Shown piece after piece: positions 1-64,000 of a DNA stretch of 64,000 nt. Both the position numbers and the translations under genes were made by a program. Position 1 is the first letter of the stretch. Every line of letters starts with the position of its first letter. The notes under the pieces are model-generated. The model saw only the letters and a program-made list of their open reading frames with translations, did no database searches and was not told the origin of the DNA. The stretch covers positions 1 to 64,000 of the forward strand of contig NZ_JABIOQ010000060.1 in assembly GCF_018698455.1 (NCBI RefSeq), read 5' to 3'. The stretch comes from Sulfurimonas sp. (lineage in GTDB: Bacteria > Campylobacterota > Campylobacteria > Campylobacterales > Sulfurimonadaceae).

Positions 1-44
1 AAAATCAAATCTAGCATTAAAAGTGACGAATACTAAAAAAGCAT

Positions 45-123
45 TCGGACACTTTACGCTAAAATACTGTTACAGAAAATATCTCTTCTTAAACTGTCCG
101 AACTCAAACGACATGGGTGTCCG
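45..123. repeat. TGTCCG motif repeated around the broken helicase end
   Basis: TCGGACA at 45-51 is an exact inverted copy of TGTCCGA at 95-101. A third copy, GTGTCCG, lies at 117-123 inside the last helicase codons and is the inverted complement of CGGACAC at 46-52. The helicase reading frame stops between the second and third copies. Such spacing could mark the edge of an insertion or deletion, but only about 100 bases are visible to the left, so no mobile element can be named. Confidence 0.3.
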
Positions 124-1228
124 GATACTCCGTTATATGCATATATGCATGTGCCATAGCTTCAGCATGTGCAATGTTTATGCAAAATACTAGTGAAGCT
201 TCTCTTTTAAGTACAGTATCTTTTGTACTATGAACAATCTTTAAGATATTTTCATAATTATTAAAAGCTTCATCTAGTTCCGTTTGGTTATAATCTCCAC
301 CAACTAGGCTAATAGGTGACAGATCTATTTTTACAGGTGCATAACATAATGGATAAACTAAATAAGCATTATCTAGCATATATTGAAGATCATACTTATT
401 TATATGATATTCAAAACCTTGCAAAGTTATACCATTATGATCATATGGTGTAGCAGATAAACCAACAAGTCTTCCGTTAAATTCCTCAAGAACCTGCTCA
501 ATCATTTTTCCACTAAAGCCATAATGTATCTCATCTATAATAATCATAGTAGGTTTAAAACCCAAATCTCTTTTATGTGCTGTTTGTAAAGTTGAAATAA
601 ACATATGATAATTTACATTATATTCACTGGGTCCATGAATTATTTGTGAATCTATCTCTGCAAATGTTTTTTGTAACTGTTCTAACAAAATAATTTTAGG
701 AGCAACTACTAAGACGATACCACCTTTCTTTATTTCATTTTTTGCAATTTGTGCCGCTATAACAGACTTTCCAGCTCCAGTTGGTGCCTCAACTAAAACA
801 GACTTATCAAGTAATGAAACTTGCTTAATAATACTTTCTTGATAAGGTCGCAGTACAAAATCCATTGAACAACTATGCTTCAAAACTAATTTGTATGTAT
901 ATGGCCTTGTACTGTAATCAATGTCAACTAGGTTTTCTCTTTCTGCATATACTGATGGATATTCAAACTCTTGTTTTGAACGATATTCAGGACGTACATA
1001 ATCTCTATATATTCTTGGATACTCAAACTTTTTTAAGATATCTTTCTGCGTTAACCAATTAACTGAAGTTGATTTTTTAAGCTCTTTTGAGTGCAGCTCA
1101 TTTATTATTAAATTCGTAAAGAGTCTTGCCAATTGCAATTCAATTTCTCTTTTTTGAGCTTCATTCTCAAAAGAGCTTATTTTCATTCTCTGATCAAAAT
1201 CTATTGTAAAGTCATTAACACTTAACAT
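104..1228 (-). CDS. SF2 DEAD/DEAH-box helicase, C-terminally truncated
   Basis: The N-terminal RecA-like domain of a superfamily 2 helicase is clear: a Q-like LRPYQESI near residue 127, Walker A APTGAGKS near 148, the Walker B box IDEIH near 231, and motif III GLSATP near 257. About 114 residues follow, ending a little after the start of the second RecA-like domain (ASLVFCINIAHAEAM). The region carrying motifs V and VI is absent. The stop is TGA at 104-106, and in the next frame the sequence stays open for only about 13 codons. The protein is therefore probably broken and without full helicase activity. It begins 8 bases after the PLD-like gene and is the last visible gene of a three-gene operon. 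The first 120 residues match nothing I recognise and may be a partner-binding domain. Confidence 0.75.
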   Translation of the reverse strand: MLSVNDFTIDFDQRMKISSFENEAQKREIELQLARLFTNLIINELHSKELKKSTSVNWLTQKDILKKFEYPRIYRDYVRPEYRSKQEFEYPSVYAERENLVDIDYSTRPYTYKLVLKHSCSMDFVLRPYQESIIKQVSLLDKSVLVEAPTGAGKSVIAAQIAKNEIKKGGIVLVVAPKIILLEQLQKTFAEIDSQIIHGPSEYNVNYHMFISTLQTAHKRDLGFKPTMIIIDEIHYGFSGKMIEQVLEEFNGRLVGLSATPYDHNGITLQGFEYHINKYDLQYMLDNAYLVYPLCYAPVKIDLSPISLVGGDYNQTELDEAFNNYENILKIVHSTKDTVLKREASLVFCINIAHAEAMAHAYMHITEYPDTHVV

Positions 1229-1236
1229 ATTTTTCC

Positions 1237-2148
1237 CTACAGACTTAGCTTTAACTCGTATGAAGAAGAATTCTCTCTAAAGTCTTTTACTATATCTGAA
1301 AGTGTACTATATTCTAGTTTTGCCCATGTAGATTTTCCTTCTTCCCTTACATCAAGACCAGCACCAACATGAACTCCACACTGATCAGTGATAATATATC
1401 TATCATGCCAACTATCAGTTTTATCCCACTGATATAACCTACATATATGCCCATACTTTTGAAATATTTCTTTAGAAGATCTTTCCCATGAGCTTTTAAA
1501 CTTATGGCCATCAGTTTCACCATACTTAAAACGTGTATGAATTTCTATAGTACCTTTTTGAGCGTTACCTCTTTGACTTCTCAATTCTTGAGCCACTATA
1601 TTAAGAGTAGCTCTGTATTTAGGCCTTATTGTATCAAAGTATGGATCAATTAAAATCACTTTCTTTGCATAACTTAATATAGGTTTTAATTCTTGTAATA
1701 AATTTACTTCATTTTGAATAATATAGTGTGTACGCAACCGTTCATCTTGCCATTTATCACTCTCAAACAAACTTTGTAAAGAAATAGTCTTATCATTTTT
1801 TGATAATGAGAGCATACTAAAAAATGGCTCTAAGTCGTCAGATATTTTTGCAAGCTCAATCCATTCTTCTTCGGATGAAGGCTTTAGTTCAGCCTTTTTA
1901 TGCCCAACAATAAGATTATGATCCTTTAAATTAGACAAGAGATGTAACAGCTTATCCTTATGAGATGGCTGTAAAGAATTTATTTGTTGCAAGACTTGTT
2001 TTCTCCAATCCCCATTATTCAAGTCAGCTAAAATACCATTTTTATTTACTTCCTTTAAAAACATTTGTAAAAAGAAAAAATTACTAGAATCTGAGTTCAA
2101 TGCCTCTTCGGTAAACAGTTGTGGTGTACAAGAAAAATCATATAGCAT
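1237..2148 (-). CDS. PLD-like domain protein, candidate nuclease or effector
   Basis: A 303-residue protein whose C-terminal half resembles phospholipase D-like proteins of defence operons. A strand-like VILIDPYFD lies near residue 165 and a WHDRYIITD motif near 247, followed by GAGLD. The H-x-R-(x)4-D arrangement is a variant of the PLD HxK(x)4D motif, with Arg for Lys. Only one such motif is visible, so activity would need a dimer or may be lost. The N-terminal half is alpha-helical with no recognised domain. The start codon shares one base with the stop of the AAA gene (TAATG), which indicates translational coupling. The helicase follows 8 bases later. The role is inferred from context: PLD-like proteins beside an ATPase and a helicase are often nucleases, but this is not shown here. 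Confidence 0.6.
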   Translation of the reverse strand: MLYDFSCTPQLFTEEALNSDSSNFFFLQMFLKEVNKNGILADLNNGDWRKQVLQQINSLQPSHKDKLLHLLSNLKDHNLIVGHKKAELKPSSEEEWIELAKISDDLEPFFSMLSLSKNDKTISLQSLFESDKWQDERLRTHYIIQNEVNLLQELKPILSYAKKVILIDPYFDTIRPKYRATLNIVAQELRSQRGNAQKGTIEIHTRFKYGETDGHKFKSSWERSSKEIFQKYGHICRLYQWDKTDSWHDRYIITDQCGVHVGAGLDVREEGKSTWAKLEYSTLSDIVKDFRENSSSYELKLSL

Positions 2149-4451
2149 TAAAAAAACCTTTCTGTAAAACCTTCTTCAAAAAAACCACCTGGCCATGGAT
2201 CAAGTAATGAGCCGTCTTCATCTAATTGAAGTTCTAAAACATATGTTTTATTCTCATCTGCATCAACATATAAAATAGATACATCATTTGGGGTTAAGGA
2301 TAAATTTTCATTAGGTAAAGTACCTTCTACAGTTTGTCTCATTCGTTTCATTAAACGTAATAATAAATGCTCACTATGTGTTTCTACTATGGAAGTGTTA
2401 GAGTTATCTTTAAAACTTTTAATAAACTCGTCTGCTAAATCACTTTGAACTGCAGGATGCAAATGTAATTCAGGCTGTTCAACTGCAATAACTTGACCTT
2501 TTTCACTAAATAAAGTAACCAAAATTGGCAATACTTGACTTACTCCTAGTCCCATTTCTCTAATATTAACTGGAGTATTGTATCTCTTATCATAAAAAGA
2601 AAATTCTTTGATCTGGTCTAACATATTAAAATCATCTTCACTAAAATGTTTTTTTCTTTTGTCTTTAAAGACCTCTTGCATTTTCATAATATTTTGCTCA
2701 TTAAGTTTGACATGCTTTTGTAATCCTAGTTCATAGGGTGTCTTTAGTTTGTCACTAGAAAGCCATACATTAAGCATGGCTTGTAGTTTATTGTCGTGTT
2801 TTAAAAGTTCCCATGCGTAAGTTGAAGCATCAGATTCAATTTCTCTATCTGCATATGCAAATTCATGTCTTTCAGGGAAACTTCTAAGCGGACCTATATA
2901 CTTCATCCCCGTGGACTTTTTAACTGCCTTATTAACATCAACTATCCAGCTAAACAAAATTAAAGAAACAATATCAGCAATATTATGTATACCATACTCA
3001 TCAGCTAAATCACAAAGTTCCTGATTTTCGGAAATTCTTTCATAAATATCATCAGAAATATCAAATTTTGCATCAAAGGCTTCCTTAGAGTGATCTTCAT
3101 TTTTTAGCATTTTTAAATCTTCAGTTATTTCTTCTGATGATCGTTTAATATAATTTATATATTTTGTCTCAAAATCATGATTCCATTCAAAAAAAGTACC
3201 AATATCATTTGGATGAATATTTTCAAGCTCCAATAAGATACTTTTCTTTTCAGTAATATAAGAGTTTAAACTGACTATACCATCACCTTCAGATAAATAT
3301 TTCTTAATAGCTGAAACTATTTCTTTATTGCTATCCCACTTCCCATAATTTTGTATATTATGTAGAATTTGATCTATAAACCAATGTTCTGGATTCAATA
3401 AGATTAAGTAGTTTTGATTTTCTGTATTTTTACAGCCTTCAATTTTTTCAGTTAATATACTCTTAAATAACCATTCTTTTCCTATAGAATAAATTGTTTG
3501 AGTATCAGATACTTCTCCGGACTTTGTTTTTCCAATTGTTGTATTTATTGTGATTTTATCATCCAAATTGTATGTTTTTTGAATAAATTCATACAAGTCT
3601 TCAGTAAAAATTTTTAATTGTTCATCTGATGCCTTTTCAAGTGCATTAATAAAAAAATCTTCAGTTAGTTCGAACTTATCATCTCGTAAATATTCATTTG
3701 ATTCAGTTTCATCATTTTTTTCTTCAACCCACTCATTATCTGTAAATTTTTCTTTCTTTATTGTTTGACAGTAGAGTTGCTTAATATTAAGAAGATCTTT
3801 CGTAGACACTGAAGCATCTATATAAAATTTTTCCATAGTTCCTAATGGTTTATTGTATATTTTCTTTGTGTACCGGAAAGGTGGTATAGTTCGCTTTCCA
3901 AATAGATTTGTTTCATATTCTGCAGTTTCATGAATAAATGTTTCTAATCTAGACATATCAAAATGTTCAAGATCAAAATCATTAAAATTTTCTTCTAGCC
4001 AATAAAAAAATCTTGAATCTCCACTATTGATATGAACCCAAGGGTTATTTTTAATAAATGCATCTTTAATTTGATTATGCATATCTAAAGGGATAAGATT
4101 TAATAAATATTCTCTTTCTTCAAATTGATACTTTCCCGTTCTTAATTTATCAAGTGAATTATCTACAGTCCCAGCATATGTAAATTCTAAGGAAACTTCT
4201 TTTTCAGGGTCTTTTTTATGTACAAAGTTCTGGAATCCTCCAAGATTAATAGTATCTCCCAGTTTAATTTCTGAAGGCGAAAAAGTCGAAGTTTTATATA
4301 AATTATTAAAGTATGATATTGAGTGTATAATACTAGACTTTCCAATACTATTCGGTCCATATATAAGTGTAATTGGCTTTAAATCAAATCTTTGTAACTT
4401 TTCACCAAATGGTTTGAAGTTAGCAATACCAAATTTGTTTATTTCTCTCAT
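2148..4451 (-). CDS. AAA/ABC-type ATPase with DUF3696-like C-terminus
   Basis: A 767-residue SMC/ABC-like ATPase. Walker A GPNSIGKS lies at 32-39. Near the C-terminus come a signature-like GLGVSQVLP, Walker B VIAVEQPELHLHP and a switch His in IVETHSEHLL. The last 45 residues (ILYVD, then DPWPGGFFEEGF) match the tail I know from DUF3696 ATPases. The roughly 450 residues between the ATPase halves are charged and helical. No Toprim domain is visible, so this is not a classic OLD nuclease; the PLD-like neighbour could be the effector. It is the first gene of the leftward operon, with ribosome site AAAGG 7 bases before ATG. Such ATPases act as sensors or motors in several phage-defence and toxin systems. 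I cannot assign a named system. Confidence 0.75.
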   Translation of the reverse strand: MREINKFGIANFKPFGEKLQRFDLKPITLIYGPNSIGKSSIIHSISYFNNLYKTSTFSPSEIKLGDTINLGGFQNFVHKKDPEKEVSLEFTYAGTVDNSLDKLRTGKYQFEEREYLLNLIPLDMHNQIKDAFIKNNPWVHINSGDSRFFYWLEENFNDFDLEHFDMSRLETFIHETAEYETNLFGKRTIPPFRYTKKIYNKPLGTMEKFYIDASVSTKDLLNIKQLYCQTIKKEKFTDNEWVEEKNDETESNEYLRDDKFELTEDFFINALEKASDEQLKIFTEDLYEFIQKTYNLDDKITINTTIGKTKSGEVSDTQTIYSIGKEWLFKSILTEKIEGCKNTENQNYLILLNPEHWFIDQILHNIQNYGKWDSNKEIVSAIKKYLSEGDGIVSLNSYITEKKSILLELENIHPNDIGTFFEWNHDFETKYINYIKRSSEEITEDLKMLKNEDHSKEAFDAKFDISDDIYERISENQELCDLADEYGIHNIADIVSLILFSWIVDVNKAVKKSTGMKYIGPLRSFPERHEFAYADREIESDASTYAWELLKHDNKLQAMLNVWLSSDKLKTPYELGLQKHVKLNEQNIMKMQEVFKDKRKKHFSEDDFNMLDQIKEFSFYDKRYNTPVNIREMGLGVSQVLPILVTLFSEKGQVIAVEQPELHLHPAVQSDLADEFIKSFKDNSNTSIVETHSEHLLLRLMKRMRQTVEGTLPNENLSLTPNDVSILYVDADENKTYVLELQLDEDGSLLDPWPGGFFEEGFTERFF

Positions 4452-4454
4452 AAT

Positions 4455-4520
4455 TTGCCTTTAATTTTTTTAGATGGTAGAATTCTACAGTTTATTTATG
4501 ACAAAACTTGTCAATAAAGG
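4455..4520. promoter_or_regulatory. Divergent promoter/operator between AAA operon and WYL regulator
   Basis: On the plus strand TTGCCT (4455-4460) and TAGAAT (4478-4483) are spaced by 17 bases, a good sigma-70 pair for the WYL gene. The perfect 12-base palindrome GTAGAATTCTAC (4477-4488) covers that -10 box. A second palindrome, TGACAA-aac-TTGTCA (4499-4513), contains TTGACA in the minus-strand direction, a possible -35 box for the operon. AAAGGA at 4515-4520 is the ribosome site for the TTG start at 4527. The layout suggests that the WYL protein represses both directions. Confidence 0.55.
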
Positions 4521-4526
4521 AATATT

Positions 4527-5528
4527 TTGTCTACAGCAATCTCAAACAAGATAAATCATATCTTTAAATTAATGATAATGCTTGTTAATGATAAAGAATT
4601 ATATCCACAAGATACAAATCTTCAAAACGAGTTAGAAATAAGTGAAAGAACTTTAAGAAGATACCTTGAAAATATATATAAATTATTTAGTCATATTGTG
4701 CTTATTGAGAAAGTCAAAAAAGATGATGTAAATAGACGTATTGATGTATACAGATGTTCAAATAAAGATCAAGATAATATACATATATTAAAATACTTTG
4801 CAAACAACACTTCTGATATTACTTGGGTTATGCAATTGGCCCTTGAAAACAATCCTACTCTACTAGAAAACTTGTCAAAAACTGAACAAAATTCTATTAA
4901 GTCTACTATTAACCAAGATACAGATACTATTGAATTTGTCACAAGGCCTTTTGAAAAATTCAGTATAGAACAGCAAAGTATATTTAATGCACTGAAATTT
5001 GCAGTAAAAAATCATGAGTATAAAAATATAGCATACAAGTATGAAGAACTTGAAGAGCTCCTTGATGTAAAATGCTTGAAAATTCTGTTTATTTCTAATA
5101 ATTGGTACTTAGCTATTGAAGCAAAAAACAATATCCATAGATTGCTAAGAATTTCATTTATCCAAGAAATTTCATATTCTAAAAAATCTAATTATCAAAA
5201 GAGTGTTCTGAATAAATATAACCAGTATTACCGAAAAATACAAAACCCATTTACCCAGTATAATGTCAAGGCTCAAATAGCAATATTACAGGTATCACAT
5301 AGTCGTGCAAAATACTTTAAGTCAAATATGAAAAAGTTTTTCCCATCTCAAAGATATATAGATGAAGATAAAGATGGAAATATTAAGATATCAATAGAAT
5401 ATACACAACCAATAGAGATATTGCCATTTATCAAGCAATGGTTACCACATATAACTATTATTGAACCAGAATATTTAAAGATTGAGTTAAAAAAAGAATT
5501 AACTGAAGCTATACATGATTTAGACTAA
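4527..5528 (+). CDS. WYL-domain transcriptional regulator
   Basis: A 333-residue regulator. An N-terminal winged helix-turn-helix is seen in LEISERTLRRYLENI (residues 36-50). A WYL domain with the literal motif NNWYLAIEAK lies at 191-200, followed by RLLRISFIQEI, and a C-terminal WCX-like part occupies roughly 245-330. The start is TTG, chosen because AAAGGA lies 6 bases upstream and no better ATG precedes the HTH. WYL regulators of the BrxR/CapW type commonly repress phage-defence operons and are thought to sense nucleic-acid ligands. The divergent position and the two palindromes fit that role for the AAA/PLD/helicase operon, but the regulated target is inferred. Confidence 0.82.
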   Translation: MSTAISNKINHIFKLMIMLVNDKELYPQDTNLQNELEISERTLRRYLENIYKLFSHIVLIEKVKKDDVNRRIDVYRCSNKDQDNIHILKYFANNTSDITWVMQLALENNPTLLENLSKTEQNSIKSTINQDTDTIEFVTRPFEKFSIEQQSIFNALKFAVKNHEYKNIAYKYEELEELLDVKCLKILFISNNWYLAIEAKNNIHRLLRISFIQEISYSKKSNYQKSVLNKYNQYYRKIQNPFTQYNVKAQIAILQVSHSRAKYFKSNMKKFFPSQRYIDEDKDGNIKISIEYTQPIEILPFIKQWLPHITIIEPEYLKIELKKELTEAIHDLD

Positions 5529-6048
5529 TAAAAGTCATATTGTTAAGTGGCACTAAGAAGATTTGATGCCGGATTTGTGCCAGTAGTTTTACACTTTTTC
5601 GTCATTTTCAGTAAATATGGTCGCTAGAAGTGTCCTATTTTACTTAAAAATTAGACTCCACTGAATAATCATAATAGACTCTTCTATAAATTTTAAGGAC
5701 TATTGCTCAATCAATGTAATTCAATAATTGACAAATAATAATTTAAGGTTAGGTTTTGTACATTATTTGTACACTTTTAGCTCTGTATTAGTTCTTGAAT
5801 AAGTATTCATTATGCAGACCAAGGGGCATAAGTTGAACGAATTAATATTTTAAAAGTCCTTACATTAGGACTAAACCTCTATTTTAAGTGCTTCTGAGAG
5901 AATTTAAGTTATGCTTCTAACTACAATTCAATTCTCCTCGGGGTCACCACATATAAAAAACACTCCATTCACATACATTCAGCAATAACAAACTTTTTAA
6001 ATCTTATAATAAATATACTTCTAGAGATAATACATATGGCGGATATAC
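5529..6048. other. 520-base AT-rich intergenic region without a gene
   Basis: No open frame with coding character is visible. It holds a pair of TGTACA boxes 11 bases apart (5757-5762 and 5768-5773), a small hairpin AGTCCT-tacatt-AGGACT (5855-5872), and a tRNA 3'-end-like fragment (annotated separately). It separates the accessory island from the host-like kinase gene and is the probable junction between them. Confidence 0.5.
5927..5949 (+). other. tRNA 3'-end-like fragment, candidate attachment site
   Basis: The stretch reads as the 3' end of a tRNA: a T-loop-like TTCAATT, a T-stem half CTCCT, a 7-base acceptor half CGGGGTC, discriminator A and an encoded CCA. The upstream bases do not form the other half of the T-stem, and there is no anticodon arm, so this is not a whole tRNA. 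A tRNA 3' end without its gene is the usual scar left by tyrosine-recombinase integration. It lies between the defence-like genes and the host genes. An intact tRNA with the same 3' end elsewhere would be the test. Confidence 0.35.
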
Positions 6049-7161
6049 ATGAAAATAGATTTTCACTCAAAAAACATACTAATTGTTGATGATTTAAATA
6101 CTAATATTATATTTTTAAAGATACTACTCACAGAAGAAGGGTATTCTTCTGTCTATACAGCAGATTCTGCAAAAAAAGCTTATAGTATTTTAGAAACTCA
6201 TAACATTGAATTAATACTTCTTGATATTTCAATGCCAGATATAGATGGTATAGAAGCAACTAAATATATTAGAAATCAAGAGAGTTACAAGCATATTCCA
6301 ATCATGATGGTTACAGCCGATACAACTAGTCAAACACTCGAAAAAAGTTTTGATGCTGGAGCGAATGATTACATAACAAAACCAGTGAATATCGCGAATC
6401 TTAGAATTCGTGCTGAGAGTCTCTTTATGAGTGCATATAAAGATGCCATCATCCAAAAACAAGATAGACTTTTAGCAGTAAATGATACAGTAAAAATGTT
6501 AGCACACCAATGGAGACAACCCATTGCATCTATCGCTGCTACAACTATGTCTATATCTGTAAAAAATGAGCTAGAAACACTAGAGTCCAAAGACCTTAAT
6601 ATTGCTTTATCTAAAATCAATGACTACTTACAAAATCTATCTCGCTCAATAGACGATTTTGCACAACTTTCTAAAATAGAAACAGAATCTTCATGTAATG
6701 ATATTAATACAACTATAAAAGAAAGTCTAGCATTAATAAAAGATAATTTCATTGTCAATAATATTGTAATAAAAACTAATTTAACTTCATCTAAACCAGT
6801 CGTTTATTTTAAAAATGAACTTCTAAAAATTCTCGTTTCTATCTATAAAAATTCCATCGAAGCATTCCAAAAAAACAATATAGATAATGGTAAAAATCTA
6901 AAAATAACCACTCATCAAACTGATGAAATAACTAAAATTACAATTACGGATAATGCGGGTGGTATTGATGCTTCTGTTATAGAAAAAATATTTGATCCTT
7001 ATGTAAGTACTAAGAAGGAAAAAAATGGTGTTGGATTAGGTCTTTATAACGCTGTAAATATTCTAAGAGATTATATGAATGCAAGTATTCACCTTGAATC
7101 AGATAAAGGTGTCACTACAGTTACTATCCAAATACCTAACCAAGAGATGATAACTAGTTAA
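6049..7161 (+). CDS. Response regulator receiver-histidine kinase hybrid
   Basis: An N-terminal receiver domain (about 8-120) has the acidic pair VDD at 13-15, phospho-acceptor D59 in LLDISMPD and Lys in YITKPV. A kinase core follows: the phospho-His lies in MLAHQWRQPIA (H153), then N box YKNSIEAF, G1 DNAGGID, F box FDPYVS and G2 GVGLGLYNA. No membrane segment or sensor is present, so this is a soluble kinase probably fed by another phosphodonor through its own receiver. The AHQWRQP form of the H box is common in Campylobacterota. The tail overlaps the tail of the convergent tonB gene by 8 bases. No partner regulator is adjacent and the target is unknown. Confidence 0.88.
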   Translation: MKIDFHSKNILIVDDLNTNIIFLKILLTEEGYSSVYTADSAKKAYSILETHNIELILLDISMPDIDGIEATKYIRNQESYKHIPIMMVTADTTSQTLEKSFDAGANDYITKPVNIANLRIRAESLFMSAYKDAIIQKQDRLLAVNDTVKMLAHQWRQPIASIAATTMSISVKNELETLESKDLNIALSKINDYLQNLSRSIDDFAQLSKIETESSCNDINTTIKESLALIKDNFIVNNIVIKTNLTSSKPVVYFKNELLKILVSIYKNSIEAFQKNNIDNGKNLKITTHQTDEITKITITDNAGGIDASVIEKIFDPYVSTKKEKNGVGLGLYNAVNILRDYMNASIHLESDKGVTTVTIQIPNQEMITS

Positions 7162-7849
7162 TTACTAAACTATATCTTATGGGAATATGTAAAATCATTT
7201 TCTCTTTTGGCTTTGGAAACTTTCCTGAAAGATCTTCAATCGTTCTTTGTGCAGCACGACTTAGTATCTCTCTCTTTGAAGAAACAATTATGATATTTTT
7301 AACAGAAGCATCTTTTAAAAGAGTAAATTGAACTATTACTTCTCCTACAATGCCCCTCTTTCTAGCACTTCTTGGATAGTAAAGGTTTTCTTGAAGTAAT
7401 TTTATAATTTTGTCTAAGTTCTCATCAATATACTTCTTTTGTGAACTTTTTTCAATTATACTTGGTACAACAACTTTTTGGATAATTTGTGAAGAAGTTT
7501 CTTCTGTAACTTCTTCTTTAAGTATTTCCTCTGCTACTATTTTTTCTAATTTTGGTTCTCTTATTTTTTCTTTTGGTATTTCTCGAGGCTTTTGAATTGT
7601 CTTTTTTTGAACTTTTTCGACTACTTTTTTGAGTACTTTTTTTTCTATTTTTTTTTGAACTTTTTTTTCTATTTTTTTCTTATTTTTTATCTCTTTTGGT
7701 TCTGGAAAACAAGAAAGCTGTACACACATACACTCTTCTTTTTTCTTACTTTGACTTGTTGCTATGTAAAAATATGAAGAAAATAGAAGTACCATTATAA
7801 ATATGTGAACTATAATGGCGATAGAAAGAGAACTAAGATGTCTTTTCAT
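7154..7849 (-). CDS. tonB: TonB family energy transducer
   Basis: A 231-residue protein with a short cytoplasmic start, one membrane segment (about 10-30), a Lys/Glu-rich linker made of repeated KKIEKKV-type units (about 55-95), and a C-terminal TonB domain (about 150-231) with YPRSARKRGIVGEV and a closing SRAAQRTIEDL. It should couple the inner-membrane proton gradient to outer-membrane receptors with ExbB and ExbD, neither of which is in view. It starts 9 bases after the stop of an amt gene and is probably co-transcribed with it. The linker codons contain A runs of 8, 9, 8 and 7 bases, which could slip. There is no clear ribosome site, so translational coupling to amt is possible. Confidence 0.85.
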   Translation of the reverse strand: MKRHLSSLSIAIIVHIFIMVLLFSSYFYIATSQSKKKEECMCVQLSCFPEPKEIKNKKKIEKKVQKKIEKKVLKKVVEKVQKKTIQKPREIPKEKIREPKLEKIVAEEILKEEVTEETSSQIIQKVVVPSIIEKSSQKKYIDENLDKIIKLLQENLYYPRSARKRGIVGEVIVQFTLLKDASVKNIIIVSSKREILSRAAQRTIEDLSGKFPKPKEKMILHIPIRYSLVIN

Positions 7850-7858
7850 AAAGAACTG

Positions 7859-9034
7859 TTAGATAGCACGCTTAAACTCTGGATAGGCTTCAACTCCACA
7901 TTCATTGACATCCATACCTTCAACTTGAGCATCATCTTCTGCACGAAATTTAGAAATTTTATTTATTATAAACAGCACTGTATATGAACTAACAAATGCA
8001 AAAACTCCGACAACAGCCACACCTTTAAGCTGCTCTATAAAAGATTTATCATCTATAAAGATTCCAACTGCTAAAGTTCCCCATATACCATTTACAAGGT
8101 GAACAGAGAGTGCTCCAACTGGATCATCTAATTTAAGTTTATCAAAAATAGGAACAGCAAAAACAACTAATGCTCCACCTATAAGCCCAATTAGAATTGG
8201 TGTATACATGTCATATAAATCAGGTCCTGCAGTTATAGCCACTAAACCGCCAAGAGCACCATTTAAAATCATAGTAATATCAAAAAGTCTATATCTTGCA
8301 TACATAATAAAACCTGCGATGAGAGCACCTGCTAAACCTGCTGTATTTGTATTCATTATTGTTTTGGCTACTTGGTCTGCTTTTTCTACACTTGAGATAC
8401 TTCCAACACTTCCACCATTAAATCCAAACCACCCTATCCAGAGTAAAAATGCACCTAGTACAACAAGTGGAATATTTGAAGCAGGTATAACTCTTATTTT
8501 TCCATTGACATAACGGCCTTTACGTGAGCCCATTATTAAAATTGCAGCTAAGAGTGCCCATCCACCCGTAGAGTGTATTACGGTTGAACCAGCTAAGTCA
8601 TACATATTTATATCAAAAAATGTTCCAGCTAAGATATCTGCACCCCAAGATACGTTAACTACTAATGGATAAATCACACCACCCATAACAACAGCAAACA
8701 TAGCTAAAGGAATAATGCGAACTCTTTCACTCACACCACCACTCATTATGTTAATAGTTTTTCCTACAAACGCCATCTGAAAAAGAAAAAATGCCCATTT
8801 ACTCATGCTTTCATTTTCCCAAGTTCCAAATGCTATGGAGAAGCCTATGAGTAAAAATGCCATTGATGCAACTGCATAAATCATAATATTTATAGTCAGT
8901 ACAGATGTAACATTTTTAGTTCGTACAAGCCCTGCTTCGAGCATTGCGAAACCTGGTACCATAAAGATAATAAGCACCATAGAAAAAAGTGTAAAGAATG
9001 TGTCAATAATGTATTTAAAATCAGCTTCTAACAT
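7859..9034 (-). CDS. amt: Ammonium transporter (Amt family), second copy
   Basis: A 391-residue polytopic protein with about 11 membrane segments. Amt hallmarks are visible: GFAMLEAGLVRTKN after the first helix, the pore histidine in TVIHSTGGW, WFGFNGGS, and the second pore histidine in SVHLVNGIWG. It mediates ammonium or ammonia uptake across the inner membrane. It lacks the cleavable signal peptide of its paralogue at 9558 and differs in its C-terminal tail, so the two copies are not a recent duplication. It lies about 120 bases after glnB in the same direction, with a hairpin between, and tonB follows after 9 bases. Confidence 0.93.
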   Translation of the reverse strand: MLEADFKYIIDTFFTLFSMVLIIFMVPGFAMLEAGLVRTKNVTSVLTINIMIYAVASMAFLLIGFSIAFGTWENESMSKWAFFLFQMAFVGKTINIMSGGVSERVRIIPLAMFAVVMGGVIYPLVVNVSWGADILAGTFFDINMYDLAGSTVIHSTGGWALLAAILIMGSRKGRYVNGKIRVIPASNIPLVVLGAFLLWIGWFGFNGGSVGSISSVEKADQVAKTIMNTNTAGLAGALIAGFIMYARYRLFDITMILNGALGGLVAITAGPDLYDMYTPILIGLIGGALVVFAVPIFDKLKLDDPVGALSVHLVNGIWGTLAVGIFIDDKSFIEQLKGVAVVGVFAFVSSYTVLFIINKISKFRAEDDAQVEGMDVNECGVEAYPEFKRAI

Positions 9035-9116
9035 AAAAATAACCCTTGTGTATTAATGGCCATGAGTGTATCAAAATATATATTTGGAAAAAGTTAAATG
9101 GGAAATTTTAGAGGAT

Positions 9117-9137
9117 TACACACACTTAATGTGTGTA
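9117..9137 (-). terminator. Hairpin between glnB and the second amt
   Basis: TACACACA-cttaa-TGTGTGTA forms a perfect 8-base stem with a 5-base loop, 20 bases past the glnB stop. Read leftward it is followed by ATCCTCTAAAATTT, which is not a strong T run, so it may act as a partial terminator or an RNA-processing/stability element rather than a full stop. Confidence 0.45.
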
Positions 9138-9156
9138 TAATTGTGTGAGAATGAAA

Positions 9157-9495
<339 letters not shown>

Positions 9496-9546
9496 TTATT
9501 GCTCCAATAAAATTATTTTTTAATTGTAACCATATTTATGGTTTTA

Positions 9547-9569
9547 ATCAACTCTTATTAAGAGTTGAT
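9547..9569 (-). terminator. Palindrome overlapping the stop of the first amt
   Basis: ATCAACTCTTA-T-TAAGAGTTGAT has 11-base perfect arms around one central base and includes the amt stop codon (9558-9560). In the leftward direction it is followed by TAAAACC rather than a T run. As RNA it would probably form a shorter stem with a larger loop. It may be an attenuator or stability hairpin between amt and glnB. Confidence 0.4.
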
Positions 9570-10862
9570 ATACTTTTCGCCATGAACTGATTCGTCAAGA
9601 CCCATAGACTCTTGATCTTCATCAACACGAGACCCACCAGTTAATGCAGTAGCTATGTAATAAACTACAACTGTACCAACTAAAGTAAAGAGACCTACAA
9701 CTACAACTGATTCAATCTGGACTATGAATTGACCCATTCTATCTCCGTGATCTTTAAGAGGCCCGTTCCATAGTAAATCGTTATCTTTTACAGCTAAGAA
9801 TGCAGTTGCAAGAGCACCAAATAGACCAGCTAAGAAGTGAATACCAAATGCATCAAGAGAGTCATCGTAACCAAGTTTCTTTTTAAGGGAAGTAACACCC
9901 CAAAAAGCGAATAATGAACCAACAGTTCCTAAAATAAATGCACCAGTAACATCAACAAAACCAGCAGCAGGAGTAATAGCAACTAGACCAGCTACAGCAC
10001 CTGAAGCAAGACCTAAAAGAGTTGGTTTTTTATAAATTACCCATTCAGCAAGCATCCATGTAATAGCTGCCATTGCTGTTGCAATAGTCGTAGTTAAGAA
10101 AGCTAAACCAGCGATGGCATTTGCACCAAATGCAGATCCACCGTTAAATCCATACCAACCGAACCATAAGATAGCAGCACCTAAAGCAGTAAGCATTACA
10201 TTAGCAGGTTTCATTGCAATTTTTGGATAACCAGTACGTTTACCAACTAAGATTCCAAGAACTAAACCAGCTAAACCACCATTCATATGAACAACAGTAC
10301 CACCAGCAAAGTCAAGAGCACCAGCATCAAATAAAAGTGCACCGTCTCCACCCCATACCATGTGAGTAATAGGAGCATATACTACTAATCCCCATAAAGC
10401 AACAAATACTAACCATGTTGAAAACTTGATACGCTCTATAACTGAACCAGAAGCGATTGCAACTGTAATTGCAGCGAATGTACCTTGAAATACAACGAAT
10501 ACATAAGTAGGATATGTTCCACTTAAGTCATTCCAAGAAATTCCACTTAACATTACATGACTAAAACCACCAATTACATTTTGAACTGAAGCTGACTCAG
10601 CTGTTCCAAATGCTATTGAGTATCCAGCAACTATCCATACAATAAATGCAACTACAAATGCTCCAAAAACCATAGCATATGTATTTAATACATTTTTGCT
10701 TCTAGTCATTCCACCATAAAATAGTGCAAGGCCAGCAGGCGTCATAAGTAATACTAATGCAGTTGACATCATCATCCACGCAGTATCTCCAGTATCCAAT
10801 ACATCTTGGGCAAATGTAAGTGTCGGTAAAGCAAGTAATAATGCTATTAACCATTTTTTCAT
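9558..10862 (-). CDS. amt: Ammonium transporter (Amt family) with signal peptide
   Basis: A 434-residue Amt protein. I start it at MKKWLIALLLALP, 10 codons inside the listed ORF, because AAAGGAT lies 7 bases upstream of that ATG and the new N-terminus is a clean signal peptide ending TFAQ, as in E. coli AmtB-type precursors. Pore histidines are in TVVHMNGGLAG and GIHFLAGLFG. WFGWYGFNGGSAFG and MTRSKNVLN are family marks. It is first in an amt-glnB-amt-tonB series read leftward, so this copy is the most likely direct partner of the P-II protein. Ammonium uptake for assimilation under low nitrogen is the expected role. Confidence 0.94.
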   Translation of the reverse strand: MKKWLIALLLALPTLTFAQDVLDTGDTAWMMMSTALVLLMTPAGLALFYGGMTRSKNVLNTYAMVFGAFVVAFIVWIVAGYSIAFGTAESASVQNVIGGFSHVMLSGISWNDLSGTYPTYVFVVFQGTFAAITVAIASGSVIERIKFSTWLVFVALWGLVVYAPITHMVWGGDGALLFDAGALDFAGGTVVHMNGGLAGLVLGILVGKRTGYPKIAMKPANVMLTALGAAILWFGWYGFNGGSAFGANAIAGLAFLTTTIATAMAAITWMLAEWVIYKKPTLLGLASGAVAGLVAITPAAGFVDVTGAFILGTVGSLFAFWGVTSLKKKLGYDDSLDAFGIHFLAGLFGALATAFLAVKDNDLLWNGPLKDHGDRMGQFIVQIESVVVVGLFTLVGTVVVYYIATALTGGSRVDEDQESMGLDESVHGEKYINS

Positions 10863-11179
10863 ATTAATCCTTTTTGTTTTATATTTCAGCACAAATTATA
10901 ATAGAACTTCTTCTGCTATTTTTCATTTAATTGATTAAAAACTAATCAGTTCATGACTTAAAACTATATTTAAGACCAATATTGAGATTTTGTTCCACAT
11001 GATGATTAATCTTTTTTTGATTTAAGTACAACTCCTCCTACCTTACCATAAGACGAAACAGTAGGCTTCTATTTTTCACATATTCAAATTATTTGTAAAA
11101 AGTTCTCTATTTTAAATGATTTCTTAACAGTAATTTAGCTATTATTTATAGATTTTATTTTTAATTAATAGGTGTTTCA
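10863..11179. other. Divergent intergenic region, amt and gyrA
   Basis: These 317 AT-rich bases separate leftward amt from rightward gyrA. The sequence holds ATTATA at 10897-10902 (TATAAT on the minus strand, a possible amt -10 box) and a small hairpin TGATTA-aaaac-TAATCA (10932-10948) in the amt leader side. No sigma-54 -24/-12 pair for amt and no convincing sigma-70 pair for gyrA were found. No gene is seen. Confidence 0.4.
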
Positions 11180-13660
11180 ATGAGCGATTTGCTAAATAAC
11201 GATGATATACAACAGATAAATATAGAAGACACTCTCCAAAACTCTTACCTTGACTACTCAATGAGTGTTATTGTAGGACGTGCATTACCAGATGTTAGAG
11301 ATGGATTAAAGCCTGTTCATAGACGCATACTATATGCAATGGATAAACTAAACCTTTCACATGGTTCTAAGTTTAAGAAGTCAGCTCGTATAGTTGGTGA
11401 TGTTATCGGTCAGTACCATCCACATGGTGACAACTCTGTTTATGATGCATTAGTTCGTATGGCACAAGACTTTTCTATGAGAATGGAACTTGTAGACGGC
11501 CAAGGAAACTTTGGATCTGTTGATGGTGACTCTGCCGCTGCTATGAGATATACAGAAGCTCGTATGACAAAGTATGCAGGTGAACTTCTAAAAGACTTAG
11601 ATAAAAACACTGTAAATATGACAGATAACTATGATGGTACTACTAAAGAGCCGGACGTAATGCCTACTCGTGTTCCTAACCTTCTCATAAATGGTTCATC
11701 TGGTATCGCTGTTGGTATGGCTACAAACATCCCTCCTCATAATCCAACTGAAATTATGAATGGACTCAAAGCACTTCTAGCAAATCCAAATATTACTTTA
11801 GCTGAAATCATGGAGCACATTAAAGCACCTGACTTTCCAACTGGTGGTACTATCTTTGGTAAAAAAGGTATTACTGATGCTTATGATACTGGTCGTGGTC
11901 GTATAAAAGTTCGTGCAAAAACACATATAGAACAAACTGCAAAAAAAGAAATAATAGTAATTGATGAACTTCCATACCAAGTAAATAAATCTCGTCTAAT
12001 AGAAAATATAGCAAATCTTGTAAAAGATAAAATGATAGATGGTGTTTCACTCATTCGTGATGAGTCAGACCGTGATGGTATGCGTGTTATTATTGAGCTT
12101 AAACGCGATGCTATGAGTGAAATCGTTCTAAACAATCTTTTCAAACAAACAAGCATGCAAACTACATTTGGTATTATCATGTTGTCTATACTAAACCAAG
12201 AACCAAGAATTTTTGGAATTATAGAAATCTTAAAGCAGTTCATTAATCACCGTAAAACGGTAATCATCCGTCGTACGATTTTTGATCTTGAAAAAGCGAA
12301 AGCTCGTGCACACATCTTAGAAGGTCTTCAAAAAGCCATAGATATTATTGAAAAAGTAATTAAAACGATTCGTGCTTCGTCAAATGAAGAAGAAGCGAAG
12401 AACAATCTAGTTTCAGAATATGACTTCAGTGAGATTCAAGCAGCAAGTATTGTTGCTATGAGACTTGGTCGTTTAACTGGTCTTGAAATAGAAAAAATTC
12501 TAGCAGAACTTACAGAACTTTCAAAACTCATAGACTACCTAGAATCAATCTTAAAAAGTGAAGAGGTTCTTAAAGGTATCATTCAAGAAGAATTTGATGA
12601 AGTATCAGCTACTTATACAGAAGGTAGACGTACTGATATTGAAGATGATTATGATGATATTGATATCGAAGACCTTATTCCAAATGAGCCTATGGTTGTA
12701 ACTATTACACATAGAGGTTACATCAAACGTGTTCCTTTAGCATCTTATGAGAAACAAAAACGTGGTGGAAAAGGTAAAACAGCTGTTACTACATATGAAG
12801 ATGACTTTATTGAAAGCTTCTTTACTTGTAACACTCATGATACACTACTCTTTGTTACTGACCGTGGACAGCTTCACTGGCTTAAAGTTTATAGAATTCC
12901 AGAAGGAAGTCGTATTGCAAAAGGAAAGGCTGTTGTAAACCTTATTAACCTTGTAGCAGATGAGAAAATACGTTCTATCATTCCAACAACTGACTTTAGT
13001 GAAGAAAAAGGTCTTGTTTTCTTTACTCAAAAAGGTGTTGTAAAACGTACAAATTTAAGTGAGTTCTCTAACATTAGAAGTAATGGTGTTCGTGCAATTG
13101 TACTTGATGATGATGATGCACTTATCACTGCAAAAATTGCAGATCAAAGCATTAAGTATCTCTTTATTCTTACAAAAATGGCGCAGTGTATCAAGTTTGA
13201 AATAGAAAAAACTCGTGAACAAGGTAGAAGTACTCGTGGCGTAAGAGGTATTAAGTTCAAACATGAAGGTGATGTAGTAGTTGATGCTAATATCATTGCA
13301 AATGATGAACAAGAGATTCTTATAGTAGCAGAAAAAGGTATTGGTAAACGTACTGATGCTGGTGAGTACAGACTTACAAACCGTGGTGGTTCTGGTGTTA
13401 TAGCTATGAAAATGACTGCAAAAACTGGTAAAAATATCGTCGGATGCCTTATGGTTGATGAAACAATGGATATGATGGCACTTACTAATGCCGGTAAAAT
13501 GATACGTGTAGATATGCAAACTATCTCCAAATCAAGTCGAAATACATCTGGTGTTTATATACTTAAAGGTGATGATGTCTCTAGTATATCTCGTTGTCCA
13601 AAGCAAGAAAAAGATGAAGACGAAGATGACAATGATATTCCAACTTCATTTTTGGAATAG
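11180..13660 (+). CDS. gyrA: DNA gyrase subunit A
   Basis: An 826-residue type IIA topoisomerase A subunit, the usual length for Campylobacterota. The catalytic tyrosine lies in [10 protein letters not shown], the quinolone-resistance region reads [17 protein letters not shown], and the GyrA box QKRGGKG lies near residue 533, before the six-bladed C-terminal pinwheel. The GyrA box marks it as gyrase rather than ParC. Together with GyrB it introduces negative supercoils using ATP. The position equal to E. coli Ser83 is Asn, as I recall for Helicobacter pylori, so it need not mean acquired resistance. The C-terminus is acidic (DEDEDDND). It starts a rightward run of genes. Confidence 0.98.
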
Positions 13661-13682
13661 TAATTGCTTTTATTAAAATATA

Positions 13683-13704
13683 TATAATTATGAGTCATAG
13701 ACTC
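13683..13704 (+). promoter_or_regulatory. -10 box and small palindrome before the LPP20-family gene
   Basis: TATAAT at 13683-13688 sits in an AT-rich stretch, typical of Campylobacterota promoters that lack a clear -35 box. GAGTC-ata-GACTC (13692-13704), a perfect 5-base palindrome, lies at about the expected transcription start. It could be an operator or a 5' RNA hairpin. Confidence 0.4.
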
Positions 13705-13722
13705 TAAAACCAAGGAAACACA

Positions 13723-14187
13723 ATGAAATTATCTCTTGTAATAACAGCTCTATTCAGTGGAGTTCTTTTAATAGCAGCTCCTAACACAGGAAGGGTACAA
13801 GCCTTTCAAGATACAGTAACAACACCTACTTTTTCACAAGTTGAAGAATCACAGGAAGTTTTACTTGAAAAAAATAAAAACTTACTTATTAGTGTTCTTG
13901 GTCAAGGTGTTGCACCGATGAATACATACTCACCTGCACAAGCTTTTGCCCTCGCAAAACGTGCAGCTATTGCTGATGCATATAGACTTGTTGCTGAAAA
14001 AGTAAAAGGTGTTCGTGTAGATGGACAAGACATAATAAAAAATATGATGGTTAAGCGATCTACTGTTAGAACTTCTGTTGAGGCTATGGTTAGAAATGCA
14101 AGCATTGTTGAAACTACATTTAAAGAGGGTCTATGCGAAGTAGAGATGGAAATTCTGATTTCTCACTCTCAGTTTCAGTTTCAGTAG
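13723..14187 (+). CDS. LPP20-family secreted protein
   Basis: A 154-residue protein with an N-terminal signal peptide (MKLSLVITALFSGVLLIAA) and no lipobox Cys, so it is probably periplasmic rather than a lipoprotein. The core SVLGQGVAP, then SPAQAFALAKRAAIADAYRLVAEKVKGVRV, is characteristic of the LPP20 family, whose H. pylori member is an outer-membrane lipoprotein. A good ribosome site AAGGA lies 7 bases before ATG. The next gene begins inside its last 55 bases, so translational coupling is likely. Family members are often found near flagellar genes, and flgR lies two genes downstream; a flagellar link is suggested but not shown. Confidence 0.75.
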   Translation: MKLSLVITALFSGVLLIAAPNTGRVQAFQDTVTTPTFSQVEESQEVLLEKNKNLLISVLGQGVAPMNTYSPAQAFALAKRAAIADAYRLVAEKVKGVRVDGQDIIKNMMVKRSTVRTSVEAMVRNASIVETTFKEGLCEVEMEILISHSQFQFQ

Positions 14188-14555
14188 GTTTTCTTCTTTT
14201 ACTACCCTCACTCGCTTTAAATGCGAGTGAATTCCTTATCTCCTATAGATACCTTGTTAAAGATGCTGTCCTTTATAATGAAACCTTAGAAATCTCAAAA
14301 ACAATGCAAAAATGTAAGGGAAAACCTTATCAATCAATTGTCTTTCAAACTCGAGATGATAAGAATTTAAAAAAAATCATAGAAAAAAATCATAGAAAAT
14401 TTGTAGACTATATTCATCACATAGGTCTTAATGTCGAGCATCATGATGCTACTATAAACTACAAATATAGCTCAACAACTATACTAACTCTTAAAACAAC
14501 CTGCTTCAAAGTCGATTTTAATGATAATTTTGTTAAAGTATCGCCTTTAAAATAG
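14133..14555 (+). CDS. Hypothetical secreted protein
   Basis: A 140-residue protein of unknown function. The listed ATG gives a polar n-region MRSRDGNSDFSLS, then a hydrophobic stretch (VGFLLLLPSLALNA) and a signal-peptidase-like site, so the mature protein would be about 105 residues, basic and rich in beta-type sequence. AGAGGG just upstream supports this start even though it overlaps the preceding gene by 55 bases. No later ATG keeps the signal peptide. No domain is recognised. It sits between the LPP20-family gene and flgR in the same direction, with 20 bases to flgR. Confidence 0.6.
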   Translation: MRSRDGNSDFSLSVSVSVGFLLLLPSLALNASEFLISYRYLVKDAVLYNETLEISKTMQKCKGKPYQSIVFQTRDDKNLKKIIEKNHRKFVDYIHHIGLNVEHHDATINYKYSSTTILTLKTTCFKVDFNDNFVKVSPLK

Positions 14556-14575
14556 GCTAAATAACAGGATAATTT

Positions 14576-15718
14576 TTGAAAATTGCGATAGTTGAAGATG
14601 ATATCAATATGAGAAAATCTCTTGAAATCGCCATGGGCGATTATAAAGAGTTTCATATTAAAACTTTTAAAAATGCTAAAGATGCGATTAAAGGTCTTGA
14701 TGATAGTTTTGACTTAGTTATCACAGATATTAATATGCCTGGTATGGATGGTATAGAGTTTGTAAAAACTTTAAATGGCCGTTACGAGGTCATTATAATG
14801 ACAGGAAACGCAACACTTGGAAGTGCTATAGAGTCTATTCACCTCGGAGTCAAAGACTTTTTACTAAAACCTTTTGATGTTGATGCACTTATAGGTGCAA
14901 TTAAACGCGAGGATAAAGTACAAAAAGTGCAAAAGAGTGTTCCAAAAACTTCGAAGAAAAAAGCAAGTGGTTTTTTAGGTAAATCACCAGCACTGACTAA
15001 ACTTTTAAGTATTGTAGACAAAGCCTGTAAAACAGATGCAAGTATACTTCTTTTAGGACAGAGTGGTGTAGGTAAGGAAGTTTTTTCTACATATATTCAT
15101 AAAAACTCACCTCGTGCAAAAAAACCTTTTATTGCTATAAATATGGCAGCAATTCCTGAAAATCTTATAGAAAGTGAACTTTTTGGATTTGAAAAAGGTG
15201 CATTTACAGATGCGAGTGAAGCAAAAGCTGGACAGTTTGAGTTAGCAAATGGTGGAACTCTTTTTCTTGATGAAATTGGAGAGATGCCTTATGGCGTTCA
15301 AGCTAAACTTCTTCGTGCATTACAAGAAAAAGAAGTACGTAGACTTGGTTCATCTAAAAGCATAAAGATTGATATACGAGTTATCTCAGCAACAAATGCT
15401 AAGCTAACTGATAAAATAAAGAATGGAGAATTTAGAGAGGATTTATACTACCGTTTAAATACTATACCGCTTCATATTCCACCTCTTTGTGAGCGTAAAG
15501 ATGAAATACTCCAGATTGCAGAAGCAACATGCCAGCAAAACTGTGAAAAGTATGGATTTGATATAAAAACATTTTCACCAGAAGCAACAGCAACTCTTTT
15601 AGAGTACGACTGGCCAGGAAATATTAGAGAACTTATTTCTGTTGTTGAGCGTTCAGTCATACTAAGTGAAACACAAGAGATACAAAAAGATGAACTTTTT
15701 TTAGAAACACGGAAGTAA
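14576..15718 (+). CDS. flgR: Sigma-54-dependent response regulator FlgR-like, no HTH
   Basis: A 380-residue NtrC-family activator. The receiver has phospho-acceptor D51 in ITDINMPG and Lys in FLLKPFD. The AAA+ domain has Walker A GQSGVGKE (161-168), the sigma-54 contact loop GAFTDA (208-213) and Walker [10 protein letters not shown]. The protein ends 20-30 residues after the AAA+ lid, with no Fis-type helix-turn-helix. That is the build of H. pylori FlgR, which activates sigma-54 flagellar genes without enhancer binding. The start is TTG, with AGGA 8 bases upstream. No FlgS kinase is adjacent. The flagellar role is by family and build. Confidence 0.85.
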
Positions 15719-15786
15719 TAGTAAAGTAGCGCAAAAAGCTAAAACTTGTTTGCACTAGAAAATAAAATAAAAAGATAGGAAAACAA

Positions 15787-16830
15787 ATGAGCGAAAATAG
15801 TAAAAAATATAATGTAGCAGTAGTTGGTGCCAATGGAGCTGTTGGTGAAGAAATATTAACTATCCTTGAAGAGATAGACTTTCCACTAAATAAACTTGTG
15901 CCACTAGCAAGTGCAAGAAGTATTGGTAAACAAGTAAATTTTAATGGTGCTGACATAAACATTATAGAGCTCACAGAAGACGTATTTAAAGATGAAGAGA
16001 TAGATATAGCTCTCTTTAGTGCTGGAGGAAGTGTTAGTGCTAAGTTTGCTCCATATGCGGTGCAAGCAGGAGCTGTTGTCATAGATAACACTTCACATTT
16101 TAGAATGGATGAGAACACTCCTCTTGTTGTACCTGAAGTAAACCCCGAAGATATAGCAAAATGGAGGCAGACAGGTATAATTGCTAACCCAAACTGTTCT
16201 ACTATTCAGATGGTTCAAGCACTTAAACCTCTTGATGATGCTTATGACTTACTACGTGTAGATGTAAGTACATACCAAGCAACAAGTGGAGCAGGTAAAA
16301 CCGCGATGGAAGAGCTAGTAAACCAAATGCAAGCATTCTTCGCGTTTACACTTGATGAAGCTGAACACAAAGCATTTAATCAGCAAATCGCTCTTAATGT
16401 CATTCCTCAAATAGATTCATTTACAGAAAATGGATACACAAAAGAAGAGATGAAAATGGTCAATGAAACGACTAAAATAATGCACAAAGACATAGCACTA
16501 AGTGCTACTTGTGTTCGTGTCCCTACCCTTCGTGGTCATGCTGAAGCACTTACACTTACTTTTGACTCTGAAGTAAATGCGGACGAGGCAAGAGAAATAC
16601 TAAGCAGAGCACCTAACCTTGTGATACTTGACAAACCAGATGAAGCGCTTTATCCTATGCCTGCAACATGTATAGATAAAAATGAAACTTTTGTAGGTCG
16701 TATTCGTCGGGATGTATACTCTAAAAATATGCTACACCTTTTTGTAGTAGCTGACAACCTTAGAGTTGGTGCTGCAACAAACGCAGTAAGAATTGCTCAA
16801 AAATGGATTGAATTGGAAGAAAACAACTAA
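15787..16830 (+). CDS. asd: Aspartate-semialdehyde dehydrogenase
   Basis: A 347-residue NADP-dependent dehydrogenase that converts aspartyl phosphate to aspartate semialdehyde, the branch point to lysine/diaminopimelate, threonine and methionine. It has the nucleotide loop VGANGAVGEE (13-22), catalytic Cys137 in NPNCSTIQM, and the substrate-binding RVPTLRGHAEA with its His. Length is normal. The yqhA-like gene begins 1 base after its stop and is probably co-transcribed. Confidence 0.97.
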   Translation: MSENSKKYNVAVVGANGAVGEEILTILEEIDFPLNKLVPLASARSIGKQVNFNGADINIIELTEDVFKDEEIDIALFSAGGSVSAKFAPYAVQAGAVVIDNTSHFRMDENTPLVVPEVNPEDIAKWRQTGIIANPNCSTIQMVQALKPLDDAYDLLRVDVSTYQATSGAGKTAMEELVNQMQAFFAFTLDEAEHKAFNQQIALNVIPQIDSFTENGYTKEEMKMVNETTKIMHKDIALSATCVRVPTLRGHAEALTLTFDSEVNADEAREILSRAPNLVILDKPDEALYPMPATCIDKNETFVGRIRRDVYSKNMLHLFVVADNLRVGAATNAVRIAQKWIELEENN

Positions 16831-16831
16831 T

Positions 16832-17347
16832 ATGGAAAAGTTATTTGAAAACAGCCTCTGGGCTTCAAGATTTATTATTATACTTGCTGTTATTTTTGGT
16901 TTAATAGGAGCGGCTATACTTTTTATAGTTGCTTCTATTGATATTTATGATACTGCTAAGTTTGTACTAAATACATACTTATCACATTCTCATCCTTCAA
17001 CATTTCATGAAGATGTAGTTGGTGGGATTATAGGAGCTGTTGATTTATACCTTATTGGTGTGGTAATGCTTCTTTTTTCTTTTGGTTTGTATGAACTTTT
17101 CATCTCAGATATAGATGTTGCAAAAGATAAAGATGGTGAAGATAATAAAATACTTGCTATTCACTCACTCGACCAATTAAAAGATAAAATATCTAAAGTA
17201 ATAGTTATGGTTCTTGTCGTTGGTTTTTTTCAAAAAGTCGGACATACTCAGTACAATGGTGCATTAGATATGCTTTACTTTTCACTTTCAATAACTGCCG
17301 TAGCCGTTGGTTTATACTTTTTAGGTAAAGTCGGACACAAACATTAA
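16832..17347 (+). CDS. YqhA/UPF0114 family membrane protein
   Basis: A 171-residue inner-membrane protein with four predicted membrane segments. The family look is clear in LWASRFIIILAVIFGLIGA, in VDLYLIGVVMLLFSFGLYELFIS, and in the third helix with GFFQKV. I start it at MEKLFENSLW, just after the asd stop, rather than 13 codons earlier inside asd, because family members begin at this point. The biochemical function of UPF0114 proteins is unknown. It sits between asd and hemE in one direction. Confidence 0.85.
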   Translation: MEKLFENSLWASRFIIILAVIFGLIGAAILFIVASIDIYDTAKFVLNTYLSHSHPSTFHEDVVGGIIGAVDLYLIGVVMLLFSFGLYELFISDIDVAKDKDGEDNKILAIHSLDQLKDKISKVIVMVLVVGFFQKVGHTQYNGALDMLYFSLSITAVAVGLYFLGKVGHKH

Positions 17348-17366
17348 TAAAGATTAATAAAGATTA
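17343..17366 (+). repeat. Short tandem repeat before hemE
   Basis: ATTAATAAAG occurs twice in tandem (17343-17352 and 17353-17362), followed by ATTA. It covers the stop codon of the yqhA-like gene and the spacer before the hemE ribosome site. It looks like simple slippage duplication. Confidence 0.5.
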
Positions 17367-17375
17367 GGAATAAAA

Positions 17376-18419
17376 ATGAGTAAAATATTTGTAGATGCAT
17401 GTTTAGGTAAAGAAACGCCATACACTCCAGTTTGGATGATGAGACAAGCTGGTCGTTACTTACCAGAGTATATGGCAGTTCGAGCTGAAGCAGGAAACTT
17501 TTTAAATCTCTGTCACGATCCAAAAAAAGCGGCTGAAGTAACTCTTCAGCCACTTGACATTGTTGGTGTTGACGCGGCAATATTATTTAGTGATATTCTT
17601 GTTATTCCTGATGAAATGGGAATGGACTTATCGTTTATAAAAGGAGAAGGTCCTAAGTTTTCAGATCCTCTTCAAACACAGGCCGACCTAGACAGACTAA
17701 TTGGTGGTGACGAAGCTGCCAGTAAACTCACTTATGTTTTTGATACTATCAAACTTCTTCGTAAACAGCTAGATGAACGCGGAGACAATAAAGCCCTTAT
17801 TGGTTTTACTGGTGCACCATGGACACTTGCTACATACATGATTGAAGGTCAAGGAACTAAAACATACAACATTTGTAAAAAAATGATGTATTCAAACCCT
17901 GAACTACTTCATAATATCCTCAAAAAAGTAACTGAAGTTGTAAAACTTTACATGGAAAAGCAGATCCAATCAGGAATTGATGTAGTACAAATTTTTGACT
18001 CCTGGGCAGCAGCTATTGAGCCAGGTATGTATGATGAGTTCTCTTGGTCTTATATGGTTGAAATCGCTGAGTACCTAAAAGAAAAATATCCTGAGGTTCC
18101 TATTATTATGTTCCCTAAAGGCATCCCTGCATTTTATGACAAAGTATATGGAAACTTCGATGTATTTGGTGTTGACTGGGGTACTCCAATGTCACTTGCT
18201 AAAGAGAAACTAGGAGACAAGTATGTTCTTCAAGGAAATATGGAACCGTGTCGTCTTTACTCTCAAGAAGCTACTACTAAGTGCGTAGAAAAAATTCAAG
18301 AGACTATGGGTGGTAAACGCCATATATTTAACCTTGGTCATGGAATCCTACCTGATGTCCCTGTTGAAAATGCAATCCACTTTGTAAATGAATGTCACCG
18401 TGTCAGCGGAAAAAAATAA
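17376..18419 (+). CDS. hemE: Uroporphyrinogen decarboxylase
   Basis: A 347-residue cytoplasmic enzyme that decarboxylates the four acetate side chains of uroporphyrinogen III to give coproporphyrinogen III in heme synthesis. The signature [16 protein letters not shown] holds the conserved substrate-binding Arg residues, [13 protein letters not shown] is the second family motif, and the closing part has [15 protein letters not shown]. Length is standard. AGGA lies 8 bases before ATG. The next gene starts within its 3' end. It uses the same intermediate that the broken siroheme methyltransferase at 42384 would draw on. Confidence 0.97.
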
Positions 18420-19347
18420 TATCATATTTGGTCCGATAAACTCTCGCCGTTTTGGCATGAGTTTAGGTATAGACCTTTCCCCCTCGCACAAGCAGTGTAA
18501 CTTTGACTGTCTCTACTGTGAACTTGCACCAAGTGTTACTGTGAAGTCTCAGAGTAAGACAATAACTGTTGCATCAATTATAAATGAACTAAAACCCCAC
18601 CTTAACGATACAATCGATGTTATAACACTGACAGCTAACGGTGAACCAACCCTCTACCCTCTTCTAGATGAACTTATAGAACAAATTGATCTAATAAAAA
18701 AAGATACCCAAACATTAATTTTAACAAACAGTGCTACTCTTGTTGATGATAATATTTTTAACTCACTTTTAAAACTAGACCAAGTTAAGCTGTCTCTTGA
18801 TGCTATATCTGAAGATATATTTACAAAAATTGATAGACCTCATAAAAGTATAGATATATCACAAGTAGTTGATAAGGTCATCGCGTTTAGTGAAGTTTAT
18901 ACCGGTAAGTTATTTATTGAAATTCTTTTCGTATATGAATTAAATGATACTAAAGAAGAGATCCAAAAACTAAATGAAGTTCTTAAACATATAAAATGCC
19001 ATAGAGTTGATTTAGGAACTATTGATAGACCACCTGCTTATCCAGTAAGTGGTATAAGCTACAAAGAACTTCATTCTATATCACTTATGTTTGACAAAGC
19101 CTTACCTATTCATATAGCTTCTAGAACTCATGCTGAGCCAAACAACTCTTCTTATACTGATGAAGAAATTGTGAACACACTAGATAAACGTCCTTTAACC
19201 ATAGATGATATAAATTTACTCTTTGATAAAGAAACTATTTCTCGTTTTGAGCGAATGCTAAAAGACACTACTTTAAGTACAAAAAATGTCGGAAACCTTG
19301 TTTTTTACATACCAACTACAAATATACAAAGAAAACGCATAAAGTAA
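18388..19347 (+). CDS. Radical SAM protein (COG0731-like)
   Basis: A radical SAM protein with the cluster motif CNFDCLYCE (C-x3-C-x2-C) near residue 38, preceded by [18 protein letters not shown], a hallmark of the COG0731 group. The SAM-binding stretch [11 protein letters not shown] and a later RPPAYPVSG are visible, so the fold is complete. The listed start lies 32 bases inside hemE; a GTG at 18400 would give a 20-base overlap and is also possible. The substrate is unknown: the group is related to, but not the same as, tRNA wyosine enzymes. It ends the gyrA-to-radical-SAM run, and the tRNA-Asn promoter starts 12 bases after its stop. Confidence 0.82.
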
Positions 19348-19358
19348 CTAAAATTAGC

Positions 19359-19387
19359 TTGACTTTTTTCATCTCATAAAGTATAAT
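19359..19387 (+). promoter_or_regulatory. Sigma-70 promoter of tRNA-Asn
   Basis: TTGACT (19359-19364) and TATAAT (19382-19387) are separated by 17 bases. The predicted start lies about 7 bases after the -10 box, roughly 10 bases before the mature tRNA 5' end. This is the best consensus promoter in the window. Confidence 0.8.
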
Positions 19388-19403
19388 TTTGCCCTATAAA
19401 CAT

Positions 19404-19478
19404 TCCGGATTAGCTCAGCGGTAGAGTAGGGCACTGTTAATGCCTTGGTCGCTGGTTCGAATCCAGCATCCGGAGCCA
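19404..19478 (+). tRNA. tRNA-Asn (GTT)
   Basis: A 75-base cloverleaf with an encoded CCA. The acceptor arms TCCGGAT/ATCCGGA pair fully, the anticodon stem GGGCA/TGCCT encloses loop CTGTTAA with anticodon GTT, and the T-arm GCTGG-TTCGAAT-CCAGC is perfect. The discriminator is G. The 3' side is followed directly by decayed mobile-element sequence, so this tRNA has served as an integration target. Confidence 0.96.
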
Positions 19479-19509
19479 CTTCAAACTTAAACCCCAAAAA
19501 CAAACACTT

Positions 19510-19785
19510 TCAAGCTATATTTAATAACTCGGTGTCAAATTCGGTGCCATTTGGTGTCAACTCTTGTTTTAAAAACTGACCTCTTTTTTTATTTTCTCTC
19601 TTAATGTATCTTTCATACCTTGATAAAGTCATAGTTGAATCTGTATGACCCAGCATATTACTAACCAATAAAATATCTTCACCATTCTCTAACATTAGAG
19701 TTGCAAATGTGTGTCTTGTATGATAAATAGGTCAATAATCAAGCCCACACTGTTTAAGTAGATTTTGAAGTAGTAATTGAACACT
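19510..19785 (-). pseudogene. Tyrosine recombinase/integrase fragment
   Basis: Read leftward the sequence encodes the C-terminal catalytic end of a phage-type integrase: QNLLKQCGLDY, an in-frame TGA, then PIYHTRHTFATLMLENG and the listed 61-residue ORF with LLVSNMLGHTDSTMTLSRY. The catalytic HxxR box (HTRH), the second His in LGH and the Tyr nucleophile region are seen. The N-terminal three quarters are missing, and the frame is broken by TGA near 19732. It lies about 30 bases from the 3' end of tRNA-Asn, the usual place for an integrase next to its attachment site. It is dead. Confidence 0.75.
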
Positions 19786-19949
19786 TTAATTTATTTACAA
19801 GTGAAATCACAAAAGAAACTGTAGCTGTTATTGATAATGCTTCTATTCACACGAGTCATAAGTTTAAAGGGATGCTAGAGAAATTGGAATCTCAAGGAGA
19901 GTTTAAACTTAACTATCTTTTATCTTCCTCCCTTTTTCCCTCAACTTAG
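19758..19949 (+). pseudogene. IS630-type DDE transposase fragment
   Basis: The plus strand encodes FNLFTSEITKETVAVIDNAS followed by IHTSHKF, the central Asp motif of IS630-family (DDE superfamily) transposases. It then goes out of frame at LNYLLSSSLFPST, where the family has an LPPYSP-type motif. Only about 55 codons remain, with no terminal repeats recognised, so it is a decayed remnant abutting the integrase fragment. Confidence 0.6.
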
Positions 19950-19996
19950 TACCTTTTTTAAAGAAATTATGTCAAAATATACTAAGTGGGTTTACA

Positions 19997-21136
19997 TTAA
20001 TTCTCAATACTCAACTTTTTTTGTATGAAAGTCTTATTTTTCTTAAAATAAGCAAACCCATGTTTTTTAATATTTTCTTCATATGGAACAACTATATCCA
20101 TACATTTCAGTTCACTCTTTGGACTATTTTTCGTATTTATAAACACCCTGTAAAGCATAGCTTTTTCTCCACGATAAGCATTAACTAAACTTGTCAACAC
20201 CTTCATTCCTTTTCCTCTTTTAACTACAACATTGGGATTATTTTCAGGGAGATATCCATCTTCAAATACAAAAATAGGGGCTATTCTCAGTTTATACTCA
20301 TTTCCAATCATTGCACTCATTTTTCTATTGTATGCAACATCCATAAACTTTTCTTTCTTCTTTCCTTTAACAGATCTTCTTTTAACTTTTCTAACCTTAT
20401 CTTCGGCACAACTTATATTAAATTTATTTTTTAATTTTTCCTGTCCAAAATAGATCCAACCTGTGTCAGGTTTTCCCGTATATTTTATAAGGTTAACTCT
20501 ACTCGAACCTTTATCTTTCATCGCTTTATTCGCAAGTTTTGGTTTTTTCTTCGTAGTGCGTTTTTTCTTATAAATGTATTTATTATATTTCTTTTTATCT
20601 GCAAATTCTTTTTTGTCTTTTACTGTAACTACCAAGCGTCTATTAGTAATATTTGCAATTTCGTCTTCTGAGTTATGTACTAGATTTTTCTCTCCAAATC
20701 CTTGATAATACACTACTGAGTGCTTATATTCTTTAAAATAAAGAGATTTTGCTGCCATTAATGCACGCTTAATTGAAATATTTAAATTATCTTGAGAATC
20801 ACCAACCTTATCGGTATATGATTCAATGATTATCTGTCTTTTGTGCACTAAAGGTGTTTCTTCTAAAAATACTTTTATTTTTTTTATGCAACTCTTTTGA
20901 AGAAGTACTTCTCCTGTTTTAAAACAGTTTTGTAAAATCCTAGTATATTTAGTATTTACTCTATTGTCACCTTGAGTACTACTTTTCTTTTCTTCAACTA
21001 CTTTTTTTTGTTCTTGATTGTTTTCTACTTTAAGAGAATTGGCACTTGGTTGGGGGCTGCCACATCCACTTATAAGTATAAAAAAACTTAATACAAGAAA
21101 AGACGATGATATGTTTTTTAAATAGCTTGTTTTCAT
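19997..21136 (-). CDS. OmpA-like domain lipoprotein
   Basis: A lipoprotein precursor with lipobox LISGCGS; I start it at MKTSYLKN, which gives a standard signal sequence, although the ORF opens 4 codons earlier and neither start has a clear ribosome site. An OmpA-like peptidoglycan-binding region lies at roughly 85-175 (IIIESYTDKVGDSQDN, then NRRLVVTVK), after a Ser/Glu-rich linker. A basic stretch of Lys-rich repeats (KKKRTTKKKPKL) follows, then a C-terminal domain of about 170 residues that I do not recognise. It is probably an outer-membrane lipoprotein that binds the cell wall. It is monocistronic or co-transcribed with the upstream DTW gene. Confidence 0.7.
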   Translation of the reverse strand: MKTSYLKNISSSFLVLSFFILISGCGSPQPSANSLKVENNQEQKKVVEEKKSSTQGDNRVNTKYTRILQNCFKTGEVLLQKSCIKKIKVFLEETPLVHKRQIIIESYTDKVGDSQDNLNISIKRALMAAKSLYFKEYKHSVVYYQGFGEKNLVHNSEDEIANITNRRLVVTVKDKKEFADKKKYNKYIYKKKRTTKKKPKLANKAMKDKGSSRVNLIKYTGKPDTGWIYFGQEKLKNKFNISCAEDKVRKVKRRSVKGKKKEKFMDVAYNRKMSAMIGNEYKLRIAPIFVFEDGYLPENNPNVVVKRGKGMKVLTSLVNAYRGEKAMLYRVFINTKNSPKSELKCMDIVVPYEENIKKHGFAYFKKNKTFIQKKLSIEN

Positions 21137-21169
21137 AGTTCTAATCATATCATATATTTTCTACTACTA

Positions 21170-21826
21170 CTATTTAATTCCATGGCGTTTAAAACGAACA
21201 GACTGACTTATAGAACTTTCAATCAACTTTTTTTGATACTCAATCATCTTATGAAAAGGTCGTAAGAAACCATCTAGTTCTGATTGAGCATTATTCTCAA
21301 TACTCCACCCATTTAACAGTTCTAACACGACTAATGTAGACTCAATAGTAGAGAGGTAGTTCTCTTTTGGTTGTTCTTTAATCTGATAGAGTGATGTTTT
21401 ATCACTCGAGAAACTCATATGTTTGAGAGTATTTAAATTTGTACTTTGGGTAAACATTTTTCTTGTACAAGCCCAAGTTGAGTCTATAAGAAAAATAGCT
21501 AAAGGTTTGTCACTTTTCTCGGGAGATGCTTGGGTTAAGTTTACCGCGTTTACAGAAGGAAAGAGTATATAACTTTCATGAGTAGCTATTATCTCGTTTA
21601 TGCGTTTATGTTGTGAAAAGTCTATTCCCATAAAAAGTTCAGAATTGTTTAGTATTTGGTGGGTAAAGTGCCCCGTGTTGTTTTTAACCTTTTTAAACTC
21701 TTTAGGATGCATTAACACTATAAACTTTGTTTGTGTATCTATATGTTCAAAGTGCTCACACATACATGAACTTTTGGGTCTATAACACTTGTAACACTCT
21801 TCTCTATCACCATAATATGTTTTCAT
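21170..21826 (-). CDS. DTW-domain tRNA-uridine aminocarboxypropyltransferase-like
   Basis: A 218-residue DTW-domain protein. The N-terminal cysteine set CYKCYRPKSSCMC is the zinc-type motif of the family, and LIDSTWACTRKMF is the D-x-T-W motif. Known members (TapT, formerly YfiP) transfer the aminocarboxypropyl group of SAM to uridine 47 in tRNA to give acp3U. The central glycine of the common DGTW is Ser here. It lies divergent to the flavoprotein gene at 21853, with 26 bases between. Confidence 0.82.
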   Translation of the reverse strand: MKTYYGDREECYKCYRPKSSCMCEHFEHIDTQTKFIVLMHPKEFKKVKNNTGHFTHQILNNSELFMGIDFSQHKRINEIIATHESYILFPSVNAVNLTQASPEKSDKPLAIFLIDSTWACTRKMFTQSTNLNTLKHMSFSSDKTSLYQIKEQPKENYLSTIESTLVVLELLNGWSIENNAQSELDGFLRPFHKMIEYQKKLIESSISQSVRFKRHGIK

Positions 21827-21852
21827 AAATAAAATTATAGTAAAATAAACTT

Positions 21853-23091
21853 ATGAATGAAGAGAACTACAATCTTATAGTTATTGGGAGTGGTGCCGCA
21901 GGTATCATCTCCGCCATTGTTGCAGCGAGAGAAGGTAAAAAAGTGCTTTTACTTGAAAAACTCTCTAACATTGCTTCTAAACTAAAAGCCACAGGTGGTG
22001 GACGTTGTAATCTTACAAACACTCTCTCAAATGAAGACTTTATGGTTCGTTTTGGAAGAGAGGGGCGTTTTATGCAAGATGCTCTTAACCTTTTTGATCA
22101 TAGAGAACTCATACAATTTTTAGATGAGATTGGCGTTGAAACTCATGCCCCTGATGGTTTTCGTATATTTCCCACTTCTCATTCTTCAGTTACCATCATC
22201 TCTGCTTTGCAAAAAGAGATGCAACGTCTTAACGTAGAAGTTATCTGTGGGCAAAGAGTAGAGCGTTTACTAATGACGGGAGAACATATAACAGGTGTAA
22301 AAACACAAACAGATATTTATGAAGCTCCAAACGTCATAGTAGCCACCGGTGGACTTGGGTACCCAGTTCTTGGAGCAGAGGGCGATGGCTATAATCTCGC
22401 AGATGAGTTAGGACATAAAGTCACAGACCTCAGCCCTGCTATGATGCCACTTAACACCAAAGAAGACTGGGTAGAGCACTGTCGGGCAGACACCATAGCA
22501 AAAGTTGAACTTCGAGTAGACATTAAAAAACATAAAAAACTCCGTGCAAAGGGAGACCTAATTTTCACTAAACGCGGTATTCGTGGTCCTGTCGTTCTTG
22601 ACTTTGCGAGAGAAGTTACACCTCTTTTGAAAAAGTATGGGGAAGTCCCTCTTCTGCTTAACCTCACAAAAGGTAAAAATGAAGAAGAGATAAAAACTCA
22701 TCTCAAAGAACAGCATCAAAAAGACCCTCAGCAAACCATAGTGGAACTTGTCTCCACCCTACTTCCAGTACCTTTAGCGACTGAGATTTGTAAACTCGCA
22801 GGGCTTGACCTTGAACTTACCTACAAAAAACTAGAAGGTGGACAAAGAGCAAAACTCATATCACTTTTAGCTTGGACACCACTTACAGTTTCTGGACATG
22901 ATGGTTTTAAGATGGCGATGATTACAAGAGGTGGAGTAAGTCTTAAAGAGATAGAACCAAAGACTATGCAGAGTAAACTCATTACAGGCTTATACTTTTG
23001 CGGAGAGGTTATGAACCTAGATGGTCCTTGTGGCGGCTATAATCTTCAGTGGAGCTTTGCAAGTGGATTTCTCGCTGGAAAACTTTTATAA
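21853..23091 (+). CDS. NAD(P)/FAD-dependent oxidoreductase, HI0933/YhiN family
   Basis: A 412-residue flavoprotein. The Rossmann FAD loop is VIGSGAAGIISA, followed by the family motif KATGGGRCNLTNT. A second NAD(P)-type loop is VATGGLGYPVLGAEGDGY, and the closing FAD-binding part is YFCGEVMNLDGPCGGYNLQWSF. Length matches HI0933-like proteins (BaiN group). The physiological substrate is not known for most members. The coding sequence is intact. Its tail faces the GGDEF gene. Confidence 0.9.
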   Translation: MNEENYNLIVIGSGAAGIISAIVAAREGKKVLLLEKLSNIASKLKATGGGRCNLTNTLSNEDFMVRFGREGRFMQDALNLFDHRELIQFLDEIGVETHAPDGFRIFPTSHSSVTIISALQKEMQRLNVEVICGQRVERLLMTGEHITGVKTQTDIYEAPNVIVATGGLGYPVLGAEGDGYNLADELGHKVTDLSPAMMPLNTKEDWVEHCRADTIAKVELRVDIKKHKKLRAKGDLIFTKRGIRGPVVLDFAREVTPLLKKYGEVPLLLNLTKGKNEEEIKTHLKEQHQKDPQQTIVELVSTLLPVPLATEICKLAGLDLELTYKKLEGGQRAKLISLLAWTPLTVSGHDGFKMAMITRGGVSLKEIEPKTMQSKLITGLYFCGEVMNLDGPCGGYNLQWSFASGFLAGKLL

Positions 23092-23118
23092 GCACTACTT
23101 AACCACCATCATTTTACT

Positions 23119-24057
23119 TTAAATCATATATGAAAAGTTAGTACTTTTATCATCACATACCTTGTTACTTTCGGTAAGCTTTGCTATATTAAGTGCTACA
23201 CCTGCATTCATTATCATCTCTACTGTATTGATATCTTCAGTAAAATCAACCTCTGTAACCCCTATACTAACGGTATAAGTCACCACTTCCCTATCAATAG
23301 TTTCAATTCTTAACTTCTTTATATCTTGACAAATTGCTTCAGCAAACGTATGCGCTTGATTTATATCTCTATCGGGAAGAAGTATCAAAAACTCATCTCC
23401 TCCCCATCGGCAAAGTATATCATCCTTAGTACTTAATTTTTTGATAATTTGAGCAAAAGATAATATAACATCATCACCTATACCGTGTCCGTATATATCG
23501 TTAATCATCTTAAAATTATCTATGTCAATCAGCATTAATGAGAAGGTTTTTTGATAGATTTTTGAAGATTTAAGTATTTCACTCGCTCTTTTATAACAGT
23601 ACTTTCTATTATAAAACTTTGTCATATAGTCAGTTAAAGACAGTATCTCTACCTCTTTATGTGACTCTTCTAGAGATAAGATCAACTCTTGAATCTTCAG
23701 CTCTTTTTCAATCCTTATTAAAAGCTCTTTTTGTTTAAATGGCTTAGATACATAGTCAGCTGCCCCAAGTTCATACGCGAAGGATATACTGTCTTCATCT
23801 ATCTTTTCTGTCATAAATATCACTGGTATATCTTTAGTATTTTTTTCAGACTTTAAAAGCTTACATGCATTATAGCCATCTATGTCAGGTATCATTATGC
23901 CAAGGAGTATAAGGTCAGGCTTATCATCATTTACTAGTTCAATTATTCTATCGGCAGTCATGCGGACTATAACTTCATAAGATGGATTTAAAAGTTCCAA
24001 AAGAACTTCTATATTAGCCTCTGATTCATTAATAACTACTACTTTTTTTTGATTCAT
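23119..24057 (-). CDS. Diguanylate cyclase with degenerate receiver domain
   Basis: A 312-residue REC-GGDEF protein. The C-terminal cyclase domain is complete: DIDNFKMINDIYGHGIGDD, then RWGGDEFLILLP with GGDEF at 219-223, so it should make cyclic di-GMP. The product-inhibition RxxD motif is lost (T in place of R). The N-terminal receiver is degenerate: phospho-acceptor Asp is Gly53 (DLILLGIMIPD, codon GGC), and the acidic pair reads NES instead of DD, while Lys in YVSKPF remains. It therefore cannot be switched by normal aspartyl phosphorylation. Convergent with the flavoprotein gene. Confidence 0.9.
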   Translation of the reverse strand: MNQKKVVVINESEANIEVLLELLNPSYEVIVRMTADRIIELVNDDKPDLILLGIMIPDIDGYNACKLLKSEKNTKDIPVIFMTEKIDEDSISFAYELGAADYVSKPFKQKELLIRIEKELKIQELILSLEESHKEVEILSLTDYMTKFYNRKYCYKRASEILKSSKIYQKTFSLMLIDIDNFKMINDIYGHGIGDDVILSFAQIIKKLSTKDDILCRWGGDEFLILLPDRDINQAHTFAEAICQDIKKLRIETIDREVVTYTVSIGVTEVDFTEDINTVEMIMNAGVALNIAKLTESNKVCDDKSTNFSYMI

Positions 24058-24150
24058 ACTTTCTCCATTAAAGTTATATTATTTTAACATTAAGTTTCTT
24101 TTTATTGACTTATTCAAATTCTATTACAAAAATTCAATCACTCCCAATGC

Positions 24151-24264
24151 CTACTGAACTCTCTGTCTAAATTTTCCATCCATTGACTCTACAAATTTTT
24201 TAGAAATACTAAGACAAAGCCCTCTACTACTATACAGTGACCTCAAGTCTCTTTTAAATGAGGC
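24151..24264 (-). pseudogene. Histidine kinase C-terminal remnant
   Basis: Leftward reading gives SSRGLCLSISKKFVESMDGKF, ending RQRVQ and a stop. This matches the G2 box and following helix of histidine kinases (GLGLSISKKLVE-type). Only about 38 codons survive, with no start and no upstream kinase motifs, so it is debris of a lost sensor kinase between the GGDEF gene and the thiamine gene. Confidence 0.5.
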
Positions 24265-24285
24265 TTTAAAACACCCTAATTTCTC

Positions 24286-24840
24286 TTACTGAAAATAACG
24301 AATGGATGCAAAACCGTAACTTTTGGTTTTTCGTATCTCTTTTAGCTGTTCTTCATCGACTATGCCTCCAAGGGCAAATACTTTTATACTTGTTTTGTTT
24401 AAAAGCTCTTCCAACTTTGCTATACCTTTTGGCTCACCTTTGTTAGGCGTTGTAAAGATTGGGCTATAGGTAACATAGTCTGCACCTAAAGCTTCTACTT
24501 CTAAAACTTCCTTTATCGTATGTGTACTCACAACTACATCCAAGTCTAACTCTTTAGCTTTTCTTATCTCATTAAACTGTTGCGAAGTTAGATGAACACC
24601 CACGGCTCCAAGAGTATGGGCAAGTTGATAGTCTCCATGAATAAAAGCTTTTATATCTTCAAATTCAGAACAAATATCAACAAAGAGTTTAGCTTGTTCT
24701 ACATAGTTTTTATTTGTTTTATCTCTATATAAAATAAATTCTGGATGATATTTTAGTAGTTGTTCGCGAAGTACTTGTTTAAAAACTGTTGGCACATCTG
24801 TATGAAAATCTGGAGAAGTTATAAGATATTTTTTTAGCAT
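24286..24840 (-). CDS. Thiamine phosphate synthase/TenI-like protein
   Basis: A TIM-barrel protein of the ThiE/TenI group. I start it at MLKKYLITSPDF, since family members begin with this strand; the listed ORF adds 18 residues from a TTG, and no start has a clear ribosome site. Visible motifs are GVHLTSQQF, VVSTHTIKEV, the phosphate-region YSPIFTTPNKGEPKG and FALGGIV. The usual ThiE NDR stretch is replaced by FIHGDYQLA, so a thiazole tautomerase (TenI) or non-catalytic role is as likely as thiamine phosphate synthase. Other thiamine genes are not in view. Confidence 0.72.
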   Translation of the reverse strand: MLKKYLITSPDFHTDVPTVFKQVLREQLLKYHPEFILYRDKTNKNYVEQAKLFVDICSEFEDIKAFIHGDYQLAHTLGAVGVHLTSQQFNEIRKAKELDLDVVVSTHTIKEVLEVEALGADYVTYSPIFTTPNKGEPKGIAKLEELLNKTSIKVFALGGIVDEEQLKEIRKTKSYGFASIRYFQ

Positions 24841-24964
24841 ATTTATTTTTATCTTTTCATTCATAATGGTCACTGTATCTTGTACTCCCACCAAAACTAC
24901 TTATCATTAAGATTCCTCGTATAATTTCTTAAATATTATAGCAAAAAAAATGATATACTAAATT

Positions 24965-26239
24965 ATGATAAATACTAATACAAATAAAACTTTAAATATC
25001 ATACTTCCAAACACAAACAAAGCTTTAGATGAAGTACTAAAAAAAGCCTCACCAAAAGAGCTTCAAACACTAACTCAAGATAAAGACTTAAAATCACTTC
25101 TAAATAATCTCCTCAATCAGAGTTTAGATACACCAAGCCAAAATAAAACACTTTTAAACCTAGTGAAAAATAATCCAACATTTAAAGAGTTAGGGACAAC
25201 TGCAAATAGTGCTAAAGAGCTTTTAGCAATACTTACACATGATAAAAGCACTTTCCCCGTCCTAGAAAAAACACTCAAAAATTTCATGAGTGATATTTCA
25301 AATATGAAAGAAACTCCACTTAAAAGTAAGATTCAAAACTCTGGAGTGTTCTTAGAAGCAAAAGTAAAGAACCTACAAACTCCTAAAGTAGAGCTCAAAC
25401 AAGCAATGCAAGAGTTGTCAAAACTTTTGGAGACCTCCAAACTGCCAAGTATTAAAGTAATTCATACTCAACTTAAAGAGATGCTTTCAACTGATCTATT
25501 TAAAAATATTTCCAACAAAGAGCTTCTGAGTAGTAGTAAAGAAAATGTACAAGTATTACTCCAACTCTCAAAAAGTTCAAACGACATAGTTGAAAAAGTA
25601 CAGCACAAAGTAGCTGCACCTGTAGAAAAGAGCATCAGTCCTAAAGACATTATCTTTACGCAGGGTACAAAGTCCGTACTTACTAAAATAAGCACCTTAA
25701 GTCACCCAGAAAAACTCACCACACAAACACAACTCAAAGAAATGTTTTCAAATGACTTAAAAGCGGTCCTGCTAAAAACTCACGAAGAGATAAACAACTC
25801 TACAAACCCAAACAAACAAGAGCTTCTCAAACATATAGACAAATTAACTCTACAGATAGACTACCATCAACTTGTATCTCATCTTTCTAATTCCTCTTCA
25901 CTCTATCTACCTTATGCTTGGGAAGAAATGAAAGATGGGAGCATCAACATTTCCAAGGGAAAGAAGGACAACTTCTTCTGTGATATCAACCTTACACTTA
26001 AAGAGTATGGAGAGTTAAAACTACGCTTAGGAATATTTGAGAAAAATCAACTCAACATCAACATAAGTTCTCAGAGTGATTCCCTTAAAGAGAAAATAAA
26101 AGAAAATCTTCCCGAACTAAAAAAACAACTTTTTTCTGCTGGTATCACTCCAAAATCTATACGGTTTTTAGATGAAACTTCAAACTCTTATACAGAAAAC
26201 TCTCCTAATTTAGACATGGGATTTGAGGTAAAAGCATGA
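24965..26239 (+). CDS. FliK-like flagellar hook-length control protein
   Basis: A 424-residue Ser/Lys/Leu-rich protein. The first 280 residues are low-complexity helical sequence. The last 130 (YLPYAWEEMKDGSINIS, then LKEYGELKLRLGIFEKNQLNI and KKQLFSAGITPKSI) look like the hook-length control C-terminal domain of FliK. The stop overlaps the start of the FlhB-like gene by 4 bases (ATGA), as expected for a FliK/FlhB-type pair. FliK measures the hook and switches export specificity through the FlhB cytoplasmic domain. No other flagellar genes are near, so it could be a second FliK-like protein. Confidence 0.7.
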   Translation: MINTNTNKTLNIILPNTNKALDEVLKKASPKELQTLTQDKDLKSLLNNLLNQSLDTPSQNKTLLNLVKNNPTFKELGTTANSAKELLAILTHDKSTFPVLEKTLKNFMSDISNMKETPLKSKIQNSGVFLEAKVKNLQTPKVELKQAMQELSKLLETSKLPSIKVIHTQLKEMLSTDLFKNISNKELLSSSKENVQVLLQLSKSSNDIVEKVQHKVAAPVEKSISPKDIIFTQGTKSVLTKISTLSHPEKLTTQTQLKEMFSNDLKAVLLKTHEEINNSTNPNKQELLKHIDKLTLQIDYHQLVSHLSNSSSLYLPYAWEEMKDGSINISKGKKDNFFCDINLTLKEYGELKLRLGIFEKNQLNINISSQSDSLKEKIKENLPELKKQLFSAGITPKSIRFLDETSNSYTENSPNLDMGFEVKA

Positions 26240-26487
26240 AAGAAAAAGCTGTAGCACTTAAGTACGATGCTTCTACAAACTCAGCTCCTAAAGTTACGGC
26301 TAAAGGAGAAGGGTTTACCGCTAAAAATATCATTAAAATAGCAGAGGAGAATGATATTCCGATAAAGAAAGATGAGGATTTAGTGGAACTTCTCTCAAAA
26401 GTAGATATAGATAGAGAAGTTCCAGCGGAGATGTATCAGGCGATAGCAGAAGTATTTAGTTTTTTATATAAGACTAGTAAAAAATAA
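26236..26487 (+). CDS. FlhB C-terminal-domain-like protein (FhlB)
   Basis: An 83-residue protein made of only the post-cleavage cytoplasmic part of FlhB: AVALKYDAST, APKVTAKGEGFTAKNIIKIA, EENDIPIKKDEDLVELL and AEMYQAIAEVFSFLYK. The membrane domain and NPTH autocleavage site are absent. Such stand-alone proteins (FhlB/FlhX) can replace the C-terminal half of FlhB. It is translated from the ATGA overlap with the FliK-like gene, and its stop is 2 bases from the convergent polA stop. Confidence 0.88.
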   Translation: MKEKAVALKYDASTNSAPKVTAKGEGFTAKNIIKIAEENDIPIKKDEDLVELLSKVDIDREVPAEMYQAIAEVFSFLYKTSKK

Positions 26488-26489
26488 AC

Positions 26490-29207
26490 TTATTTTAACT
26501 GGCTCCAGTTATCGCCGATGTTAAGGCTTGCTTTGAGTGGAATGTTAAGTTCCATTATCTCTTCCATGATACTACGAAACTTAGCACCTAAAGCTTCAGC
26601 TTCTTCGGCTTTTACTTCAAAAATAAGTTCATCATGGATCTGAAGTAACATCTTCGCATTTAGGTTTTCATCTTCTATAATAGTATGGATTTTATTCATA
26701 CTTAGTTTTATAAGATCAGATGCACTTCCTTGAAAAACAGAGTTTACACTTTCTCGCTCATAAGCTGCTCTAAACATTGGTGTCGCGTTTTCATAGTCAA
26801 AATAACGACGGCGTTTGAGTAGTGTTTCTACATAACCCTGCTCTTTAGAAGTGTCTACAATAGAGCGAAAGTAAGTACGAACTGTTGGAAAAGATTCAAA
26901 ATACTTCTCAATAATCTCTTTTGCTTCTTTAGTAGTTATTTTCAGTGTATCTGAGAGTTTTTTTGGACCCATTCCATAAAGAAGTCCAAAGTTTACGGTT
27001 TTAGCGACACTACGTTTAGCGGGAGCTTCTTCTTCACCAAAAAGAACGATAGCCGTTTGAAGGTGAATATCTTTGTCCTCCTTAAACGCAGAGACTAAAA
27101 CACTATCCTCTGAATAGTGTGCAAGTAAACGTAGCTCTATTTGAGAATAATCTATACCTATAAGTTTTTTACCTTCGCCTGCCACAAATGCTTGACGAAT
27201 CTTTGCACCTAAAGGTGTTCTCGTAGGTATGTTTTGTAAGTTAGGGTTTTTAGAACTTAAACGTCCCGTAGCAGTTCCCGTCTGTACAAAAGACGTATGA
27301 ATACGGCTCTTTGAATCTTCACGACTTAGTTTTAAAAGTGGCTCTATGTAAGTAGAAAAAAGCTTATACACCTCACGGTACTCTAAAAGTTTAGGAATGA
27401 TCTCATGCTTCTCTCTAAGTCCACTTAAAACTTTCTCATCAGTTGAATATCCTGTCTTTGTTTTTTTACCTACAGGAAGCTCTAAAGTCTCAAAAAGTAT
27501 AACACCTAACTGTTTAGTCGAGTTAATGTTAAACTCGCTGCCAGCAAGCTCATATATACTTGTCGTTAAGTGTGAGAGTGTCTCTTTAACTTCAACTAAA
27601 AACTCTTCTAAGAAACTACTATTAACTTCTATACCCTCTTTCTCCATCTTTAAAAGTGTTTTTATAAAAGGAAATTCTAGTTCTCTAGCTTCATCTATAA
27701 GATGTGTCGCGTTTTGAAGTTCTAACTTTTCTAAGAAAACATTGTAAAGTTTTGCAGTGATGAAAGCATCTTCTGCTGCATACTGACAAGCATCTTCTAG
27801 TGCAACACCGGCAAAAGTCTCGCCTTTTTTTACCGTATCTTTAAACGCAACCATCTGATGACCTAAAAGTGCAGAAGATAGTTTATCAAGTGAAAGTGCC
27901 GACTCTGAGTTTATAAGCCAAGCTAAAATGATACTATCAGCATATACTTCTAAGCTATCATCTTCTAAGAAACGAGTAACGAAATGAAGGTCAAACTTAA
28001 TGTTATGTCCAACTACTTTTGAGTTAAAGATTTTTCTCATGGCAGACTTTGCATCTTCTTCGCTAATCTGTTCAGGTACACCTAGATAAAAATGAGCAAA
28101 AGGAACATAAAAAGCCTCTTTCTCGTTCGTACAAAAACTAAATCCAACTAGTTTATCTTTCTCGTAATCTAAACCTGTTGTCTCCGTATCAAACGCCACG
28201 ACTGTATCTGGTTTTAGTTTGTCTAGAATGGTGTTGAGAGTTTCTACATCTGTAACAAGAGTCGCTTTAAACTCTAGCTTCACACTACAGTCTTCTTCTT
28301 CAACATTTGCAACAGCACTTTCTCGTTTCTCATCACTCACTTGGTTTTTGGCATGAAGTACACGAAGTACGGCGTTTTGCTCATACTGGACAAGTTCATC
28401 ATAGATGTTAAGAAATGGATTCTCAACATTCATAGCATACTCTTCAAAGTCCATACTATCAAATACATCGCGTTTAAGAGTTACTAATTCCTTTGACATA
28501 TAGGCTTGATCTTTACATTCTATAAGCTTTTTTTGATTTGCGCCTTTTACTTCTTGGACATTTGCATAGACATTATCAAGTGTTCCATATGCTACTAAAA
28601 GTTTTTCAGCACCCACTTTTCCAATGCCTTTAACACCAGGAACATTATCTGCACTATCGCCGAGTATTGCCTGGTAGTCTGTAAACTGTTTTGCAGTAAC
28701 ACCATACTTATCAAAACAAGCTTTTTCATCCATACTCTTGCGTTTTATTGCATCTATAATAATTGTATTTTTATCATCATCTATAAGCTGGTAAAGATCT
28801 TTATCATGAGAAACAACACGAACACTGTAGCCTTTTTCTTGTGCTAAATGAACAACTGTAGCTATCATGTCATCAGCTTCAAAACCACTCATACCTAATG
28901 TTTTATAACCCATCTTATCTATCCATTCTATAGCGACTGGAAGTTGCATTGAAAGTTCTGGTGGAGGTGCAGAGCGATTGGCTTTGTAGTTAGGGTCTAT
29001 TTCATTACGAAAAGTATTCCCTTTTGTGTCTATTGCAAAAATGATGTAATCACTATCGTGATCTTTTTGCAGAGTAGAGATAAAGTTAGTAAAACCGGTT
29101 AAAAGACCTGTTGGAAAACCATCTTTGTTTTTAAGATGTTGAGGGAGAGCATAGAAACTTCTAAAAAAAAACCCAAAAGTATCTATTACTGTAACAGTTT
29201 TACTCAT
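26490..29207 (-). CDS. polA: DNA polymerase I
   Basis: A 905-residue family A polymerase with all three activities. It has an N-terminal 5' nuclease domain (IDTFGFFFRSF, DDMIATVVH, GDSADNVPGVKGIGKVGA) and a 3'-5' exonuclease domain with an intact FDTETTGLDYE. The polymerase domain carries SQIELRLLAHYS (motif A), KRSVAKTVNFGLLYGM (motif B) and QIHDELIFE (motif C). It fills gaps and removes RNA primers. I start it at MSKTVTV because GAGG sits 6 bases before that ATG; the listed ATG two codons earlier would leave no spacing. The start overlaps the HDOD gene stop by 8 bases. Confidence 0.97.
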   Translation of the reverse strand: MSKTVTVIDTFGFFFRSFYALPQHLKNKDGFPTGLLTGFTNFISTLQKDHDSDYIIFAIDTKGNTFRNEIDPNYKANRSAPPPELSMQLPVAIEWIDKMGYKTLGMSGFEADDMIATVVHLAQEKGYSVRVVSHDKDLYQLIDDDKNTIIIDAIKRKSMDEKACFDKYGVTAKQFTDYQAILGDSADNVPGVKGIGKVGAEKLLVAYGTLDNVYANVQEVKGANQKKLIECKDQAYMSKELVTLKRDVFDSMDFEEYAMNVENPFLNIYDELVQYEQNAVLRVLHAKNQVSDEKRESAVANVEEEDCSVKLEFKATLVTDVETLNTILDKLKPDTVVAFDTETTGLDYEKDKLVGFSFCTNEKEAFYVPFAHFYLGVPEQISEEDAKSAMRKIFNSKVVGHNIKFDLHFVTRFLEDDSLEVYADSIILAWLINSESALSLDKLSSALLGHQMVAFKDTVKKGETFAGVALEDACQYAAEDAFITAKLYNVFLEKLELQNATHLIDEARELEFPFIKTLLKMEKEGIEVNSSFLEEFLVEVKETLSHLTTSIYELAGSEFNINSTKQLGVILFETLELPVGKKTKTGYSTDEKVLSGLREKHEIIPKLLEYREVYKLFSTYIEPLLKLSREDSKSRIHTSFVQTGTATGRLSSKNPNLQNIPTRTPLGAKIRQAFVAGEGKKLIGIDYSQIELRLLAHYSEDSVLVSAFKEDKDIHLQTAIVLFGEEEAPAKRSVAKTVNFGLLYGMGPKKLSDTLKITTKEAKEIIEKYFESFPTVRTYFRSIVDTSKEQGYVETLLKRRRYFDYENATPMFRAAYERESVNSVFQGSASDLIKLSMNKIHTIIEDENLNAKMLLQIHDELIFEVKAEEAEALGAKFRSIMEEIMELNIPLKASLNIGDNWSQLK

Positions 29208-30024
29208 TCTCATCCTCTATAATATCTAACATATCATCAATTACATCTTCTAAAAGTTCATGGTTTAATCCAGCATCTCTGGCCTTAGTAAGTGCAAAGT
29301 TAATGGCATGGTCCGAAAATGGTTTATTTATTGGAAGTGCTGTTTTTACGATATTAAGAGCTACTGAATACTCTTTTATCTCTGCTGGTGCTTCATCTGG
29401 ATTATCCGCATACCTAATCATTTCTACAAATTGTTCACCAAAACCCCAGTGTGCAAAAACTTCAGCTGTAACTTCTGAACTTGAAACCTCTGCATATTCT
29501 CTTTCAACTTGTGCGATGTTCATAGTCATGTCTATTTCTGACTTAAAGCTTGTATCTTCATCTTCTTGAATTATATCATTAGAGATAAGAATCTTTCCCA
29601 TTTCTTGTAAAAATGCAGCAAGGTAGAGGTCCTCTGCCTTAGTCTTGTCTACTTTAGAATACCAGTTTAGTATAAGCTTTGCTTGTTTTTCGGAAACATT
29701 AGCAAAATCATCACTTGTAACACCATAAGCCTTCATATCAACATTAAGTAGTTTTCTCGCAGAGTTTCCAAGAGCGATTGTTCTTGTCATACTCATACCA
29801 AAGAGTGAAACAGCCTGTACTACATTTTTTATCTCTTTACCAAAACCATAAAGAGGTGAGTTAGCAGTCTTTAAAAGATTTGTAACAATCATAGGATCAG
29901 GTGCAATTACTTTTGCTAAATCATTTATAACTGATTCTACATCAGCATAAATACGATTTATATCCATAATAGTCTTTGAGAGAGGTGGAAGAGATTTTAT
30001 ACTATCAATAATTGAGCTTTTCAT
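29200..30024 (-). CDS. HDOD-domain protein
   Basis: A 274-residue protein covered by an HDOD domain: SLPPLSKTIMDINRIYAD, then LAKVIAPDPMIVTNLLKTANSPLYG, QAVSLFGMSMTRTIALG and later AAFLQEMGKILIS. HDOD proteins resemble HD phosphohydrolases but lack the catalytic HD pair and act in signalling. It overlaps polA by 8 bases and is probably co-transcribed, though a joint function is not implied. No partner domain is fused. Confidence 0.88.
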   Translation of the reverse strand: MKSSIIDSIKSLPPLSKTIMDINRIYADVESVINDLAKVIAPDPMIVTNLLKTANSPLYGFGKEIKNVVQAVSLFGMSMTRTIALGNSARKLLNVDMKAYGVTSDDFANVSEKQAKLILNWYSKVDKTKAEDLYLAAFLQEMGKILISNDIIQEDEDTSFKSEIDMTMNIAQVEREYAEVSSSEVTAEVFAHWGFGEQFVEMIRYADNPDEAPAEIKEYSVALNIVKTALPINKPFSDHAINFALTKARDAGLNHELLEDVIDDMLDIIEDENE

Positions 30025-30063
30025 TGGTTAAGAAGCCTTTTTTTGTTCCAATTATAGCATATA

Positions 30064-30771
30064 TTAATGACAATGTTGAGCAGATGGAGCAGGATCTTCT
30101 ATAAATAAATAACCTTTATAAATGGTAAAAGCACCATAGCCCAATACGGATACTGCTGATAGACTCATCATCATATTTCTAAAGCTTGTAGCAGTTGCAA
30201 GAGATGTTAAAAAACCTACTCCAAACATAGCAGGAATAGTACTTAAACCAAAAATAGCCATAACTAAAGCACCATATACTGGGTCAGCTGTCCCTACAGC
30301 CGTAATAGCAAAAAAGTAAACAAACCCACAAGGTAAAAGTCCATTTAGCATACCAAGAGCAAAAAAGCTACTATTGGACTTTGAGTTTAAAATTATTTTA
30401 AATGTCTTTTTATACAAGGTAGATGAGGAGAATGAGTGCTCTATCAGAGATAGAAACTTTAACTTTCCAAGAAGAGAAAGGCCAGCTAAAAGCATGGCTA
30501 CTCCAGCTACTATCAAGAGTATTCCCCTCGCATTTCCAGAAAACATTACTGTATTTCCTAAGACACCAAAGAGAGCCCCTAAGAAAGTGTATGTTAAAAC
30601 ACGACCTAAAGAGTAAAGAAGATGAGCTTGACTCTTTGAGACTATAGGACTCGCTGGATGAATTTTAATAGTCGTATATGCGACAACAATCCCCCCACAC
30701 ATACCTATACAATGTCCAAAAGAACCCAAAAATGCAATGCTGACAATACTAAATAAATCTATTGTTTCCAC
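30064..30771 (-). CDS. Sulfite exporter TauE/SafE-like membrane protein (COG2836)
   Basis: A 235-residue protein with about six membrane segments. The N-terminal GHCIGMCGGIVVAY motif and the later GLLPCGFVYFFAI are typical of the COG2836 group, often found beside cytochrome oxidase or copper genes in Campylobacterota and thought to handle metal or redox maturation. The last residues AQHCH could bind a metal ion. No oxidase genes are in view, so the role is open. Confidence 0.8.
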   Translation of the reverse strand: METIDLFSIVSIAFLGSFGHCIGMCGGIVVAYTTIKIHPASPIVSKSQAHLLYSLGRVLTYTFLGALFGVLGNTVMFSGNARGILLIVAGVAMLLAGLSLLGKLKFLSLIEHSFSSSTLYKKTFKIILNSKSNSSFFALGMLNGLLPCGFVYFFAITAVGTADPVYGALVMAIFGLSTIPAMFGVGFLTSLATATSFRNMMMSLSAVSVLGYGAFTIYKGYLFIEDPAPSAQHCH

Positions 30772-30841
30772 TTGTTACCTTGTCATAAATATTTTATTTT
30801 ATTTATTATAAAAAAATAATGTTACGTTAGTGTTAAATTCA

Positions 30842-31315
30842 CTACCTTTTAAACTTTCCCTTACCTCTATCATCATACTCTAAAAACTGATGTAAATCTT
30901 TGTGCATTACATCATCTAAAGAGTCCCAAATTTTTTGTTTTTGAGCATATCTGTTTAAGTTTTCTTTCTTAGACTTTTTTATATCACGTATAAGATAATG
31001 ATAGCGTACTATATTTTTTGTATATTCTCTTACGAAGGGCCATGATTTTATTATCTGATAACTTCTTTCTTCATGGTCAGTAAAACTCCACTCATGAAAT
31101 TCATAATCTTCTTTATCTTTTTTAAATGCACTATATGGTTTTCCTACATCATGAAGTAATGCAGCTGCTAAAAACTTAAAATCTCTAGCCTTAAGTACAT
31201 AGTAAGTCACACGAAGAGTATGTATTAATACACCATGCTGATGCCATTTGTTCTGTGTACAAAAAAGAGAGTTTAAAAAAGCAAATGAAAAGATCTTGTT
31301 ATTAACTTCACTCAT
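30842..31315 (-). CDS. HD-domain phosphohydrolase
   Basis: A 157-residue HD-domain protein. The metal ligands are present: H in WHQHGVLIHTLRV, the HD pair in AALLHDVGKP, and a further His in FTDHEERS, then a late RYHYLIRD. The domain alone makes up the whole protein. Its substrate is unknown. The start overlaps the xer stop by 4 bases, so it is the last gene of the yfgM-like/bamB-like/xer/HD operon. The C-terminus is strongly basic. Confidence 0.85.
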   Translation of the reverse strand: MSEVNNKIFSFAFLNSLFCTQNKWHQHGVLIHTLRVTYYVLKARDFKFLAAALLHDVGKPYSAFKKDKEDYEFHEWSFTDHEERSYQIIKSWPFVREYTKNIVRYHYLIRDIKKSKKENLNRYAQKQKIWDSLDDVMHKDLHQFLEYDDRGKGKFKR

Positions 31316-32139
31316 AAAGACTCCTTTGTCATTGGGTGGTAAACATCAACAGTATCTTTTAAATCCTGTTTTTGTATATGTGTATATATCTGTGTACTCA
31401 AAAGCGAGGAGTGCCCTAGTAACTCTTGGACAACTCGCAAGTCTGCTCCTCCTGTTATCAAGGAAGTTGCATAAGAATGTCTTAACACATGAGGAGATAC
31501 ACCTAAGTACTTCTGTGTTATTTTGTAAGCACTTATTCGACTTAACTTCTCTCCTCTGTAATTACACCATATATACTCTTTATCTACACTAAGCATATCA
31601 AGGTAGTTTTTTATTTCATCTTTAGCAATTTTCGCCAAAGGGACTACTCTCTCTTTTTCACCTTTAGCGTGTCTTATGTAAAGCCACTCGTCTTCTATAT
31701 CGTTACGACTTATCTCCAAGCATTCACTAATTCGTGCCCCACTTGCATACAAAAAAAGCATAAGTGCATAATCTCTCTGACCTAAGACACTAGTCCTATC
31801 ACACATATCTAGACCAGTTTGTATCTTCTCATAAGACAAAAACTTTGGTAAAAGTTTAGGTATTTTTGCAAACTTCAGTTTACTCTTTTGAGTCTGAAAT
31901 CTTTGTTTATAACAGAAGTCAAAAAAAGCATTTATAGAGGATAGTTTTCGGTTGAGTGTGCGCTTATTTTTATAAAAACTCAAAACAGCTAGAAGCTTAG
32001 GTGAATCAAGTTCTATAAGAGGTTTTTTTGCATTTTCTTCAACCATCAGAAGGTCATTTTTATAAGCTTCTACAGTTTTCTTACTAAGTGCCTTTGTGAC
32101 ACTTATATACTCTAAGAATGCCTCTAACTCTTTTGACAT
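31312..32139 (-). CDS. Tyrosine recombinase, Xer-like
   Basis: A 275-residue site-specific recombinase with a complete active site: Arg in GARISECLE, Lys in HAKGEKERVVPL, the HxxR box in HVLRHSYATS, His in LLGHSSLLS and Tyr in TQIYTH. It has the SAM-like N-terminal domain and XerC/D length, shorter than H. pylori XerH (about 360). It could resolve chromosome dimers at dif or be a second recombinase. It lies inside an operon with cell-envelope genes, overlapping bamB-like by 1 base and the HD gene by 4, which argues for a host gene rather than a mobile element. Confidence 0.85.
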   Translation of the reverse strand: MSKELEAFLEYISVTKALSKKTVEAYKNDLLMVEENAKKPLIELDSPKLLAVLSFYKNKRTLNRKLSSINAFFDFCYKQRFQTQKSKLKFAKIPKLLPKFLSYEKIQTGLDMCDRTSVLGQRDYALMLFLYASGARISECLEISRNDIEDEWLYIRHAKGEKERVVPLAKIAKDEIKNYLDMLSVDKEYIWCNYRGEKLSRISAYKITQKYLGVSPHVLRHSYATSLITGGADLRVVQELLGHSSLLSTQIYTHIQKQDLKDTVDVYHPMTKESL

Positions 32140-33131
32140 TACTCTGTAAGTATTTTTTTATTATCTATATAAAAATCTTTATCAGTTGTAAATATAAACC
32201 CATCGTCAAAATCTACTTCATGAACAGTGTACTCGAAACTATTTTTATCAAGGATTATCATATATCCCTCTTTTTCTAAAACATAAATTTTATCTCCATT
32301 TGAGACAACCCCATAAAAGTGTGCAAAAGGAAACTTCTCTTTAAGCACCACCTGAAGGTCTGAAGTTAAAGATAAAACTTCTCCCTGCTTAGTCGTGATA
32401 AAAATATTTGTCTCATCATAAGCTATATTTCTTATTTCATACTTTTCACGGATTTCTTCTTGTGCTAGGGAAAGTATTTTATGTCCAGTTGCAGCTATTA
32501 TTTTATTTTTAAGGATATTTAATGAAATTATATTGTTAAAGTTATCTTCTGAAGATACTATAATAGTTCTCAGTCTTTTTTTAAGTTCACTATTTACGAT
32601 GACAATTTTACCATCAAGTGTTGCGAACAGAACAAGACCTTTCATAAAGTGTGGATTTACTATACGAGAGTCGGAAGCTATAAACTTTGCCCCTGCCTCT
32701 TTAAAAAGAAGCTTTTTAGATTCTAAACTATAAAGTGCTATTTCATTATCAGCAAAGAGAACAGCCACTTCATCGTCTTTTACACTTGCCCCAGCGATTG
32801 TCTTTTCTAAAACAAGCTTTTTTACTAGTGTTTTATCTTCTTTAGATGTAAGATATAAATTCCCATCTATTGAGGCACTTATTACCCAACCATCACTTAG
32901 TGAAATAAGACGGTTAGAAGCATTTATATCTGCATCGATTATACCCTCTTTGGTAAGCACCTGTAAATTTTCCAAGAGTGCCACATTTGAAGAAGTATCA
33001 ATAATGTCTTTTTTCTCGTCTTCATACTTCTCCCAATCACTTCCTAGTTTTTTAGGTTCGAAAACTTGTTTTGTACTACAAGCTGAAAAAAGAAATACCA
33101 AAGGTAATAAAATAAAAAAATATTTATTCAA
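32139..33131 (-). CDS. BamB-like beta-propeller lipoprotein
   Basis: A 330-residue lipoprotein precursor with lipobox LFSACST. The mature part is a run of short beta-strand units with a repeated pattern (DGNLYLTSKEDKTLV, DNEIALYSLESKKLL, DGKIVIVNSELKKRL, QGEVLSLTSDLQ), consistent with a PQQ-type beta-propeller like BamB. The upstream neighbour is YfgM-like, the same pair order as E. coli yfgM-bamB, which strengthens the reading. BamB helps insert outer-membrane proteins. Sequence identity to known BamB is too low to be sure by eye. Confidence 0.6.
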   Translation of the reverse strand: MNKYFFILLPLVFLFSACSTKQVFEPKKLGSDWEKYEDEKKDIIDTSSNVALLENLQVLTKEGIIDADINASNRLISLSDGWVISASIDGNLYLTSKEDKTLVKKLVLEKTIAGASVKDDEVAVLFADNEIALYSLESKKLLFKEAGAKFIASDSRIVNPHFMKGLVLFATLDGKIVIVNSELKKRLRTIIVSSEDNFNNIISLNILKNKIIAATGHKILSLAQEEIREKYEIRNIAYDETNIFITTKQGEVLSLTSDLQVVLKEKFPFAHFYGVVSNGDKIYVLEKEGYMIILDKNSFEYTVHEVDFDDGFIFTTDKDFYIDNKKILTE

Positions 33132-33135
33132 AACT

Positions 33136-33732
33136 CTACTTTACCCCGTAGTGCATCAATGCTTTTGCTACTTGGGAAAGAGGAGAATCGACGCTAATCA
33201 TACTTAGCTTCCGCTGTGCCTCATCTATTTTTTGAGTATTTATCAGTTTTACTGCACTTAGTACCTGTGCTAAGTCTCTATAAACAGCATCTTGCTTACT
33301 TGAGTAAGCATTAAGAGCAGAAACATCAGCAGAATTTTGAGCCAACTCATATGATGCTAAATCACCAATAAGAGGTGACTCAGAATTTTTAAGTTTTTCT
33401 AAACTCGCTATATCTTTCTGTGCTATAGCCTGAGAATACAACCATGCATCACTTAACACTGGACTTAGAGATTTAAGTTCATCAAGTGCCACACTGTTCG
33501 CAGGATTTATTTGAAGTTCGTTTAGTGCTTTATTTGTTGCTTTTAAAGTATTTTGCTCATTTATCGTATATGCTATATTACCTGCAACAAAAAAGACAAC
33601 AGCCACCACAGAACCTATCATAAGGCCCTTATACTTTTTAACAAATCTTTCTGTCATTACCGCTTTTTCAAAAAACTTTTCTTCTGAATTTAGCTCTTCT
33701 TTTACCATCTGTATATCGTTTTTAATACTCAA
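33136..33732 (-). CDS. YfgM-like membrane-anchored tetratricopeptide protein
   Basis: A 198-residue protein with a cytoplasmic N-terminus, one membrane segment (YKGLMIGSVVAVVFFVAGNIAY, about 34-55) and a periplasmic helical domain of TPR-like repeats. This is the build of YfgM, an ancillary SecYEG/PpiD chaperone. It is the first gene of the operon, 4 bases before the BamB-like gene. The assignment rests on build and synteny. Confidence 0.55.
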   Translation of the reverse strand: MSIKNDIQMVKEELNSEEKFFEKAVMTERFVKKYKGLMIGSVVAVVFFVAGNIAYTINEQNTLKATNKALNELQINPANSVALDELKSLSPVLSDAWLYSQAIAQKDIASLEKLKNSESPLIGDLASYELAQNSADVSALNAYSSKQDAVYRDLAQVLSAVKLINTQKIDEAQRKLSMISVDSPLSQVAKALMHYGVK

Positions 33733-33794
33733 AAATTATCCTTCTTTATCTATATTATTAAAAGTTCATTATGTTATCGAATATTGTGTTAAAG

Positions 33795-33816
33795 TTTTAT
33801 CAAATATATGATAAAA
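33795..33816. promoter_or_regulatory. Palindrome in the yfgM-like/gatC divergent region
   Basis: TTTTATCA-aatata-TGATAAAA has 8-base perfect arms and lies about 40 bases before gatC and 60 before the yfgM-like gene. TATGAT at its right side could serve as a -10 box for gatC. It may be an operator or just an AT-rich promoter element. Confidence 0.35.
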
Positions 33817-33853
33817 TTAAACAAAATGAATAACAATCAAAATAGGAAATACA

Positions 33854-34144
33854 ATGCAAGTAGACAATGAACTTCTTAAAAAACTAGAAAAATTATCTTT
33901 TTTAAAAGTTAGCGATGATAAACGCGAAGACATCCTCTGCGAGCTTTCTGAAATAGTAAACTTTGTAGATAACCTTAGTGGACTTGATACAGATGGTGTT
34001 GATAATAACTTTGCGATGAGTGACAAGAGCACACAACTCAGAGAAGACACGATTGTTTCAAGTACCAGTGTTAGTGAAGATATTTTAAAAAATGCTCCTA
34101 ATAGTGGTGACGATTTCTTTATCGTTCCAAAAATTATCGATTAA
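33854..34144 (+). CDS. gatC: Asp/Glu-tRNA amidotransferase subunit C
   Basis: A 96-residue GatC. It has LLKKLEKLSFLKVSDDKRE, LSEIVNFVDNLSGLDTDGV, the LREDTI stretch and a final FIVPKII, which bind GatA. With GatA and GatB it converts misacylated Glu-tRNAGln and Asp-tRNAAsn to the correct amides. gatA and gatB are elsewhere. First of a gatC/arsC-like/pilT run with 5-base spacing. Confidence 0.94.
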   Translation: MQVDNELLKKLEKLSFLKVSDDKREDILCELSEIVNFVDNLSGLDTDGVDNNFAMSDKSTQLREDTIVSSTSVSEDILKNAPNSGDDFFIVPKIID

Positions 34145-34149
34145 ATACT

Positions 34150-34491
34150 ATGATAACTATTTATGGTATTAAGAACTGCGACAGTGTAAAAAAAGCAGTT
34201 TCATTCTTTAAAAACAACAATATTCCTTACGAAATCTTCGATTTTAAAACACAAAAGCTATCTTGTGATACAATATCCAGATGGCTTACTAAAACAGATA
34301 TGAAAACTCTTTTTAATGCAAGAAGTACCACATATAGAAACTTAAAGCTTAAAGAGTTAAACCTTAATGAAGAAGAACAAGAGAAGTGGCTCTGCAAAGA
34401 AAACCTGCTCATTAAGCGTCCAGTCATTGAGTATAAAGATGAAGTTATTGTAGGCTTTAAAGAAGAAATTTATACAAGGATTTTTAAATGA
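34150..34491 (+). CDS. ArsC/Spx-family thioredoxin-fold protein
   Basis: A 113-residue ArsC-like protein starting MITIYGIKNCDSVKKAVSFF, with one active-site-like Cys (NCDS), and closing LLIKRPVIEYKDEVIVGF, the conserved R-P loop. It lacks the extra Cys residues of true arsenate reductases and resembles the YffB/Spx group of unknown reductase function. The start is 5 bases after gatC, and the stop overlaps pilT by 4 bases (ATGA). Confidence 0.88.
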   Translation: MITIYGIKNCDSVKKAVSFFKNNNIPYEIFDFKTQKLSCDTISRWLTKTDMKTLFNARSTTYRNLKLKELNLNEEEQEKWLCKENLLIKRPVIEYKDEVIVGFKEEIYTRIFK

Positions 34492-35582
34492 GTGAAGAAG
34501 TACCAACAGAGCCTAGTAAAAAACTAGATATAAAGAAACTCCTCAAGAGTGTTCTCGCATTTAAGTCATCTGACCTTCACCTCGTCGTAGGAAGTGAACC
34601 ACAGATAAGAATAGACAAAGAGCTTAGAGCCCTGAATCTTCCAGTTATGGATGCTAAAGACATAGAAGAAATGGCATATTCACTTCTCGAAGAGAAACAA
34701 AAAAAGGTATTTGAAGAAGAAAATGAACTAGACTTTTCATTTGAACTTACTGATATTGGGCGTTTTCGTGCGAACTATTATCGTACTATTCACGGTATTG
34801 CTTGTGCCTTTCGTATGATTCCTATTGAGATTCCTACGCTTGATGATTATGGAAATCCTCCAATCTTTAAAGAACTTATTAAAAAAGAAAAAGGGCTAAT
34901 ACTGGTAACGGGACCAACAGGTTCTGGTAAATCAACAACTCTTGCTTCAATGCTTCATGAGATCAATAGAACAGAACGCCGTCATATTATCACAGTTGAA
35001 GATCCGGTGGAGTTTGTACATAAAAATGATAAATCGCTCTTTTCACAACGTGATGTAGGAACAAATACTAAATCTTTCGCAGCAGCCCTTAAGTATGCAC
35101 TAAGACAAGATCCAGATATTATCCTCATTGGGGAAATGCGTGACGCTGAAACTATTAGTGCCGCGTTAACAGCTGCTGAAACAGGTCACTTAGTTTTTGG
35201 AACACTCCATACTAACTCTGCACCAGGTACTATTAACCGTATTATCGATGTTTTTGTTGGAGAAGAACAGGGTCAGGTGCGTGCACAACTTGCAACTTCA
35301 CTGATAGCGGTAATTTCACAGACACTTATTCCTATAATAGGAAGTGGAAAAGTTGCAACACAAGAGATTCTCATTACAAATCCTGCGATTCAAAATCAAA
35401 TTCGTGAAGATAAAGTACACCAAATCTACTCTCAAATGCAACTAAACCAACAAGAGACTAAAATGACAACACAAACACAACAACTATTAGACCTACTTAG
35501 CAAGAATATCATCTCTAAAGAGAATGCTATTAAAAATGCGAATAGACCAGAAGAGATAGCCAAAGCATTAAGGGATCTTTAA
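34488..35582 (+). CDS. pilT: Twitching motility ATPase PilT
   Basis: A 364-residue retraction ATPase of type IV pili. Walker A is GPTGSGKSTTLASML, the Asp box is EDPVEFVH, Walker B is DPDIILIGEMRD, and the His box is TGHLVFGTLHTNSA. The N-terminal part (KSSDLHLVVGSEPQIRI) is the PilT PAS-like domain. Length matches PilT rather than PilB. No other pilus genes are in view. It is last in the gatC/arsC-like/pilT run and is followed by a long gene-poor region. Confidence 0.93.
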   Translation: MSEEVPTEPSKKLDIKKLLKSVLAFKSSDLHLVVGSEPQIRIDKELRALNLPVMDAKDIEEMAYSLLEEKQKKVFEEENELDFSFELTDIGRFRANYYRTIHGIACAFRMIPIEIPTLDDYGNPPIFKELIKKEKGLILVTGPTGSGKSTTLASMLHEINRTERRHIITVEDPVEFVHKNDKSLFSQRDVGTNTKSFAAALKYALRQDPDIILIGEMRDAETISAALTAAETGHLVFGTLHTNSAPGTINRIIDVFVGEEQGQVRAQLATSLIAVISQTLIPIIGSGKVATQEILITNPAIQNQIREDKVHQIYSQMQLNQQETKMTTQTQQLLDLLSKNIISKENAIKNANRPEEIAKALRDL

Positions 35583-36244
35583 AAATCTCTACAGACATAT
35601 ATTACTAAGTTTAAAATCTTTATGTTTTATTTTAAAAAAAAGATGATAAAAGGTTGCTTATGGATGATGAAATAATCCAAAAGCAGCAGTTGCTAAAAAG
35701 ACCTCTCTCCTTAATAAATTTAATAGTGAACTTGCAAGAAATATATTCTTTGACAAAGATGAGATAAGAGGAATCATCTTAGAACTCTCAAAATAAACTC
35801 CACGTATTTCATCAAATACATAGTCAGTCCTGAAAAACTAACTTTTACTAAAATATCCTAAAATAATTTCACTTATTATTTAGCAAAGAGATTTTTCATC
35901 AAGAATAAATATTGAAGGAGTAGGATGCTTTTTTGTATTTCTTCCATAGCTCTCATAATCAAAGAAATATCTCCTAAAAAAACTGCATAAAAGTAGATAT
36001 TCATCCACTTCTTAAGATTAAATGATTTTACAGATCATATAAATTAGTAGAATTTTTAAGTATATACATAAAATAGAATTGGCGTGTTCAAATGTTTTGA
36101 AAGTAATTGGGACTAAGTAAACAAAATGATTATTCGTAATTTAAAACTACAAAGATGTACCCTAGGAAGTACCCTAATGAAAACTTAAACGATAAGTTGA
36201 TTTTTAAAATGTGATTGAAGTGCCTAGTTTAGGCGGTTTGTAAG
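35583..36244. other. Gene-poor region between pilT and the CAU tRNA
   Basis: These 660 bases hold no intact gene I can defend. A 40-codon open stretch on the plus strand (35675-35796) ends DEIRGIILELSK and may be a gene tail. On the minus strand short open stretches are broken by stops. GTACCCTA occurs twice (36157-36164 and 36169-36176), and that stretch read leftward gives LGYFLGYIF. The region lies at the 3' side of a tRNA, a common landing place for mobile elements, so decayed insertions are likely. Confidence 0.4.
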
Positions 36245-36321
36245 TGGTGGGTCCTATGTGACTCGAACACATGACCACTCCGTTATGAGCGGAGGGCTCT
36301 AACCAACTGAGCTAAAGACCC
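36245..36321 (-). tRNA. tRNA with CAT anticodon (Met or Ile2)
   Basis: A 77-base cloverleaf on the minus strand with an encoded CCA. The acceptor arms GGGTCTT and AGGACCC pair with one G-U. The anticodon stem CTCCG/CGGAG encloses loop CTCATAA, anticodon CAT. The T-arm ATGTG-TTCGAGT-CACAT is perfect. CAT may be elongator Met or an Ile tRNA whose C34 is made lysidine; the G1-C72 pair excludes initiator tRNA. I cannot tell the two apart by eye. Confidence 0.92.
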
Positions 36322-36355
36322 ACTGTCTAAAAAAGCATATGCTTAATAGGTCGAA

Positions 36356-36385
36356 ATTATACAGAGCAGTAGCTTAGATACTGCT
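36356..36385 (-). promoter_or_regulatory. tRNA -10 box and hairpin after the globin gene
   Basis: ATTATA at 36356-36361 is TATAAT on the minus strand, about 35 bases before the tRNA. Just upstream AGCAGTA-gcttaga-TACTGCT (36365-36385) is a perfect 7-base hairpin, 10 bases past the globin stop. It may end globin transcription, though no T run follows it, so the tRNA would have its own promoter. Confidence 0.4.
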
Positions 36386-36394
36386 TACTATAAG

Positions 36395-36838
36395 CTAATT
36401 TGGTGTGTTTATCATCCAAATTGAAAATACATTTAAATATCCCCATAAAGAATTCAGAGATTTTTCTGTTACTCCATTCTCTTTTAGCTCTAAAATAAGT
36501 GGTTTATAAAGTCCTAACCAAGTTATTCTTGCAGCTGCATCTATACGAAAAGGTCCATGACGAGCAACCATTTGAGGTGCTCCACGATTTTTGTTGAAGT
36601 GTGCAGGTCCTCCACATATCTGTATAAAGAAGTCCGAAGAGTGTGTTTTTGCTTCTTCAAACACTGCATCATCCGCTGGAAATATGTCTCTAATATTACT
36701 CGTTTTAATTGAGTCATAATGCTTTGAAACAAGATCTCGTATACCTTGCTCCCCTACTTCTAGTAAAAACTCTGGTATTGGTTTTGTAACAGGAGGACGT
36801 TGTTGTCCAAATATTCCTAGTGATATTTCTAAATTCAT
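36395..36838 (-). CDS. Truncated hemoglobin-like globin
   Basis: A 147-residue bacterial globin. The helical layout fits a 2/2 truncated hemoglobin: IRDLVSKHYDSIKTS at the B helix, IRDIFP before the E helix, and the proximal His in MVARHGPFRIDAAARITWL, a strongly conserved F-G stretch. The N-terminal 25 residues are an extension. Campylobacter carries similar globins for NO or oxygen handling. It starts 11 bases after the RND gene and is probably the last gene of that operon. Confidence 0.85.
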   Translation of the reverse strand: MNLEISLGIFGQQRPPVTKPIPEFLLEVGEQGIRDLVSKHYDSIKTSNIRDIFPADDAVFEEAKTHSSDFFIQICGGPAHFNKNRGAPQMVARHGPFRIDAAARITWLGLYKPLILELKENGVTEKSLNSLWGYLNVFSIWMINTPN

Positions 36839-36849
36839 TTTATTTTTCC

Positions 36850-39800
36850 TTAATTTAATGTAACTGGTGGTTTTATTTTATACACTACCGAGTGCAGTAG
36901 TGGTACATAGAGTAGGTTTAGCACAGTTGCCCATGCTATACCAAAGCCTAACGAGACTGCCATTGGCTGAAGGATCATTGCTTGTCCTGAAGCAAAAAAT
37001 ATCAGTGTTAAGAGTCCCAGAACGGTTGTTAATGATGTCAAGAGTATAGGGCGAAGACGTGTCTTTGCTCTACTCATCAACTCCTCGGTGTTTGTTGCAT
37101 TTTTTATAAAGTCGACCATGATGATTCCATCATTTACAACAACTCCAGCAAGTCCTACAACTCCTATAAGACCTGGCATTGTAAGGTTTAAACCCATGAC
37201 CCAGTGTCCAAAGTAAACGCCAAGTAAAACAAGAGGTATAGTACTTATGACAATGAGAGGTTTTTTTATGGAGTCAAAAAGCCATACAAGGGTAATGAAA
37301 ATCAAAAATAGTGCCATAAGAGCTGACTGCATCATCTCTTTTTTATTTTTGTTATTCTCTTTTTCTTCACCTTTTATCTCTAGTGTTAAACCCTTTTCTC
37401 TTACTTTATCAAAGGCAGGTTTCATTTTCTTCATGATTTCAGAAGATGTAGTCATTCCTTTTTCTATGGAGGCATAAAGACTGCGCATACGTATTCCATC
37501 TTCTTTTTTGAGTGTTACAAAACTTTGTACATAGATAAACTCACAAATATCTTTAAGGGCTACATACTCGTTTTTAAAAGGCACCTTTAACTCTATTTTA
37601 TTTATAGAACTTACATCTTTGTTAATAGCACTTTCGAGTTTTATGCGAATGAGCCCATTTTGGTTAAAGAGTTTTCCATACTCACCTTTAAGATAGTATG
37701 CTCTGAGTTCTCCTGAAACTATCTCTTCGTTAAAACCTAACTCTTGTCCATATCTATTCACTCTAAGTTTCAATTCTTTTTCACCAAGGTCCGCATCATC
37801 AGAGATACTATAAACACCATCTATCTTTGCAAACTCTTCTTCTAAGTATTTTAAATCTTTCACGACATCTTTGTTTTCTTTAGAACTTAATGATATTTTT
37901 ATGTCATGAGCAACGACACCAGCACCAGGTACTTTTACAACCAACTCTTCAAAAACAGCATTATTATTTTTATCTTTTAAATCGTACATATCTTTAATAA
38001 GTGCTTTAACTTCTTTAGCAATTGCTCTTGCTTCAAGTTTTCGTACCTTTACTGAAGCATCATACTCTATGGAAAGTATAGGGCTTATATACTTCTCAAA
38101 AAAGTTTATGGGAGCTCTCTCTTTGAGGTCTATAAAGATGTGAAACATATTTTCACCAACCTCAGCTCTGTTTTTAGAATCCATCTTAAAACCGACTACC
38201 GAAGTGATAGATGAAACATCACGTTTATTTAGATTTCCAACCAATATATCCTCTAGTTTAGTCACTACTTTTTCTGTCTCTTTTAGTTCATTGTTAATAT
38301 TTACTTTTCCATAAACATAAACCTGAGTAGTATCAAAGTCTGGAAAGAGCTGAAATTTAGATTGTTTTATCATAAATACCGTTGAAAAGAGAATAGTGGT
38401 TACCATCAGAAATAAGGAAAGATATCGTCTTCTAAACAAAAAGTGCAAAAGCCTACTATAAAGTTCATACATTCTTGTCCAAAACTTCTTTGTAAAACTC
38501 TCTTTTTTTGCAACTCTGAGAAACTGATGAGCGTGCAGTGGTAAGAAGTAAAAAGCTTCAAACAATGAAGAAAGCAGAAGTACCGTTATCATAATAGGAA
38601 TGATTTTAATAAACATTCCCATAGAACCTGTCATCATCAGCATCGGTAAAAAAGCGAACACAGTAGTAAGCGTTGCAGTAAGTACTGCTGGAAACATCTC
38701 TGATGCTCCTACTATAACAGCTTCTTTTCTTTCCATACCCGCTTCTAAATGCCTATAGATATTCTCAGCTACAATAATAGCCTCATCAACGAGCATTCCA
38801 AGTGCTATAAGTGCCCCTAAAAGAGAAAGCATATTTATACTGTCACCCATAATTTCAGTGGCGATTAGTCCTATCATAAAACTTACAGGTATTCCCAAAG
38901 CAACTACAAACGCGATACCACGGTTGATAAAGATTAGCATAGCTATAAAAACTAGCATAAGCCCAAAAGCGATGTTAGAGAAGACAGTATTTAAACGGTT
39001 TTTTATCCAGATAGAGGTATCAGTATATATGCTGTACTCTAACTCACTATGCTGCAGTTTTTTCTCTTTAAGAAGTTTTCTTATATCCTTTACAAGAGCT
39101 ATCGCATTTCCATTTTTACTCTTAGTAACATTTATAGATATGTTTCTCTTACCGTTATAGTGAGAAAGTTCTATCTCGTCACTTAAGGTAAACGCGACAT
39201 CCGCTACATCTCCGATTCGTACCTTAACATTGCCTACTCTTATGATGGTGTTTACAATATCTTCTTTATTCTTTTCACCATTATATGTTGAAATATAAAG
39301 ATGATGTGCTTTTTGTTTGATAGTACCTATTGGAAAGATTGAACTGATATTTTTAATGGAAGATATAACTAAAGATGGTTCTAGCCCATAAGCCTTTATC
39401 TTGTCGTTATTTAGCTTTATGTCTAACTCTTCATCCGAGTTTCCACGTATGACTATTTCGCTTAGGTCTTTAAACTGGCTTAACTCACTTTTAAGTTCAT
39501 CAGCATGTTGGAGTAGAACATTTCTATCAACATCTCCAGAAAGGGCTATAAGAACAAGAGGAAAAGCATGTGTACTTATCTTTGCTATAGGTTCAGCCAT
39601 GTCAGAGGGTAAGTCTTTTTGTATACTACTGACGATGTCTTTTATGTCATTTAAAACACTAATGTTATCAGACCCTGACTTTATGTCCGAACGAATACTA
39701 AAAGAGCCATTTTTTATACTAGTCTTTATCTCCTCAAGCTCATCAATATTCTGTAAATCGTCTTCTATACTCTGAACGACCATCTTATCGAGAACATCAG

Positions 39801-39972
39801 CAGAAGTTCCAGCATAACCGCCTCGAATAGAAATCTTATCCATCTGAGTAGGTGGAAATATCTCTTTTGAAATGTTAAGATAAGCAAATACAGAAAGCAT
39901 AAATATAAAGATTAAAAGTATATGGTTTAAAAGTGGCTTTTCTATTGAAAATTCTATAAATTTACGAATCAT
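36850..39972 (-). CDS. RND-family efflux transporter permease
   Basis: A 1040-residue inner-membrane pump of the RND family, full length, with twelve membrane segments and two large periplasmic loops. It starts MIRKFIEFSIEKPLLNHIL. Helix 4 carries GALIALGMLVDEAIIVAENIYR with Asp and Glu, as in proton-driven RND pumps, and the repeat copy reads GVVGLAGVVVNDGIIMVDFI. No membrane-fusion protein or TolC gene is adjacent, so partners must be elsewhere. The substrate is unknown. AGGA lies 6 bases before ATG. It sits between ftsL and globin, 8 bases after ftsL, an odd place for a pump. Confidence 0.9.
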   Translation of the reverse strand: MIRKFIEFSIEKPLLNHILLIFIFMLSVFAYLNISKEIFPPTQMDKISIRGGYAGTSADVLDKMVVQSIEDDLQNIDELEEIKTSIKNGSFSIRSDIKSGSDNISVLNDIKDIVSSIQKDLPSDMAEPIAKISTHAFPLVLIALSGDVDRNVLLQHADELKSELSQFKDLSEIVIRGNSDEELDIKLNNDKIKAYGLEPSLVISSIKNISSIFPIGTIKQKAHHLYISTYNGEKNKEDIVNTIIRVGNVKVRIGDVADVAFTLSDEIELSHYNGKRNISINVTKSKNGNAIALVKDIRKLLKEKKLQHSELEYSIYTDTSIWIKNRLNTVFSNIAFGLMLVFIAMLIFINRGIAFVVALGIPVSFMIGLIATEIMGDSINMLSLLGALIALGMLVDEAIIVAENIYRHLEAGMERKEAVIVGASEMFPAVLTATLTTVFAFLPMLMMTGSMGMFIKIIPIMITVLLLSSLFEAFYFLPLHAHQFLRVAKKESFTKKFWTRMYELYSRLLHFLFRRRYLSLFLMVTTILFSTVFMIKQSKFQLFPDFDTTQVYVYGKVNINNELKETEKVVTKLEDILVGNLNKRDVSSITSVVGFKMDSKNRAEVGENMFHIFIDLKERAPINFFEKYISPILSIEYDASVKVRKLEARAIAKEVKALIKDMYDLKDKNNNAVFEELVVKVPGAGVVAHDIKISLSSKENKDVVKDLKYLEEEFAKIDGVYSISDDADLGEKELKLRVNRYGQELGFNEEIVSGELRAYYLKGEYGKLFNQNGLIRIKLESAINKDVSSINKIELKVPFKNEYVALKDICEFIYVQSFVTLKKEDGIRMRSLYASIEKGMTTSSEIMKKMKPAFDKVREKGLTLEIKGEEKENNKNKKEMMQSALMALFLIFITLVWLFDSIKKPLIVISTIPLVLLGVYFGHWVMGLNLTMPGLIGVVGLAGVVVNDGIIMVDFIKNATNTEELMSRAKTRLRPILLTSLTTVLGLLTLIFFASGQAMILQPMAVSLGFGIAWATVLNLLYVPLLHSVVYKIKPPVTLN

Positions 39973-39980
39973 TCTCTATC

Positions 39981-40259
39981 CTAAAAAAGTGTATCTAAAA
40001 TTTGATTTTTAAATCGGATAGCTTCAACCGAGGCAGTTATAATTTTGTTTTCTTCTTTAAGTGTTTCATACTCGCGTTTAAGCTTTGAAATATCCCTACT
40101 CTGGAAGTAAATCTGTTGGGTTATATACACTTTTGGAAACGAAAACATAGTAATAAAAGATAAGATAAGAAAAATATATAAAAAGTAGTTAAAATTTAAT
40201 TTTCTTTTTGTGATAAAAATAGTATCTAATTCATCTAATAGTTCACTCTTATCACTCAT
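39981..40259 (-). CDS. ftsL: FtsL-like cell-division protein
   Basis: A 92-residue bitopic protein with a short cytoplasmic tail, one membrane segment (FNYFLYIFLILSFITMF, about 23-40) and a periplasmic coiled coil (SRDISKLKREYETLKEENKII). This is the build of FtsL, and it starts within the last 4 bases of rsmH, the usual rsmH-ftsL order. FtsL joins FtsB and FtsQ at the septum. The sequence is too divergent for identity by eye, so the call rests on build and position. Confidence 0.75.
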   Translation of the reverse strand: MSDKSELLDELDTIFITKRKLNFNYFLYIFLILSFITMFSFPKVYITQQIYFQSRDISKLKREYETLKEENKIITASVEAIRFKNQILDTLF

Positions 40260-41182
40260 CTAATATTCATCCCGAAGAGTCTCATTTTTGCACTTCTGCT
40301 TCGTCCATTTTCTTTGAGTTCATCATCTTGTGCCATAAGTGGTTTTTTCGTGAGTGTTTTTCCCATTTTATGGTTATTACCACATTCACATCTAAAGGCT
40401 TCAGCAGGACAGATACAAGACTTAGTCCAAGAAGAAAATGCTTGTTTTACTATACGGTCCTCAAGAGAATGAAAAGAGATGATAGCAATTTTTGCTCTGT
40501 TTAACCTTGCTTCTTTAATGCTTGATAAAAGAGACTTTAATTCACCTAACTCATCATTAACTTCTATACGAATTGCTTGCATAAGAAGTGTCGCAGGATG
40601 GATTTTTTTACCGTGAGGCATATCTGGTTTTAGTGTGTCACTTAGCTCTCTTGCTGAAGAGAAAGGTCTATGTTTAGTAATGGTTTGTGCTATTTTTTTA
40701 TAGTTTCTTAGTTCTCCATACTCTAAAAGTATGTTTTCTAGTTCCTTTGTTGAGTATTCATTGACAACCTCAGATGCAGATAAGGGAGCATCTTTGTCCA
40801 TTCTCATATCAAGTGTTTCACTTTCATAAGAAAACCCTCTTTCTTTATGGTCAAGCTGTAGAGAAGAAACACCGATGTCAGCTAAAACACCTTTAATATC
40901 TTCGTTATTTACTTCACTCAAAATCTCTTTTATAACATTTGAGAAACGACCTTTTCGTATCTCTACTCTGTCACCATACTTCGCTAAGCGCTCAGTAGAA
41001 AAGTCTATAGCTGTTTGATCTTGGTCAATTGCTATGAGGGAGATGTTTGGATTGGCATCTAATATCATTGACGAATGCCCTCCATAACCCATAGTACAAT
41101 CTATAATAATCCCATTTTCAATATCACTAAAAGCTTCGATGACTTCATGGTATAAAACTGGAATATGGGGAATATTTTGCAC
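40256..41182 (-). CDS. rsmH: 16S rRNA m4C1402 methyltransferase
   Basis: A 308-residue SAM-dependent methyltransferase (formerly MraW) that methylates N4 of C1402 in 16S rRNA. It starts IPHIPVLYHEVIEAF, with SAM loop DCTMGYGGHSSMIL, then VLADIGVSSLQLD, ERGFSYESETLDMRMD and the late FHSLEDRIVKQAF. Length is standard. First gene of an rsmH-ftsL-RND-globin operon. Confidence 0.96.
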   Translation of the reverse strand: MQNIPHIPVLYHEVIEAFSDIENGIIIDCTMGYGGHSSMILDANPNISLIAIDQDQTAIDFSTERLAKYGDRVEIRKGRFSNVIKEILSEVNNEDIKGVLADIGVSSLQLDHKERGFSYESETLDMRMDKDAPLSASEVVNEYSTKELENILLEYGELRNYKKIAQTITKHRPFSSARELSDTLKPDMPHGKKIHPATLLMQAIRIEVNDELGELKSLLSSIKEARLNRAKIAIISFHSLEDRIVKQAFSSWTKSCICPAEAFRCECGNNHKMGKTLTKKPLMAQDDELKENGRSRSAKMRLFGMNIR

Positions 41183-41306
41183 AAAAAACCTTACTGAGAG
41201 AGTTATATCTACAATTATACATCATTTTTATGCAAAAATACTAATAAAAAATAATTTACATTTAAATCTTAATATTGTATTATAAAGAAAAAGAGGTGCT
41301 GTCTTT

Positions 41307-42383
41307 ATGTTATTAGAATTTCAGAATGAGATTATTATTATTACTATTATTGTTGCTATTTGTTTAGTTGTAGTTTTTCTTGCACTTAAAAAAGATACAA
41401 GAACTCAGTTAGATACTAATAGTGTTAAGGAAGAAGCTATTACATCACAAAGCATTAAAACAGAAGTTCAAATTGCCCCTCAGATAGATCTTAGTGGAAG
41501 TGAAGAGGGAGATTTCGGTCCATCTCTAAAAACTACTGTTGAAGAACCGGAAGAGCAAAGAAGAAAAAGTGATAAAACGATTACAAAAAGAGATGTTCCA
41601 AAACATGATAAAATAACCAAACAAAAATTTACAGAATTTTCAGGACAAAGAATTTTAATTGCAGAAGACAATCTGATAAACCAAAAAGTTTTGGCAGGAC
41701 TTTTAGCGGGAAGTGGCATAGAACTTGTCATTGTAGATGATGGACAAGAAGCATTAGAAATACTTAAGCAAGATAGTGACTTTTTACTTATTCTTATGGA
41801 TGCGCATATGCCTATAATGGATGGTTTTGAGGCGACTAGAATCATTAGAAGTATCCCTAAATATGATCATATTTTAGTAGTAGCTCTTAGTGGTGATACA
41901 GCAAGTGATGACATTGCAAAAATGAAAAGGGCGGGTATGGCTGAACAGCTAGAAAAACCTTTAAGAATGGAATCTCTTTATGACATCTTCTATGCTTATA
42001 CTAGAAACAAAGCTACAGAAGATGATTCTGATTTTTTACAGGTTGTGATGACTAAAGATTTAAATGGTGAACAAGGGCTCCAAACTTGTGGTGGTGATGA
42101 AGAGTTTTATCGTGATATTTTAAATGAGTTTATACAAACTTATGAAAATTCGACAGATACACTTGGTGATTTACTACATTTTGGAAAACTAAAAGAAGCG
42201 GACGAGTACCTTCTTGATATCATAGGTATAACAGCAAATATTGGGGCAAATCCACTTAATGCAATAGCCTCAGATATAAAAGTGGCTCTAAGCGATACAC
42301 AAGAAAGAAGCTATCTTTCACTGACTAGCCAATACAAATTTCATGTTGAAGCTCTTATACAAGACATCAAAGAATACCAATAG
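41307..42383 (+). CDS. Membrane-anchored receiver with degenerate Hpt-like domain
   Basis: A 358-residue protein. One membrane segment (about 8-27) is followed by an acidic/basic linker, then a receiver domain (about 113-235) with AEDN, phospho-acceptor D165 in LILMDAHMPIMD and a late EKPL Lys. The C-terminal 95 residues fold like an Hpt (GGDEEFYRDILNEFIQTYENS), but the expected His-x-x-Lys-Gly stretch reads LLDIIGITANIGA, so the phosphotransfer His is missing. A receiver tethered to the membrane with a dead Hpt is unusual; it may be a scaffold or phosphate sink. AGAGG lies 10 bases before ATG. The broken cobA follows directly. Confidence 0.78.
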   Translation: MLLEFQNEIIIITIIVAICLVVVFLALKKDTRTQLDTNSVKEEAITSQSIKTEVQIAPQIDLSGSEEGDFGPSLKTTVEEPEEQRRKSDKTITKRDVPKHDKITKQKFTEFSGQRILIAEDNLINQKVLAGLLAGSGIELVIVDDGQEALEILKQDSDFLLILMDAHMPIMDGFEATRIIRSIPKYDHILVVALSGDTASDDIAKMKRAGMAEQLEKPLRMESLYDIFYAYTRNKATEDDSDFLQVVMTKDLNGEQGLQTCGGDEEFYRDILNEFIQTYENSTDTLGDLLHFGKLKEADEYLLDIIGITANIGANPLNAIASDIKVALSDTQERSYLSLTSQYKFHVEALIQDIKEYQ

Positions 42384-43103
42384 ATGTCCAAGGTCTACTT
42401 AGGAACTGGTCCTGGAGATATAGACCTGCTTACAACTAAAGCTCTTAAAGTTATACAAAAAGCGGATGTTATCATCTACGATAAATTAGCAAATCCAAAA
42501 ATTCTCAAAGAAGCTCAAGATGGATGCAAGTTCATCTATGTTGGGAAAGAAAATAAACATCATATAATGCCCCAAGATGAAATAAACGCCATCATCTACG
42601 AGAGCTCTCTTATTCATAAGTGTGTAGTAAGGCTCAAAGGTGGCGATCCATTTGTTTTTGGGAGAGGTTCAGAAGAACCTCTTTATCTACAACAAAGAGA
42701 TGTAAGTTTTGATATTATTCCTGGTATCACTTCTGCAATAAGTGTCCCCGCCTATGCTGGAATCCCTGAAACACACCGTGCTATCTCTGCTAGTTTTAAG
42801 TTATAACAGGTCATGAGTCACAAAAAGAAAATTCTCAAATAGAATGAAGAAACTTTAAAACTGATGAAACTCTTATTTTTTTAATGGGACTTCATAACTT
42901 TCAAAAAATTTCTATAAAACTTATGGAGATTGGAAAACCACCTGAGTATCCTTGTGCTGCAATATCAAAAGGAACGACCCAGGAACAAGTTGTAGTGTGA
43001 GAACAGAGTACACAAAGCACAAGGCATAGCAACACCCGCAATAACTGTTGTTGGAAGAGTTGTAGAGTTACGAGAAAAACTTAAATGGTTTGAGGAAAAA
43101 TAA
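42384..43103 (+). pseudogene. cobA: Uroporphyrinogen-III C-methyltransferase, broken
   Basis: The N-terminal 137 codons are a normal SUMT: VYLGTGPGDIDLLT, the SAM loop RLKGGDPFVFGRGSEE and IIPGITSAISVPAYAGIP. The frame then slips near 42798, and the protein continues one frame over as VITGHES, with an in-frame TGA at 42845. It continues as TDETLIFLMGLHNFQKIS and AAISKGTTQEQVVV, then near 42996 returns to the original frame as GIATPAITVVGRVVELREKL and ends at 43101-43103. The total is 239 codons, full SUMT length. The enzyme would make precorrin-2 for siroheme. Two compensating shifts plus a stop indicate a real pseudogene, though an error-prone assembly is possible. Confidence 0.85.
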
Positions 43104-43940
43104 ATGAATTTTAACAAATTTATAAAAGCGGTAGGAACAGGCCCTAGAGGTAACCGAGATTTGAGTTTTACTGAGAGTGAAGAGATGATGACTCAAATAC
43201 TCAAAGAAGAAGTGCATCCAGAGTTAATCTCTGCGTTTTTACTTGGTTGGAGAATGAAACCTGAGACTATAGAAGAGTTTCAAGGAGCACTCAGTGCACT
43301 TGATTCATTTTGCTTACACAGTGAAGTCAAAAACTCTATTGAACTTGGATATCCATTTGATGGCAAAGCTAAAAATCCATACCTTCTTCCACTTATAGGA
43401 AAAATTCTTACTGAGACCGACTTACAATTAGTCGTACTTGGAGATAAGCTTCAACCTGCAAAGTATGGTGTCACAACTAAGGAGCTATGCACAACTACTA
43501 AACTCACTTCAAACATACACTTTTTTGATAGAAACATGTACTCCCCCTCTCTGCATAAACTTACGGATTTGCGTATCCGTTTAGCTCTAAGAAGTGGGAT
43601 AAACACCATAGAAAAACTTCCAAATATAAGTAAAAGTGAATTTGCGATAACTGGAGTTCATCACAAACCTTATGTTGCAAAATACAATGCTATTTTTTCT
43701 TCAAGATATAAACGATTTGCTTTGATTCAAGGGAATGAAGGGACACCGGAACTCTTTAAAAAAGGTACCTTATGGATCAGCGAGGAGGGAGAAACTACAG
43801 AGTACGATGTTGACCCTGCTGATTATGGAATTATTTCTCAAGAGGATCTGTCAGGATTAGCAAAACTAAATGCAGCGATATTTCTTTTTGTATGTAAAAA
43901 GTTTATCACAATTGAAGAAGCCTTTAAAAGTCTCTCTTAA
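43104..43940 (+). CDS. TrpD2/YbiB-like phosphoribosyltransferase-fold protein
   Basis: A 278-residue protein related to anthranilate phosphoribosyltransferase. The N-terminal helical domain (FIKAVGTGPRGNRDLSFTESEEMMTQIL, then PELISAFLLGWRMKPET) is clear. The catalytic part is degenerate: the usual glycine-rich phosphoribosyl loop is not visible. YbiB/TrpD2 relatives bind nucleic acid rather than make tryptophan. Its ATG follows the last codon of the broken cobA directly, and its stop overlaps the convergent sirC by 4 bases. Confidence 0.72.
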   Translation: MNFNKFIKAVGTGPRGNRDLSFTESEEMMTQILKEEVHPELISAFLLGWRMKPETIEEFQGALSALDSFCLHSEVKNSIELGYPFDGKAKNPYLLPLIGKILTETDLQLVVLGDKLQPAKYGVTTKELCTTTKLTSNIHFFDRNMYSPSLHKLTDLRIRLALRSGINTIEKLPNISKSEFAITGVHHKPYVAKYNAIFSSRYKRFALIQGNEGTPELFKKGTLWISEEGETTEYDVDPADYGIISQEDLSGLAKLNAAIFLFVCKKFITIEEAFKSLS

Positions 43941-44503
43941 CTTTTAATCTTATTCATGTAATTTTTCACTTTCTCATCGAGAAATGCCATTCGTTCTTTT
44001 CCCTTAGGAAGTATTTTACGAAGGTCTCTCATCTCACCTAAAAAATTACTAATATTAGAGGGAATAAGTTCTCGCAAGTATGCTTTAAAGTACTTTGCAA
44101 ATGCAGGAGAAGAACCTGAAGTAGAAATAGCAAGGGTCAAATCACCCTCTTTAATGTATGAGGGAAATATAAAGTCACAGTAATCAACAGAATCTACAGC
44201 ATTGCACAAACACTTTAGATTTTGAGACTCATCATAAATAATTTTCTGAAGAGGTATATCGTCTACTGCTACAATTACCATAGCATACTCTTTTATATCA
44301 CCTTTTACATAAGGACGTTGTTCGTGCATTAGTCCATGTAACTTTATAGACTCTTTCATTTCATCACAAAATTCTAAAGATATAATTTCTATGTCCCTGC
44401 TAAAATCTAGTAAACGCGATAACTTCTCACAGGCGATAACTCCACCACCTACGAGTAAAATTCTCTTGTTATTTAGTTCTATAAATGCAGGGAAGTAACT
44501 CAC
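43937..44503 (-). CDS. Precorrin-2 dehydrogenase/sirohydrochlorin ferrochelatase-like
   Basis: A 188-residue protein of the CysG N-terminal/Met8p/SirC type. It starts YFPAFIELNNKRILLVGGG with the NAD loop VGGGVIACEK, and has LCNAVDSVDYCDFIFPSY and DLTLAISTSGSSPAFAKYF, the family signature. It oxidises precorrin-2 to sirohydrochlorin, possibly also inserting iron. The start is GTG, sharing one base with the proA stop (TAGTG), so it is coupled to proA. The upstream methyltransferase is broken in this window, which would leave it without substrate unless another copy exists. Confidence 0.9.
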   Translation of the reverse strand: MSYFPAFIELNNKRILLVGGGVIACEKLSRLLDFSRDIEIISLEFCDEMKESIKLHGLMHEQRPYVKGDIKEYAMVIVAVDDIPLQKIIYDESQNLKCLCNAVDSVDYCDFIFPSYIKEGDLTLAISTSGSSPAFAKYFKAYLRELIPSNISNFLGEMRDLRKILPKGKERMAFLDEKVKNYMNKIKS

Positions 44504-45738
44504 TAAGGTCGGACCTGTCCACTTCCATAAACTTTATACTTATAAGTAGTCAAACCTTCTATACCCATAGGTCCACGAGCATGAAGTTTGTTAGTACTTA
44601 TGCCAACTTCAGCACCAAAACCAAAAGATCCACCATCTGTAAAACGTGTACTCGCGTTTACATAAACAGCGGCCGCGTCAATAGCATTTAAAAAACTCTC
44701 TGCTGATTTAATATTCTCAGTAATAATAGCTTCAGAGTGACCTGAACCATACTCAACTATATGCTCGATTGCTCCAGCAACACCATCAACAACTTTTATG
44801 TTTAAAATATTAGCTAGGTATTCAGTGTTATAGTCATCCTCAGTCGCGTTTGCAACATCTATGATGGCCTGAGTGTTAGCACAGCCTTTTAACTCTGTGT
44901 CTGCCTTATCAAATGCCACTTTCAATAATGGCAGAGTTTCTTTAGCGATAGCAGTATCAACCAAAAGTGTCTCCATTGCATTACAAACGCCAGGACGCTG
45001 TACTTTTGCATTGATGGCTATAGCAATTGCATCGTCCATCTTAGCACCTTTGTCTATGTAAGTATGACACTGCCCTTTATCGTGCTTTACAACACTCACA
45101 GTTGCGTTCTGACTTACATGTTTGATAAGCCCTGCTCCACCACGAGGAATAATGAGGTCAACATACTTATCCATTTTAATAAGTTTATCAACACCCGCTC
45201 TAGATGAATCAGGAATCAGTGAAATAAGTGCTGTTGGTAATTCATTTTTTGCGAGTACCGCTTGGAGAACTTTCGCTATGGCACGGTTGGAATTTTCTGC
45301 TTCTTTTCCACCTTTAAGCACACATACATTTGAGCTTTTAAAACATAAAGCCGCTGTATCACTCGTTACATTTGGACGAGACTCATAAATAATTCCAATG
45401 ACGCCAATGGGAATACTTACTTTTTCTATCTTTAGTCCATCTTCAGTAACCCAACCATCTAAAACACGACCAACTGCTTCTTTAAGTGCTGCTATCTCTT
45501 CAATAGCAACTGCCATCGCGTTTATACGACTCTCATCAAGATAAAGCCTATCCATAAGTGCTGATGTAAGACTATTTTTCTCGCCGTCAGACATATCAAT
45601 AGCGTTTGCTTCCATTAAATCCATAGTATTCGCACGAAGTGCTTCTGCCATTTCTCTAAGTATTCTGTTTTTTTTACGACCACTTAAGGTGTTTAAAACA
45701 CGACTTACCGATTTTGCTTCTTGTAAAAATTTTTCCAT
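44503..45738 (-). CDS. proA: Gamma-glutamyl phosphate reductase
   Basis: A 411-residue aldehyde-dehydrogenase-fold enzyme that reduces gamma-glutamyl phosphate to glutamate semialdehyde in proline synthesis. It shows the cofactor region PIGVIGIIYESRPNVT, DLIIPRGGAGLI, the catalytic Cys in RPGVCNAMETLL and the closing TDGGSFGFGAEVGIS, then GPMGIEGLTTYKY. Length is normal. It is divergent from proC, with a shared promoter region of about 55 bases, and coupled to sirC downstream. Confidence 0.97.
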   Translation of the reverse strand: MEKFLQEAKSVSRVLNTLSGRKKNRILREMAEALRANTMDLMEANAIDMSDGEKNSLTSALMDRLYLDESRINAMAVAIEEIAALKEAVGRVLDGWVTEDGLKIEKVSIPIGVIGIIYESRPNVTSDTAALCFKSSNVCVLKGGKEAENSNRAIAKVLQAVLAKNELPTALISLIPDSSRAGVDKLIKMDKYVDLIIPRGGAGLIKHVSQNATVSVVKHDKGQCHTYIDKGAKMDDAIAIAINAKVQRPGVCNAMETLLVDTAIAKETLPLLKVAFDKADTELKGCANTQAIIDVANATEDDYNTEYLANILNIKVVDGVAGAIEHIVEYGSGHSEAIITENIKSAESFLNAIDAAAVYVNASTRFTDGGSFGFGAEVGISTNKLHARGPMGIEGLTTYKYKVYGSGQVRP

Positions 45739-45760
45739 AGTTTTGCCTCACCTTTATTAA

Positions 45761-45769
45761 TGCTATAAT
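45761..45769 (+). promoter_or_regulatory. Extended -10 promoter of proC
   Basis: TGCTATAAT is a perfect extended -10 element (TGn plus TATAAT, 45761-45769) about 27 bases before the proC ATG. No good -35 box is at 17 bases, as expected for extended -10 promoters. AAGG just before ATG is the ribosome site. Confidence 0.55.
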
Positions 45770-45795
45770 AACATAAACAAAATTAAGGCATTTTA

Positions 45796-46554
45796 ATGAA
45801 AACTATTACATTTATCGGAAACGGCAATATGGCACTAAGTATTGCACAGGGTTTAAAAGACGACTACAAGATAGAACTCGTAGGACGCGACCTTGAAAAA
45901 CTTGCAAATTTTGAAAAAAAATTGAATGTTAAGTGTGAAAAATCACTTATGGATGATTTTGACATTACAGATAAAACTCTTCTTCTTTGTGTAAAACCCG
46001 CAAATGTACAAGAGGTTGGAGCAAGGCTTAAAGGCAAAGCGAGAGTACTTTATTCTGTTTTAGCAGGAACTTCCCTTGCAAAGCTCAAAGACAACTTTAG
46101 TACAGAGGCAGTAATAAGAACTATGCCTAATCTTGCAGCATCTGTTCGTGCGTCTATGACGACTCTTACAGGTGATACTGCTTTTAAAGAAGAAGCACAA
46201 GAACTTCTAGGGTCTATTGGTTCAACTCGTTGGTTAGCAAGTGAAAAAGAGATAGACATTGCAACTGGTCTTGCCGGAAGTGGTCCAGCATATCTTGCTC
46301 TTATTGCAGAAGCATTAGCAGATGGAGCGGTGAAGCAAGGTCTTAAACGCGATGATGCTATGGCTGTCATGCGCGGACTCTTTGGTGGTTTTGGTGTACT
46401 TATACAAGACATACATCCCGCACTACTTAAAGATGGTGTTATGAGTCCCGGTGGTACAACTGCCGCAGGATATGGAGCACTAGAAGACGGGAATGTGAGA
46501 AGTTCGTGTATGAGTGCCGTTGAAATGGCATATAAAAAAGCTCAAGAGCTTTAA
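45796..46554 (+). CDS. proC: Pyrroline-5-carboxylate reductase
   Basis: A 252-residue enzyme that reduces pyrroline-5-carboxylate to proline. The N-terminal loop TFIGNGNMALSIAQGL binds NAD(P)H. The signature near 170 reads ATGLAGSGPAYLALIAEAL with DGAVKQGLKR, and the closing part is GVMSPGGTTAAGYGALEDG. The gene is divergent from proA and ends in two hairpins, the second a rho-independent terminator. Confidence 0.97.
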   Translation: MKTITFIGNGNMALSIAQGLKDDYKIELVGRDLEKLANFEKKLNVKCEKSLMDDFDITDKTLLLCVKPANVQEVGARLKGKARVLYSVLAGTSLAKLKDNFSTEAVIRTMPNLAASVRASMTTLTGDTAFKEEAQELLGSIGSTRWLASEKEIDIATGLAGSGPAYLALIAEALADGAVKQGLKRDDAMAVMRGLFGGFGVLIQDIHPALLKDGVMSPGGTTAAGYGALEDGNVRSSCMSAVEMAYKKAQEL

Positions 46555-46564
46555 TGCTCTTGAG
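46541..46564 (+). repeat. Hairpin overlapping the proC stop codon
   Basis: CTCAAGAGC-tttaat-GCTCTTGAG has 9-base perfect arms, with the proC stop codon in the loop. It is not followed by a T run. It may stabilise the 3' end of proC RNA or slow ribosomes near the terminator 20 bases on. Confidence 0.5.
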
Positions 46565-46583
46565 TGAAGACTAAATGCTTAAT

Positions 46584-46613
46584 GAGATTATAAAAACTTT
46601 ATAATCTCTTTTT
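46584..46613 (+). terminator. Rho-independent terminator of proC
   Basis: GAGATTATAAA-aac-TTTATAATCTC forms an 11-base perfect stem with a 3-base loop, directly followed by TTTTT. It also covers the last codons of the convergent thrC (stop at 46588), so the two genes share their 3' DNA. Confidence 0.72.
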
Positions 46614-48057
46614 CTATACTCTCTTTTTCTATCACACTATTATGAACTATTTTTTTACTAAAGAGTTCGTTTATCATGTTTGGTATCTTAACACTTGCAA
46701 TTTTTGAAATAGATTCTAATGCTGTTATATCTTTAGTATCGCTTTCACCTGTCAGTGCATTTGCTATAACAGGTGAAAACTTCGTCCACTCTGCAGTTGA
46801 GTAAATTACAGTCGCTATATTTTTTGTACAACAACTCTCATATGCTTTAAAACAAGTAGCAGTATGCGGATCCATAAGGTATCCATTCTCAAAATTACTT
46901 TTGATGTATTCTTTCCCTTTTTCATCACTACAAAAATCAGCTACGAAAATTTCTTGAAGTTTTTCTAACTCTGTCGCTGTTAATGTATAGATCTTCTTAG
47001 TATCTAAATCATTCATTAATTCACGAGTTCTTGTCGCTCCATAAAGACCAAACAGTACACGTTCTACATTTGAAGACTTAAGTATATCCATAGCAGGAGA
47101 AGTTGTTAGAATTAATTCTTGATCACGCATGTCATAAACACCTGTTTGGATAAGACGAGTTAAGATATTATTATTATTTGAAGCGATGACAAGCTTTTCT
47201 ACTGGAAGCCCCATTTGCATAGCATAGTAAGCTCCAAGAACATTTCCAAAGTTACCACTTGGAACATTGAAATAAGCTTTTTCACCCATCTTCGTCGCGT
47301 TTTGTCTTACAAGTTCAAGATAGTTATGTATATGATATACGATTTGAAAAATTATTCGTCCAAAGTTTACAGAGTTTGCAGCCGATAAAGAGATGTTTTT
47401 TTCATTTAAAGTCTTCTCAAAACTCTCAGATGAAAGAAGGTTCTTAAGAGCACTCTGAGCATCGTCAAAGTTTCCTTTAATACCTATAACTTTTAAGTTA
47501 CTAGCATCTTCAGTAACCATTTGAAGTCTCTGCACATCAGAAGTTCCATTTGCTGGATACATGCAAACAACCTGAATGTTCTTCTGGTTTTTAAATGTCT
47601 CTAACGCAGCAGGACCTGTGTCCCCACTAGTTGCTGCTAAAATAAGATAATTTTCATTCTTTTTTTGTGCAACAGATGAAAGAATCTTTCCAAAAGGTTG
47701 AAGTGCCATATCTTTGAATGCACGAGTTGGGCCATGATAAAGCTCACTTACAAAAAGGTTCTCTTGTACTTTTATAACCGGAACAGGGTTCGATGCATCA
47801 TCAAAACTATCATAAAGAGAGAGTGCTTCATCTATAACACTCTGATCTATATCTATCTCAAAGCGCGATAGGACATCTGCTGCTAGTTCTTTATATGAGG
47901 ATTTTAGGTGTTTAGTTAAAAATTCTTCACCAAGGTTGGGAAGAGTCTCTGGTACGTAAAGACCCCCAAAGGATGCTATTGGAGAGAGTATTGCTTCTGA
48001 AAATGTTACTTTTTCAGCTCTTGTGCCATCAAATCCACGAGTTTGTATAAATTTCAT
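46588..48057 (-). CDS. thrC: Threonine synthase
   Basis: A 489-residue PLP enzyme that turns phosphohomoserine into threonine. The PLP lysine lies in YHGPTRAFKDMALQPFG, the phosphate loop in AATSGDTGPAALE, and NVPSGNFGNVLGAYYA is a second family motif. It is the long Campylobacter/yeast-type ThrC. Together with asd at 15787 it supports a complete threonine route. The last codons form part of the proC terminator hairpin. Confidence 0.96.
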   Translation of the reverse strand: MKFIQTRGFDGTRAEKVTFSEAILSPIASFGGLYVPETLPNLGEEFLTKHLKSSYKELAADVLSRFEIDIDQSVIDEALSLYDSFDDASNPVPVIKVQENLFVSELYHGPTRAFKDMALQPFGKILSSVAQKKNENYLILAATSGDTGPAALETFKNQKNIQVVCMYPANGTSDVQRLQMVTEDASNLKVIGIKGNFDDAQSALKNLLSSESFEKTLNEKNISLSAANSVNFGRIIFQIVYHIHNYLELVRQNATKMGEKAYFNVPSGNFGNVLGAYYAMQMGLPVEKLVIASNNNNILTRLIQTGVYDMRDQELILTTSPAMDILKSSNVERVLFGLYGATRTRELMNDLDTKKIYTLTATELEKLQEIFVADFCSDEKGKEYIKSNFENGYLMDPHTATCFKAYESCCTKNIATVIYSTAEWTKFSPVIANALTGESDTKDITALESISKIASVKIPNMINELFSKKIVHNSVIEKESIEKEIIKFL

Positions 48058-48097
48058 ATTTTTCTCTTATTTATATTTTTGAAATTATATAAAGATT

Positions 48098-49321
48098 TTA
48101 CTTAAAAAGACGTATTGGATTTATATGGTAAGATTTTTGAGTAACTTCAAAAATAAGCTCATCATCTACTCTTCCAATAGTATAGCCTTTTCTAATCTTT
48201 TTACCTTTTTTAATATCTGGCGAGATTTGTGAAAGATTTGCATAAATCGTATGTAACCCACCACTATGTTCCACAATGACTATATTATTTAAAACAGCTG
48301 TTTTATCGGCATATATCACTTTACCATTAAAGACAGTTTTTACTTTAGCCCCATTCCTTTTTGGTTTCAAAGATATGGAATTATTAAAGATTTTTATTCC
48401 GTAAATAGGATCAGTATATGTACCATATTCTTTAGTAATAGTATATGAATCAAGTGGTGCTATAGTCTTTTTACCCTTATATTTTTTCGTCTTAACTACT
48501 TGATAAGAGCTACCATGTTTTTTTACCTTTGGTAGGTCCTCTTGCAAAATTATCTTTTTATTCTCAAATGCTATTTTTCTTTCTTCCTCTATCTTTGCTT
48601 TTTTGATTTCATCTATTTTTACAATATTAAGCTTTGCAAGTGTCTTTTTTAATGTGTTTTGGCGCCCTAATACATTTTGAAGTTTTTGCTTATATTCTAG
48701 TTTTGAAAGTGTCAACTCTTCAATAGATTTTTTATTGAGTTCTTGTACATTTATTAACTTCTTTCTTTTTGAATCTATCGTTGCAATTTCTGTTTCTAAA
48801 TAAGATGTATGTCTATGCAACAGTTCTATATCTTGTGCATTGGAAAAAAACTCTTTACTCAGATTTTCAGCTTCTTTTTTAGATGCTTTGAGCATTTCTT
48901 TAAGAACTTCATATTCTATAAGTGACTCTACATTTTCACTATTGTCCTGATCTAAAATGATTGAGAGTGAAACACTCTTTGCAATAACATAAGAGAGTTT
49001 CTGTTCTATTTTTTCTTGTTTTAATTTTAATTCTTTTTGTGATTTTTTCATAATAAGGAGTTGGTTTTTATTTGTTTTGTAAGAACTTTCCTTATTTAAA
49101 AGCTCTTTTTTTAGTTCTTTTAAAAAAATATTTTGTTTAACTACTTCTCTTTTTTTCTTCAAAATAGCCGTAGCTGTTTTTTCCATCTTTTTATTAATAT
49201 TAGTGTAATTTTTACTATATGAACTTATTTTAGAACTTGTTTTGGCTATTTTTTTATCTGTTTCACCTTTTGCAAAGACAAAGCAGTGAAGAACAAGTAC
49301 AAAAAGGATAAAACGTATCAT
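48098..49321 (-). CDS. envC: EnvC-like murein hydrolase activator (degenerate LytM)
   Basis: A 407-residue secreted protein. A signal peptide (MIRFILFVLVLHCFVFA) is followed by a long coiled coil (about 25-235) and a C-terminal M23/LytM domain (about 290-407). The metal-ligand positions are lost: the H-x3-D motif reads YGIKIF, and the closing H-x-H reads ELIFEV. It should therefore activate amidases rather than cut peptidoglycan, as EnvC does. It begins within the last 4 bases of ftsX, so FtsE, FtsX and this protein form the usual activation unit. Confidence 0.82.
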   Translation of the reverse strand: MIRFILFVLVLHCFVFAKGETDKKIAKTSSKISSYSKNYTNINKKMEKTATAILKKKREVVKQNIFLKELKKELLNKESSYKTNKNQLLIMKKSQKELKLKQEKIEQKLSYVIAKSVSLSIILDQDNSENVESLIEYEVLKEMLKASKKEAENLSKEFFSNAQDIELLHRHTSYLETEIATIDSKRKKLINVQELNKKSIEELTLSKLEYKQKLQNVLGRQNTLKKTLAKLNIVKIDEIKKAKIEEERKIAFENKKIILQEDLPKVKKHGSSYQVVKTKKYKGKKTIAPLDSYTITKEYGTYTDPIYGIKIFNNSISLKPKRNGAKVKTVFNGKVIYADKTAVLNNIVIVEHSGGLHTIYANLSQISPDIKKGKKIRKGYTIGRVDDELIFEVTQKSYHINPIRLFK

Positions 49322-50130
49322 ACCTCTTCTTTATGACCTAAGACGATAAATGAAGCAAGTAGTGTTGATAAACTAAGTGACACAAGCAGCATCACTCCGA
49401 AATCAGTAACCTTATCATATATAAGAACATCTATCCCTATACTAGAGAACTCCTCATTAATCCACTCACTATAAGATATATAAGTAAAAAGAACAAAACC
49501 CATTACAGTAGCAATAAGAGCATCTACAACAGCAAGTCTAAAAAGTACTGCAGAACGCAACCATGTTGGTGCACCAAAAAGCCCCATAATACTCATGCGC
49601 TCATTGTGCTTAAACTGCCAGATTTTTAGTTCCTTTGATATAAGAAGAATAGTCACTAGCCCAACACTCAAAGCAAAAACAGTAATAACAGTTTTAAAAA
49701 GTAAAAGTAATTTATATGTTGTATCATGGCTTTTAGAAAATGTTTCAACCTTGATGATAGATTTATCACGAAGTAGCTTATGTGTAAGGTTATTTATCTC
49801 TAATGGAGAAGGGTAATGTTCAAGTTTAAGTTTATAGAACTTAGGGAGTGATAACTTTAGTAGCTTTATATTTTTTGAACTAATTCCTGAATTTAAGCGC
49901 TTGATAACTATATCTGGAGAGAGTTCATCTATATTTATTACAAGACTATTATTTTGTAAAAAATCTTTTTTATCCACTCGTTTTTGACTTACAATCACTA
50001 AAGAGTAATTTCCAACTAATTTTTCTTTGTAAGCATCTATAGCTCTATCAACGATAATAAATGTTTGAATAGAAAATAGAATACTTAAAAGGGCAACAAT
50101 TAAAGAAAGATGATTTTTAAACGACTTCAT
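49318..50130 (-). CDS. ftsX: Cell-division protein FtsX
   Basis: A 270-residue membrane protein with one N-terminal helix, a periplasmic loop of about 110 residues and three C-terminal helices, the FtsX build. The stretch KHNERMSIMGLFGAPTWLRS after the second helix is the FtsX signature. It passes ATP-driven change from FtsE to the EnvC-like protein. It overlaps ftsE by 14 bases and envC by 4. Confidence 0.88.
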   Translation of the reverse strand: MKSFKNHLSLIVALLSILFSIQTFIIVDRAIDAYKEKLVGNYSLVIVSQKRVDKKDFLQNNSLVINIDELSPDIVIKRLNSGISSKNIKLLKLSLPKFYKLKLEHYPSPLEINNLTHKLLRDKSIIKVETFSKSHDTTYKLLLLFKTVITVFALSVGLVTILLISKELKIWQFKHNERMSIMGLFGAPTWLRSAVLFRLAVVDALIATVMGFVLFTYISYSEWINEEFSSIGIDVLIYDKVTDFGVMLLVSLSLSTLLASFIVLGHKEEV

Positions 50131-50788
50131 TTATGCTCCCATACTCTATGTGGAAATGTTTGTAGGCCACATTCATAGTTTCTGGAATATGGTGTGTTAC
50201 TACGATAACGGTAGATTTTAGTTGTTCGTTTGCACCTTCAAGTAGATTCCATATTAGTCCAGCAGAGTAATCATCAAGGTTTCCAGTTGGCTCATCGGCT
50301 AGGATTAAAACTGGATTATGTGAAAGTGCTCTAGCCATTGCAACACGTTGCTGCTCTCCACCACTTAGCTCTTGAGGATATTTTCCAGACTGATGTTTTA
50401 GACGAACATGCTTAAGAAGTGAATCAACTTGATTTTTAGTAACAGCACTATCATACCCACCTATAATAAGAGGAAGCATGATATTTTTTTCTATATTCCA
50501 CTCTTTAACTAGCTTATAATCCTGAAATACTATACCCGTATGTCTTCTTAACAGATTTAGTTTTGACTTTGTGACACCGTTAAGTTCAACACCTGCAACT
50601 ATTAAACTACCACTATCAGGTTTTAATGCTCCATAAAGAGACTTTAAAAGTGTGGATTTTCCACTACCACTTGCACCTGTAATAAAAACAAAAGTACCAG
50701 AGTTTACTGAAAAATTCACTTTATTTATAATGGTCTCATTTTTAGAATATGAGAGAGACAGATTATCTGCTACTATCACTTTATCCAT
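50117..50788 (-). CDS. ftsE: Cell-division ATP-binding protein FtsE
   Basis: A 223-residue ABC ATPase: Walker [14 protein letters not shown] loop VFQDYKL, signature [16 protein letters not shown], Walker [13 protein letters not shown] and switch VVVTHH. The [10 protein letters not shown] form and overlap with ftsX support FtsE rather than a LolD-type ATPase. It overlaps trmB by 8 bases. Confidence 0.92.
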
Positions 50789-51953
50789 TAATTACCTTAT
50801 TTAGTTGCTGATGTGCCATAAGATTACTACGAGACTTCAAAGGAAGAGCTGGATAATAAGTAATGCTTTCATCTTTAACTATAAGATATAAGTGTTCTGG
50901 TCTATCAAAACTTCCTATAGACAGACGCAGCATTATACCGTCTTCCATTTCATAAGCTCTCTCGAAGTGAATAAATCCACCTTCAAATCGCTCTGTAGTT
51001 TTATGCAATTTCAAAAGTTTTTCTGATGATGAGTTATTCTTTGAAAATTCAAATGAACCTTCTATACTAAGAATTTCTGATTCTTCTTCATTTATCATTG
51101 TTACGTCATAAATGTTTTTTTCCATCTTACGCCATCGATCTTCATATTTAGAAACAATTGCAATATCCTTATTTTTATTTATGTTTAAAACTATTTTGTT
51201 AAATGCGATGAAAGTCTCGTATGAGTATGCATAGTAGTTTTCGCTATCTGTTCTGAGTTCAAGGCTACCGCCCGTCTTTAACACTCGACGAGATTCTTTA
51301 ATGAATGATGTGCTGATAACTCTACGGTGTGGTTTTTTATCCCAAGGAACAGGAAAGTGAACATATACTTTACCCACAATATTTGATGGAATGAGTTCCA
51401 TAAATAGTCTTGCATCATAGTCCAGTACAAGAAGGTTATCAAGCTTTTGAATTGCAACTTGCTTTAAAACTTGCTCTATTGATGGACGGTGAATTTCTAA
51501 GCCTATAAAAAGGATATCGGGATTAGCTGCTGCTTGATGTAATAGGTGACGTCCTGAACCAAACCCAACCTCAACCCGTACTTCTTTATCTGTTGGAAAA
51601 TCATTTGCGAAGTATTCTATTTTTTTCAGAGCTCTCACTTCTTCTAAATGCTCATTTTTCTTTCCACTTAAAACATTAGAAGCAAGAACATTTAAAGATG
51701 CTTTGTCTGCATAAGCTGTAAGTGCACGATGAACATTATAGATTGAAGCTGGTCGAGTTAACTTATCTGTTTTAAGGAGGTTTTTATGCTCATCGTATTT
51801 CACTAAAAGAAAAAAATCTTCATTTTCAACAGTTACTGAAATAAGCTTCTCATCTTTGTTATTTGCATTCCTCGCACAAAAGTTAAATTGTACTTCATCA
51901 TGAGAAGAAGGGTATGTTATTTCATTGAATTTTTCTATATGCAAATGAGGCAT
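50781..51953 (-). CDS. trmB: tRNA (guanine-N7)-methyltransferase
   Basis: A 390-residue TrmB. The methyltransferase core is central: [16 protein letters not shown] (SAM loop), [15 protein letters not shown] and [16 protein letters not shown] (catalytic region with Asp and the PWxK motif). N- and C-terminal extensions of about 120 and 80 residues are usual in Campylobacterota and absent from the 240-residue E. coli form. It makes m7G46 in tRNA. It shares one base with the FN3 lipoprotein gene upstream. Confidence 0.93.
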
Positions 51954-53326
51954 TAAAGTCCACTCAAATCTAAATCATCTGCAGCAATAGCACTCTCTTG
52001 TATCTCTTCTTTTGGGGCGGCCACTACAACTTTTCCTTTAACCTTTCTCTTTGTAACTTCCTGTATTTGCATAGACTCTGGAGTCACTATTTGCACTTCT
52101 ACACTTTGCTTTGATTTTATATCAAATTTATCAACACCATAAACTACATAATAATATGTGCTACCTTCTTCTATAGTGCTATCAGTATAACTATTCTCTT
52201 TCATATTATAGTTTTCTATTTTTGTATCAAAAAAACCTTTGCTATGCTTTCTTTGAACTATAAATCTAACAGTTCTTTCATCAGTTTTTTTCCATTTCAC
52301 TTCTATTGTTGAACCAACAAGTTCAGCACTCAACACTAAAGGTGCTTCTGGTTTGGAAAGTGTCATTCCCTGCACAGAGTTCTTGTCTGAAATACTTTCC
52401 AAGCCATCTTTATCAACAACAGCTACTCTATAAAAGTATACTTTCCCATCTTCACCTATCTTATCTATAAAGTTATTACTGTAAAGTCTCTCTATGAGAT
52501 CATAATTTCCATTACTATTCTCAGATCTATAAAGATTATACATGTAAAAATCTTTTTGTGATGATGCGGACCATGTTACTTCTATTTTTCCTGGTAGTTG
52601 TTTTGTTGCTCTTATATTCTCCACACTCTTAGGAAGCGGTTTTGTTACAACTTTTACAAATTGGCTAGGGGTAGATATAATTTTATCAAACGTCACAACT
52701 TTAACACGGTACATATAAACATAGTTATCTTCTAAATCTTCATCTATATACTCTGCGTTTAAGCGGTTATTTACTGTAGCATGTTTTTTCCATTCTTTAT
52801 CTTCAAGAGTTTTTCTCTCAACTACATAATAATTAACTTTTTCATTTGAGTGAGGTCTCCAAATAATCTTGGCAGTTCTAGGAAGTCCTGTGATGCTGTG
52901 AATCCAAGAAATAGACTCTAGTACAGGTAGAGTATTTACAACGGTAACCTTACTAGGACTAGACTCTGACTCTGAAGTAAATGTTTTAAACATATAACTA
53001 TATTTTGTATCTGGTTGAACATGACTGTCTACATAATGAGTTTTAAATCGGTTTTCAATTGTACTCAGATATTTAAAATCATTCGCCACATCTTTTGATG
53101 GACTTTTTTTATAAATATACACTCCAGACACTCTTGGGTCTTCAATACTTTCATATTCAAACGCAATAGTGTTCATATCTACAATTACACCATTTTTAGT
53201 TAGCACTACAGTAGGTAAAGTACTATCAATAACAGCATTTTCTTTTGGAGTTGGAGTTATTCCATCACATCCACTAAGGATTAGTAACGAAACTATCCAT
53301 AATATACTTTGTGTCCATAACTTCAT
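51953..53326 (-). CDS. Fibronectin type III lipoprotein (FlpA-like)
   Basis: A 457-residue lipoprotein precursor with lipobox LILSGCDG. The mature part has several fibronectin type III domains, recognisable by repeated YxYRVxxxD patterns ([41 protein letters not shown]). C. jejuni FlpA, a fibronectin-binding adhesin, has this build and, as I recall, the same neighbours trmB and rluD, so this is its likely ortholog. In a free-living host it may serve surface attachment. It starts 53 bases inside rluD. Confidence 0.82.
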
Positions 53327-54248
53327 TCAGGCTCTCCAGGTTAAATTTTTTATCTATACTTGTTTTCATAATTTCATCTAGTTCTGCTTTGAAAAACATC
53401 TTTTCCCCAGTCTTTGGATGATTGAAATAAATCATATAAGCATGTAGCAAAATTCGTTCCGACTTGTCCTGATGTGGGCTCACACCATATATGTGGTCGC
53501 CTAATATATGACGATTTATTGTTTCTAAGTGAACTCGAATTTGATGTGTTCTACCTGTAAATAGTTTACATGCAAGAAGTTGATTTTTACCATCTGTACT
53601 TAAAGCTAACTGTTTAAACATAGTCTTTGCATACTTAGAATGTTCTAATCCGCATGACATTTTTAAACGGTTTTTCGAACTTCTTCCGATATTTCCTTCA
53701 ATCACAGTAATATCATCTTTTAAAGGTGGAGTGGCTACTGCAATGTAATACCTTCCCATACTTTTATCTTTGAGTTGTGCTGATAAAAACTCATGTGATT
53801 CATTGTTTTTTGCTACAACCATAGTTCCACTTGTACCTTTATCAAGGCGGTGGACTATACCATTACGTTCTTCTCCACTTATGGTTGAGAGTCTAATTCC
53901 CTTATATTTTAACCAATCAACAAGTGTCGCATCTTTAACACTTGGTGCGGGGTGTACTGTTACCCCACTTGGCTTGTTGACAACTAAAATATCATCATCT
54001 TCATAAAGAACTTCAACATCAAAATCAACTGCTTTAGCTTTCTCTATCTTTGCTTCTGGAAACTCTACTTTTATTTTTTGATTTACTTTTAGTTTTACAC
54101 CAGGGCGTGAAACTTTCTTTTCATCAACAAAAACATTACCGGTTTTAATGAGGGTTGCTACTTGAGACCTTGTTTGAATGATTTTAGTGGATAGAAACGT
54201 ATCTAAACGCTCAGCATTTTCACATATATATTCTTTTATTTCTAACAT
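53274..54248 (-). CDS. rluD: RluD-family 23S rRNA pseudouridine synthase
   Basis: A 324-residue pseudouridine synthase. It has an N-terminal S4 RNA-binding domain (ERLDTFLSTKIIQTRSQVATLIKTG) and a catalytic domain with the Asp motif GIVHRLDKGTSGTMVVAK. The late GRTHQIRVHLETINRHILGD is the family signature. RluD modifies helix 69 of 23S rRNA; RluA/RluC specificity cannot be excluded. The C-terminal 17 codons overlap the FN3 lipoprotein gene. Divergent from rodA. Confidence 0.92.
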   Translation of the reverse strand: MLEIKEYICENAERLDTFLSTKIIQTRSQVATLIKTGNVFVDEKKVSRPGVKLKVNQKIKVEFPEAKIEKAKAVDFDVEVLYEDDDILVVNKPSGVTVHPAPSVKDATLVDWLKYKGIRLSTISGEERNGIVHRLDKGTSGTMVVAKNNESHEFLSAQLKDKSMGRYYIAVATPPLKDDITVIEGNIGRSSKNRLKMSCGLEHSKYAKTMFKQLALSTDGKNQLLACKLFTGRTHQIRVHLETINRHILGDHIYGVSPHQDKSERILLHAYMIYFNHPKTGEKMFFKAELDEIMKTSIDKKFNLESLNEVMDTKYIMDSFVTNP

Positions 54249-54298
54249 TTATTAACCTTTATGTTACAATCATACAATTTTATTTTGGAGTTACAAAC

Positions 54299-55411
54299 TT
54301 GTGGAGACTTGATAAGGCTATTTTATCACAATTTGACTTTCTTTCTATCATTCTTATCATTCCTTTGGTAATAATTTCTCATTGGCTTATAGGAGAAGTA
54401 GTCCCGGCTCTTGCTCAAAAGCAGACAGCATATGTTGCAATCGCACTTTTAGTCTTTATTATTGTGTTTTTCATGCCTATTAGAAAAATGAGCTGGCTTA
54501 TTCCAATGATTTACTGGGGGAACATTTTACTGCTTTTAGCTGTTGAATTTTTTGGACATGCAAGACTCGGTGCACAAAGATGGATAGAGATTCCATTTGT
54601 AAATGCAACAATTCAGCCTTCGGAATTTGTTAAACCTGCCCTTATTCTTATGCTTGCTTACCTTATACACAAAAATCCACCTCCCATACATGGGTATAGA
54701 ATCAAAGAGTTTATAAAACTCAGTTTTTACATCTTGCTTCCATTTATACTTATAGTGAAAGAACCTGATTTGGGAACTGCACTAGTACTCCTCCTTATAG
54801 GATATGGTGTACTTTTTTTCATTGGAGTACATTGGAAGATAGTTGCTACCATTGCTATATTTGGTCTTATCTTAATTCCAGTCTCATATAAATATATTCT
54901 TCATGACTACCAAAAAGTTCGCATTGTTGACTTTTTGAGTGAAAAACCATCCTATCATGTTCAGCAATCTATCATTGCGATTGGTTCAGGTGGTTGGAAC
55001 GGAAAAGACAAAGAGAATGCGACACAAACACAGATGCGATTTCTACCTATTGCAACAAGTGACTTTATCTTTGCATTTTTAGTAGAAAGAAGTGGTTTTC
55101 TAGGTGCGTTAGCACTTATCACACTTTATGCTATTCTCATACTTCATCTACTGAGTCTTAGTATATTTAACAAAGACTACTATATCAAAGTCGTAACTAT
55201 TTCCATCTCATTTATGATTTTTATCTATATGGGGGTTAACATATCAATGACCATAGGCTATGCACCAGTTGTTGGAGTACCTTTACCCATGTTTAGTTAT
55301 GGAGGCAGTAGTTTTTTGAACTTTATGATTCTCTTTGGAATCATGCAAAATCTCATTACATTTAGATATAAAGATATGTATGATAACCGAGGAACGAAAA
55401 GTTTTATGTAG
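54299..55411 (+). CDS. rodA: Rod-shape SEDS protein RodA
   Basis: A 370-residue peptidoglycan glycosyltransferase of the SEDS family with about ten membrane segments. It carries GARRW-like HARLGAQRWIEIPF, QPSEFVKPALIL, KEPDLGTALVLLL and the closing GVPLPMFSYGGSSFL. RodA is favoured over FtsW by length and the rluD neighbour. The start is TTG, with GGAG 9 bases upstream. It elongates the cell wall together with PBP2. Confidence 0.92.
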   Translation: MWRLDKAILSQFDFLSIILIIPLVIISHWLIGEVVPALAQKQTAYVAIALLVFIIVFFMPIRKMSWLIPMIYWGNILLLLAVEFFGHARLGAQRWIEIPFVNATIQPSEFVKPALILMLAYLIHKNPPPIHGYRIKEFIKLSFYILLPFILIVKEPDLGTALVLLLIGYGVLFFIGVHWKIVATIAIFGLILIPVSYKYILHDYQKVRIVDFLSEKPSYHVQQSIIAIGSGGWNGKDKENATQTQMRFLPIATSDFIFAFLVERSGFLGALALITLYAILILHLLSLSIFNKDYYIKVVTISISFMIFIYMGVNISMTIGYAPVVGVPLPMFSYGGSSFLNFMILFGIMQNLITFRYKDMYDNRGTKSFM

Positions 55412-55416
55412 CCCTA

Positions 55417-57051
55417 TTAATCTTCTTCTTTTGTTGCAAGTAGTGAATCGACTGCTTGTGAAATAGCCTTAGCAGTTGAACCTCTAGGAAGAAGCTTCGT
55501 TATTGAAATTGCACTGCTCCCAGGTTTATTACCTATAAGGATAACCTTAGGATTAGACATGATATTTTTGGCATAAATACTTAAGAATTTTGCTACTCTC
55601 ACTTTTTGAAGTTCGTCCTCAACAACTAGGATACTCACACTATTTTTTCTTGCCCACTTTATAGCTTTGATTTCATCAACGAAAGACTTTACATTATAAG
55701 AACCGCTCATATGATGTATCTCTGATTCATATTCCATTGCTTCTTGGGGGTTTGCTGTTACTACCATTGTATAATCTTTTTGAACCGATTGAAGATACTT
55801 ATAAAGTTCAAATAACTTTCTAGTCTCTCCTGTTGCTTTTGATTCATCTTGTGTACTCAAATAATACTTCAAATATGTCTTTGTATTAAGTTCACCACTA
55901 ACATTAGCTTGTTTAAAGTGAGCCTGAACAAGCTTAGAACTTTTTGCAGCACTCCACTGTTGTGAATCAAAGAAAAAGGCTTGTGCATTTAAAATATCTA
56001 CTAAATCATCGCGATGTCTTTGTGCTTCAATATCAAAAACTTCATAAAAATCTTCTCTATACTCTGTTTCAAATTCTTCAAGTAAAACCATATCATTCTT
56101 GTATCTTTCATCAAGTTCAGCCATCATATGAACAACATCGACATAAGCACCATTAAGAGATTTAAGTTCTTTCTCTAGGGCCTTGAATTGCGGTGTTTTA
56201 ATACTCTCTTGAAGCTCTTTTTTTCGTATACTTCGTACACCACCAAGTTTTTTTGCATTTACTTGTAGATGGTTAATTTTTTCAATAACATTCCCAGCAC
56301 CCTGTTTAATCTTTTGATACTCTTCTTGTGCTGACAAAAACACTTCTTGGTATGCAAAGGGAGGATTCTTAGTTTTTATAACATAATCATCATACACTTT
56401 TGCCATTTCTTTTAAATCATTACTAAGCATCTTGATTTTTGGTGTGATGATACGGATATCAACATCAACAAGATTGTTATATGTTGTCCATAGGAAACGT
56501 CGTATAACAAGATAATCAAGTCTTCCTGTTACTTTTTTATAATTTTCACGAATTTCTATATTTTGTTTAATTACATCAAAATAGTTTGATACTGCTCGAC
56601 CAATTGTTAGTGTGTTAGTAATACTAGAAGGCCGTTCTCTTTGAAGTTCAGCTTCTACTTCTGCTTCACTTCCCTCAATCTCTAGTTCAAAATGGGCTAC
56701 ACTCATTTCTTCAGTACTATCCACATAATTAAGATCTGGAGTGGATACAATTTCTAAATGTTTTTCTATTGCAAGGGGCTCATTTATTTGAAGTTCAGTT
56801 TTTTCTTCTACAACTTCATCTTCTTGAACAACATTCTCACGCATTTCTACTTCATATGTTGCTTTTGAAACAATATTTTCAACATTTCCATCTACTTCAT
56901 CAAAAGCTACTTCTAATCCTGTCTCTGGCATAACATCAAAGTCATCCCAAAACTGTACACTAAAGTTATGTTTAGTTTTTTCTGCAGTTATAATAATTCC
57001 ACTGCCCTCATTAGAGTTAAAGAAAAGGACTTTACCAGTTGTTTTTATCAA
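55417..57051 (-). CDS. Cold-shock-like/coiled-coil/pseudo-receiver protein
   Basis: A 544-residue cytoplasmic protein of unusual build. Residues 1-65 (GKVLFFNSNEGSGIIITAE, then VEFAFDEVDG-like) resemble a cold-shock or S1-type OB fold. An acidic linker (about 70-140) and a long helical region (about 160-400) follow. The last 120 residues (YTMVVTANPQEAMEYES, SILVVEDELQ, KVILIGNK, LLPRGSTAKAISQAVDSLL) look like a receiver fold without the phospho-acceptor Asp. No function is known to me. It closes the chemotaxis operon, 5 bases after the 68-residue gene. A link to nucleic acid or to receiver signalling is suggested only by the fold likeness. Confidence 0.6.
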   Translation of the reverse strand: MIKTTGKVLFFNSNEGSGIIITAEKTKHNFSVQFWDDFDVMPETGLEVAFDEVDGNVENIVSKATYEVEMRENVVQEDEVVEEKTELQINEPLAIEKHLEIVSTPDLNYVDSTEEMSVAHFELEIEGSEAEVEAELQRERPSSITNTLTIGRAVSNYFDVIKQNIEIRENYKKVTGRLDYLVIRRFLWTTYNNLVDVDIRIITPKIKMLSNDLKEMAKVYDDYVIKTKNPPFAYQEVFLSAQEEYQKIKQGAGNVIEKINHLQVNAKKLGGVRSIRKKELQESIKTPQFKALEKELKSLNGAYVDVVHMMAELDERYKNDMVLLEEFETEYREDFYEVFDIEAQRHRDDLVDILNAQAFFFDSQQWSAAKSSKLVQAHFKQANVSGELNTKTYLKYYLSTQDESKATGETRKLFELYKYLQSVQKDYTMVVTANPQEAMEYESEIHHMSGSYNVKSFVDEIKAIKWARKNSVSILVVEDELQKVRVAKFLSIYAKNIMSNPKVILIGNKPGSSAISITKLLPRGSTAKAISQAVDSLLATKEED

Positions 57052-57056
57052 AGTAC

Positions 57057-57263
57057 TTAGGCTCTAGGCTTCATATAAATTTTATAGTTTCCAAAACGCT
57101 CAGTAAAAGAAAAAGCATGTCTTTTACAAAAATTCTTATTCATTGCATCTATCATTCGTGTTGTTTCTGTCTCCGCTTCTTCTTTACTAGCGAAATCTTG
57201 TGACACTCTGTAGCCATTCTTAACAAAACAGCTACAGCCGTTTAATACATCTACTTTATACAT
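57057..57263 (-). CDS. Small conserved-looking protein
   Basis: A 68-residue protein with four Cys residues (CSCF near the start, CKRH later), not in a known zinc pattern, and a closing YKIYMKPRA. It has a ribosome-site-like AAAGGA just before ATG and is packed between two genes in the same direction with 5- and 21-base gaps, so it is real. No function is recognised. Confidence 0.65.
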   Translation of the reverse strand: MYKVDVLNGCSCFVKNGYRVSQDFASKEEAETETTRMIDAMNKNFCKRHAFSFTERFGNYKIYMKPRA

Positions 57264-57284
57264 ATTTTAGTCCTTTCTTTTAGT

Positions 57285-58595
57285 TTAAAAATCAAAAATA
57301 TCATCGAAGTCATCACTATCTTCAGCAACTTCTTCATTCATCTTTAGCATACTACCTATGGTCATACAGTTCACTGCAATTGTATCATTCATAAAGTCAG
57401 CACTTGGAGCACCGGTGTTAAAAGATTTTTCCATCCAAGTTATCAAATCTCTGCTAAGTGCTGTACACATTGGTCCTAATGCTTCAGAATTTTCAACAAA
57501 CTCTGATATATGGTTTAATAAATCAACAGACAGAGTATTTAAAGCTTGAGCAATAGTAAACACCTCTGAGTATGTTGAGAGTATCGAACCTATTTTATTT
57601 ACATATGTAAAGATTTCTGATACCTCTTCCTCTGTAACATCCCCATCACCAACAATAAGCATAAGAGAACTTAACTTATCAACAAAACCTTCAAGGTCAT
57701 TGAGCTCTTCTTCACCTAAGTAATTATACACATGCAGTTTTTGTGATGTATATTGCTGAATCACTTCTTTTTCTACTACTACTGGAGTTGGCTTAACAAT
57801 TTTATTAACTAAGGCAATATCTTCTGCAACTAAAACTTTTAAAAGTTTGAAAGACAACTTATCATTTCCAGTTTTATATGCACAAAAAACATTATTCTTT
57901 TTTAATATCAAAGATATCGTTGGCAAAGGTATCTTGCCAATATTATCTATTGTAAAGTACTGAAAGTCTTCAGAGTCCTCTACTATGACACTACTAGTAT
58001 TCTGTAGCCTTAGTTGCACCTCTCCAATAGAAAATATTGCTCGAATCACATCATTTAGTCCATCATACTTTTCGTCAGCGTTTAAAAGAAAAAACTCCCA
58101 AAACTCGGAAAGTGTATCTTGTGAAAGTAACATAAATGTCGTGTATCTACTAAAGACATTCTGAGAAAATAAATTTATGCATTTAGAACTCTTTGTTATA
58201 CTTTTCGTTCTTGCTTTAATTAGTGCAATATAGTTAGTAATTCTGCTATTAAATATATCTGCATTTATTGGTTTAGAAATATAATCCTCTGCCCCATTTA
58301 CAAGAATAAGCTTTTGTTTTTGGGCATCTTCTAAAGCTGAAATAGCAATAATCATAACACTCTTATTCTCTTGACGTATAATCTTTGTTGCTTCAACGCC
58401 ATCCATATTTGGCATCATAATATCCATCAACACTAAATCATATGCAACTTTTCGACACTGTCTCACAGCTTCTAGTCCATCAGCAGCTTCATCAATCTCA
58501 AAGTCAATACCATCTAAATCATCAATGAAATATTCAAGAAGTAAGCTCACAACAATTCTATTATTTTTATTATCATCAACTATAAGAACTTTCAT
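57285..58595 (-). CDS. Response regulator with long C-terminal region
   Basis: A 436-residue protein. I start it at MKVLIVDDNK because AAGGA lies 7 bases upstream of that ATG, rather than 7 codons earlier. The receiver (1-130) is complete: VDDNKNN, phospho-acceptor D58 in LMDIMMPNMD and YISKPIN. The next 150 residues are of unknown fold. The last 150 are helical (LNDLEGFVDKLSSLMLIVGDG, then ISEFVENSEALGPMCTALSRDLITWM) with no output domain I recognise. It is in the chemotaxis operon between parA and the 68-residue gene, so it may relay CheA signals to an unknown output. Confidence 0.8.
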   Translation of the reverse strand: MKVLIVDDNKNNRIVVSLLLEYFIDDLDGIDFEIDEAADGLEAVRQCRKVAYDLVLMDIMMPNMDGVEATKIIRQENKSVMIIAISALEDAQKQKLILVNGAEDYISKPINADIFNSRITNYIALIKARTKSITKSSKCINLFSQNVFSRYTTFMLLSQDTLSEFWEFFLLNADEKYDGLNDVIRAIFSIGEVQLRLQNTSSVIVEDSEDFQYFTIDNIGKIPLPTISLILKKNNVFCAYKTGNDKLSFKLLKVLVAEDIALVNKIVKPTPVVVEKEVIQQYTSQKLHVYNYLGEEELNDLEGFVDKLSSLMLIVGDGDVTEEEVSEIFTYVNKIGSILSTYSEVFTIAQALNTLSVDLLNHISEFVENSEALGPMCTALSRDLITWMEKSFNTGAPSADFMNDTIAVNCMTIGSMLKMNEEVAEDSDDFDDIFDF

Positions 58596-58647
58596 ACTTT
58601 TTTCCTTAACACACATATTTTATTGTATCCTACGAGACTTTAGACAC

Positions 58648-59388
58648 CTATAATCTTTGCAGTAACTCTTCAACACATTTTTTATAGTCTTTCATACCTT
58701 TTGAGCGTTTAGCATCTAATATTATAGGGGAACCTGACTCAAACTGTTTAGCCAATTTTATGTCAACACCAATCGGAGACAAGAGTTTTTCTCCTCCAAA
58801 AGATGTTTTAACCTTAAGAAGAGACTCTTTGTGTTCATTTATATGAGGATTAAACATAACTGGTAGTATTGATATATCTGCTATCTCTCTATCTAGTTTC
58901 TTAGAAGTTTGGTACACAGCACGGAGCATCTGTCCAACGGCAACAACTCCTAGATGGTGTGGTACAAAAGGTATCATAACACTATCGGCAACTTCAAGAG
59001 AGTTTTTCAACAAAGCATCAAAAGTAGGTGGTGTATCTATCACACAATAATCAAAAAAATCAGCAATTTTCTCGCGTTTAAAACGATTTTTCAGTATTCC
59101 TCTTAAATCAGAGTACTCATATACATCAAATTGTGCTAGAGCAGGAGAAAGAGTTAAGTTTTCATGTACGGTAGGAATAAATGTTTCACTTAATGTGGAA
59201 CCACTAAAAATAGAGTGTACTCCAAGTCTTTCGTCTGGTTCACAACCAACACCTATCGAAGCATGTCCTTGTGTATCTAAGTCAAGGAGAAGAACTGATC
59301 CATGCTTCGCAAGACCACTTGCAATGTTTACAGCTGTTGTTGTTTTAGCTGAACCACCTTTTCTGTTACTAATTACAATAGTTTTCAC
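58648..59388 (-). CDS. ParA-family ATPase, chemotaxis cluster type
   Basis: A 246-residue ParA/MinD-like ATPase. The deviant Walker A is RKGGSAKTTTAVN, with the signature Lys. DLDTQGHASIG and CVIDTPPTFDALL are the A' and B motifs. No partner ParB or parS is nearby. ParA proteins inside chemotaxis operons (ParC, PpfA) place chemoreceptor arrays at the pole or midcell, so that is the most likely role here. The start overlaps the STAS-like gene by 20 bases. Confidence 0.87.
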   Translation of the reverse strand: MKTIVISNRKGGSAKTTTAVNIASGLAKHGSVLLLDLDTQGHASIGVGCEPDERLGVHSIFSGSTLSETFIPTVHENLTLSPALAQFDVYEYSDLRGILKNRFKREKIADFFDYCVIDTPPTFDALLKNSLEVADSVMIPFVPHHLGVVAVGQMLRAVYQTSKKLDREIADISILPVMFNPHINEHKESLLKVKTSFGGEKLLSPIGVDIKLAKQFESGSPIILDAKRSKGMKDYKKCVEELLQRL

Positions 59389-59638
59389 TAGTATTAAATC
59401 CTTTTAAAACTGTCTCATATAATTTCTTTTTTTCACCGAACTTATAAGAACAACTATAGTTTTTCCTATACGCCATAATGAGTTGTAAAATTGCCAAATG
59501 TATATCATCACAATCTTTAAATGAAAATTTAATTTCTTCTCCAGCTTTTTCTTGTAAAAAATCCCTAAATGGAACAACTTCATCTTCATATATAACAGAT
59601 GTAAAGTTTGCTTTATTTTTTTCATATGTAATTGGCAT
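59369..59638 (-). CDS. STAS-like small protein
   Basis: An 89-residue protein. The segment FSFKDCDDIHLAILQLIMAYRK matches the central strand and helix of STAS domains (DLSxVxxIDxxGLQLLLAL-type), but the phospho-acceptor Ser/Thr position is not Ser, so it would not be switched like SpoIIAA. STAS-like genes occur in several proteobacterial chemotaxis operons between cheW and cheA-type genes. It is placed 10 bases after the CheW-CZB gene and overlaps parA. Confidence 0.55.
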   Translation of the reverse strand: MPITYEKNKANFTSVIYEDEVVPFRDFLQEKAGEEIKFSFKDCDDIHLAILQLIMAYRKNYSCSYKFGEKKKLYETVLKGFNTSENYCN

Positions 59639-59648
59639 ATACTATCCT

Positions 59649-60413
59649 TTAACTTGGTTGTTTAACTGTTTTAATAACATTAATTAAAACACCATCTAAA
59701 TCTAAGACACCAGAAAGTTCTAAAAAGTTGTTTACACTGTGTTCTTCAGAAGTATTTATAAACTGACTCTCCTCAACATGTGCTATATCTTCTATTGTAT
59801 CTACTTTAACAGCAAAAATTTCACTATTTTTATCATATATAATAAGTTTTTGAAGGGAATTAGCGACTAAGTCTAATTCTAGCACAAAAGTATCTAATGC
59901 TCCCATTGTATTTCTATAGGCAGTCATTACATCCTTATTCAAAAAGTCTAATGCTTCAGTAGGATTTTTCGCATAAATATCTAGAGCAGTTGCACCTAAT
60001 ACATGGAGTTGTTTATGGTAGTCAAGTAATTCATTGAGAACAAGCACAACACTATCATCATAGGCAGTAAAAGAATCTATCCACTTACCAAGTTCACATG
60101 CATGGGGATTAAGTGTTTCTTTAAAGTCCATACCTGTTTCTAAACTATTTTTAAGTGCTCCAAGCCATTCTTTATGAGTATCTTTAAGTCTAACAAATAA
60201 TGTTCTGAGCTCACTATCATAAGGGTCTAAAGTTATAAGTTTTCTAAAGTTTACAACTTTTATAACTTTATCTTCATATGACATCATACCATCTATATAT
60301 TCATGTGCATTAGGAATCACCGTTAATACTGTTGACTGAATAATACGTTGTACGTTTTCTATATCCACAGCATATTTATTTGTTCCAACACTAAATACTA
60401 TTAAGTCTATCAT
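59649..60413 (-). CDS. CheW coupling protein split by a CZB zinc domain
   Basis: A 254-residue protein. Residues 1-70 are the first half of a CheW domain (LIVFSVGTNKYAVDIENVQRI, then YEDKVIKVVNFRKLI). About residues 72-185 are a CZB domain, with HKEWLGAL, the hallmark HACELGKWI, and DYHKQLH. The likely zinc ligands are H80, C106, H133 and H137. The rest is the second CheW half (KLIIYDKNSEIFAVKVDTIEDI). CheW links receptors to CheA; a zinc domain in its middle could gate coupling by zinc or by oxidants such as hypochlorite. It lies 12 bases after cheA. No ordinary CheW is in view. Confidence 0.85.
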   Translation of the reverse strand: MIDLIVFSVGTNKYAVDIENVQRIIQSTVLTVIPNAHEYIDGMMSYEDKVIKVVNFRKLITLDPYDSELRTLFVRLKDTHKEWLGALKNSLETGMDFKETLNPHACELGKWIDSFTAYDDSVVLVLNELLDYHKQLHVLGATALDIYAKNPTEALDFLNKDVMTAYRNTMGALDTFVLELDLVANSLQKLIIYDKNSEIFAVKVDTIEDIAHVEESQFINTSEEHSVNNFLELSGVLDLDGVLINVIKTVKQPS

Positions 60414-60425
60414 AATTTTACTTCC

Positions 60426-63125
60426 TTATGCTACTTGAATTTCTTCTTTTAATTTTTGAGATATCCCTAAAAGTCCTAGTGGATCTATAGCCATAATGAT
60501 TTGTCCATTTCCAAGTAAAGCAGTTCCGCTAAATAGTGGATGTCCTTCCATTATACCTACAAGTGGTTTTTGAACAACATCTAATTGTCCTAGAAATTGA
60601 TTTACAACTACTGCAAGAAGATTATCTTTTATATTTAAAACAACGATAGATAGTGGTTTATCTTGCATATCATCTTCATTAAGCATAGACTTAATGAAAA
60701 GAAGAGGAATTACATCTCCTCTAATATAAATAAATGGCTCATTGTGTAAGTACTCAATTTCAGAACGCTCTAGTTTTACTGTCTCAGATACACTATCCAT
60801 CGGTATACCATAATGAATACTATTCATCTGGATGTGAAGTAAAGATGTAACTGCTAAAGACATCGGTATAGCTAAAGTAATAACCGTCCCTTGATTAGCT
60901 TTTGTCGTAATCCCTATCGTTCCACCAAAACCTTCTATAGATTTTTTAACAACATCCATTCCAACACCACGTCCACTAAACTCAGTAATAGCATCAGCAG
61001 TTGAGAGACCTGGGAGAAGGACAAGTTCTGCCATCTCTTTTTCATTTAATAGATCAATTTGATCAACAGTCATAAGACCTTTTTCTATAACTTTACTTGC
61101 TACTTTGTCAACATTGATGCCGGCACCATCATCTTTAATTTCAATTATAATTCTATCTGATTGAGAAAAAGCATTTAACGAAACAGAACCTTGAGGGTTC
61201 TTTCCTTTTTGTTCACGAACATCTGGTGTTTCAATACCATGGTCAAGTGAATTTCGTACAATGTGAATCATTGGATCAGCTAGCATCTCAATCATATTTT
61301 TATCAAGTTTAGTTTCCCCACCATTCATTTCTAGTTTTACATTTTTATCTAAAGTTTTTGCTATGTCTCGAACAAGTTTCGGGTATCTATCAAATACATA
61401 AGATATAGGAAGCATTCTCATTCCCATAATCAAGTCTTGCAGTTGCTCAGAAAGACGATTTATGAAAATATATTTATCCATAATCTCACGCTTTATCTGT
61501 TCATGTGTCATACCAACAACATTATCAGCTAAATATGGTAACGAGTTTTTTGCAACCAAAAGTTCTCCAACAACATTCATTAAGCTGTCAATAGATTCTT
61601 GATCAATTTTTACAGTTTTACCAACAACAGCTTTTTTCTCTTCTGTAACTACTGGTTTCATATTAGCTTTCTTAGAAACAACCTGTACACTTTCTACTTT
61701 TACTGTTTCTATAACCGGTTGAGCTATTTTTTGTTTTGGTGCAACCACAATTTTTTCCTTCGCTTCAAGTAAAACTTCTTTCTTAATTTCTGAAGTTTCT
61801 TTTAAAGTATCTCTATTTAAAAATTCCTCAACATCACTCTGGAAATTAAATACAGGCATAGTTGGAACAAACTTTCTTACTTTTTCTAGAATTACTATAA
61901 TTCTTTTAAGGTCATCTTCTGTATTCGTATGCTGTAAGGCTTTTTTCTGCTGTGCATAGATATCTTCAATTGTACTTTGTATTTCTGGATTTATAACAAC
62001 ACTACTTGATTGAATAGATTCACTTTGAATTTGAACTTCTTCTTTTTTTATTTCTTTTTCCGTATATGCTTCACCCATATAAAGTGTCTCAAAGAAACCT
62101 TCAAGTTTAGAAGCTTCATTGGCATCTATTAAACCAACAATATCTAAGAATCTTTCTAGCTTCGCATACTGAATAGTATCAATACCTACAAGTTCCATAG
62201 AACTTTTCACTTCTTCTTTAATAGCAGATAAATCGAGAGCAGTAGTTAAGCCACTTAGCTCTTTTAAAGAGTCAATCTGTAAACCTGTATCTCCTCTATT
62301 TAAAGACATAAGAGAACTTACATCAAGAGGTAAAAATGTAAGTTCATCTATGAAGTTAAAAAGAGACTCTTCTATCTCTTCATAAGTTGCATATATAAAT
62401 GCAACTAATGAAGATTTAAGTAATAGTCCTTCTTCATCTTCCGTGCCGCTAAGAACTGATTTAGCATTCTCACCACTCATACATGAAAATACACCTATTA
62501 CTTTATCGCCTAAAAGACTCAAAGCATATATTGGATCATTTCCATAAACCATACAACTATCATCGACATCAAATACTACTGCATAAAGATGTTCTTTAGA
62601 ACAAAAATCTTCATCAATCTCTGAATTTCTAAATGGTATTTCAACTGTATCCATGCCTCGTAAAGTAGCCAAAGGAAGATTAATTATATCATTTTTATCA
62701 GAGACTAAGTTAAAAGGCAGACTCCATATTGCTTCACCCTCAACATCTTTACCCATTTGGTTACTTAATTCTTCTACTATTTTAGTTACCCTACTTTCAT
62801 CAGCATCAACAACATCACCTGTTTCTTCCGCTGCTTCTATTAAATTTACTACTTCATCAAAAGCATCATAGAGTGCTTCTACCATAGTATCTTTAAACTC
62901 TACTTTTCCAGCACGCAACATATCTAATAAATCTTCAGCATGGTGTGTGATTTTTTTTACAGATTCAAAACAAACAATACCACTACCACCCTTTAAGGTA
63001 TGTGCAGCACGAAATACAGAATTAAGTAATTCCGGGTCATCTCCACCTATGTCACCTATATTTTGATCGATAAAAGCTAGATTTTCTCTAGCTTCACTTA
63101 AAAATTGTTCTAATAACGGATCCAT
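60426..63125 (-). CDS. cheA: Chemotaxis histidine kinase CheA, atypical middle
   Basis: An 899-residue kinase. The P1 Hpt domain has phospho-His H42 in RAAHTLKGGSG. The dimerisation domain (about 510-570) and ATP-binding domain follow, with N box HIVRNSLDHGIE, G1 DDGAGI and G2 SGRGVGMDVV. A CheW-like P5 domain (about 745-890) ends the protein, with no C-terminal receiver. The stretch 160-500 is far longer than the usual P2 and matches nothing I recognise; it includes MVYGNDPIYALSLLGD and many Ser/Glu/Lys repeats. It would phosphorylate the adjacent CheY. Confidence 0.93.
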   Translation of the reverse strand: MDPLLEQFLSEARENLAFIDQNIGDIGGDDPELLNSVFRAAHTLKGGSGIVCFESVKKITHHAEDLLDMLRAGKVEFKDTMVEALYDAFDEVVNLIEAAEETGDVVDADESRVTKIVEELSNQMGKDVEGEAIWSLPFNLVSDKNDIINLPLATLRGMDTVEIPFRNSEIDEDFCSKEHLYAVVFDVDDSCMVYGNDPIYALSLLGDKVIGVFSCMSGENAKSVLSGTEDEEGLLLKSSLVAFIYATYEEIEESLFNFIDELTFLPLDVSSLMSLNRGDTGLQIDSLKELSGLTTALDLSAIKEEVKSSMELVGIDTIQYAKLERFLDIVGLIDANEASKLEGFFETLYMGEAYTEKEIKKEEVQIQSESIQSSSVVINPEIQSTIEDIYAQQKKALQHTNTEDDLKRIIVILEKVRKFVPTMPVFNFQSDVEEFLNRDTLKETSEIKKEVLLEAKEKIVVAPKQKIAQPVIETVKVESVQVVSKKANMKPVVTEEKKAVVGKTVKIDQESIDSLMNVVGELLVAKNSLPYLADNVVGMTHEQIKREIMDKYIFINRLSEQLQDLIMGMRMLPISYVFDRYPKLVRDIAKTLDKNVKLEMNGGETKLDKNMIEMLADPMIHIVRNSLDHGIETPDVREQKGKNPQGSVSLNAFSQSDRIIIEIKDDGAGINVDKVASKVIEKGLMTVDQIDLLNEKEMAELVLLPGLSTADAITEFSGRGVGMDVVKKSIEGFGGTIGITTKANQGTVITLAIPMSLAVTSLLHIQMNSIHYGIPMDSVSETVKLERSEIEYLHNEPFIYIRGDVIPLLFIKSMLNEDDMQDKPLSIVVLNIKDNLLAVVVNQFLGQLDVVQKPLVGIMEGHPLFSGTALLGNGQIIMAIDPLGLLGISQKLKEEIQVA

Positions 63126-63134
63126 AATATCTCC

Positions 63135-63500
63135 TTAATTTTTCACAAAAATATCTAAATATGCCTGAATCTGATCAGGTTTAATTGGCTTAGTTTCAAA
63201 AAGATTTGCACCAGCTTTATAAGCATTTATTTTATCTTCTTCTTTTTCTTGTGTTGTCACCATAATCACTGGTACTATTTTGTGGTTATCTTGTTTACGT
63301 AAATCTTTTATAAAAGAATATCCATCCATAATAGGCATATTTACATCCACTAAGTACAGATCTATTTGGGCACCTAAACTTTTTTCTAATGCTTCCATTC
63401 CATTTTCAGCTTCAACTAAATCCATACCCATTGACTTAAGTATAGAACCATGGTAACTTCTTACTGTCTTTGAATCATCTACAACCATTACTGTCGGCAT
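63135..63500 (-). CDS. CheY-like single-domain response regulator
   Basis: A 121-residue receiver protein with MVVDDSKTVRS, phospho-acceptor D52 in YLVDVNMPIMD, switch residue Thr in MVTTQEKEED and Lys in FETKPIKP. It has no output domain, as in CheY. The start lies 9 bases after the CheZ-like gene and the stop 9 bases before cheA. Whether it binds FliM or serves another output is not visible. Confidence 0.92.
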   Translation of the reverse strand: MPTVMVVDDSKTVRSYHGSILKSMGMDLVEAENGMEALEKSLGAQIDLYLVDVNMPIMDGYSFIKDLRKQDNHKIVPVIMVTTQEKEEDKINAYKAGANLFETKPIKPDQIQAYLDIFVKN

Positions 63501-63509
63501 AATATTCTC

Positions 63510-63899
63510 CTAAAAAAAATCTATTTCGTCATTTACATAATCTTCGGCAATTTTACCGAAGAATCTGCTCTTTTTGTCTTTTGCATCTTCAAGAGTTGCA
63601 TTAAGTTTTTCTCTCAACTTTAGTAAACTATTCTCAGCTAAACCTTCTTGATTTTTATTTGCATGAGAAAATATATCTATACTATTTTTCATACTCTCAA
63701 TCGCTTCTCTTGTCGCATTTAACTGCTGCGATATTATATCTTGATACTGCAGCTGTTGCGAGGTTTTCATCAATCTCAATCTCATTATTTCTATCACAGA
63801 ACTCATTTTCATAAAAGATTCAGCCGACAGTTCTATAACATCTGCTTGAACTCCTTGGTTATGTGTTAGAAGTTCATCAATAGAATCTAATACAATCAT
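63510..63899 (-). CDS. CheZ-like phosphatase
   Basis: A 129-residue helical protein. QYQDIISQQLNATREAI contains D54 and Q58 with the same D-x3-Q spacing as the CheZ active site (DLTGQ in E. coli). The last residues DYVNDEIDFF resemble the CheY-binding tail that ends CheZ. It is only about 60% of E. coli CheZ length, matching a single long hairpin plus tail. It would dephosphorylate CheY-P. Its neighbours are cheY and cheA. I recognise no exact family, so the call is a motif inference. Confidence 0.6.
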   Translation of the reverse strand: MIVLDSIDELLTHNQGVQADVIELSAESFMKMSSVIEIMRLRLMKTSQQLQYQDIISQQLNATREAIESMKNSIDIFSHANKNQEGLAENSLLKLREKLNATLEDAKDKKSRFFGKIAEDYVNDEIDFF

Positions 63900-63907
63900 T
63901 TTCTTTG

Positions 63908-64000
63908 CTAAGCCGGTAAGCGTAAAACTCTGGTGATGGCTTGTTTAAGCTGAGCCGGATTAAAAGGCTTCACTATCCAACCAGTAAGTCCGAGTGCCTT
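63908..64000 (-). CDS. Response regulator, C-terminal end only
   Basis: The last 30 codons of a receiver-domain protein run off the window edge. GWIVKPFNPAQLKQAI holds the conserved Lys of the receiver fold, and the protein ends VLRLPA and TAG. The gene starts beyond 64000. It lies 8 bases before the CheZ-like gene and belongs to the chemotaxis operon, so a second CheY is likely. Confidence 0.75.
   Translation of the reverse strand, partial: KALGLTGWIVKPFNPAQLKQAITRVLRLPA

Follow-up and report, generated by a model that had tools for sequence, protein, structure and literature searches.

A CheW protein predicted to carry a CZB domain between its two subdomains in a putative F9-class chemosensory operon of Sulfurimonas

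The operon and the cheW-CZB gene

The DNA analyzed here (the window) is a 64,000-nucleotide stretch, positions 1 to 64000 of contig C9 of a Sulfurimonas-like MAG, and its end holds part of a chemosensory operon. Read on past the window, the operon has the order PAS protein (142 aa), DosM, CheW3, CheB, HEAT, CheR, and CheY, followed by a 129-aa protein, CheY, CheA, CheW-CZB, an 89-aa protein, ParA, and a response regulator. DosM (631 aa) contains two tandem MCPsignal stretches and no further Pfam domain, which leaves it with no recognized sensor. CheW3 (461 aa; C9 66828-68213, about 2.8 kb past the window end) contains three CheW stretches. Within the window, all on the minus strand, lie the genes for the 129-aa helical protein (63510 to 63899), a CheY-like response regulator assigned by Pfam (63135 to 63500), CheA with Pfam Hpt, H-kinase_dim, HATPase_c, and CheW/P5 domains (60426 to 63125), CheW-CZB (59649 to 60413), the 89-aa open reading frame (59369 to 59638), and the ParA-like ATPase (58648 to 59388; Pfam AAA_31). 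The 129-aa protein, whose synteny is conserved, has a CheZ-like LQYQDIISQQ motif by eye and no credible family match in Pfam or NCBIfam. The 89-aa protein between cheW-CZB and parA appears STAS-like by eye; it had no NCBIfam match, and its L032 ortholog had no Pfam match. Both small proteins are conserved in the F9 operon.

DosM and CheW3 define the F9 class in the available text of PMC9321776, and since both are encoded in the operon, it is classified from its gene content as an F9-class cytoplasmic chemosensory system, from which we infer that Sulfurimonas has F9 arrays. The DosM, CheW3, CheA, CheB, CheR, and CheY set is that of the F9 class as represented by Vibrio cholerae cluster I, but the operon differs from the F9 text available from PMC7534058 and PMC9321776 in encoding one more CheW protein, with one CheW domain, directly after cheA, whether or not that protein includes a CZB. 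As a side observation, two Sulfurimonas F9 operons encode a protein of about 340 aa in place of the upstream dosM, cheW3, and cheB (L116 7047-8078 and L117 7231-8250), and the L116 copy had no Pfam match. In L094, one of two F9 operons without dosM, cheW3, and cheB, a CheW-domain protein is encoded downstream of cheW-CZB.

The cheW-CZB gene starts with ATG 13 nt downstream of cheA and encodes 254 aa, on which both Pfam CheW (PF01584; E = 1.4e-17, 64 bits against a curated cutoff of 23.5) and Pfam CZB (PF13682; E = 8.9e-10, 39.2 bits against 29.4) score above threshold. PDB CheW sequences align in two blocks, at residues 3 to 69 and then 186 to 248, which indicates that the CheW domain is truly interrupted by the insert; where TtCheW has a loop of 8 residues, lying between its residues 72 and 81, the Sulfurimonas protein has about 120. 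An AlphaFold model built with 52 homologs (mean pLDDT, 91.8; pTM, 0.80) has five beta strands (residues 2 to 55), helices (65 to 187), and six beta strands (189 to 250). Together with the PDB CheW alignment, the model places CheW subdomain 1, with its five strands, at residues 1 to 64 (60222 to 60413, minus strand) and subdomain 2, with its six strands, at residues 188 to 254 plus the stop codon (59649 to 59852, minus strand), with the inserted helical bundle at residues ~65 to 187 (59853 to 60221, minus strand). In Foldseek searches, the full chain matched CheW structures with a best E value of 6.2e-8 and TMt of up to 0.78, the two-barrel CheW fold being recovered in 2qdl, 2ch4, and 6s1k (TMt, 0.70 to 0.78), and the bundle matched the DgcZ CZB domain 3t9o (TMt, 0.79 to 0.80; rmsd, 2.3 to 2.6). 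An earlier sequence-only reading had described the gene as a CheW split by a CZB and had suggested modeling it. The hidden Markov models, the high-confidence model, in which the CZB helices lie between the CheW halves, and the solved CheW and DgcZ-CZB structures agree with that description, and we regard the protein as confirmed, at the level of sequence and model, to be a CheW with a complete CZB bundle nested between its two subdomains.

The same reading had proposed that this might be the only coupling protein of the operon, which is incorrect here, as the triple-CheW protein CheW3 is encoded in the same operon and the genome contains 12 CheW domains. Of four CZB matches genome-wide, the other three share an open frame with MCP domains and are CZB chemoreceptors; these three receptors and the PAS protein of the operon mean that other inputs exist.

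Conservation of the CheW core and the putative zinc ligands

Ortholog counts are based on 45 complete operon copies, in each of which the F9 cheA precedes the gene. Thirty-three copies have the insert (25 with the full HCHH ligand set and 8 with at least one ligand replaced), and 12 have no CZB. The position directly after cheA is shared by all 45 copies, and binding to CheA-P5 and to receptor tips is putative. In Escherichia coli CheW, a Glu38-Arg62 salt bridge holds the receptor and kinase sites in alignment, and an R62A mutant still binds both partners while chemotaxis is impaired (PMC3828127). In the Sulfurimonas protein the charges are reversed, with R23 (60345 to 60347, minus strand) at the Glu38 position and E47 (60273 to 60275, minus strand) at the Arg62 position, and this arrangement is found in 45/45 operon orthologs, with or without a CZB. 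It was found in no CheW domain compared outside this 45-member family: the corresponding residues are E/R in the CheW-CZB proteins of L089 and L090, E/K in those of L084 to L088, and E/R in the remaining CheW domains of the window's genome, except domain 1 of CheW3, which has neither residue. E/R also occupies these positions in nearly every further CheW domain in the alignment. The swap is a single ancestral event rather than 45 independent ones. If the bridge is preserved, both charges are expected to have switched together, as they have, and the CheW function of the operon orthologs thus seems, from these residues, to be retained. However, in the operon CheW the canonical CheW motif NLRG has given way to SYE(D/E/G), which counts against the reading favored below.

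The four putative zinc ligands that the sequence-only reading had placed within the CheW fold are all present in the translated open reading frame and form a complete 3His/1Cys set in the same order as in DgcZ. Among the 33 CZB-bearing operon orthologs, H80 (60174 to 60176) is conserved in 27, C106 (60096 to 60098) in 31, H133 (60015 to 60017) in 31, and H137 (60003 to 60005) in 28, all encoded on the minus strand. C106, which is also the putative redox cysteine, belongs to the sequence CELGKWI, the local form of the C-x-L-G motif, and residues L108, G109, W111, and F115 are invariant (33/33). This conservation across the 33 orthologs excludes a chance origin of the ligand set. The full set is kept in 25 of the 33 operon orthologs and in all seven distant CheW-CZB proteins.

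Optional CZB at one locus and its distant relatives

The gene had a match in 51 of 135 Sulfurimonas genomes in the genus scan and in 10 of 397 genomes (3 of 68 genera) in a sample of the phylum. The 12 CZB-less CheW proteins at the same locus have 142 to 153 aa, and examples occur with the upstream operon intact, among them G319 and G333, both of which are single-contig genomes of 100% completeness. With 12 of 45 orthologs lacking the CZB at the same locus and 8 of 45 carrying damaged ligands, the CZB is an optional add-on; for the same reason, it cannot be essential to coupling, and any sensing by it is not universal.

In a tree built from the CheW core and the CheA C terminus, with the insert columns excluded, at least four changes of CZB presence, three of them forced by strong branches, and four of ligand state are required. 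The closest neighbor of the CZB-less copy L033 in the tree is a copy with the CZB (sister relationship, support of 100/99), and at positions 4730 to 4800 L033 retains the end of the last CZB helix (SELDLVSDSL), where a tandem duplication of 15 bp marks the junction. In L032, among other relatives, the CZB is flanked by a GAGTTAGAT-like repeat. The nested tree position and the leftover helix end with its duplication indicate that L033 apparently lost its entire CZB by an in-frame deletion and does not represent the ancestral state. L079, also CZB-less, is likewise nested with support of 100/99. For the nine-member CZB-less clade, whose direction of change is not fixed by the tree, loss is favored by the outgroup pair L089 and L090, both of which have the CZB. 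CZB proteins are encoded elsewhere in 22/22 sampled genomes, whatever the CZB state of the CheW, so replacement of a lost CZB by other CZB proteins was set aside as an uninformative idea.

The repeated presence changes, the four losses of ligands, and the remnant left by the L033 deletion would all be expected of a decaying passenger domain, an old insertion under weak selection that is being lost with little effect on signaling. Divergence of the insert relative to the core points the same way, being 1.3 to 2.8 in sister pairs with a ligand-broken member versus 0.8 to 1.5 in intact pairs. However, relative-rate triplets revealed no faster insert evolution on the specific lineages that lost ligands, so lineage-specific acceleration after ligand loss was rejected in favor of faster change across the clade, and the divergence pattern is read as clade-wide relaxation, not as a clean test of zinc function. 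Moreover, most sampled lineages, including that of the window, keep all ligands and the four invariant residues. A decaying passenger is rated improbable.

Several orthologs that lost ligands still have the bundle, with YCHY, YSHY, CSHH, and YCFY among the variants, which suggests that the fold may matter without zinc, and the DgcZ CZB is a homodimer according to the available text of PMC8262984. The insert might therefore be a structural or dimerizing element, a zinc-stabilized bundle that spaces or cross-links CheW in the F9 baseplate without sensing. Against this explanation, the C-x-L-G-x-W core and the complete ligand set are kept in 25 of 33 orthologs, and the whole domain has disappeared from 12 orthologs with an intact operon, which indicates that the array does not require it as a structural element; we consider the explanation unlikely but worth weighing.

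The gene neighborhood raises another alternative. parA lies two genes downstream of cheW-CZB, and in Vibrio the CheW-like ParP tethers arrays to the ParA-like ParC (available text of PMC5706961), so that the CheW part could dock in the array while the insert connects that part with the neighboring ParA-like ATPase. However, a Methylosinus F9-like operon has ParA after cheA with no single-CheW gene between them, and in L033 parA follows a CZB-less CheW. ParA thus tracks neither the cheW-CZB gene nor its CZB, and such a localization adaptor is very improbable.

The search for the same architecture that the sequence-only reading had recommended recovered CheW-CZB proteins in other Sulfurimonas genomes and in two other Campylobacterota families. 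The scan of genome contigs gave matches only in Sulfurimonas, and the CheW-CZB comparison covers the Campylobacterota. The two representatives of the other families, L089 and L090, have the order cheA, dosM, cheW-CZB, cheB, cheR, and cheY. No CheW3 was found in these F9-like operons (L089 3453-6132; L090 5029-7719), in which CheW-CZB takes the place of CheW3 beside the double-domain receptor and is the only CheW seen. Judged from these gene sets, the idea of an only coupling protein holds for these relatives. The AlphaFold model of the L089 protein has the identical nested topology (pLDDT, 89.3). A further group (L084 to L088, other Sulfurimonas) has the HCHH set with an additional CxxC and was absent from the genome of the window. 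In three cases the gene is an orphan that lies directly after a thioredoxin-fold gene (L085 4778-5900, L086 4651-5780, and L088 4110-5259, the last given on the minus strand), the CxxC following the cysteine of the CZB, and in L085 a CZB chemoreceptor gene follows it directly. These contexts favor a probable redox role for CheW-CZB proteins generally rather than for the window's own gene. In L087, a glutathione peroxidase gene adjoins CheW-CZB. Two plasmid matches were rejected as distant CheW-CZB proteins, that of Methylosinus being a triple CheW and that of Deferribacter a CheW without a CZB. No relatives were found on viral contigs.

A possible zinc or redox input to the F9 array

CheW-CZB proteins make up 1.4% of 10,140 CZB sequences and are commonest in Clostridia (Perkins et al. 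2021, available text of PMC8262984), and they are named among known architectures in PMC10653840. No functional study of a CheW-CZB protein was found in the literature searched, and the text of PMC8262984 available on this subgroup does not say in which class of operon its genes lie, where the CZB is inserted, or what the proteins do. The Sulfurimonas protein resembles the subgroup as described there in combining CheW and CZB in one chain, in its 3His/1Cys and C-x-L-G-x-W motifs, and in having a non-Arg residue at motif position 2. It differs from that account in its campylobacterotal origin, its F9 operon, the nesting of the CZB between the two halves of CheW, and the repeated loss of that domain. 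With DgcZ, a diguanylate cyclase (3t9o), and the Helicobacter pylori receptor TlpD, it shares the CZB fold, the four ligands, and their spacing, but in those proteins the CZB is terminal and has a GGDEF or MCP domain as its target, whereas here both CZB ends are tied to CheW. Treponema denticola CheWS likewise passes a signal into the array through a sensor domain added to CheW, as proposed here for CheW-CZB, but its domain is a SAM-binding, CheR-like C-terminal fusion rather than an insertion and involves no zinc (PMC10653840). CheW-CZB of Sulfurimonas is therefore a plausible variation on a known protein type and not a new kind of system. Its placement in an F9 operon, the site at which the CZB interrupts CheW, the natural series of intact, broken, and deleted versions at a single locus, and the charge-swapped salt bridge appear to be new.

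According to the available text of PMC8262984, CZB domains bind zinc tightly, HOCl oxidizes the zinc cysteine and thereby shifts zinc occupancy and flexibility, and this cysteine mediates HOCl sensing by the CZBs of TlpD and DgcZ. For CheW-CZB, we infer that it binds zinc, senses oxidants, is built into the array, and controls CheA. The CheW part would most likely sit in the baseplate beside CheW3 and CheA-P5, and the CZB part would bind zinc through H80, C106, H133, and H137. Zinc withdrawal or cysteine oxidation could then change the packing of the CZB. Since the bundle is joined at both ends to the hinge that separates the two halves of CheW, a change of this kind could alter the geometry of receptor and kinase and with it CheA activity. 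The result would be an intracellular zinc or redox signal for an array whose receptor has no recognized sensor, and it is plausible, as the sequence-only reading had suggested, that the whole array would respond to zinc or oxidants. We give about even chances to this reading, in which a CheW of the F9 DosM/CheW3/CheA array carries a CZB in its intersubdomain loop as a zinc or redox input controlling CheA.

A sensing role is supported by the related CheW-CZB genes that adjoin dosM in two other families, in operons without CheW3, and by the related orphan genes directly after a thioredoxin gene. In addition, 98% of DosM proteins have no sensor domain, and F9 arrays must for this reason recruit further sensory proteins, according to the available text of PMC9321776. 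Because the DosM of this operon has no recognizable sensor, CheW-CZB itself may feed the signal in, and it is a good candidate for the extra input that F9 arrays are said to need. A broader suggestion, which we make tentatively and regard as possible rather than probable, is that the coupling protein and not the receptor provides the F9 sensory input and that lineages turn this input on or off as they retain, damage, or lose the insert.

No signal is known for F9 arrays, and DosM, the receptor that serves as their scaffold, is almost always sensorless, so a zinc or oxidant sensor built into the coupling protein is a concrete, testable candidate for their input. The locus in close relatives offers ready-made natural controls in its intact, ligand-broken, and CZB-deleted versions. 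If the proposed role is true, signals can enter the array via CheW, bypassing the receptors.
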